Shown: positions 1-26,407 of the stretch, piece after piece | How the letters are laid out: each line of letters begins with the position of its first letter | Position numbering within the stretch: position 1 is the stretch's first letter | From: a virus | DNA length: 26,407 nucleotides | IMG/VR virus record: IMGVR_UViG_3300046095_000122 | Coordinates: 1-26,407 of that record | Direction: 5' to 3' (one strand) | Translations under genes and position numbers: made by a program | The notes under the pieces: generated by a model | The model's database searches: none | The model's input: only the letters and a program-made list of their open reading frames with translations | Told to the model about the DNA's origin: nothing

Positions 1-2
1 CA

Positions 3-1172
3 GGCACTCCATTACGTATTGATTCAATAAATGGTAATAATGTCCTATCAAATACAAAATTTGCAATTGGAACAGGTGGCCAATATGGTACACAAACAAA
101 CAAGAAATTTTTAGATATAGATTTTAACGGATACAATAATTATACACAAGCAAGAATAAGAAGTTGGGATGAAAATGGGAGTACAGGATATGGCAGTTTA
201 TATTTTTACACTAATGGAACAGCAGGAACAGATGCAACCACATTAGCATTGCAATTAAATTACAATGGTGCAGCAACATTTGCAAGTTCGGTTTTAGCGG
301 CAGGAGAAATAAAAGTAAAAGTACCGGGAAATTACGGTGGATTTGTAGCTGATAATAGCAGTTCGTCAACAATTGGAGGCGGATTTTATTCAATTCAATC
401 ATTTGGAAGTGCGAGAGGATTATTTGCGGTTGCAGGTGCTATTTCAGGAACAACAGACAATAATGTTGGTATTTTTGCTGAGGGTGGCAGCGGTATGGGT
501 GCTATTAAAATTTTTGTAAACGGGAGCGGAACAGCAAGGCATATTTTTGCATCAAGTGGATATGTTGGTATCAATCAATTATCACCTGCGTGTTATTTAG
601 ATATTAATTTGGGTGGTGGCGGATCAAATGGATTGCCCGCAATTAAAATTGCCGGTACAGGTAATTACGATTCATTTGAAATGGGAATTTTCGGAAGTTA
701 TGATGCAATGATTCGAACATACGGAAATGATATTAGATATTATGCAGGACATTGGAGGTCAATGGGAGCTGTTGCGTCAGAAAACCATTCGCATTTTTGG
801 TTTACAAGTAAGGCAGGAAGTTCAGATTGGAGTACAATTAAAATGACGTTGGATCATAACGCAAATTTGACCGTGTTAGGTAGTGTTTATGCAACAGCAT
901 TTTATGAATCATCAGATATGCGTTTGAAAACATTAATTGATGCATCAGCGCAGGTTTCAGGAATTGAAAATTTAGAGGCCAAATTGTACGAAAAGAATGG
1001 CAAAATTGAATTTGGATATTTTGCGCAGGATGCCGAAAAATTAATGCCATATGCAGTTGAAAAAAATTCAGACGGATTTTTAAATTTATCATATCGTGAA
1101 GTTCACACGGCTAAAATTGCGCGATTAGAAAAAAGGGTTGCAGAATTAGAGAAACAATTAAACCTGAATTAA
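3..1172 (+). CDS. Tail fibre / tail protein with C-terminal S74 chaperone domain (5' partial)
   Basis: The reading frame is open from base 3, so the gene begins before the window. The visible part is rich in Gly, Ser, Asn and Thr with beta-type repeats, as in phage fibre shafts. The last 90 or so residues look like the intramolecular chaperone (peptidase S74) domain of endosialidases and fibres: a SSDMRLK motif near base 909 supplies the Ser-Asp/Lys region where these domains self-cleave, followed by GYFAQDAEKLMP and a closing leucine-rich coiled coil (IARLEKRVAELEKQL). In this family the domain drives trimerisation of the fibre and then cuts itself off. The protein probably contacts the host surface. 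The receptor-binding part cannot be judged because the N-terminus is missing. A position upstream of the tail-tube genes is unusual for a fibre, but the left neighbour is unseen. Confidence 0.85.
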   Translation, partial: GTPLRIDSINGNNVLSNTKFAIGTGGQYGTQTNKKFLDIDFNGYNNYTQARIRSWDENGSTGYGSLYFYTNGTAGTDATTLALQLNYNGAATFASSVLAAGEIKVKVPGNYGGFVADNSSSSTIGGGFYSIQSFGSARGLFAVAGAISGTTDNNVGIFAEGGSGMGAIKIFVNGSGTARHIFASSGYVGINQLSPACYLDINLGGGGSNGLPAIKIAGTGNYDSFEMGIFGSYDAMIRTYGNDIRYYAGHWRSMGAVASENHSHFWFTSKAGSSDWSTIKMTLDHNANLTVLGSVYATAFYESSDMRLKTLIDASAQVSGIENLEAKLYEKNGKIEFGYFAQDAEKLMPYAVEKNSDGFLNLSYREVHTAKIARLEKRVAELEKQLNLN

Positions 1173-1173
1173 T

Positions 1174-1617
1174 ATGCAATGGACATCAGTCGCATCAAAT
1201 CAAACGTGTTCTTGGGATAGCTTAATAAATGCCTGCAATAATGGATATTTTCTGCAATTATTACCGATGCCACCATCAGGTGTTCCGGCAAGCCGTTGCG
1301 TAAGAAAGGAATTGATTCAATCCTATATTGAAATTCAATCAGCACCATTGTCAGGTGTGCCAAACAATGAATTGGTGGTCAAAAGTCAATTAGTGGCAAT
1401 TCAATACACATATTATCAATTAAATGCGTGTAATGGAGGCGCAGCGGCTTGGACACGTATTGCACCAACATTAGGATATGGCCAAAGATATATTTTACCA
1501 AGTTCAACACCGGTTTATTATTGGTATAATGGAATTTCACAAGGGCCACAAACAAACATTCCATCAGGTTACAACGGATCAATTCAAATTGTAAGTGGTG
1601 CAACGTATTGCCCATAA
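1174..1617 (+). CDS. Unknown cysteine-containing tail-region protein
   Basis: This 147-residue protein starts one base after the fibre stop codon, so it is probably translated from the same message. It has several cysteines, including one two residues before the C-terminus, and the phrase SGVP occurs twice, around residues 36 and 60. There is no signal peptide or membrane segment, and I recognise no family. The aromatic- and Gly/Pro-rich C-terminal half would suit a small extracellular beta protein. Its place behind the fibre gene suggests a fibre accessory or adhesin subunit, but that rests on position only. Confidence 0.6.
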   Translation: MQWTSVASNQTCSWDSLINACNNGYFLQLLPMPPSGVPASRCVRKELIQSYIEIQSAPLSGVPNNELVVKSQLVAIQYTYYQLNACNGGAAAWTRIAPTLGYGQRYILPSSTPVYYWYNGISQGPQTNIPSGYNGSIQIVSGATYCP

Positions 1618-1621
1618 TCAG

Positions 1622-1629
1622 TATATTTG
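1622..1629 (+). promoter_or_regulatory. Bacteroidota-type -7 promoter box
   Basis: TATATTTG fits TAnnTTTG exactly, just after the stop codon at 1617. The next credible start codon is at 1657, which leaves an A-rich leader of about 25 bases. A good -33 TTTG at the usual distance is not visible. Confidence 0.55.
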
Positions 1630-1656
1630 CATATTAAACAACCAAATCAACATAAA

Positions 1657-2052
1657 ATGAAAAAGAAGTACGCAGAAATCATTGTTTTGTCGCACGTTTT
1701 AAGACAATTTGCCGGAGATCAAAAGACAAAGGCACAAAAGAAATTGGCTAAAATCAACGAGAAATTGAAGCCATATTTGGATAAATACGAGGAACAGGCT
1801 GAGGAATACCGATTGGACAATGCATCAGTTGATAAGGATGGCAATCTAATTTTGAAAGAAAATGGAGGGTATTCGTACACAAAAGATGGATTGAAAAAAT
1901 TGACTGAGAAATCAAAAGCATTAAATTTGACTGAGGTTGATTTTGAATTAATTAAGGTAATCAATTCGGAGGGATTAGAAGAATTTGGATTCTTAAAAGA
2001 TTGGGTTGAGGGTATTGAGTTCACAAATATTGACGAGGAAATAGAATTATAA
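1657..2052 (+). CDS. Unknown protein with predicted coiled coil
   Basis: The protein has about 131 residues. The ATG at 1657 is preferred over an in-frame ATG at 1627 because 1627 overlaps the TAnnTTTG box, while 1657 follows an A-rich leader typical of Bacteroidota translation starts. Residues 20-50 are Lys/Glu-rich and helical (KAQKKLAKINEKL), and the C-terminus is strongly acidic (FTNIDEEIEL). I recall similar short proteins between head and tail genes in Bacteroidota phages, but I cannot name a family or role. It lies 3 bases upstream of the next gene and is probably co-transcribed with it. Confidence 0.6.
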   Translation: MKKKYAEIIVLSHVLRQFAGDQKTKAQKKLAKINEKLKPYLDKYEEQAEEYRLDNASVDKDGNLILKENGGYSYTKDGLKKLTEKSKALNLTEVDFELIKVINSEGLEEFGFLKDWVEGIEFTNIDEEIEL

Positions 2053-2055
2053 AAT

Positions 2056-2391
2056 ATGAAAACAATCGAACCGGTTTCAATTTGGGATAATGGATCAGTA
2101 AAGCAGGCGGCCATTTTAGATGCATTTGCAATGAATGTTTCATTAGGCAAATCAGCCACATTTTATTATACATTATATTCAGAAAATATTGATAAAAGTA
2201 TAAATAATCAGTTGGCATCAGGAAATTTAATTATGCAAGGAGAAGCATATGAGCAATGGACAATTGATTCTTACGCTTGGGATTGGGTTGCAGAGCAATT
2301 AAATTTGACAATCACAGGCGATTACGTTCCACCTGTGCCACCGGAACCAACATTGGCACGTGAACCTGAAATTGAATCACCTGCGGTTTAA
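2056..2391 (+). CDS. Unknown tail-region protein with Pro/Glu-rich C-terminus
   Basis: This 111-residue protein begins MKTIEPVSIWDNG and ends in a proline- and glutamate-rich, probably disordered tail (PPVPPEPTLAREPE). It overlaps the start of the next gene by one base in a TAATG arrangement, so the two are probably translationally coupled. Its place next to the tail-tube genes suggests a neck, tail-completion or virion-associated protein. Nothing in the sequence settles that. Confidence 0.6.
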   Translation: MKTIEPVSIWDNGSVKQAAILDAFAMNVSLGKSATFYYTLYSENIDKSINNQLASGNLIMQGEAYEQWTIDSYAWDWVAEQLNLTITGDYVPPVPPEPTLAREPEIESPAV

Positions 2392-2840
2392 TGGCATTAG
2401 TAAACGGCACAAATGTTGTTTTGTATGAAGGCGATGTGGCATTAGGACATTCCAAATCAGCCACGATGTCTTTACAAATGGATATGGCCGAATTTACCAA
2501 CAAAGATTCGCAAGGTTGGAAAGAGGTGTTGGCCGGTAAGCGATCGGCATCATTCACGGCTGAGGGGTTGATTGATTATTCTGATTCAGTTAATTACAAT
2601 CAATTTGTTGAAAGAATAATTACACGTGCACATGTTCAGTGGGTATTCCAAACGGCCGGGATGTTTTATTATGGTTTAGGGTATATCCAAAACGTTGAGC
2701 AGGTCAGTCAAATGGAAAACGTTTCAACGTATTCGGTTGATTTTAAGATTTCGGGCCGTATTTATACCGATGCACGTTTGATATGGAATCAAGTATTCAC
2801 GAATTGGGAAAACTTAAATATTCAATGGCAAAATCTATAA
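2391..2840 (+). CDS. Tail-tube-like protein, paralog 1
   Basis: This 149-residue protein is related along its length to the product of the next gene. Both have NGTN near the N-terminus, then a TMSL/TLSI strand, KDSxGWxE, GxRS and (D/E)GL(I/V)(D/N)Y in the same order. This pattern resembles major tail (tube) proteins of the TP901-1 type, beta-sandwich subunits that stack as rings around the DNA channel. This copy has a longer C-terminus rich in Trp and Asn (WENLNIQWQNL). It could be a minor tube subunit, a tail terminator or an initiator ring. The family call is by eye; the paralogy is clear. Confidence 0.7.
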   Translation: MALVNGTNVVLYEGDVALGHSKSATMSLQMDMAEFTNKDSQGWKEVLAGKRSASFTAEGLIDYSDSVNYNQFVERIITRAHVQWVFQTAGMFYYGLGYIQNVEQVSQMENVSTYSVDFKISGRIYTDARLIWNQVFTNWENLNIQWQNL

Positions 2841-2851
2841 TTGATTTTGAA

Positions 2852-2859
2852 TATATTTG
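2852..2859 (+). promoter_or_regulatory. Bacteroidota-type -7 promoter box for the tail-tube gene
   Basis: TATATTTG followed by C matches TAnnTTTG exactly. It lies in the short gap between the two tail-tube paralogs, 33 bases before the second ATG. With the terminator at 3327-3356 it would give the second paralog its own short message, which suits an abundant structural protein. Confidence 0.6.
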
Positions 2860-2892
2860 CATAAAATAAGAGCATAAAAATTAAACAAAAAT

Positions 2893-3303
2893 ATGGCAAC
2901 ATCGGGAGTATTTAACGGCACGAACCTATTAATCAAAGTTGAAGGTACGGCCATTGCACACACGACATCATGCACATTGTCTATTTCACAAGACATTGCA
3001 GATGCAACAACAAAGGATTCAGGCGGTTGGTCTGAGGGAATCAGCGGTTTACGTTCAGGTGAAATTTCATTTGATGGTTTAGTAAACTACGCATCGGCTG
3101 CAAATGCTGAGGAATTAGTTGATTTCGTTTTAAATCGTACAATCATCACGTGTGTATTCGGTACGGCTGCATCAGGTGACACGGTTTACACGGCTGAGGG
3201 TTACATCGCATCAATTGAGCAATCAGCGGAAATGGAAGCGGCGGTTACATTCTCAGGTTCAATCACATTGACAGGGGCAATCGTTAAGTCAACAAACGTA
3301 TAA
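2893..3303 (+). CDS. Major tail (tube) protein, paralog 2
   Basis: This 136-residue protein is Thr/Ser/Ala/Gly-rich with alternating beta pattern and no membrane segment, fitting a TP901-1-like major tail protein. It shares NGTN, KDSGGW, GLRS and DGLVNY with the gene before it. Three things suggest it is the abundant tube subunit: it has its own promoter box, its own terminator, and many CGT and GGT codons compared with neighbouring tail genes. It would polymerise around the tape measure encoded at 4116-6269. The tail-tube assignment is fairly secure; the exact family was not tested. Confidence 0.8.
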   Translation: MATSGVFNGTNLLIKVEGTAIAHTTSCTLSISQDIADATTKDSGGWSEGISGLRSGEISFDGLVNYASAANAEELVDFVLNRTIITCVFGTAASGDTVYTAEGYIASIEQSAEMEAAVTFSGSITLTGAIVKSTNV

Positions 3304-3326
3304 TTTGTTGATTGCTAAAATATAAT

Positions 3327-3356
3327 CCCGGCATCAGCAAAATGGTGCCGGGTTTT
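3327..3356 (+). terminator. Rho-independent terminator after the major tail protein
   Basis: CCCGGCATC (3327-3335) pairs with GGTGCCGGG (3344-3352), with one G-T wobble, around loop AGCAAAAT, followed by TTTT. It lies 23 bases after the stop codon of the tail-tube gene. Confidence 0.8.
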
Positions 3357-3382
3357 AAAGTTTAAACACCTAATCAAACACA

Positions 3383-3772
3383 ATGGAAAATCGCAAACGT
3401 GGTTATTGTCAATTAAACATTGGCGGTAAGGATCGCACACTACATTTCAGCATGAATTTTTGGGTTGCATTTGAGGATGCAAGCGGACACAAAATTTCAG
3501 AAATCGACAAAGTCTTTTCATCGGGGATTTCATTAAACACAATGCGTGCATTAGTATATGCAGGGATTTTGGCATATGATCAAGAAAACGGAAATCCTAT
3601 TGATTACAATGTATTTCAGGTAGGATCGTGGATGGAGGATATGACACCTGATTCATTGACATTATTGGTGAACACCTTAATGGAATCAAGAATTTTAGGG
3701 AATGACCTGAATGCCGGTGTTCGTAGAAACGTTGAAAAATCGACAAAAAACCCAAAGCAGATCAACCCCTAA
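3383..3772 (+). CDS. Tail assembly chaperone (gpG-like)
   Basis: This 129-residue protein sits between the tail-tube gene and the tape measure, the classic place of the G/GT chaperones. It opens KRGYCQLNIGGKDRTLHFSMNFW, then has helical stretches up to about residue 115. A slippery heptamer A AAA AAC lies in phase near its 3' end (3745-3751), where -1 slippage joins this frame to the downstream ORF. In lambda-like phages the short form and the frameshifted long form bind the tape measure and recruit tube subunits; they are not part of the virion. The role follows from position, size and frameshift site. Confidence 0.85.
   Translation: MENRKRGYCQLNIGGKDRTLHFSMNFWVAFEDASGHKISEIDKVFSSGISLNTMRALVYAGILAYDQENGNPIDYNVFQVGSWMEDMTPDSLTLLVNTLMESRILGNDLNAGVRRNVEKSTKNPKQINP
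3745..3751 (+). other. Programmed -1 frameshift site A AAA AAC
   Basis: The heptamer lies in the X XXY YYZ phase of the upstream frame (acA AAA AAC cca), six codons before its stop. After slipping back one base, translation continues from 3751 as PKADQPLTWDR directly into the frame of the ORF at 3784 without a stop. A weak downstream pairing (CCC at 3751 with GGG near 3776) is possible, but no strong pseudoknot is obvious. Confidence 0.85.
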
Positions 3773-3783
3773 CGTGGGACAGA

Positions 3784-4089
3784 ATGCTTGATTTTTATAT
3801 CGGTCAGGCAGGTATTCCACCGGATCAGTTTTGGCGAAACACTTGGAAAGAAAATGCGTTGTTGGGGGAGAGTTGGAGTGTTAATGTCAATTTGAATTGG
3901 GAAATGACACGATTTATTTCCACCATGATTGTAAATTCGAATGCCACCAAAAAATCACAAATAATTTCACCTGATAAATTATTCCCGTTGCCACAGGATG
4001 TGTATTTGGAGAAAGGCAAACCGAAATCAACACCGGAACAATTCGAGGCATTTTTAAAACAAATTGAAAAAAGTCAATCTAAATTATAG
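3784..4089 (+). CDS. Tail assembly chaperone, frameshifted extension (gpT-like)
   Basis: This is the T part of the chaperone pair. The ATG at 3784 gives 101 residues, but the frame is open upstream to 3751, where the slippery site feeds into it. It is probably made mainly as a fusion: 123 residues of the upstream gene plus 112 from here, about 235 in all. The segment is rich in Trp and aromatics (MLDFYIGQAGIPPDQFW) and ends in a charged helix. Independent initiation at 3784 cannot be excluded. Its stop codon lies inside a terminator hairpin, and the tape measure follows 26 bases later. Confidence 0.8.
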   Translation: MLDFYIGQAGIPPDQFWRNTWKENALLGESWSVNVNLNWEMTRFISTMIVNSNATKKSQIISPDKLFPLPQDVYLEKGKPKSTPEQFEAFLKQIEKSQSKL

Positions 4090-4104
4090 GTTGGCTTTTT
4101 TTTT
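4072..4104 (+). terminator. Terminator overlapping the end of the chaperone ORF
   Basis: AGTCAATCT (4072-4080) pairs with AGGTTGGCT (4088-4096), 9 pairs including G-T wobbles, around loop AAATTAT, and is followed by a run of nine T. The stem includes the TAG stop at 4087-4089. A TAnnTTTA-like box (4104-4111) follows just before the tape-measure ATG, too close to serve it with a normal leader. Confidence 0.65.
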
Positions 4105-4115
4105 AACTTTACATT

Positions 4116-6269
4116 ATGGCAGAGGAACTAAAAGTACGAATAACCGGTGATTCCACCGATTTGAATTCAGCATTATCAGATGCACAGAAATCATTAGTCG
4201 CATTTTCTAAACAAGCGGCTGATATTGGCAAAACAATGTCAACATTTGTGACGGCCCCATTGTTGGCAGCCGGGACGGCATCAGTAAAGATGGCATCTGA
4301 TTTTAATGAATCAATGAATAAAGTTGATGTTGCTTTCAAATCATCATCACAATTGGTGAAAGATTTTGCAAAAACATCATTGACATCATTTGGTATTGCT
4401 GAGGGTACGGCATTGGATATGGCATCATTATTTGGTGACATGGCAACATCAATGGGATTAGGTGTTGGTGAGGCTGCAAAATTATCCACATCATTAGTTG
4501 GCTTAGCCGGTGATTTATCCTCTTTTAAAAACATAAATATAAAGGAAGCCACAACGGCATTGAACGGAATTTTTACAGGCGAAACCGAATCATTGAAGCG
4601 GTTAGGCATTGTGATGACCGAAGCCAATGTAAAAGCATATGCATTGTCACAAGGGATGACAAAGCAATATGATACAATGACACAGGCTGAAAAAGTGTTG
4701 TTGCGTTATAATTATGTGATGTCAGCCACCAAAAATGCACAAGGTGATTTTGCAAGAACTAATGATGGAGCCGCAAACCAAATGCGTATGTTTGGCGAAG
4801 GCATGAAACAATTAAGTGCTCAAATGGGACAGATAATGTTGCCTGCGGTCACATCAATTGTGAGTTCATTAAATGAAATGATTGCAGGGTTTTCAAATTC
4901 AAGTGAAGGCACAAAAACATTTATTGTCGCATTGGCAGGAATTGCAACAGCAACAGGCCCATTGTTGTTTTTAGTAGGTACAATTGTTCCAAAAGTCATT
5001 GAAGGTTTTAATTTAATGACAGCGGCAGCCGTTAAATTTAATTTAACATTAAAAACAGCCGGTGGAATTGCTGCATTAGCAACCATGATGGGAATCGCTG
5101 CGAAATCTGCATATGATTATGCAAAAGCATTAAAACCTGATAATAAGCTAACAGAACAAGAGCAAAAAGATGCAAATGCTATTCGTGAAAAAAATAAGCA
5201 GATTTATGCATCCATAGAATTACTTAAAAAGCAAAAATCAGCAGCACAGGCACCTGTTACAGGTATGAATGCCGCACAGGGGGTGTCGGTTGGGGCAATT
5301 GATGCACAGATTGCACAACAAGTAAAACAATTACAACAAAACAGGGCATTATTATCAAAACTAGATAAAGAATCGAAAGCAACAGGGGGTGATAATGGTG
5401 CAAATTTAGGATTAGGTGCTATTGGTGAAGGTGGCGGTAAGGCTAAAAAATTAAGTGATGATGTATTAGGCATCAGAAATTCAATGATCTCATTGAATAA
5501 AGAGGTGGACAAATCTAAAATTGAATTAATGGATTTGTTCAAATTCTTTAATGCAATGAAATTGGGTGGGATACAAGATGCCATAAAAAATGTAAGTTTT
5601 CAGGGGTTTGAAGGTTTAGAAGGCAAAGTCAAATCACCTTTGGCGGTAATGGATGCCGCAATAACAACATCAGTTCAAACACAACAGGCACAATTAGATA
5701 TATTAGCTGAAAAATACAATAGTATTATGGCAGTTGGTCAAATGGTGGCCGATCAAACAGGGCAGGCATTTACAGCATTAGGTGATTCAATTATCCAATC
5801 AATGGGATTGGCATCGACCGGATTTGAAGGTTTTGCACAGGTAATGTTGCAAACATTGGTAAAATTAGGATCAATGATTATTCAGCAAATAATCATGAAT
5901 CAGGCATCAGCAATGTCAAGTGCGATTGCAGGTGCAACACAATCGGGAGCAGCAACCGGGCCGGCAGCCATATTTACAACACCGGCATTTATTGCAACGG
6001 CAATTGGTGGTGTATTATCAGCATTTGCAGCGATTCCTAAATTTGCGGCGGGTGGTATCGTATCCGGCCCAACAATGGGTTTAATGGGTGAATATCCGGG
6101 TGCAAAATCAAATCCTGAGGTAATCGCACCATTGAGTAAATTGCAGGGAATGTTGGATCAAGGCAATGGCGTAGGCGGTGGCCCAATGACAGGCGAATTC
6201 GTGTTGAGAGGTCAGGATTTGGTGGTGGCATTACAAAGAGCAGAAAAGCAAAGAAATAGAATAGGATAA
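4116..6269 (+). CDS. Tail tape measure protein
   Basis: This is the largest protein of the window (717 residues) and directly follows the chaperone pair. It is Ala/Ser/Met-rich with long helices. Residues 1-255 match the usual N-terminal layout (DSTDLNSALSDAQKSL, then ADIGKTMSTFVTAPLLA). Hydrophobic segments lie around residues 268-298 and 310-335, and again around 600-640. The end carries the familiar AAGGIVSGPTMGLMGEYPG followed by NPEVIAPLSKL, seen at the C-terminus of many tape measures. It sets tail length and is ejected ahead of the DNA. No lysozyme or peptidase domain is evident. By the usual rule of about 1.5 angstrom per residue, the tail would be roughly 100 nm; that is an inference. 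Confidence 0.92.
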   Translation: MAEELKVRITGDSTDLNSALSDAQKSLVAFSKQAADIGKTMSTFVTAPLLAAGTASVKMASDFNESMNKVDVAFKSSSQLVKDFAKTSLTSFGIAEGTALDMASLFGDMATSMGLGVGEAAKLSTSLVGLAGDLSSFKNINIKEATTALNGIFTGETESLKRLGIVMTEANVKAYALSQGMTKQYDTMTQAEKVLLRYNYVMSATKNAQGDFARTNDGAANQMRMFGEGMKQLSAQMGQIMLPAVTSIVSSLNEMIAGFSNSSEGTKTFIVALAGIATATGPLLFLVGTIVPKVIEGFNLMTAAAVKFNLTLKTAGGIAALATMMGIAAKSAYDYAKALKPDNKLTEQEQKDANAIREKNKQIYASIELLKKQKSAAQAPVTGMNAAQGVSVGAIDAQIAQQVKQLQQNRALLSKLDKESKATGGDNGANLGLGAIGEGGGKAKKLSDDVLGIRNSMISLNKEVDKSKIELMDLFKFFNAMKLGGIQDAIKNVSFQGFEGLEGKVKSPLAVMDAAITTSVQTQQAQLDILAEKYNSIMAVGQMVADQTGQAFTALGDSIIQSMGLASTGFEGFAQVMLQTLVKLGSMIIQQIIMNQASAMSSAIAGATQSGAATGPAAIFTTPAFIATAIGGVLSAFAAIPKFAAGGIVSGPTMGLMGEYPGAKSNPEVIAPLSKLQGMLDQGNGVGGGPMTGEFVLRGQDLVVALQRAEKQRNRIG

Positions 6270-6271
6270 AT

Positions 6272-8203
6272 ATGGCATACGGTGTGAAATATCGTTTGGA
6301 ATTTGCTGATATTAAAGGCAACAAACGAAAAGTTGAGATTTTCAAAAACGGATATTCAGGTGCCGTTTTGCCAATGGTTGGTTCAGGTGAGCCGGTTGAA
6401 ATCGAATGGAAAGCAGAGGAAGATTTATATGAGCCATTGATTGGATCGTTGTGCACGTTGAATTTATTGGTGACAGATGATGTGACCTATGATGATTTTT
6501 ATTTGTACGATGAACGTGAATACAAAGTGGTTATTTATTACGAATCATCGGCCGGCAATTGGGCCACATATTGGTCAGGTTGGGTTGTAAACGATCTTTA
6601 TTCACAGGCATTGGTTTCCACACCATATTCATTGTCAATTACAGCCACAGACAATTTGGGGCAATTGGATGGATTTGATACGTGGATGCCTGCGGTTGGC
6701 ACAGATAATGCCACATTATGGCAATTCATGTGGAATGCATTGGCCAATTTATCTTTGGATTACGACATTTACATCAGCAATGATTTAAGAATCGCAACCG
6801 ATTCAGCATGGAAAAACGTGTTTGATCAGGTGACAATCAAAAAGGTCGGATTTTATCACGATTATTATATCATCAACGATGCAAAAATGACATTGCGTTC
6901 AATCCTTATGGGATTCAATTGCCGTTTATTTCAATCGTTTGGCCGTTGGTATATTGTGAATAATTCATCGTATGGTGATCAACGAATCATTGCAGGCATT
7001 CAGGCAGGCACATATGTTGGTTCCGGTATATTAACAGCCAAACAAGGATTTTTAAATGGCGGATCAGAGGACATCAAATATTGGATTTATAATGCATCAG
7101 GAGTGGCACAAACATCGGTGACAACAAATATGTTGAAAGTGGTGCCGACAAATATGCAACCAATTGGCCAAAACCTATTCAGAACACCACGCAGACCGGT
7201 CAAAAAATATCAGGAAATTGTGGACATTTCACAACAACAGGTTGATTTGAATCTGAATGCATCGTTTGAATTTGGGTACGAAAATTGGGATACGACATTC
7301 GGTGCCGTTGGAACATTTGAATCAAACGCATTTGCAGGCCGTAAGGCGATCAAATTCACAGGCACAAGTGCATTGGGAGTATATCAGACAAAATTGTTCA
7401 CCACAGGGGCAGGAAATGCCGTGAAAGGCAATCAATATCAGGTTTTGTTTTCGGTTAATATTGACAAAGGTGGAAGCGATAACAGATTGCCATGGTATTT
7501 GCGAATTGAATATGCACCGGGTGTTTACCAATATTGGAGTGAAACAAACAAAACGTGGGGAACATCACCGGGATCAATTGCGTGGAACACAACACAAGTT
7601 GTTGGAGCAGGAACATTTGAATCGTTTAAATTTACGGCAAAAGAGGCACCGGAACCCGGTCAAATTGAATTGGGATTTGCATTGCCATACATTGATGCAA
7701 CAGGATCGTATAATGGTGTGTATTTGGACAATTGTGCCGTACGTAATATTGACAAAGAACAAAACGTGTACAAAGAGGCATGGTTCATCAGGGAGCAATC
7801 AGGTACATTTGTGACATCCGATGTGATGGAGCACAAAGATGTGGTTCAGGCCGATGTTGATTCAATTGTATTTTCGGGTGCATTTACGGACAACAACGCA
7901 TTTAAACGTGCACAGGATGTCAATGGTTTGTTTTTAGAGCAGATAGTCACACAGCAAAGATTAAACGATTTTAGGCAATATTCCATGCAGTATGAAGGCG
8001 ATTTGTACAACATGGATGATTTTGGTGTAATGTCAATGGCCCACAAATTATGGATCAAATTTGACACATTAACCGAAACAGATTCGGCCATTGTTGATTC
8101 AATCCGTGTTCAATTAAAATCAAATATATACACCTGCCAATTCCATATCTCGAATAATTACACGGATGTGGCAAGCAATTACAGGGTATCATATCAGGAA
8201 TAA
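6272..8203 (+). CDS. Large tail-tip / baseplate protein with an inserted carbohydrate-binding-like domain
   Basis: This 643-residue protein starts 2 bases after the tape measure stop and fits a distal-tail or tail-associated protein. The N-terminal 230 residues are Tyr/Trp-rich and beta-like (WATYWSGWVVNDLY). Around residues 325-495 there is a separate module beginning NASFEFGYENWDTT and closing YNGVYLDNCAVRN, which has the look of a galactose-binding or CBM4/9-type jelly roll. The C-terminal part resembles tail hub sequences (QRLNDFRQYSMQYEGDLY, with a closing DSIRVQLKSNIYTCQFH). No catalytic motif is seen. It probably forms the tail tip and may bind cell-surface glycan through the inserted module. 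Confidence 0.7.
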   Translation: MAYGVKYRLEFADIKGNKRKVEIFKNGYSGAVLPMVGSGEPVEIEWKAEEDLYEPLIGSLCTLNLLVTDDVTYDDFYLYDEREYKVVIYYESSAGNWATYWSGWVVNDLYSQALVSTPYSLSITATDNLGQLDGFDTWMPAVGTDNATLWQFMWNALANLSLDYDIYISNDLRIATDSAWKNVFDQVTIKKVGFYHDYYIINDAKMTLRSILMGFNCRLFQSFGRWYIVNNSSYGDQRIIAGIQAGTYVGSGILTAKQGFLNGGSEDIKYWIYNASGVAQTSVTTNMLKVVPTNMQPIGQNLFRTPRRPVKKYQEIVDISQQQVDLNLNASFEFGYENWDTTFGAVGTFESNAFAGRKAIKFTGTSALGVYQTKLFTTGAGNAVKGNQYQVLFSVNIDKGGSDNRLPWYLRIEYAPGVYQYWSETNKTWGTSPGSIAWNTTQVVGAGTFESFKFTAKEAPEPGQIELGFALPYIDATGSYNGVYLDNCAVRNIDKEQNVYKEAWFIREQSGTFVTSDVMEHKDVVQADVDSIVFSGAFTDNNAFKRAQDVNGLFLEQIVTQQRLNDFRQYSMQYEGDLYNMDDFGVMSMAHKLWIKFDTLTETDSAIVDSIRVQLKSNIYTCQFHISNNYTDVASNYRVSYQE

Positions 8204-8214
8204 TTTGTTTTTCA

Positions 8215-8222
8215 TAGGTTTG
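8215..8222 (+). promoter_or_regulatory. TAnnTTTG box ahead of an intergenic structured RNA
   Basis: TAGGTTTG fits the box exactly, 12 bases after the tail-tip stop codon. The first strong hairpin of the gap begins 7 bases after it, so a transcript from here would start just at that hairpin. Confidence 0.4.
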
Positions 8223-8226
8223 GTAG

Positions 8227-8315
8227 TGCACATCCGTGCATTCTTTGAGTGCATCGGATGTTGATTAGGGTGAATGCAAAATGGTCGTGGAATAATCTAC
8301 GGCCATTTTTGTTTT
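8227..8315 (+). ncRNA. Candidate structured RNA / tail-operon terminator region
   Basis: This stretch fills most of the 138-base gap after the tail module. Hairpin one: ACATCCG-TGCA (8230-8240), loop TTCTTTGAG, TGCA-T-CGGATGT (8250-8261), 11 pairs with one bulged T. Hairpin two: 12 pairs (8280-8291 with 8296-8307, two G-T wobbles) around loop ATAA, then TTTTTGTTTT, a strong terminator. A 7-base complement also links TGCATTC (8237-8243) with GAATGCA (8272-8278). It may be a small RNA of about 88 nt or just the end of the tail message; the terminator part is secure, the separate RNA is not. Confidence 0.4.
8280..8315 (+). terminator. Strong rho-independent terminator closing the tail module
   Basis: A 12-pair stem (AATGGTCGTGGA with TCTACGGCCATT) with a 4-base loop is followed directly by a T-rich tail. 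It lies between the tail module and the phosphoesterase gene. Confidence 0.85.
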
Positions 8316-8341
8316 ATTTGCCGGTTTTACTAATTAGTTAA

Positions 8342-9352
8342 ATGGCTAATTTTGAAAAAAAACTATTCATGGGGCTAAAACACGATCAAATCAGAGATCA
8401 TTTTTATTCATCACCATTAACAATCGGACAATTTGCGGATAAGTATTGCCAAACTTATGGTTTTGCAAATGGCAAACAGATGCAAAAAATGATGAGCAGA
8501 TACAACATTTTATCACGCACTAGGGCAGAATTAAATTTGGCTAATTTGCCAAAGGCAAAGATTGAATGCACGACATTTTTTGAATTAGAGAATTTTGGCA
8601 TTGAACCATCTATTGGAAAGGAATACACATCAGACCGATTGCCGGATCATTTAAAGGTCATTGGGATATTGTCCGACATACACGTGCCGTTCCATTCAGT
8701 TGAAGCCGTTGTGTGTGCCATTAAGGAGTTAAAAGAAAGAAACATTGATTGCCTGTATCTAAATGGCGACACATTTGATTTTTACAGCATCAGTCGGCAC
8801 GAAAAGGAAAAGGATTTGAGGGATTTTCCAAAGGAAATAGAAATGTGCCGTAATTTCCTGCAAACATTGCGTGGAATATTTCCAACGATCCCGATCTATT
8901 TCAAGGCAGGCAACCACGAAAACAGATACCAACGGTATTTGAATGAGCAGGCTGAGGAATTTTCACAATTGCACGAAATGCAATTTGATAAGTTTTTCCG
9001 GATGGATGTGTTGGACATCAAATTTGTTCCTGATTGGCAGGGCATGGAAATGGGCGATTTGTTGGTGCTTCATGGTCAGGAATTAATGGCAGGAGGCATG
9101 AATCCATCGCAGAATATATTTAATAAGACATTTTGCAACACATTAATCGGCCATGTACATCGCACATCAAATACAATGAAAAAGACCGGTTTTAAAAAAT
9201 ATATTCACACATATTCAACCGGGTGTTTAACACAAATGAGTCCAAAATATTATCCATTTGCACAACACAATCAAGGTTTCGCCATTGTAACTATAAAAGA
9301 AGGCAAGGCAAAAGTTGATAATTTAGTCATAAAAGACGGGAAAATTGTGTAA
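8342..9352 (+). CDS. Calcineurin-like metallophosphoesterase with N-terminal extension
   Basis: This 336-residue protein carries the metal-binding motifs of the family in order: SDIH (Asp112, His114), NGD (Asp143), GNHE (190-193), HG (His244) and GHVH (270-273). Such enzymes use two metal ions to cleave phosphomonoesters or phosphodiesters; the substrate here cannot be told. Residues 1-75 form a separate, mostly helical region (FADKYCQTYGFANGKQMQKMM) that could be a small helix-turn-helix module, which would suit a nucleic-acid substrate. The gene stands alone between the tail module and the HNH region, with a terminator on its left and a candidate RNA on its right. Phosphoesterases of this type are common in phages. 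The family call is firm, the role open. Confidence 0.88.
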   Translation: MANFEKKLFMGLKHDQIRDHFYSSPLTIGQFADKYCQTYGFANGKQMQKMMSRYNILSRTRAELNLANLPKAKIECTTFFELENFGIEPSIGKEYTSDRLPDHLKVIGILSDIHVPFHSVEAVVCAIKELKERNIDCLYLNGDTFDFYSISRHEKEKDLRDFPKEIEMCRNFLQTLRGIFPTIPIYFKAGNHENRYQRYLNEQAEEFSQLHEMQFDKFFRMDVLDIKFVPDWQGMEMGDLLVLHGQELMAGGMNPSQNIFNKTFCNTLIGHVHRTSNTMKKTGFKKYIHTYSTGCLTQMSPKYYPFAQHNQGFAIVTIKEGKAKVDNLVIKDGKIV

Positions 9353-9357
9353 TATTG
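9350..9357 (+). promoter_or_regulatory. Weak TAnnTTTG-like box ahead of kissing-loop RNA 1
   Basis: TAATATTG differs from TAnnTTTG at one position and overlaps the stop codon of the phosphoesterase gene. The first hairpin of the RNA begins 3 bases downstream, the same layout as at 13645. Confidence 0.35.
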
Positions 9358-9359
9358 TA

Positions 9360-9450
9360 TTAAGCTACTGCAACAGCTAATTACAACATTAATGGCCCAT
9401 TTTATTTATAAGACGTTGCAGACTTATATTTAATTTGGGCCTTTATTTTT
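9360..9450 (+). ncRNA. Candidate kissing-loop RNA 1, directly upstream of HNH-AP2 gene
   Basis: The 98-base gap holds two hairpins. The first pairs TTA-GCT (9360-9366, bulged A at 9363) with AGC-TAA (9375-9380) around loop ACTGCAAC. The second is a long helix: GGCCCA (9394-9399) with TGGGCC (9436-9441), TTA with TAA, and TATAAG (9407-9412) with CTTATA (9423-9428), separated by symmetric TT/TT internal loops, around loop ACGTTGCAGA. It ends in TTTATTTTT. The loop sequences CTGCAAC (9368-9374) and GTTGCAG (9415-9421) are perfectly complementary over 7 bases, so the loops could kiss. The start codon of the HNH gene follows with no gap. Function unknown; a leader or terminator is the plain alternative. 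Confidence 0.55.
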
Positions 9451-9942
9451 ATGGAATTTTATATCAGATTGACAAATGAGTTTAACAATTACGCAATCAG
9501 TAATTTGTGTAATGTTAAAAATCTAACAACAAACCGTATTTTAAAGCCACAAATTGATCGATACGGATATGTTTATGTTTCATTGGCAAACAAAGGTTTT
9601 AATAAAAAAAAGAAGGTTCACAGATTAATGGCTGAAATTTTTGTTGAAAATCCTCAAAATAAAAAGGAGGTAAACCACAAAGATGGAAATCCAAAAAATA
9701 ATTTAGCTGAAAATCTAGAATGGGTTACACATTTTGAAAATCAAACACATAAAGTAAGGTATTGGAATTGTTCAAGTAAATATTTGGGTGTAACATTCAA
9801 TAAAAAAGAGAATAAATGGAAATCACAAATACAAGTGAATAAAAAGAAATATTCATTAGGTGCATACAATACTGAAATTGAAGCCTATCAGGCAAGGGTT
9901 AATTTTGAAAAGGAACACAACATTGCAAATAAATATTTGTAG
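9451..9942 (+). CDS. HNH homing endonuclease with C-terminal AP2-like DNA-binding domain
   Basis: The 163-residue protein opens with a NUMOD4-like segment (residues 1-45). The HNH core follows: VHRLMAEIFVENP, then KEVNHKDGNPKNN and ENLEWVTHFENQTH, with His57, Asn75-His76 and Asn84/Asn88 as likely catalytic positions. Residues 108-160 have the look of an AP2 domain (KYLGVTFNKKENKWKSQI, then YSLGAYNTEIEAYQA). Free-standing proteins of this layout are typical selfish endonucleases in phages: they nick DNA at a fixed site, and repair copies the gene into new genomes. The gene sits at a module boundary between a candidate structured RNA and a terminator. The ATG at 9451 follows directly after the T-run, so read-through or a start within the T-run must supply its mRNA. 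Confidence 0.9.
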   Translation: MEFYIRLTNEFNNYAISNLCNVKNLTTNRILKPQIDRYGYVYVSLANKGFNKKKKVHRLMAEIFVENPQNKKEVNHKDGNPKNNLAENLEWVTHFENQTHKVRYWNCSSKYLGVTFNKKENKWKSQIQVNKKKYSLGAYNTEIEAYQARVNFEKEHNIANKYL

Positions 9943-9947
9943 TTTTG
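9940..9947 (+). promoter_or_regulatory. TAnnTTTG box at the end of the HNH-AP2 gene
   Basis: TAGTTTTG matches the box and overlaps the stop codon. A transcript from here would run about 70 bases to the terminator at 9989-10022 and contains no ORF of note. It may be chance. Confidence 0.25.
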
Positions 9948-9988
9948 TATTGATAGATTAAGGTTATTGATTCATATAGTTGTTGAGC

Positions 9989-10022
9989 AAAAAGGGCATT
10001 TCCAATGGATTTGCCCTTTTTT
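9989..10022 (+). terminator. Rho-independent terminator after HNH-AP2
   Basis: AAAAAGGGCA (9989-9998) pairs with TGCCCTTTTT (10012-10021); a small inner TCC/GGA pairing caps it, and a T-run follows. The A-run on the left lets it act on either strand. It separates the HNH gene from the early module. Confidence 0.85.
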
Positions 10023-10075
10023 ATGACCGTTAAATAAATAATTGATATTTTTTTGATATATTTTGTTTGAAATTG

Positions 10076-10106
10076 TTTGGAGTTGTTAAAAAAGGTCGTA
10101 CATTTA
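10076..10106 (+). promoter_or_regulatory. Likely early promoter (TTTG-N19-TAnnTTTA)
   Basis: TTTG (10076-10079), a 19-base spacer and TACATTTA (10099-10106) match the Bacteroidota -33/-7 layout, with one mismatch in the last base of the -7 box. It is the only box in the window with a well-spaced -33 partner and stands at the head of the long run of early genes. The leader runs to the ATG at 10127. Confidence 0.6.
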
Positions 10107-10112
10107 CATCAC

Positions 10113-10129
10113 AAACAACAACAATTATG
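10113..10129 (+). repeat. Repeated translation leader, copy 1
   Basis: The 17-mer AAACAACAACAATTATG, ending in the start codon, is identical to 10467-10483 in front of another early gene. It contains no Shine-Dalgarno sequence; A-rich leaders favour initiation in Bacteroidota. Shared leaders suggest shared translational control or simply an efficient start. Confidence 0.6.
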
Positions 10130-10429
10130 GAAAACATAGCAAAAACATTAGAAAACAAACAAATTTTAATAATCAATGCCGAAACATTGGTAAATGGTAA
10201 AACTAACAAATCAAGAATTTCTAATAAGTCAATTTCATTAGGATTAATTAAAAAAGATTATTTTATCACAAATTTAGATGGTAGTAATTCTACATATTTT
10301 GCACAATTTGAAATAATCGTTATTGATGGAAAAGAATTTAAACCTGTATTTTCTAAAAATCAAATTTTTTTATATGCACAAAGCAATATGGTAAAAAATA
10401 TTGATATTATAGAATTTAAAGTAATATAA
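10127..10429 (+). CDS. Unknown early protein
   Basis: This 100-residue protein starts at the ATG at 10127, behind the A-rich leader and promoter; an in-frame extension to 10067 would run through the promoter and is rejected. It begins MENIAKTLENKQILIINAETL and is rich in Ile, Lys and Asn with beta-like stretches. There is no membrane segment, and I recognise no family. As first gene behind the best promoter of the window it is probably made early in infection, which often marks host-takeover proteins; that is inference from position only. Confidence 0.6.
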   Translation: MENIAKTLENKQILIINAETLVNGKTNKSRISNKSISLGLIKKDYFITNLDGSNSTYFAQFEIIVIDGKEFKPVFSKNQIFLYAQSNMVKNIDIIEFKVI

Positions 10430-10440
10430 AACAACACCGA

Positions 10441-10458
10441 GCCGGGCGGATTCCCGGC
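10441..10458 (+). terminator. GC-rich hairpin between early genes (attenuator or partial terminator)
   Basis: GCCGGG pairs perfectly with CCCGGC around loop CGGATT. Only a short CTTTT follows (10462-10466), so termination would be partial. The hairpin lies 22 bases before the ATG at 10481 and could set the ratio between the first gene and the rest of the operon. Confidence 0.45.
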
Positions 10459-10466
10459 AATCTTTT

Positions 10467-10483
10467 AAACAACAACAATTATG
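10467..10483 (+). repeat. Repeated translation leader, copy 2
   Basis: This is the second identical copy of the 17-base leader at 10113-10129, again ending in the start codon. Confidence 0.6.
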
Positions 10484-10591
10484 TGGAATCTATTAAAAAC
10501 AATCGACAAAAATGACATTGCAGGTTTAGTTATCGTTTTGACAGCCGTTGCAATATGTGTGAAAATCATGTACATCGTTGGCAACATTTAA
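10481..10591 (+). CDS. Small single-span membrane protein (36 aa)
   Basis: It encodes MWNLLKTIDKND, then a hydrophobic segment GLVIVLTAVAICVKIMYIV, and ends GNI. The ATG stands behind an exact repeat of the leader used by the first early gene, which argues that it is translated. One transmembrane helix is expected at residues 15-34. No family is recognised. Two other 36-residue single-span proteins lie in the early module (13156-13266 and 18020-18130) without obvious sequence similarity. Confidence 0.6.
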   Translation: MWNLLKTIDKNDIAGLVIVLTAVAICVKIMYIVGNI

Positions 10592-10602
10592 TCACTACGG
10601 AA

Positions 10603-10809
10603 ATGATTTACAAAATCACATTCAAAGATCACGCAGGATATTACACCGTGACCAAATCATTTGACAGCACGGATGAACTTGGGAAATTTATCCAAAACGA
10701 ATTGACCAATAATGGTGGCAAAGAAATCGGCATGGAGGAATTTGATTCTATGCAGGATATGTTGGAACAGAAATATAAAAAGAGTTTAGAAAAAAGATAT
10801 GAGGGTTAA
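10603..10809 (+). CDS. Unknown small early protein
   Basis: It has 68 residues from the ATG at 10603 (MIYKITFKDHAGYYTVTKSF). An in-frame start at 10555 exists but overlaps the membrane-protein gene by 37 bases, so the shorter form is preferred. The sequence looks like a small alpha-beta protein with an acidic helical C-terminal half. Its stop overlaps the start of the next gene by 11 bases. Function unknown. Confidence 0.6.
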   Translation: MIYKITFKDHAGYYTVTKSFDSTDELGKFIQNELTNNGGKEIGMEEFDSMQDMLEQKYKKSLEKRYEG

Positions 10810-11008
10810 AATAAACGCAGGTGAATTGCACCGATTGGTGGCTGAGGATTTAAACAATAGAGGGATTCAGCCACCACGCAAAGACAAATGGGAATCGCAC
10901 AATGTGCAGATGGCCATTTCAAGAAAATTAAATTATCCACTAATGTGGGAATCAATTAACCGAATTTCAAAACAATTATACGATGAATCAGAAATCAAAT
11001 CTAATTAA
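10799..11008 (+). CDS. Unknown small early protein
   Basis: This 69-residue, basic, helical protein begins MRVKINAGELHRLVAEDLNNRG, with no membrane segment. It overlaps the gene before by 11 bases and the ERF gene after by 26 bases, a pattern of tight translational coupling. I do not recognise it; it may be an accessory of the recombination function downstream. Confidence 0.6.
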   Translation: MRVKINAGELHRLVAEDLNNRGIQPPRKDKWESHNVQMAISRKLNYPLMWESINRISKQLYDESEIKSN

Positions 11009-11669
11009 GGCAATCATCAACGTGATGAATGATGTCAAAGGAATTGAAAAATCAATGACTATTGGCACAGGGCAAATGGCATACAAAGGTGTTCCGGACA
11101 AAGAGGTAAAAAAAATCATTGGCCAATCAATGGCAAAAAATGGTTTGTGCATATTGCCAATAGGAATTGCACCGACAATCAAAATTGAACGTTGGGATGA
11201 ATTGGATTACAATGGCAAAATGAAGGCAAAGCAATCAGTATTTACGGAGGTGTATTCAACGTTTTTATTGATGCACGAAAGCGGTGAAAGTCAGGAAATA
11301 TGCGGATATGGCCACGGAGTTGATCCACAGGACAAAGGAGCAGGCAAAGCAACAACGTATGCGTTGAAATATGCATTGTTATATTCATTTTTAGTTCCAA
11401 CAGGCGATATTGATGACACCGATGCAATCCATAGCAACGAGATTCAAACGAAGCAACAGGCCAAAGCAACGAAGCCACAGGCCAAAACAGGAATGCCGGC
11501 ACCATCTAATTTTGACATTGAGTTCAAAGAATTAATTTCAGATGTTAAAGGTGTGATTGCAATTGGTGAATTGAAGGGCATTTGGGAAAAATTAACCGAT
11601 GAGGCAAAAGCCAATAAAGAAATACAACAATTATTCAACCACAGAAAAGCAGAATTATCAACCAAATAA
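10983..11669 (+). CDS. erf: ERF-family single-strand annealing recombinase
   Basis: This 228-residue protein has the hallmarks of the P22 Erf family. The N-terminal domain (residues 1-150) contains LIKAIINVMNDVKGIEK, a GMAYKGVPD-like stretch near residue 34, and the signature GAGKATTYALKYALL followed by FLVPTGDIDDTDA. A Gln/Lys/Ala-rich linker follows (residues 155-178) and then a small C-terminal helical domain. Erf proteins form rings on single-stranded DNA and anneal complementary strands, circularising or recombining phage genomes. The downstream gene of unknown function and the SSB-like gene complete a likely recombination cluster. The family call is firm. Confidence 0.9.
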   Translation: MNQKSNLIKAIINVMNDVKGIEKSMTIGTGQMAYKGVPDKEVKKIIGQSMAKNGLCILPIGIAPTIKIERWDELDYNGKMKAKQSVFTEVYSTFLLMHESGESQEICGYGHGVDPQDKGAGKATTYALKYALLYSFLVPTGDIDDTDAIHSNEIQTKQQAKATKPQAKTGMPAPSNFDIEFKELISDVKGVIAIGELKGIWEKLTDEAKANKEIQQLFNHRKAELSTK

Positions 11670-11680
11670 TCAAATAACCT

Positions 11681-12145
11681 ATGAAAAACGAATTGATGGC
11701 CGTTGATGGCCAAATCCTAGATTTAAGCAAAAAAGAGATTGCACAGATGGCCGAATCATTTATGGCCAATGCAGATTCAATCAACACCGTTAAATTGGCG
11801 GCACAATTGGCCAAATTTCAATTGTTAGCATCCGAGATGGACAAACACATCAAAGAACATTTATTTGTCGATTTACGGCAAAATAAGGACAGCAAATTAT
11901 CAGCATTTGGGGTGGACTTTTCAGAAATGGAGGGCGGTGTAAAATACGATTATTCGGAAACCGAATCATGGTGCAAGTTGCAATTTGAAATTGATCGCCT
12001 AAAAGAGAAACAAAAAGAAATTGAGGCATTTTGTAAGGCATTAAAATCAAAGGTTTCTATATTGGACGAGGAAACAGGTGAGTTGGCTGATTTTTATCCA
12101 CCATCGAAATCATCCACAACCACAATCAAAAAAGTAATTAAATAA
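11681..12145 (+). CDS. Unknown protein of the recombination cluster
   Basis: This 154-residue protein is mostly helical, with Lys/Glu-rich coiled-coil segments (residues 105-130, DRLKEKQKEIEAF) and a Ser/Thr-rich C-terminus. It has one compact aromatic stretch (KYDYSETESW). It lies between the ERF and SSB-like genes with short gaps of 11 and 20 bases. Proteins of this size next to ERF genes are common in phages and remain unnamed. A role in DNA recombination or replication is an inference from position. Confidence 0.65.
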   Translation: MKNELMAVDGQILDLSKKEIAQMAESFMANADSINTVKLAAQLAKFQLLASEMDKHIKEHLFVDLRQNKDSKLSAFGVDFSEMEGGVKYDYSETESWCKLQFEIDRLKEKQKEIEAFCKALKSKVSILDEETGELADFYPPSKSSTTTIKKVIK

Positions 12146-12165
12146 CAATCTAAATAAAAAATCAA

Positions 12166-12474
12166 ATGGCACGTTTAGTAAGCATTAAAATTGACCTTTC
12201 AAAAATCGACAAATCACGAATCTTTGAAAGTCAAAAGACAGGGGCAAAGTATTTGGACATCACAGGTGTATTAACAGACACACCGGATCAATATGAAAAC
12301 AATGGATTCGTAAAGCAGAACACAACCAAAGAGGAAAGGGAATCAGGGGTAAAATTGCCAATCGTTGGAAATTTAAAATTGTTGAAAATCTTAAATGATC
12401 CGGGAACACCTGTATCGGCACAGCCCATCCAACGTGAAGTGAATCCAATCGAAACCGATGAATTACCATTTTAG
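12166..12474 (+). CDS. ssb: SSB-like single-stranded DNA-binding protein
   Basis: At 102 residues this is shorter than bacterial SSB (about 150-180). It ends in ETDELPF, close to the acidic D-D-x-P-F tail by which SSB recruits replication and repair proteins. The N-terminal 70 residues (VSIKIDLSKIDKSRIFESQ, KYLDITGVLTDT) have the beta pattern of a small OB fold. Similar short proteins follow recombinase genes in many Bacteroidota phages. It probably coats single-stranded DNA during ERF-mediated annealing and replication. The tail is direct evidence; the OB fold is inferred. Confidence 0.75.
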   Translation: MARLVSIKIDLSKIDKSRIFESQKTGAKYLDITGVLTDTPDQYENNGFVKQNTTKEERESGVKLPIVGNLKLLKILNDPGTPVSAQPIQREVNPIETDELPF

Positions 12475-12476
12475 AA

Positions 12477-12746
12477 ATGCGAAAAATTGTAGATAGTTAC
12501 ACCACACGACACGGAGAATTGAAGGCAATTTATTCCGTTGCAACGGCAAATTTAAAGCACAGAGATGTGGAAATTGGGGCCGTGTATGAACTTGAATACC
12601 GATTGGGCAATCAGGTTTTATTTTTGAAATCTGAATTGGATCACGCAACAGATGGGAACCGGACTTTATTTTTCAAACATCCGGATCCCGAACGCAGATT
12701 GATTGGAATCCCTATTATGTCAATAATTAGATACGTAAAGAAATGA
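12477..12746 (+). CDS. Unknown early protein
   Basis: This 89-residue protein begins 2 bases after the SSB-like stop codon and overlaps the next gene by 4 bases (ATGA). It is beta-rich with several charged turns (RHGELKAIYSVATANL, FFKHPDPERRLIG). There are no cysteines and no membrane segment. I recognise no family. Tight spacing shows that it belongs to the recombination-replication operon. Confidence 0.6.
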   Translation: MRKIVDSYTTRHGELKAIYSVATANLKHRDVEIGAVYELEYRLGNQVLFLKSELDHATDGNRTLFFKHPDPERRLIGIPIMSIIRYVKK

Positions 12747-13159
12747 TGGATACAATATTTAAAAAAGGAGATAAAGTGTTTCATTATCATTATGGTTGGG
12801 GTACTATTAAAAAAACATCATATGATTTGGTGGAAGATTATCCTTTAACTATAAATTTTGGTAAACAAGGTGATTTTTGCTTTACAATTGATGGTAGAGA
12901 ATTATTTTGTGAAAAACCTTCTTTATCATTTACAGAATACAAATTAGATGGATTTTCGCAAGAAAGACCGGAAAATTTGCCAAAATTAGGCGAAGTTGTA
13001 TGGGTTAGAGATAGAGATAATGAAGATTGGATTGTTAGACATTTTTTAAGAAAAATTGAGGTTAAATATTTAGCAATTCAAGATAATCCCGAAACATACA
13101 TATTTAGCGAATATGATTTATGGGACAAAATGACAACCGAAAATCCATATATGAAATGA
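12743..13159 (+). CDS. Unknown protein with an N-terminal SH3/KOW-like motif
   Basis: The 138-residue protein opens IFKKGDKVFHYHYGWGTIKK, a pattern seen in small SH3-like beta barrels such as KOW or CarD-type domains (GDxVxHxxxGxGxI). A second similar stretch occurs near residue 92 (LGEVVWVRDRDNEDW). The rest is aromatic and acidic. Its coding sequence is visibly more AT-rich, with more AGA and GAA/AAT, than its neighbours, which hints at a separate origin. The stop overlaps the start of the next small ORF. Nucleic-acid or polymerase binding is possible but not shown. Confidence 0.6.
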   Translation: MMDTIFKKGDKVFHYHYGWGTIKKTSYDLVEDYPLTINFGKQGDFCFTIDGRELFCEKPSLSFTEYKLDGFSQERPENLPKLGEVVWVRDRDNEDWIVRHFLRKIEVKYLAIQDNPETYIFSEYDLWDKMTTENPYMK

Positions 13160-13266
13160 GCATTGATGACAAAATAAATTTGGTTTTTTATTGGACTTGT
13201 GCCCAAATGTTTTTCACGATATTAGGGGCAATTTTAAACATGGTAAAAGATGGCAAAAACAAATGA
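13156..13266 (+). CDS. Small single-span membrane protein (36 aa)
   Basis: The ATG overlaps the stop of the preceding gene (ATGA overlap), which argues for coupled translation. The product MSIDDKINLVFYWTCAQMFF...LNMVKDGKNK has one hydrophobic segment (residues 9-29) and a basic C-terminus, so it is expected to insert once in the inner membrane. It has the same length as the proteins at 10481 and 18020 but no clear similarity. Function unknown. Confidence 0.5.
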   Translation: MSIDDKINLVFYWTCAQMFFTILGAILNMVKDGKNK

Positions 13267-13411
13267 GTTAGGATATACGTTCAATCAGGTTTGGTCGCAT
13301 ATCGCAAAGGAATTAGAATGTAATTACAAAAAATTGAATTTGATTCACCCAAAATCACATAATTATGGTAAACTTTCAGCAATACGATCAAAGCAACAAA
13401 CACATTTATGA
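13250..13411 (+). CDS. Possible small basic protein (53 aa)
   Basis: MAKTNELGYTFNQVWSHIAK begins at 13250, overlaps the preceding membrane-protein ORF by 17 bases and the next ORF by 47. It fills an otherwise empty stretch and has a plausible helical, basic composition, but the long overlap with the next gene makes it uncertain. No family recognised. Confidence 0.35.
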   Translation: MAKTNELGYTFNQVWSHIAKELECNYKKLNLIHPKSHNYGKLSAIRSKQQTHL

Positions 13412-13640
13412 GTTGTACAAAATGATTGCAATCAGGATGGCAAAAGAAGGTCGCAGACAGATTGGATCAAAGTACATATTTGAGCAAATGCGTTTTGAAT
13501 ATTCATTCCGATCAAATAATGATCCATTCAAGGTGAACAATAATATGGCACCACATTACGCAAGAAAATTTGTATTAGAACACCCACAATATGGCAACCT
13601 TTTTAAATTTAAGCCATTAAAGGGTGTGATTATGATTTAA
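13365..13640 (+). CDS. Unknown small early protein
   Basis: This 91-residue protein is rich in Tyr, Phe, Asn and Arg (MVNFQQYDQSNKHIYELY, then QMRFEYSFRSNND, then NNNMAPHYARKF). The order resembles short proteins I associate with Bacteroidota phage early regions, but no function is known to me. It is the last gene before the promoter and candidate RNA at 13645-13749. Confidence 0.6.
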   Translation: MVNFQQYDQSNKHIYELYKMIAIRMAKEGRRQIGSKYIFEQMRFEYSFRSNNDPFKVNNNMAPHYARKFVLEHPQYGNLFKFKPLKGVIMI

Positions 13641-13644
13641 TCAT

Positions 13645-13652
13645 TATATTTG
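13645..13652 (+). promoter_or_regulatory. TAnnTTTG box for kissing-loop RNA 2
   Basis: TATATTTG is an exact match, 4 bases after the stop codon of the gene upstream. The expected start of transcription, about 5-8 bases downstream, coincides with the first base of the first hairpin (13660). A good -33 element is not seen. Confidence 0.6.
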
Positions 13653-13658
13653 TAATGT

Positions 13659-13749
13659 AATCAGCGAAAGGGGTGAGAGTCTTTCGGTGATTAATTGGGT
13701 TTAAAAACCAACAAAGCCGGTCTGTTCTCTCACACAGCCGGCTTTTTTT
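13659..13749 (+). ncRNA. Candidate kissing-loop small RNA 2, upstream of HNH gene
   Basis: There are three hairpins in 91 bases. First: 13660-13670 pairs with 13681-13691 (11 pairs, one G-G mismatch) around loop GGGTGAGAGT. Second: TTGG (13695-13698) with CCAA (13708-13711). Third, the terminator: AAAGCCGG-T-CTGT (13713-13725) with ACAG-CCGGCTTT (13734-13745) around loop TCTCTCAC, then a T-run to 13749. The first loop's GTGAGAG (13673-13679) is the exact complement of the last loop's CTCTCAC (13727-13733), so the two loops can kiss. An exact promoter box precedes it and the HNH ATG lies 11 bases after it. No ORF fits inside. I know no named RNA family with this layout. Confidence 0.7.
13713..13749 (+). 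terminator. Rho-independent terminator of the small RNA
   Basis: A 12-pair stem with one bulged T and an 8-base loop is followed by TTTTTTT. It lies directly in front of the HNH gene. Confidence 0.85.
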
Positions 13750-13759
13750 ATGTACCTAC

Positions 13760-14182
13760 ATGACTTATTCTAAAAAATTACAAAACCCTTTATGGCAAAA
13801 AAAGAGATTAGAGATTTTGCAAAGGGATGAATTTCAATGCATCCATTGCGGATGTAATGACAAAGAATTACACGTACATCATAGGTGGTATCAATTTGGA
13901 AAAGATATTTGGGATTATCCTGATTCATGTTTTGAAACATTATGTTTTGAATGTCACGAGTATGTAGAAATGTGTATTAAAGATTCGACAAGTGATATGC
14001 AATTAATAATAAGGAAAACGCATATTGATCAGCACGATTATGATTTTATAAATAGATTATTAATTCACCTTTCTGATGATGGTTATAAAAATTATAATCC
14101 AAGAAAATTGGTTGATGCAATAGATTATATAATTGATAATAATGTAATTGATATTATTATAAAAAATGAATTGAAACAATAA
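13760..14182 (+). CDS. HNH endonuclease (zinc-ribbon type)
   Basis: This 140-residue protein has a compact HNH fold with two Cys pairs: CIHCG (Cys27, Cys30) and CFECH (Cys62, Cys65), which should hold a structural zinc. LHVHHRWYQFG (His40-His41) and the final His66 supply the catalytic HNH residues. The opening LQNPLWQKKRLEILQRDEFQC is typical of free-standing phage HNH nucleases. The C-terminal half (residues 75-140) is helical, acidic and Ile/Asp-rich and has no recognised domain. The coding sequence is more AT-rich than neighbouring replication genes, suggesting later arrival. It is probably a selfish nicking endonuclease inserted behind the small RNA; a packaging role is less likely, since it is far from the terminase. 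Confidence 0.88.
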   Translation: MTYSKKLQNPLWQKKRLEILQRDEFQCIHCGCNDKELHVHHRWYQFGKDIWDYPDSCFETLCFECHEYVEMCIKDSTSDMQLIIRKTHIDQHDYDFINRLLIHLSDDGYKNYNPRKLVDAIDYIIDNNVIDIIIKNELKQ

Positions 14183-14183
14183 T

Positions 14184-14921
14184 ATGGATATATATTCAAT
14201 GTCACGAAATTTTTGGGATTATTCATTTGAAAATCCTGATCGTTTAAAACCAAATCATGCAGCCGTTTATTTCTTTGCTATTGAGCATTGCAACAGATTG
14301 GGTTGGAAAGAGAAATTTGGATTACCAACCACAATGGTGATGGAGGCGGTAGGTATTAAAAATTACAAAACCTATCATAATACCCTGATGGATTTAGTTG
14401 AAATTGGTCTTATTAAATTGGTTGAAAAATCTAAAAATCAGTATTCTGCAAACGTTATTGCATTGGTAAATTTTACCAAAGCACCTACCAAAGCACTTGA
14501 CAAAGCATTGTTGAATCACACGGCAAAGCAAGGTCGAAAGCAAGTCCAAAGCATTGCTAGTATAGATATACCAATTAACAAATCTACCAATTTACCAATT
14601 TACAAATCTACTATTAAGCGAATAGAAGATTTCGAGATTTTTTGGGAAGGTTACGGCAAAAAAATAGATCGGTCTAAATGCGAAAAGATTTGGAATAAAT
14701 TGACAGATGAGGAAATCACAAAAATTACAATGACATTTGCGAAATACGTTGAGGCAAATCCGGATATTCAGTTTAGAAAAAATCCATCTACCTATTTAAA
14801 CGGCAAATGTTTTAATGATGAAATCATAATCTATCCTAAACAACAACAATACAATGGAAATTCAACCAATGAAAAACTTGGCACAAGTGCCGCAAGAATG
14901 GAGGCCCTCAGAAATTGGTAA
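14184..14921 (+). CDS. Replication initiator-like protein (winged-helix N-terminus, DnaD/phage-O-like)
   Basis: This 245-residue protein starts 1 base after the HNH stop codon. Residues 1-110 look like a winged-helix domain of phage replication proteins (RNFWDYSFENPDRLKPNHAAV, GLPTTMVMEAVGIKNYKTYHNTL). Residues 110-150 form a linker rich in Lys, Ala, Thr and Ser that encodes the repeats at 14478-14553. Residues 150-230 form a second domain (FEIFWEGYGKKIDRSKCEKIWNK... RKNPSTYLNG), seen at the C-terminus of many initiator and helicase-loader proteins. It would bind the origin and recruit helicase. The role is inferred from domain layout and from the iteron-like repeats within its own gene, as in lambda O. 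Confidence 0.75.
   Translation: MDIYSMSRNFWDYSFENPDRLKPNHAAVYFFAIEHCNRLGWKEKFGLPTTMVMEAVGIKNYKTYHNTLMDLVEIGLIKLVEKSKNQYSANVIALVNFTKAPTKALDKALLNHTAKQGRKQVQSIASIDIPINKSTNLPIYKSTIKRIEDFEIFWEGYGKKIDRSKCEKIWNKLTDEEITKITMTFAKYVEANPDIQFRKNPSTYLNGKCFNDEIIIYPKQQQYNGNSTNEKLGTSAARMEALRNW
14478..14553 (+). repeat. Iteron-like repeats, candidate replication origin
   Basis: AAAGCA occurs six times, at 14478, 14490, 14502, 14525, 14537 and 14548: spacings of 12, 12, 23, 12 and 11 bases, close to whole helical turns. The flanks are related (ACCAAAGCAC twice, GACAAAGCAT, CCAAAGCAT). A strongly AT-rich stretch with its own short repeats (AATCTACCAATTTACC) follows at 14555-14625. Iterons plus an AT-rich zone inside an initiator gene is the layout of the lambda origin. 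A repetitive linker (KAPTKALDKALL) could explain part of the periodicity. Confidence 0.5.
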
Positions 14922-15606
14922 GGGAACAGCCAATTTGATAATTAAGGCACAAAGCACACCAAACATTCGCACACGGCCTGATGAGGATTTAAAGCAGGTA
15001 TTGCGTATGGCAATGCTTATGGTTGGATTGCGTGGATCAAATATGCCAACAGATGAGGAAAAATATGTTTTGTTAGCATTTATAAAATCAAACTACGGCA
15101 ACCAAACACCTGAGGAAATAGCCATCGCATTTGAAATGGCAGTTGCAGGTAAATTGAATACTGATTGCAAATGTTATGAGAATTTTTCGTGTGAATACTT
15201 TGGCCGAATAATGAACGCATACATCGAATATGCAAGGCAGGAAATAAAGAATGTAAAAAAGCCGGAACCCGAAATTGTAAAACCGGTTCCAACGGATGAT
15301 GAATTGAAAGCATTGGCCATTGCAAATGTTAATTCATACGTTAAAAGAATAAAATTGGCAGATCAAACAGGGCAAAAATTCGAATGGACAGCCGGGGGAT
15401 TGGCACACCTTTACGATTATTTAGTCAAATACGAAATTTGGAAATGTCCTGAATCAGATCGTGTTGAAATTTCAAAACGATTACGGCCCAAATACAATGA
15501 CTTTGAATTGTGGAAAGCAGGATGCAAGGCGGAGGCATACAAATTGTTTTGCCATCAATTGGCTGATATGGATATGACATTAAATGAAAACGGAGAAATT
15601 ATTTAA
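14854..15606 (+). CDS. Unknown replication-associated protein
   Basis: This 250-residue protein overlaps the initiator gene by 68 bases if the first ATG is used, or by 53 bases from the ATG at 14869; either could be correct. It is helical, with a conserved-looking block KYVLLAFIKSNYGNQTPEEI and FSCEYFGRIMNAYIEYAR at residues 68-130, then a Pro/Glu-rich linker and a second helical domain. There is no Walker motif. Following a DnaD-like initiator, it could be a helicase loader or partner, but this is inference from order only. Confidence 0.65.
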   Translation: MEIQPMKNLAQVPQEWRPSEIGKGTANLIIKAQSTPNIRTRPDEDLKQVLRMAMLMVGLRGSNMPTDEEKYVLLAFIKSNYGNQTPEEIAIAFEMAVAGKLNTDCKCYENFSCEYFGRIMNAYIEYARQEIKNVKKPEPEIVKPVPTDDELKALAIANVNSYVKRIKLADQTGQKFEWTAGGLAHLYDYLVKYEIWKCPESDRVEISKRLRPKYNDFELWKAGCKAEAYKLFCHQLADMDMTLNENGEII

Positions 15607-15609
15607 ACT

Positions 15610-15816
15610 ATGAAAGCAGACGAAACAGAATTTGGCACATTGGTGCTGAAAGGATTAGAAAAAAAGAACATGAGCCGGCATGAATTAGCCGATGAGTTAA
15701 ATAGCACCCATTCATCGGTGTCTAATTGGATAAGCGGTAAAATGGTGCCGAATCTTATCACGGCATTGAGAATTTGTAAAATGTTAGATATTGATGCAAA
15801 TCAGATAATCAAATAA
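15610..15816 (+). CDS. XRE-family helix-turn-helix regulator
   Basis: This 68-residue protein consists of little more than one Cro/CI-type DNA-binding domain. The recognition motif is at residues 20-45 (MSRHELADELNSTHSSVSNWISGK), followed by the usual third and fourth helices (TALRICKMLDIDANQI). It starts 3 bases after the gene upstream. It lacks a dimerisation or cleavage domain, so it resembles Cro-like or transcription-timing regulators rather than a full CI repressor. No operator repeats were spotted next to it. Confidence 0.85.
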   Translation: MKADETEFGTLVLKGLEKKNMSRHELADELNSTHSSVSNWISGKMVPNLITALRICKMLDIDANQIIK

Positions 15817-15818
15817 TT

Positions 15819-16010
15819 ATGGCAAATCAACAAGAACTTATTATTGAAAAAATTGCTGTAGTAGCAAAATTGTCAAATGGTAAAACTTATCAAATTTCTT
15901 TAAATGAAGAAGAAATAAAAACCGTTAAAACTACAATTGAATTGATGCATCAATGGACTGTAAAAGTTTTACCAAATGAATTAGAAACAATAGATCTTGT
16001 AAACCAATAA
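15819..16010 (+). CDS. Unknown small protein
   Basis: It has 63 residues and starts 2 bases after the XRE stop codon. A beta-beta-alpha pattern is suggested (KIAVVAKLSNGKTYQISLNEEE, then a helix ending MHQWTVKVLP). No membrane segment or metal motif. Co-transcribed with the regulator; function unknown. Confidence 0.55.
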   Translation: MANQQELIIEKIAVVAKLSNGKTYQISLNEEEIKTVKTTIELMHQWTVKVLPNELETIDLVNQ

Positions 16011-16017
16011 CGGACAT

Positions 16018-16248
16018 ATGAAAAAGAGATTGATTTTAAAGGGTTTAATTATTACGATTGGGGCAATTGTATGTATTGCAATTAATCAGGTCAGAAAATC
16101 AAAGAATGGTGGCAAAAAACAAGTAATTGCCAAAGGTTCAGAAGTTAGTCAGGCATTTATGATGGATACCTTTGAACCCATTGAGGATTTTGAAATGGTT
16201 TACTTTGATGAAAACAGGGGATTGGTTCAAATTAAAACGAAACGATAA
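16018..16248 (+). CDS. Small membrane-anchored protein
   Basis: This 76-residue protein has a basic start, then a hydrophobic segment ILKGLIITIGAIVCIAI (residues 6-22), and a soluble remainder with an acidic patch (TFEPIEDFEMVYFDE). It is expected to be an N-terminally anchored inner-membrane protein. It ends exactly where the next gene begins (TAATG, one-base overlap). No family recognised. Confidence 0.55.
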   Translation: MKKRLILKGLIITIGAIVCIAINQVRKSKNGGKKQVIAKGSEVSQAFMMDTFEPIEDFEMVYFDENRGLVQIKTKR

Positions 16249-16475
16249 TGGCATTTAAACAAACAGCAATTGAACGGCTTGAAAATCAAATCAAATTTGC
16301 AAATAAGGAATTATATGCAGAATTGTATCACGAGATACGTGAAGCCAAAGAAATGGGGAAACACCAAATGATACAATTTGCAATGGAATTACACAAACGT
16401 GATTTGAGCAAAACAGGAACTGATATTTTATTGGATGAGGCACATCAATTATATTTTGAAACATTTGTATTATGA
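16248..16475 (+). CDS. Unknown helical protein
   Basis: This 75-residue, Glu/Lys-rich, wholly helical protein (AIERLENQIKFANKELYAELYHEIREAKE) probably forms a coiled coil. It is coupled to the gene before by a one-base overlap and to the VRR-NUC gene by a 4-base ATGA overlap. I recognise no family. Confidence 0.6.
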   Translation: MAFKQTAIERLENQIKFANKELYAELYHEIREAKEMGKHQMIQFAMELHKRDLSKTGTDILLDEAHQLYFETFVL

Positions 16476-16897
16476 GAAACGAACACGAACACAGATTGCA
16501 AACGGTATTGGCAACGTATTTAGATTTGAACAATTACCAATTTTTTGCAGTGGCGAATGGAGGTTGGAGGAACAAAGTTGTGGCCGCTAAATTAAAGGCT
16601 GAGGGAGTCAAAGCCGGTGTGGCCGACCTATTTATCCTTTTACCAAATTCGACCTTTCACGGCCTATTTATTGAGGTCAAAATTACAGGCAATTATCAAC
16701 AGCCTAATCAAAAAGAATTTGAGGCAAAGGCAAGGGAATGCGGATATGAATACCTGATTGTGCGATCATTGGACGAATTAATTGAAAAGCTAAAATATTA
16801 CGAGGCAAACAAATTTATGGAACAGGATAAAATTATGGCCGCATACCGGTCAGGATATATTGATGGAAAATTAGAAAACCAAATGACAATACGATGA
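16472..16897 (+). CDS. VRR-NUC domain nuclease
   Basis: This 141-residue protein has the restriction-endonuclease-like core of the VRR-NUC family: an early Glu-rich helix (NEHEHRLQTVLATYL), WRNKVVAAKLKAEG, then GVADLF (Asp52) and IEVK (Glu68, Lys70), the D...ExK active site, followed by the conserved Gln/Glu helix (YQQPNQKEFEAKARECGY). Stand-alone phage VRR-NUC proteins are thought to cut branched DNA in replication or recombination, a resolvase-like role; eukaryotic FAN1 carries the same domain. About 40 extra C-terminal residues have no known match. It would work with the ERF, SSB and replication genes. Confidence 0.88.
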   Translation: MRNEHEHRLQTVLATYLDLNNYQFFAVANGGWRNKVVAAKLKAEGVKAGVADLFILLPNSTFHGLFIEVKITGNYQQPNQKEFEAKARECGYEYLIVRSLDELIEKLKYYEANKFMEQDKIMAAYRSGYIDGKLENQMTIR

Positions 16898-17118
16898 CAA
16901 ATAGAGAAAAGGCAATCAATTGGGCCAATGAAAGAATTGCAGATCCTAATTTTAGTGAACAGCCAATCCGGGTGAACGCATGGGAACTGATTGAAAATCC
17001 AAAAATGTTTTTGGAAACCTGTTTGGCACGATTGACACATGGATCAGAAATGGAAAAACGTGTTGTTTATAACCGTGTGCGAAACCTTAAAACCTTTTAT
17101 AATGGACTTAATAAATAA
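16894..17118 (+). CDS. Unknown small protein
   Basis: The gene overlaps the VRR-NUC gene by 4 bases (ATGA). Its 74 residues are helical with mixed charge (REKAINWANERIADPNF, later MEKRVVYNRVRNLKTFY). There is no recognised motif. Coupling suggests a shared expression programme with the nuclease. Confidence 0.55.
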   Translation: MTNREKAINWANERIADPNFSEQPIRVNAWELIENPKMFLETCLARLTHGSEMEKRVVYNRVRNLKTFYNGLNK

Positions 17119-17296
17119 TAATGAAATATTTGTGCATGGGGACATCAAATGTTCCGATGGATTAACACATGAGGATGCAAGTGAATTGATTCAAGAAATA
17201 CAGGAATTGATGATATTCCATAAAATCGTGAAAATTGACCTGATCATTGATCCATACAAATTTCCGCGTGAATTGTTGGACATAGGCAAACCATAA
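17102..17296 (+). CDS. Unknown small acidic protein
   Basis: The ATG at 17102 gives 64 residues (MDLINNNEIFVHGDIKCSDG) and overlaps the preceding gene by 17 bases. An in-frame ATG at 17039 would overlap it by 80 bases and is less likely. The protein is acidic with an Ile-rich second half (VKIDLIIDPYKFPRELL). Function unknown. Confidence 0.5.
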   Translation: MDLINNNEIFVHGDIKCSDGLTHEDASELIQEIQELMIFHKIVKIDLIIDPYKFPRELLDIGKP

Positions 17297-17341
17297 AAAT
17301 ACAAGGCAATAAATGGCCGTAATTAACAAAAAAACAAACCA

Positions 17342-17728
17342 ATGAAAACTACAAAAGACAAAATTAGATTATTGACTTTCTTTGCATTGTGCCAAAATAT
17401 GTTGGATTTCATTGATGGATCATGGCATGGCCATCCTGCAAACAAACAGGCAGTAAAGATGGTGACAAAGCAAATGATCAGGGAGTTGGAAAAAACAATG
17501 AATGTTCTGTTTCCGAACAATAAAAATGATGATCCGGAATTGCCTGATGCATTGGATACATTTCAAAATGCCTGTACAGCAATGGAGGCATTTTTTATGC
17601 TAGGAATGGAAATGGATCAGATGAATCAAACAAAGAAAGATTCATTGAACACACAGATCAATATTTTGCTGAAATCTTATGGAATTGATTGTTGGGAAAA
17701 ACCAATGTCGAACTTATGGAAAGATTAA
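17342..17728 (+). CDS. Unknown helical protein
   Basis: This 128-residue, all-helical protein is rich in Met and Leu (MLDFIDGSWHGHPANKQ, later FQNACTAMEAFFMLGMEMDQM) and has four cysteines. The hydrophobic stretches are amphipathic rather than membrane-spanning. It sits behind an A-rich leader with a 45-base gap from the previous gene. I recognise no family. Confidence 0.6.
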   Translation: MKTTKDKIRLLTFFALCQNMLDFIDGSWHGHPANKQAVKMVTKQMIRELEKTMNVLFPNNKNDDPELPDALDTFQNACTAMEAFFMLGMEMDQMNQTKKDSLNTQINILLKSYGIDCWEKPMSNLWKD

Positions 17729-17741
17729 TTAAATTTACATC

Positions 17742-17764
17742 GCAGTTGGGTGATGAATAACTGC
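17742..17764 (+). promoter_or_regulatory. Hairpin in the leader of the DUF3310 gene
   Basis: GCAGTT pairs perfectly with AACTGC around an 11-base loop. It follows a promoter-like TAAATTTA (17730-17737) by 4 bases and lies 37 bases before the ATG at 17802. There is no T-run, so it is not a terminator; it may stabilise or regulate the leader. Confidence 0.3.
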
Positions 17765-17801
17765 CGGAAACAAAAGCACATATTTACCTAATCAATACTA
17801 A

Positions 17802-18020
17802 ATGAAAAATGAAAGCCGTGAAATGGTGGATCATCCGCAACATTATCAATCTGATGGAGGCATCGAGGCAATTGATGTAATTGAATCATTCAATTTGGGT
17901 TTCAATTTAGGAAACGCAATCAAATATATTTTAAGAGCAGACAGCAAAGGCAACAAGAAACAGGACTTGGAAAAGGCCGTGTGGTATATCAACCGGGAAT
18001 TGTCTAAATTCAAAGGGTAA
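17802..18020 (+). CDS. DUF3310 family protein
   Basis: This 72-residue protein is the family core by itself: VDHPQHYQ, GGIEAIDVIESF, LGNAIKYILRADSKGN and QDLEKAVWYINREL. The family is widespread in phages, sometimes annotated as nucleotide-kinase-like, but its biochemical role is not established. It is placed here near the methyltransferase and packaging genes. Its stop overlaps the start of the following small membrane protein by one base. Confidence 0.88.
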   Translation: MKNESREMVDHPQHYQSDGGIEAIDVIESFNLGFNLGNAIKYILRADSKGNKKQDLEKAVWYINRELSKFKG

Positions 18021-18130
18021 TGGATGCAAATCATTTAGTCACAATGAGTTGGTGGGTTGGTGGGATTGGTTGCGTGTTTATATTGGTAATGATAAAGTTC
18101 ATATTTGATGAAAAAAATAGATTGAAATAA
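18020..18130 (+). CDS. Small single-span membrane protein (36 aa)
   Basis: The ATG shares its A with the TAA of the DUF3310 gene (TAATG), a coupling signal. The product MDANHLVTMSWW... contains WWVGGIGCVFILVMIKFIF (residues 11-29) as a single transmembrane helix and ends in a charged tail (DEKNRLK). Its length is the same as that of the two other single-span proteins in the early module. Function unknown. Confidence 0.55.
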   Translation: MDANHLVTMSWWVGGIGCVFILVMIKFIFDEKNRLK

Positions 18131-18169
18131 TGTTAATATTTGAACAACAAACCATTTTGTCAATTAAAA

Positions 18170-19342
18170 ATGGCCAAAAATGATAAACAAATGATAGAGG
18201 AAGTCAATATCAAATTAGTAATTCCGCATCCAAACAATCCGAGATTGATTAAGGATGACAAATTCAAAAAATTAGTAAAGTCAATTAAGGAATTTCCTGA
18301 AATGCTTAATTTACGGCCAATTGTCGTTGATGATAATTATGTTGTATTAGGTGGCAATATGCGTTTACGTGCCTGTATTGAAGCAGGATTGAAACGTGTG
18401 CCAATCATTAAAGCATCAGCATTGACAGCCGAACAGCAGAAACGTTTTATTATTACCGACAACGTAGGGTTTGGTGAATGGGATTGGGATATGTTGGCAA
18501 ATGAATGGGATCAGGAGGAATTGATTGATTGGGGTTTAGATTTGCCTGTTATGGACATTGTTGATGCAGGGACAATAGATGAGGATGATTATGAAGTACC
18601 TGATGGCGGATTAAAAACAGATATTGTTTTGGGTGATTTATTTGAGATAGGGCCACACAGATTATTATGTGGAAGTTCGACAGATTTATTATCAGTTGAA
18701 AAATTATTAAATGGAAACAAAATTGATTTAGTTTTTACTGATCCACCCTATGGAATTAAAGTGGTTGGGTCAAATGGAAAAGTTGGAGGGGAATATTTAG
18801 CTAAAAATGGAATTTATGCTCCTATAATTGGCGATGATACAACAGATACTGCAAGAGAATTTTATCACACTTGTATAGCATTAGGAATAGAAAATTTTAT
18901 TATTTGGGGAGGAAATTATTTTACTGATTTTCTTAATCCATCACCTTGTTGGTTAATATGGGATAAAAGAGGAGAAATGAATAGTAATAATTTTGCAGAC
19001 GGTGAAATGGCTTGGACTTCTTTTTCTAGCCCTGTAAGAATAAAAAAACAAATTTGGTGTGGAATGATTAAAGAAGGAGAAAGTGGTAAAAGAGTTCATC
19101 CTACGCAAAAGCCAATTCAATTATGTGCTGATTTTATAAAAGATTATTTAAAAGGAGATATTGTATATGATGGATTTTTAGGTTCAGGATCAACAATGGT
19201 TGCTTCACATCAAATAAAAAAAATATGTTATGGTGTTGAAATGAGCCCTGATTATTGTCAGGTTATAATTGACCGAATGAAAAAACTTGATTCGAGTTTA
19301 GTGATTAAGAAAAATGGCGAGATTTACGAATCAAAAAAATAG
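18170..19342 (+). CDS. ParB-like domain fused to N4/N6 DNA methyltransferase
   Basis: From the ATG at 18170 the protein has 390 residues; a TTG start at 18140 is possible but less likely. Residues 8-100 are a ParB/Srx-type domain (IPHPNNPRLI, then VVLGGNMRLRACIEAG). The methyltransferase follows, with TDPPYG (Asp191) before FLGSGST (about 336-341), the order of beta-class amino-methyltransferases. It transfers methyl groups from S-adenosylmethionine to adenine or cytosine amino groups in DNA, probably shielding phage DNA from host restriction; the target is unknown. The stretch 18735-19265 is more AT-rich and uses AGA and GGA more than its flanks, suggesting a swapped catalytic domain. It sits 3 bases upstream of the small terminase. 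Confidence 0.9.
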   Translation: MAKNDKQMIEEVNIKLVIPHPNNPRLIKDDKFKKLVKSIKEFPEMLNLRPIVVDDNYVVLGGNMRLRACIEAGLKRVPIIKASALTAEQQKRFIITDNVGFGEWDWDMLANEWDQEELIDWGLDLPVMDIVDAGTIDEDDYEVPDGGLKTDIVLGDLFEIGPHRLLCGSSTDLLSVEKLLNGNKIDLVFTDPPYGIKVVGSNGKVGGEYLAKNGIYAPIIGDDTTDTAREFYHTCIALGIENFIIWGGNYFTDFLNPSPCWLIWDKRGEMNSNNFADGEMAWTSFSSPVRIKKQIWCGMIKEGESGKRVHPTQKPIQLCADFIKDYLKGDIVYDGFLGSGSTMVASHQIKKICYGVEMSPDYCQVIIDRMKKLDSSLVIKKNGEIYESKK

Positions 19343-19345
19343 AAT

Positions 19346-19711
19346 ATGGCGGTGAATGCACGTGTGACAAAGTTGAATAAAAAACGGATGTTGGATGCCC
19401 TTGAAAAATCATTGGGTATTGTGACAACAGCATCGAAAGCAACAGATATCCCTAGATCAGTGCATTATGAGTGGATGCAAAAGGATCCGGAATATCGTGA
19501 AGCGGTGGAGGCATTGGCCGACATGACATTGGATTTTGCGGAATCGCAGTTGCACAGGCAAATTAAAGATGGCAACACAACGGCCACAATATTTTATTTA
19601 AAGACCAAAGGCAAAAAACGTGGATACGTAGAACGCACGGAGGTTGTACATGAAACCGGCATTGAATCTGCCATAATAGAATGGACACCGGCAACAATCG
19701 AAAACGAATAG
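19346..19711 (+). CDS. terS: Terminase small subunit
   Basis: This 121-residue protein directly precedes the large terminase and overlaps its start by 31 bases. The N-terminal part contains a helix-turn-helix suited to DNA binding (KSLGIVTTASKATDIPRSVHYEWMQKDP), then a helical oligomerisation segment (EYREAVEALADMTLDFAESQL) and KTKGKKRGYVERTEV, a stretch typical of phage small terminases. It would recognise the packaging site and feed DNA to the large subunit. The length is normal for the family. Confidence 0.88.
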   Translation: MAVNARVTKLNKKRMLDALEKSLGIVTTASKATDIPRSVHYEWMQKDPEYREAVEALADMTLDFAESQLHRQIKDGNTTATIFYLKTKGKKRGYVERTEVVHETGIESAIIEWTPATIENE

Positions 19712-21759
19712 GGCAGAAATGCAACATTCAGTTTTATCAGACATTAAACAGCAATAAGCGGATTAAAGTTCATCAGGGCGGCACACGTTGCCTGAAAGGT
19801 GATACTTTGATCAATACTATTGATGGATACATCCCCATTTCTGAAATAGAAATTGGGCAAATGGTGTATTGCAAAAGCGATGATGACAAAATCGTTGAAC
19901 GTAAAATCATAAATAAGTTTATATACACGGGTGAACATATTGGTAATAAATGTATTACATTTGTATTAATTAATAATCAAAAAATAACGTGTACATATGA
20001 TCACAAATGGTTTACAAAAAACGGATATGTTAAAGCAATTGACATTGCCAAACGAATTGTGGAAAGAAATTCCGCAAACAAACGGCCGTTATCAGGCAAG
20101 CAGTTTAGGCCGAATCGCCACAATGAATTACAAAAATTCACATCAGATTCGAATTATGAAGCCGGCAAAAGATGCAAACGGATATTATCGAACTATGATT
20201 ATAATCAATGGAAAATTAAGTACAATAAAAGTGCACAGAATAGTGGCACAGGCATTTATTCAAAATCCATTGAACAAATTAGAAGTCAATCACATAAACA
20301 ACAACAGGGACGACAATCGCATTTCAAATTTGGAATGGGTTACAAGAAGGGAAAATTTGGATCATATGTTGAATCAGAATCGACAATCATTAAACAACGG
20401 ATCGAAAAATGGAATGGCCAAATTAACAGAAATTCAGGTATTAGCAATCCGTCAAGAATACAAGCCATATGTAGTTCAGAAACAAGAATTAGCAAAAAAA
20501 TACAACGTGTCAATTTCCCTAATAAAAGATATTGTGGGGAATCGAACGTGGAGGCATTTGCTTTAAATTCAAATTTGATAAAAGATGTAATTTTCAAAAA
20601 TATACATGAAAATGTATATGATATTGAGGTTGATGAGTTTCACAATTTTTTAGCCACAACAGACAATATTATTTCACATAATTCGGGAAAAACGTATGCC
20701 CTGTGCCAATATCTGATCTACAAAATGACATCATCCAAAACACCATTGGTGATTTCAATTGTCCGCAAAACATTGCCGGCATTGAAAGGATCAGTTCAAC
20801 GTGATTTCCTAGAAATATTAGATAATTTGGGCATCCTGTATGTGGGCCAACATAACAAATCGGAAAACACGTACACATTTGGCGGTCACGTTGTGGAATT
20901 TTTATCAGTTGATGAGCCACAAAAAATCAGGGGCCGGAAACGGAACATCTGCTATTGCAACGAGGTAAACGAATTAGATCACGAAGATTTCAGGCAATTG
21001 TTAATGCGTACAACGGATGAGATGATTTGCGATTTTAATCCATCCGATCCGGTGCATTGGATTTATGATGAAGTCATCACGCGTGACGATTGTGACAGTT
21101 GGATATCAACCTACAAAGACAATAAATTTTTACCTGCGGAGTTGGTAAACGAAATTGAGCGATTGCGTGAAAAAGATCCGGATTATTGGCGCGTGTACGG
21201 AGAGGGGAAACGTGCGGTGTTTAGTGATCGCCAAATATTCCCTAATTGGCAATTCATTCCAAAGGCGGATTTCCCTGAATTTGATGATGTGTTTTACGGC
21301 CTTGACTTTGGATTCAGTCACGATCCAACGGCCATTGTGCAATTGGCAAAAGTTGGCGATAAATTGTTCATTCATGAAATATGTTATAGAAAAGGAATGA
21401 CAAACCGGGATATTGCCGATTTTTTAAAAGAAAAAAAAATCAATGAACACATAATTTATTGCGAATCAGCTGAACCAAAATCCATTGAGGAATTAAGGCA
21501 AATGGATATTTTAGCAATTCCTGCGATTAAAGGCGAGGGATCTATCAAGGCCGGAATTAGCCTATTAAAAGAACATGAGGTGATCTGTTCAATTGAATCC
21601 CCTAATTTATTCAATGAATTTCAGTTTTATTTTTGGGAGCAATTAAAGGACGGAACAATAGTAAACAAGCCGATTGACAAACACAATCACCTGATGGATG
21701 CAATTCGGTATGGGGTATATACCAAATACAAAAACCGTTCTGATTTTTTTGTGGTTTAA
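19681..21759 (+). CDS. terL: Terminase large subunit interrupted by an intein
   Basis: The ORF encodes 692 residues: 36 of N-extein, a 298-residue intein, and 358 of C-extein, so the spliced terminase has 394 residues, normal for the family. Splicing restores the Walker A motif GGTR-SGKT. The Walker B region is around NICYCNEVNE (near 20946-20975). The RNase H-like nuclease domain begins at GLDFGFSHDPTA (near 21301) with later acidic positions in YCESAEPKS and near the end (HNHLMDAIRYG). The protein is the packaging motor: ATPase and DNA-cutting nuclease at the portal. Without splicing the ATPase should be dead, so packaging depends on the intein. The start at 19681 lies within the small-subunit gene. 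Confidence 0.93.
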   Translation: MDTGNNRKRIGQKCNIQFYQTLNSNKRIKVHQGGTRCLKGDTLINTIDGYIPISEIEIGQMVYCKSDDDKIVERKIINKFIYTGEHIGNKCITFVLINNQKITCTYDHKWFTKNGYVKAIDIAKRIVERNSANKRPLSGKQFRPNRHNELQKFTSDSNYEAGKRCKRILSNYDYNQWKIKYNKSAQNSGTGIYSKSIEQIRSQSHKQQQGRQSHFKFGMGYKKGKFGSYVESESTIIKQRIEKWNGQINRNSGISNPSRIQAICSSETRISKKIQRVNFPNKRYCGESNVEAFALNSNLIKDVIFKNIHENVYDIEVDEFHNFLATTDNIISHNSGKTYALCQYLIYKMTSSKTPLVISIVRKTLPALKGSVQRDFLEILDNLGILYVGQHNKSENTYTFGGHVVEFLSVDEPQKIRGRKRNICYCNEVNELDHEDFRQLLMRTTDEMICDFNPSDPVHWIYDEVITRDDCDSWISTYKDNKFLPAELVNEIERLREKDPDYWRVYGEGKRAVFSDRQIFPNWQFIPKADFPEFDDVFYGLDFGFSHDPTAIVQLAKVGDKLFIHEICYRKGMTNRDIADFLKEKKINEHIIYCESAEPKSIEELRQMDILAIPAIKGEGSIKAGISLLKEHEVICSIESPNLFNEFQFYFWEQLKDGTIVNKPIDKHNHLMDAIRYGVYTKYKNRSDFFVV
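19789..20682 (+). mobile_element. Intein in the terminase Walker A loop
   Basis: All splicing motifs are in place: Cys1 followed by LKGDTLI (block A), the block B T-x-x-H (Thr69, His72 in TYDH), block F (NVYDIEVDEFHNFLA), the His297-Asn298 end and Ser as the first C-extein residue. Removing it joins GGTR to SGKT. The splicing parts cover roughly residues 1-80 and 262-298, about the size of a mini-intein. The 180 or so residues between them are Ser/Asn/Lys/Arg/Gln-rich and match nothing in this frame, because the DNA there encodes an HNH endonuclease in another frame. Insertion at a P-loop is a common intein choice: the site is highly conserved. Confidence 0.93.
19997..20566 (+). CDS. HNH homing endonuclease nested in the intein in a different frame
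   Basis: This 189-residue protein lies wholly within the intein, shifted +1 from the splicing frame. It has a NUMOD4-like domain (residues 20-65, ELWKEIPQTNGRYQASSLGRI), the HNH core (VHRIVAQAFIQNP, then LEVNHINNNRDDN and ISNLEWVTRRENLDH; His80, Asn98-His99, Asn107/111) and a C-terminal helix-turn-helix (LTEIQVLAIRQEY, ELAKKYNVSISLIKDIV) closing in GNRTWRHLL and its own stop, the normal end of free-standing enzymes. The start may be at 19997 or, just before the first domain, at 20027 behind an A-rich leader. It would cut intein-free terminase genes and spread the intein. Translation needs internal initiation or frameshifting. Confidence 0.9.
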   Translation: MITNGLQKTDMLKQLTLPNELWKEIPQTNGRYQASSLGRIATMNYKNSHQIRIMKPAKDANGYYRTMIIINGKLSTIKVHRIVAQAFIQNPLNKLEVNHINNNRDDNRISNLEWVTRRENLDHMLNQNRQSLNNGSKNGMAKLTEIQVLAIRQEYKPYVVQKQELAKKYNVSISLIKDIVGNRTWRHLL

Positions 21760-21764
21760 TTATG

Positions 21765-21772
21765 TATTTTTG
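21765..21772 (+). promoter_or_regulatory. TAnnTTTG box ahead of the portal gene
   Basis: TATTTTTG matches the box in the 32-base gap between terminase and portal, 20 bases before the ATG. A TTTG at 21748-21751 is spaced 13 bases away, short of the usual distance. Confidence 0.4.
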
Positions 21773-21791
21773 AGAAAAAAAAGCGATACAG

Positions 21792-23165
21792 ATGGCATCA
21801 TTGATTGATACATTCCGGCAGACAATTGCCAAAGCATTAGGATCAGGTACGAATCCGGCATACAACAAATTGATTTATACGTGGCTAGGCACAAACATCA
21901 TTGTCAATGAGGATGCAGATTCCACATATATCCGTGATGGATACCAACGCAATGCAACCATTTATTCAATCATTAATTTGATTGTTAAGGCGGCAACCAC
22001 CATTCCAATGACCGTTTATAGGGTTACAAATGAGGGATCAGCAAAGCAATACAAAGCAATGACATCCGGTGTAATGGATGGGAATGCAATGTACAAAGCT
22101 AATATCCTGCGCAAAAGAGCATTTGAAGAAGTAACAGATAGTGATTTAGAAGCATTATTAAAACGGCCAAACCCATCACAATCATTTAGTGCATGGTTGG
22201 GTGAATTAGTTGCATTTGGTAAATTAACCGGCAACAGATACGTTTACGGAATTGGGCCGGATACAGGGCCAAATGTGGGTAAATTCACAGAATTATATGC
22301 ATTGCCATCACAATTAGTTGAGATCGTTTCGGGTGGTGTAATGCAACCGGTGGCAGGATATAAAATACAATACAATTCAATGATTGAGGTGTCACCTGAA
22401 AGTGTGTGCCACATAAAAGATTTTAATCCGGATTATGACAGCACAGGATCAAACCTATATGGACAATCGCCATTGCGTGCCGGTCTAAGGGTATTATCCG
22501 CCAACAATGAGGCAGTCACCACCGGATTAAAATATTTACAGAATCAAACATCACGTGGTATGTTGATTTCAAAGGATGGTAATTTGACTGAGGTGCAGGC
22601 GCAAGCATTAAAAGATAAATTCCGTAAAAATTATCAGGGTGCAACAAATGCAGGTGATGTGATTATCACACCAAAGGATTTAAGTTGGGTGAATTTTGGT
22701 TTATCTGCATCAGATTTATCATTGATTGAACAATACAATGGCACCGTAAAGGATTTGTGTAATATTTATAATATCCCTGTGCAGTTGCTAAACAATACAG
22801 ATTCATCGACATACAATAACATGAAGGAAGCCAAAAAGGCTTTATATCAAAATGCGGTGATTCCTGAATTGATTAAAATACGTGATGAATTGAACAGATG
22901 GTTGGCACCTAAATTTGGCAAAGGTGATGAGTATTTCATTGATTTTGATTTCACGGCCATCAGCGAAATGCAGGAAGAAGTGGATAAATTGGTGACACAA
23001 TTATCATCTGCATGGTGGGTTACACCAAACGAGAAACGTGATGCAATGAATTATGCAATGGACACAGAAAATCCATTCATGGATGATTATTTCATTCCGG
23101 CCAATTTAATGCCGCAAAATCAAACAATTCCTGCGTTGGAGAATCCAAAGCCGTTAAACGTATAA
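21792..23165 (+). CDS. Portal protein (HK97-type)
   Basis: This 457-residue protein directly follows the large terminase. Hallmarks of the HK97/phage_portal family are visible: an N-terminal region ending DADSTYIRDGYQRNATIYS, the block LLKRPNPSQSFSAWLGELVAFGKLTGNRYVY, the segment GLRVLSANNEAVTTGLKYLQNQTSRGML with LKDKFRKNYQGATNAGDVII, and YNIPVQLLNNTDSSTYNNMKEAKKAL near the end. Twelve copies form the ring through which DNA enters and leaves the head. The length is normal. It is followed after 3 bases by the MuF-like gene. Confidence 0.93.
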   Translation: MASLIDTFRQTIAKALGSGTNPAYNKLIYTWLGTNIIVNEDADSTYIRDGYQRNATIYSIINLIVKAATTIPMTVYRVTNEGSAKQYKAMTSGVMDGNAMYKANILRKRAFEEVTDSDLEALLKRPNPSQSFSAWLGELVAFGKLTGNRYVYGIGPDTGPNVGKFTELYALPSQLVEIVSGGVMQPVAGYKIQYNSMIEVSPESVCHIKDFNPDYDSTGSNLYGQSPLRAGLRVLSANNEAVTTGLKYLQNQTSRGMLISKDGNLTEVQAQALKDKFRKNYQGATNAGDVIITPKDLSWVNFGLSASDLSLIEQYNGTVKDLCNIYNIPVQLLNNTDSSTYNNMKEAKKALYQNAVIPELIKIRDELNRWLAPKFGKGDEYFIDFDFTAISEMQEEVDKLVTQLSSAWWVTPNEKRDAMNYAMDTENPFMDDYFIPANLMPQNQTIPALENPKPLNV

Positions 23166-23168
23166 AAT

Positions 23169-24221
23169 ATGCCATTGCCAAATCCGCGTGAAGGTGAGAA
23201 CAGAAATGATTTTATGGGTCGTTGTGTTATTGATCCTAATATCATTGGCGATTTTAATACCATTGATCAACGCGTTGCTGTTTGTAGTTCGTTATATGAT
23301 GAAAAAAAAGAACAAAAAGCGCAGGATAATTGGGCAAATGAATTTGAAAACCAATTAACAGAAGCAGAACGTACATCAGTTCGTGATTTTACAGAGTTTT
23401 ACCGGGCAGAATATAATAATTCCATTGACCTATTTTTAAAAGTAAAGGCAATGACACCTGCATCAGCACAGGGATTTTTTCAGGATAACAAATACATTGA
23501 TATGTATGAAACCATGTATTCTAAAATCGGTTTACAATTTGCCAATTGGTATTCAAAAAACATTGAAAAATATTTACCGAAAGCAGATATAGGTAATATG
23601 CAATCCATTTGGGCAAATGCATTTGCATTTATGGGAAATCAGGTGGCAGGGCAACGTGTCACGTTAGTATCATCCACAGCACAGGCAACATTGACAAATA
23701 CAATCCGCCAATTTATGGCTGATCCAATATTCATGTCAGCAGGTGAGGTTGTACAATCAAAGATGTTGCGTCAAAAATTTAATGGTTTAGCAGATTATCA
23801 GGCACGCAGGATTGTACGTACAGAGGCAACAAATGCAGCCAATTATGCAACAGAGCAGGCAGCATTAAATTTGTTTCCCGGTCAGAATATGACTAAAACA
23901 TGGAAATCAGGATATGATGCAAGGGTGCGAGATGCACACCGGGCAGCAAATAATCAGATGGTGCCATTTAATAGCAAATTTGAAGTTGGTGGCGAATCAT
24001 TACAGAGGCCGGGTGATCCTAATGGATCAGCAAGCAATGTTATTAATTGCCGTTGTTCAATGATTGCATTGCCAATTGAAGGGGCAAATACAATTGGCGC
24101 ACCAATTACAAACATTGGTTTTGGTATAGCACAGGCAACCGTAATTGATGCAATCGTAAATGCCGATGTAATAACAGGAGCAACAGGGGCAATTATTGCT
24201 GATGAAAATTTAGGCGGTTAA
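23169..24221 (+). CDS. MuF/SPP1 gp7-like minor head protein
   Basis: This 350-residue protein sits between portal and protease, the usual place for this family. The C-terminal half holds the MuF pattern: RIVRTEATNAANYATEQAA, then WKSGYDARVRDAHRAANNQ and the closing PGDPNGSASNVINCRC. The N-terminus (PLPNPREGENRNDFMGRC... DQRVAVCSSLYDE) resembles a short module found at the start of some phage head proteins. A central hydrophobic-aromatic region covers residues 95-170. The last 40 residues are Ala/Ile/Gly-rich. MuF proteins bind the portal and can enter the cell with the DNA. No fused toxin domain is seen. Confidence 0.85.
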   Translation: MPLPNPREGENRNDFMGRCVIDPNIIGDFNTIDQRVAVCSSLYDEKKEQKAQDNWANEFENQLTEAERTSVRDFTEFYRAEYNNSIDLFLKVKAMTPASAQGFFQDNKYIDMYETMYSKIGLQFANWYSKNIEKYLPKADIGNMQSIWANAFAFMGNQVAGQRVTLVSSTAQATLTNTIRQFMADPIFMSAGEVVQSKMLRQKFNGLADYQARRIVRTEATNAANYATEQAALNLFPGQNMTKTWKSGYDARVRDAHRAANNQMVPFNSKFEVGGESLQRPGDPNGSASNVINCRCSMIALPIEGANTIGAPITNIGFGIAQATVIDAIVNADVITGATGAIIADENLGG

Positions 24222-24261
24222 AATTAATTTTTGCATTTAGTTTTCTAATTAGCAATTTGAC

Positions 24262-24269
24262 TAATTTTG
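24262..24269 (+). promoter_or_regulatory. TAnnTTTG box ahead of the protease-capsid unit
   Basis: TAATTTTG fits the box in the 63-base gap before the protease ATG at 24285. With the terminator at 26194-26225 it frames protease and capsid as one transcription unit. The gap also contains a palindromic CTAATTAG (24245-24252). Confidence 0.5.
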
Positions 24270-24284
24270 GGCAAAGGATAGAAT

Positions 24285-24968
24285 ATGATTTACAAACAAA
24301 CATCGATTGGTATAGATGACATAGATGAAACAAACGGTATTGTTTCAGGATATGGTTCAATTTTTGGCAATATTGATTCAGACAATGACATCATTTTGCA
24401 AGGGGCATATACAAAAACATTATCCGAAAACGGATCACGTGTAAGATATTGCAACCAACACAGAATTGATCAGCCATTAGGTAAATTCACAGAATTACGT
24501 GAAGATACAAAAGGTTTGTATTACGTTGCTGAAATCCCGAAAACACGAATGGGCAAAGACATTTTGTTGTTGATGAAAAATGGTGTGATTTCTGAAAATT
24601 CAGTTGGAATCATGCCAATTGTAAAGAATTACAGACAGGATGGAGTGCGTGAATTGAAAGAATGTAAATTGTACGAAATATCATGCGTTACATTGGCAGC
24701 AAATCCAATGGCATTGATCACAGATGCAAAGGGTGAAATTAATCAGGATTTATTGGCAAAACGTTTCGACATTTTAGCCAAAATGATTAAAAAAGAAAAC
24801 GTGTCCGATGAGTTAGGATACGCAATTGAAGGTGAGTTGATGAAATTAAAATCATTGTTTGTGGATATAACCACACGGCCGGCAGAAATTGTCACCGTGC
24901 CGGAAATCAAACAGGTTGAAATTTCCGAAATATTTTTATATTTAAACAAAAAAATTAAGTCAAAATAA
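24285..24968 (+). CDS. HK97-family prohead protease
   Basis: This 227-residue protein shows the serine protease fold of the S78 family: GIVSGYGSIFGNIDSDNDII near the N-terminus, His59 in CNQHR, LGKFTELREDTKGLYYVAEI, Ser106 in SENSVGI, and ELKECKLYEISCVTLAANP. It matures the capsid by removing the capsid protein's N-terminal scaffold and then digests itself. The C-terminal 80 residues form an additional helical tail. The gene lies just upstream of the capsid gene, with one base between them. Confidence 0.92.
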   Translation: MIYKQTSIGIDDIDETNGIVSGYGSIFGNIDSDNDIILQGAYTKTLSENGSRVRYCNQHRIDQPLGKFTELREDTKGLYYVAEIPKTRMGKDILLLMKNGVISENSVGIMPIVKNYRQDGVRELKECKLYEISCVTLAANPMALITDAKGEINQDLLAKRFDILAKMIKKENVSDELGYAIEGELMKLKSLFVDITTRPAEIVTVPEIKQVEISEIFLYLNKKIKSK

Positions 24969-24969
24969 C

Positions 24970-26166
24970 ATGACAGAAGAAATCAAAAATCAATTAGATG
25001 AATTAAATTCAGCTATTGACAGCCGTATTGCGAAAGCAGAAGGCCAAGCAGTTGCATCAGCAACAGGTAAAGCGGATGAATTATTAAAATCCGAAATCAA
25101 GAATTTAGAAACTAAATTCACAGAAATCCACAGCCGTATTGATGCCGCAGAGGTTGCAGCAAAGAAAACAGCATCAGGAGCAAACGCACATTCATTTAAG
25201 CAATCATTAATTGATGGCATTACAAAGGGTGCATTAGATGGTTTAGTAAATGGCAACAGCCGTTCAGCTAAATTTGAGATCAAAGCAGGTGATATGACCG
25301 TTGCAAACAATTTCACAGGTGAGGTAATCCCTGCGCAATATGTTCCGGGTATTAAGTACGATCCAACACGTCCGGTACACGTTCGCCAATTATTGGCACA
25401 AGGTTCAACACAATCTGATGTTGTTCGTTACGTTCGTGAATCAGCATACGACAATGGTGCAGCAGCGACAGCACAGGGATCAACGTTTACTGAATCAGAT
25501 TTCGATTTGACAGCATTCGATGCAAACGTTCAGAAAATCGGTACATATTTCCGTATTTCAGAAGAAATGTTAGCAGATACACCACAGCTAACATCATATT
25601 TAGCAGCACGTGCGCCTGAAAAATTATTAACCGTTGAGGATGCACAATTACTTTATGGTAATGGTACAGCACCGAACATTTCGGGAATTTCAACATCAGG
25701 ATCAACAGCATTCGCAGCAGGTGCATTTGCAGATGCAATCACAGCAGCAAATCAATTTGATGTTTTAACCGTAGCAATCAACCAATTAGCATTGGTAAAC
25801 TACCGTCCTGATTATATCATGTTGAATCCAACAGATTTCAATAAAATCCTTTTATTGAAGGCAACAACCAATGAGTATTTGCAAGAGCAAGCATACATGG
25901 GTTTACAACCACAATTCTTAGGAATACCGGTTGTAATTAACACAGCGGTAACGGCAGGAACGTATTTGGTAGGTAATTTCGCAATGGGAACTCAATTATG
26001 GGTTCGTGAAAACCTTTCATTAGAGTTTTTCCGTGAGGATGGAACAAACGTACGTGATGGTTTCGTGACCGTTCGTTTGGTTGAAAGAATTGCATTAACT
26101 AACTACGCACCATTAGCAATTGTCAAAGGAGTATTCTCTACTGATATTGCAGCTATTGGAGTATAG
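24970..26166 (+). CDS. Major capsid protein (HK97 fold)
   Basis: This 398-residue protein has a charged helical N-terminus (residues 1-70: LNSAIDSRIAKAEGQAV, EIKNLETKFTEIHSRIDAAEV) that should act as a built-in scaffold cut off by the protease upstream. The body shows HK97-type features: VIPAQYVPGIKYDPTRP, VRQLLAQGSTQSDVVRYV, a VQKIGTYFRISEEMLAD segment like the spine-helix region, YRPDYIMLNPTDFNKILLLK and FLGIPVVINTAVTAGTYLVGNF near the end. Many CGT, GGT and GCA codons suggest high expression. The cleavage point cannot be fixed by eye. A terminator follows. Confidence 0.94.
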   Translation: MTEEIKNQLDELNSAIDSRIAKAEGQAVASATGKADELLKSEIKNLETKFTEIHSRIDAAEVAAKKTASGANAHSFKQSLIDGITKGALDGLVNGNSRSAKFEIKAGDMTVANNFTGEVIPAQYVPGIKYDPTRPVHVRQLLAQGSTQSDVVRYVRESAYDNGAAATAQGSTFTESDFDLTAFDANVQKIGTYFRISEEMLADTPQLTSYLAARAPEKLLTVEDAQLLYGNGTAPNISGISTSGSTAFAAGAFADAITAANQFDVLTVAINQLALVNYRPDYIMLNPTDFNKILLLKATTNEYLQEQAYMGLQPQFLGIPVVINTAVTAGTYLVGNFAMGTQLWVRENLSLEFFREDGTNVRDGFVTVRLVERIALTNYAPLAIVKGVFSTDIAAIGV

Positions 26167-26193
26167 TTTTAATACAGATTCAAATTAAGAGAG

Positions 26194-26225
26194 GCCACCT
26201 AAATTTTGGGTGGCTTTTCTTTTTA
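26194..26225 (+). terminator. Rho-independent terminator after the capsid gene
   Basis: GCCACC (26194-26199) pairs with GGTGGC (26209-26214), with further A-T pairs inside, followed by TTTTCTTTTT. It lies 27 bases after the capsid stop codon. Confidence 0.85.
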
Positions 26226-26231
26226 TATTTG
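26224..26231 (+). promoter_or_regulatory. TAnnTTTG box for the gene at the right edge
   Basis: TATATTTG is an exact match directly after the terminator's T-run and 19 bases before the ATG at 26251. TTTG at 26205-26208 lies 15 bases upstream, slightly short of the usual spacing and inside the terminator loop. Confidence 0.55.
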
Positions 26232-26250
26232 TTCAAAAAATAGCACAATT

Positions 26251-26407
26251 ATGGGCAAAGTTTTAATGCGAAAAACGGTATTTGATAACAAAACAGGATA
26301 CCACAAAGCCGGTGAAATCGTTACGGTTTCGGCTGATGTTGAAAGACATTATTTGGCACACAATTATGCAGTCAAAGCAGAGGCGGAGATTGTTGAAACA
26401 ATTGTGG
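26251..26407 (+). CDS. Unknown small head-region protein (3' partial)
   Basis: The frame runs from the ATG at 26251 to the end of the window (52 complete codons): MGKVLMRKTVFDNKTGYHKAG, then EIVTVSADVERHYLAHNYAV. The pattern, with a short beta start and a YHKAGEIVTVS turn, resembles small proteins often coded behind the capsid gene, where connector or head-decoration genes lie. It has its own promoter box. The C-terminus is outside the window, so no family is assigned. Confidence 0.65.
   Translation, partial: MGKVLMRKTVFDNKTGYHKAGEIVTVSADVERHYLAHNYAVKAEAEIVETIV

What the first reader, a model, noticed from the sequence alone, without database searches (positions are those of the whole stretch)
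19789..20682. Dual-coded intein: a complete HNH homing endonuclease overprinted in another frame of a terminase intein
Seen directly: the terminase frame (codons in phase with 19681) is open without a stop through the whole 894-base intein, and a second frame (19997-20566) encodes a full NUMOD4-HNH-HTH protein with its own start and stop. The third frame is closed, with stops at 19998, 20031 and 20040 near the start. The splicing motifs lie outside the HNH segment; the intein-frame translation opposite the HNH is low-complexity and basic. Known: in most large inteins the endonuclease domain is in frame and fused to the splicing domains. Here it looks as if a free-standing HNH gene landed in a mini-intein out of frame and the splicing frame had to stay open for terminase to be made. 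As a rough estimate from AT-rich composition, an unconstrained frame should meet a stop every 15 or so codons, yet about 180 codons pass. I know of no well-described case with this arrangement, though I cannot search.
Basis: partly seen in the sequence, partly recalled or inferred. Interest (0 to 1): 0.93.

Follow-up and report, generated by a model that had tools for sequence, protein, structure and literature searches.

The report
Intein with hidden overlapping endonuclease gene
A phage packaging-enzyme gene carries a self-splicing insert (intein) whose DNA also encodes, in a shifted reading frame, a complete DNA-cutting enzyme that probably helps the insert spread; relatives show the double coding is real, conserved, and has arisen more than once in phages.

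Summary
A 298-aa intein (19789-20682) splits the Walker-A motif of a phage terminase (GGTR|SGKT). A 189-aa NUMOD4-HNH endonuclease gene (19997-20566) lies entirely inside it, in the +1 frame, while the intein frame stays open. Both products are supported by profiles and predicted structures: a Hint fold at the ends with a disordered middle, and an I-HmuI-like HNH.

It is not a sequencing accident. I found 27 distinct inteins with the same arrangement and phase; all have 0 stops in the intein frame opposite the HNH. Homologous HNH genes that are free-standing, or that sit inside fractured (split) inteins, have 12-28. Simulated synonymous recoding predicts about 7-25 stops. In the overlap core the HNH frame is under purifying selection (w about 0.11), while the intein frame is neutral (about 1.2) apart from avoiding stops.

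Two further unrelated endonuclease families show the same architecture, one in the other phase: HNH genes with a Cys-rich tail in terminase inteins (43 distinct, including phage TJE1), and a DUF559-type gene in a Vibrio phage helicase intein.

Closest published case: the ShiLan element, which has no splicing domain. A 2025 preprint on "non-canonical" actinobacteriophage inteins could not be read and may overlap. Expression and homing activity are inferred, not shown.

The parts
19681..19788 (+). TerL N-extein, ending GGTR at Walker A
   Evidence: translation; intein-less relatives join directly to SGKT with gap 0
19789..20682 (+). Intein, 298 aa (C1 ... H297-N298, +1 Ser), open without stop
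   Evidence: Hint fold, best PDB matches mini-inteins
19789..20073 (+). Hint-N (residues 1-95), includes block B T-C-T-Y-D-H
   Evidence: pLDDT mostly 83-92; plain dN/dS 0.04-0.2 in most relative pairs over the non-overlapped first 36 codons
20074..20544 (+). Intein-frame spacer opposite the HNH: disordered, basic, neutral at amino-acid level but stop-free
   Evidence: pLDDT 28-49; w_intein 1.20 (0.94-1.56); K+R 32 versus D+E 10 of 158
20545..20682 (+). Hint-C (residues 253-298)
   Evidence: pLDDT mostly 86-91; conserved YDIE..HN..NIISHN
19997..20566 (+). Nested HNH endonuclease ORF, 189 aa, +1 relative to the intein; ATG at 19997, in-frame ATG also at 20027
   Evidence: Pfam NUMOD4 and HNH_3; model pLDDT 88; I-HmuI (1u3e) by profile E 2.8e-24 and by fold E 5e-8; w_HNH 0.11
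20054..20197 (+). NUMOD4 domain (HNH residues 20-67)
20228..20356 (+). HNH_3 domain (HNH residues 78-120)
20429..20536 (+). C-terminal three-helix, HTH-like region (HNH residues 145-180)
   Evidence: AlphaFold2 model secondary structure; not a Pfam hit
20548..20550 (+). GTG codon (Val) in the intein frame where fractured relatives have the ATG start of Hint-C
   Evidence: ATG in 20/20 fractured locus rows, 1/27 dual-coded
20683..21759 (+). TerL C-extein (SGKT...), rest of ATPase and nuclease

Best explanation
This is a contiguous, probably cis-splicing intein in the Walker-A motif of a phage terminase, with a homing endonuclease gene overprinted in the +1 frame. Ribosomes reading terminase translate straight through: Hint-N and Hint-C fold together around a floppy ~157-residue spacer that is merely the HNH gene read out of frame, the intein excises itself and active terminase is joined. 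Other initiations, at the ATG in block B (19997) or one at 20027, make a free NUMOD4-HNH enzyme (189 or 179 aa) that cuts intein-less terminase genes, so the intein spreads by repair. The spacer is constrained only to contain no stop codon. SHOWN by sequence: both frames, their conservation, stop avoidance, selection on the HNH, empty sites. INFERRED: splicing, internal initiation, DNA cutting and homing.
For: Same arrangement and phase in 27 distinct intein DNAs from many contigs, with nucleotide divergence in the HNH region from 1% to over 30%. In the first 52 distinct HNH sequences, 19/19 dual loci have 0 stops in the intein frame; 33/33 free-standing or fractured homologues have 12-28. Synonymous recoding predicts 7-16 stops for dual loci with their own codon usage and 17-25 with pooled usage; zero stops was essentially never reached. 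Core overlap: w_HNH 0.11 (0.02-0.17), w_intein 1.20 (0.94-1.56); in the Hint-N overlap both frames are constrained (0.37 and 0.31). ATG at the Hint-C entry is universal in fractured inteins (20/20) but nearly absent in dual ones (1/27), as expected if dual inteins are translated through. Hint fold with disordered middle; confident I-HmuI-like HNH. Dual coding recurs with a second HNH family, 43 distinct against 22 with 3-15 stops, and a DUF559 nuclease.
Against: No protein or ribosome-profiling evidence. The window intein scores below Pfam's Intein_splicing cut-off (28.4 against 35.8), although relatives pass it (L128 43.3, L160 39.7). The start codon and how ribosomes reach it are unknown; no Shine-Dalgarno is evident. 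The 'dual' class was defined by zero stops; what argues against circularity is that no intermediate counts exist, that Hint-N and Hint-C flank the cases (three partial contigs lack one end), and that the ATG difference is independent.
Confidence: 0.87

Rival explanations
1. Artefact or decayed canonical intein: the HNH was in frame and two compensating indels (sequencing errors or recent mutations) put it out of frame.
For: The HNH sits where in-frame endonuclease domains normally sit in inteins.
Against: An accidental second frame would carry about 13-20 stops. Independent metagenomes give 97.7-98.3% identical inteins with no indel, and 27 distinct inteins share the phase. No in-frame HNH relative appeared among the 28 loci found by the Hint-N motif alone.
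Confidence: 0.02
2. Functionally split intein: although the frame is open, terminase is made from separate N- and C-parts (Hint-C starting at GTG 20548) by trans-splicing, as in fractured relatives.
For: Close homologues are fractured with the same HNH between the halves; a GTG lies at the corresponding place in the window.
Against: There would be no reason to avoid stops over ~155 codons. The codon is TTG, CTG or GTG in 26 of 27 dual inteins but ATG in 20/20 fractured ones.
Confidence: 0.05
3. Endonuclease made by programmed frameshifting from the terminase frame (TerL N-part + Hint-N + HNH fusion) rather than by internal initiation.
For: The HNH reading frame opens only 9 nt upstream of its first ATG in the window, so a +1 shift anywhere near it would work.
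Against: An ATG in the start region is present in 26 of the 27 dual inteins; L161 has only GTG and TTG there. The one A_AAA_AAC-type slippery site seen by eye in the window (near 20013-20019) would shift -1 into the closed frame. Family B HNHs are in the other phase, so one common shift mechanism cannot serve both.
Confidence: 0.08
4. Group I intron or other RNA-level element with an ORF, the open terminase frame being incidental.
For: NUMOD4-HNH enzymes such as I-HmuI are typically intron-encoded (own knowledge).
Against: No Rfam intron in 19300-21000 down to E 5. Intein splicing residues are conserved in all 16 aligned sequences. The predicted Hint fold matches mini-inteins.
Confidence: 0.01

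Closest known systems
[quoted passage not shown]
   Same: An insertion inside a phage gene, open in the host frame, encoding a complete HNH in another frame; patchy distribution suggesting homing.
   Different: ShiLan has no splicing domain or intein motifs and is thought to stay in the methylase. Here conserved Hint-N/Hint-C domains flank the HNH, the host is terminase, and selection on both frames is measured.
Fractured genes / split inteins with an intervening free-standing endonuclease gene (Dassa et al. 2009; own knowledge, the paper was not read)
   Same: Endonuclease gene nested between Hint-N and Hint-C; direct homologues of this HNH occur in such fractured inteins in TerL and P-loop helicase-like genes.
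   Different: There the intein frame is closed by 12-28 stops and Hint-C has its own ATG; here the intein frame is continuous.
Canonical large inteins with in-frame endonuclease (PI-SceI type, HNH inteins)
   Same: Hint domain interrupted at the usual endonuclease insertion place, empty site in relatives, mobile-element distribution.
   Different: The endonuclease is a separate protein in another frame, not fused.
I-HmuI (PDB 1u3e), NUMOD4-type HNH homing endonuclease
   Same: Matches over nearly the whole length by profile and by predicted structure.
   Different: I-HmuI is group I intron-encoded (own knowledge).
[quoted passage not shown]
   Same: By its title and by its citation in PMC11855218 for overlapping frames, it may describe related architectures in actinobacteriophages.
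   Different: Not held, could not be read; overlap with this finding is unknown.

Membership tests
Intein (Hint-domain protein-splicing element) | Catalytic Cys/Ser at position 1, block-B T-x-x-H, terminal His-Asn, +1 Ser/Thr/Cys | tested here: met
   C1, TCTYDH (H72), H297-N298, +1 Ser; C1, H72, H297 and N298 invariant in 16 aligned inteins
Intein (Hint-domain protein-splicing element) | Hint/HINT profile and fold | tested here: met
   Window sub-threshold for Intein_splicing (E 1.7e-6) but relatives L128 and L160 above cut-off; model matches Ssp DnaB mini-intein and gp41-1, E about 1e-5
Intein (Hint-domain protein-splicing element) | Precise insertion in a conserved motif, empty alleles exist | tested here: met
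   GGTR|SGKT, about 70 relatives with gap 0
Intein (Hint-domain protein-splicing element) | Protein splicing activity | not testable with these tools
   needs expression
Canonical endonuclease-containing (large) intein | Endonuclease domain in frame with and fused to the splicing domain | tested here: not met
   HNH is +1 to the intein in all 27 distinct sequences, the window's included
Fractured/split intein with intervening endonuclease gene | Intein frame interrupted and Hint-C separately started | tested here: not met
   0 stops; GTG not ATG at the Hint-C entry. Met in homologous loci such as L178, L173, L162
ShiLan-type out-of-frame HNH insertion | Insertion open in host frame with HNH in another frame | tested here: met
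   PMC11855218
ShiLan-type out-of-frame HNH insertion | No self-splicing domain in the insertion | tested here: not met
   Hint domain present
NUMOD4-HNH homing endonuclease (I-HmuI-like) | NUMOD4 + HNH_3 domains, I-HmuI fold | tested here: met
NUMOD4-HNH homing endonuclease (I-HmuI-like) | Site-specific cutting of the intein-less allele | not testable with these tools
   needs cleavage assay; empty sites exist

The most novel reading that the evidence does not exclude
Overprinted endonuclease genes are a general, recurrently evolved intein architecture in phages, spanning at least three unrelated endonuclease families and two reading-frame phases. It decouples the homing enzyme from the splicing domain and is an evolutionary neighbour of fractured (split) inteins, so it may be a route by which split inteins or endonuclease-bearing inteins arise.
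Probability: 0.75. Interest if true: 0.88.

Novelty: new variant of a known kind. Interest (0 to 1): 0.84.

Why it matters
Textbook inteins carry their homing endonuclease as an in-frame domain. Here the two activities appear to be separate proteins encoded in the same DNA: selection preserves the HNH protein, and the terminase frame tolerates any spacer as long as no stop appears. That gives an extreme overlapping gene with a clean natural control, since free-standing and split homologues of the same gene carry 12-28 stops in the same frame. It suggests a path between contiguous, fractured and split inteins. It also means terminase annotations, including those of sequenced phages such as TJE1, can hide both an intein and a nuclease gene.

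Tried and rejected
Genome contigs with A1 found nothing; with A4 it found only three weak relatives, one of them (L293, a Bacteroidetes MAG) apparently a fractured version. Phage isolates hold no relative of the window intein and only <60% HNH homologues. Cantare terminase carries an insert with Hint-like ends but no nested nuclease was identified in it, so it was not counted. Ruminococcus L382 has a Hint domain without nested nuclease. Group I intron rejected. Frameshift-fusion and split-in-disguise readings were considered and kept as minor rivals. The first tree has long branches, so the number of origins within family A is not claimed. dSS and dNS are saturated or sparse in several pairs, so the w values are rough and only NN/SN and NN/NS are used. 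Family B selection rests on a single usable pair. My attempt to align HNHs including L172 failed because its HNH frame has three stops.

Full report
WHAT IS THERE. Frame 1 from 19681 is open to 21759 and reads as a terminase large subunit (Terminase_3 and Terminase_3C) interrupted between GGTR and SGKT by a 298-residue insert, CLKGDT...NIISHN. About 70 related terminases from viral metagenomes have the same site empty with a gap of exactly zero, so the boundaries are certain. Inside the insert the +1 frame holds a 189-aa ORF at 19997-20566 with NUMOD4 and HNH_3 domains. The remaining frame is closed by 22 stops.

IS IT AN INTEIN AND A REAL HNH. The intein-frame protein was modelled with 16 homologues. 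Residues 1-95 and 253-298 are mostly confident (blocks of 83-92 in the N part and 86-91 in the C part) while 96-252 are largely disordered (28-49). The model's best PDB matches are mini-inteins (Ssp DnaB M86, gp41-1, Npu DnaE). C1, the block-B His and the terminal His-Asn are invariant. Pfam Intein_splicing is below its cut-off for the window but above it for L128 and L160. The HNH model has mean pLDDT 88; profile and fold both point to I-HmuI. Rfam finds no intron.

IS THE DOUBLE CODING SELECTED. The HNH alignment brought 68 loci. They fall into three kinds: dual-coded inteins; 'fractured' inteins, where Hint-N ends about 30 nt into the HNH gene in most cases examined and Hint-C restarts at an ATG inside the HNH 3' end; and free-standing HNH genes, at least two of them directly upstream of an uninterrupted terminase. 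Of 52 distinct HNH sequences, the 19 dual ones have zero stops in the intein frame and the other 33 have 12-28, with nothing between. Random synonymous recoding of the dual genes gives about 7-16 stops with their own codon usage and 17-25 with pooled usage. The Hint-N motif alone retrieved 28 loci, all with the out-of-frame HNH and none with an in-frame one. In total 27 distinct family-A dual inteins were collected, all in the same phase.

An OLGenie-like count on divergent pairs gives, for the overlap core, w_HNH 0.11 (0.02-0.17) and w_intein 1.20 (0.94-1.56): the HNH is functional, and the intein-frame peptide opposite it is free except that stops are excluded. In the first 25 HNH codons, where Hint-N is still folded, both frames are constrained (0.37 and 0.31). 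An independent sign: the codon where fractured inteins start Hint-C is ATG in 20/20 fractured rows, but TTG, CTG or GTG in 26 of 27 dual inteins. Dual inteins evidently need no start there.

HOW WIDESPREAD. Two loci had a second terminase intein whose other frame encodes an unrelated HNH with a Cys-rich tail. Searching with it gave 80 loci, 54 with an open shifted frame; after removing duplicates and adding annotated phages there are 43 distinct dual cases against 22 with 3-15 stops. Here the HNH is in the other phase. Pfam finds intein domains in nearly all and terminase domains in most of the ten ORFs checked. Named phages are included: Tetrasphaera phage TJE1, Acinetobacter phage Highwayman and Rhodobacteraceae phage MD07, annotated only as terminases. 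A third kind is the helicase intein of Vibrio phage 1.088.O, 356 aa, with a 263-codon open +1 frame encoding a DUF559-type (Vsr-like) nuclease.

MECHANISM. Best reading: one mRNA, two translations. Read-through of the terminase frame gives a precursor that splices in cis; internal initiation at ATG 19997 or 20027 gives the free HNH, which cuts empty alleles. The initiation signal is unknown (no Shine-Dalgarno seen). Splicing, cutting and initiation are inferences.

WHAT IS KNOWN. ShiLan (PMC11855218) is an out-of-frame HNH in a phage methylase insertion, but without splicing domains. Fractured inteins are known. I found no paper in the held library describing an out-of-frame endonuclease inside a splicing intein. 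A preprint from the ShiLan group on actinobacteriophage inteins of 'non-canonical architecture' could not be read and may anticipate part of this; novelty is therefore set at 'new variant of a known kind'.

Noticed in passing
L129:4686-5495 and L176:4965-5945: Second terminase inteins that are dual-coded with a different HNH (HNH_3, EWHKSxEG, Cys-rich tail) in the other phase; an independent family of the same architecture, very common in viral contigs (43 distinct).
   Followed up: yes
L377:3254-4042: Vibrio phage 1.088.O helicase intein with a 263-codon open +1 frame encoding a DUF559/Vsr-like nuclease; about two dozen related Vibrio phage records matched the same Hint search but were not opened.
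   Followed up: partly
L159, L162-L164, L166, L172-L174, L178-L188: Fractured (split) inteins (L184 in this range is dual-coded) in TerL or P-loop helicase-like genes with an HNH homologous to the window's between the halves, overlapping cistrons.
   Followed up: partly
L171, L172, L181: HNH genes with three in-frame stops inside fractured inteins, suggesting decaying endonucleases in the homing cycle.
   Followed up: no
L142-L158, L165, L169: Free-standing close HNH homologues (L144 and L155 in this range are dual-coded); L165 and L169 sit immediately upstream of an uninterrupted terminase large subunit gene.
   Followed up: partly
window 9451-9942: Second, free-standing NUMOD4-HNH-AP2 homing endonuclease gene in the same virus (43% identical to the nested HNH over 83 aa).
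   Followed up: no
L381: Vibrio phage 1.238.A terminase appears fractured: N-part with Hint-N, HNH homologue with both other frames closed, then a separate 'hedgehog/hint domain protein'.
   Followed up: no
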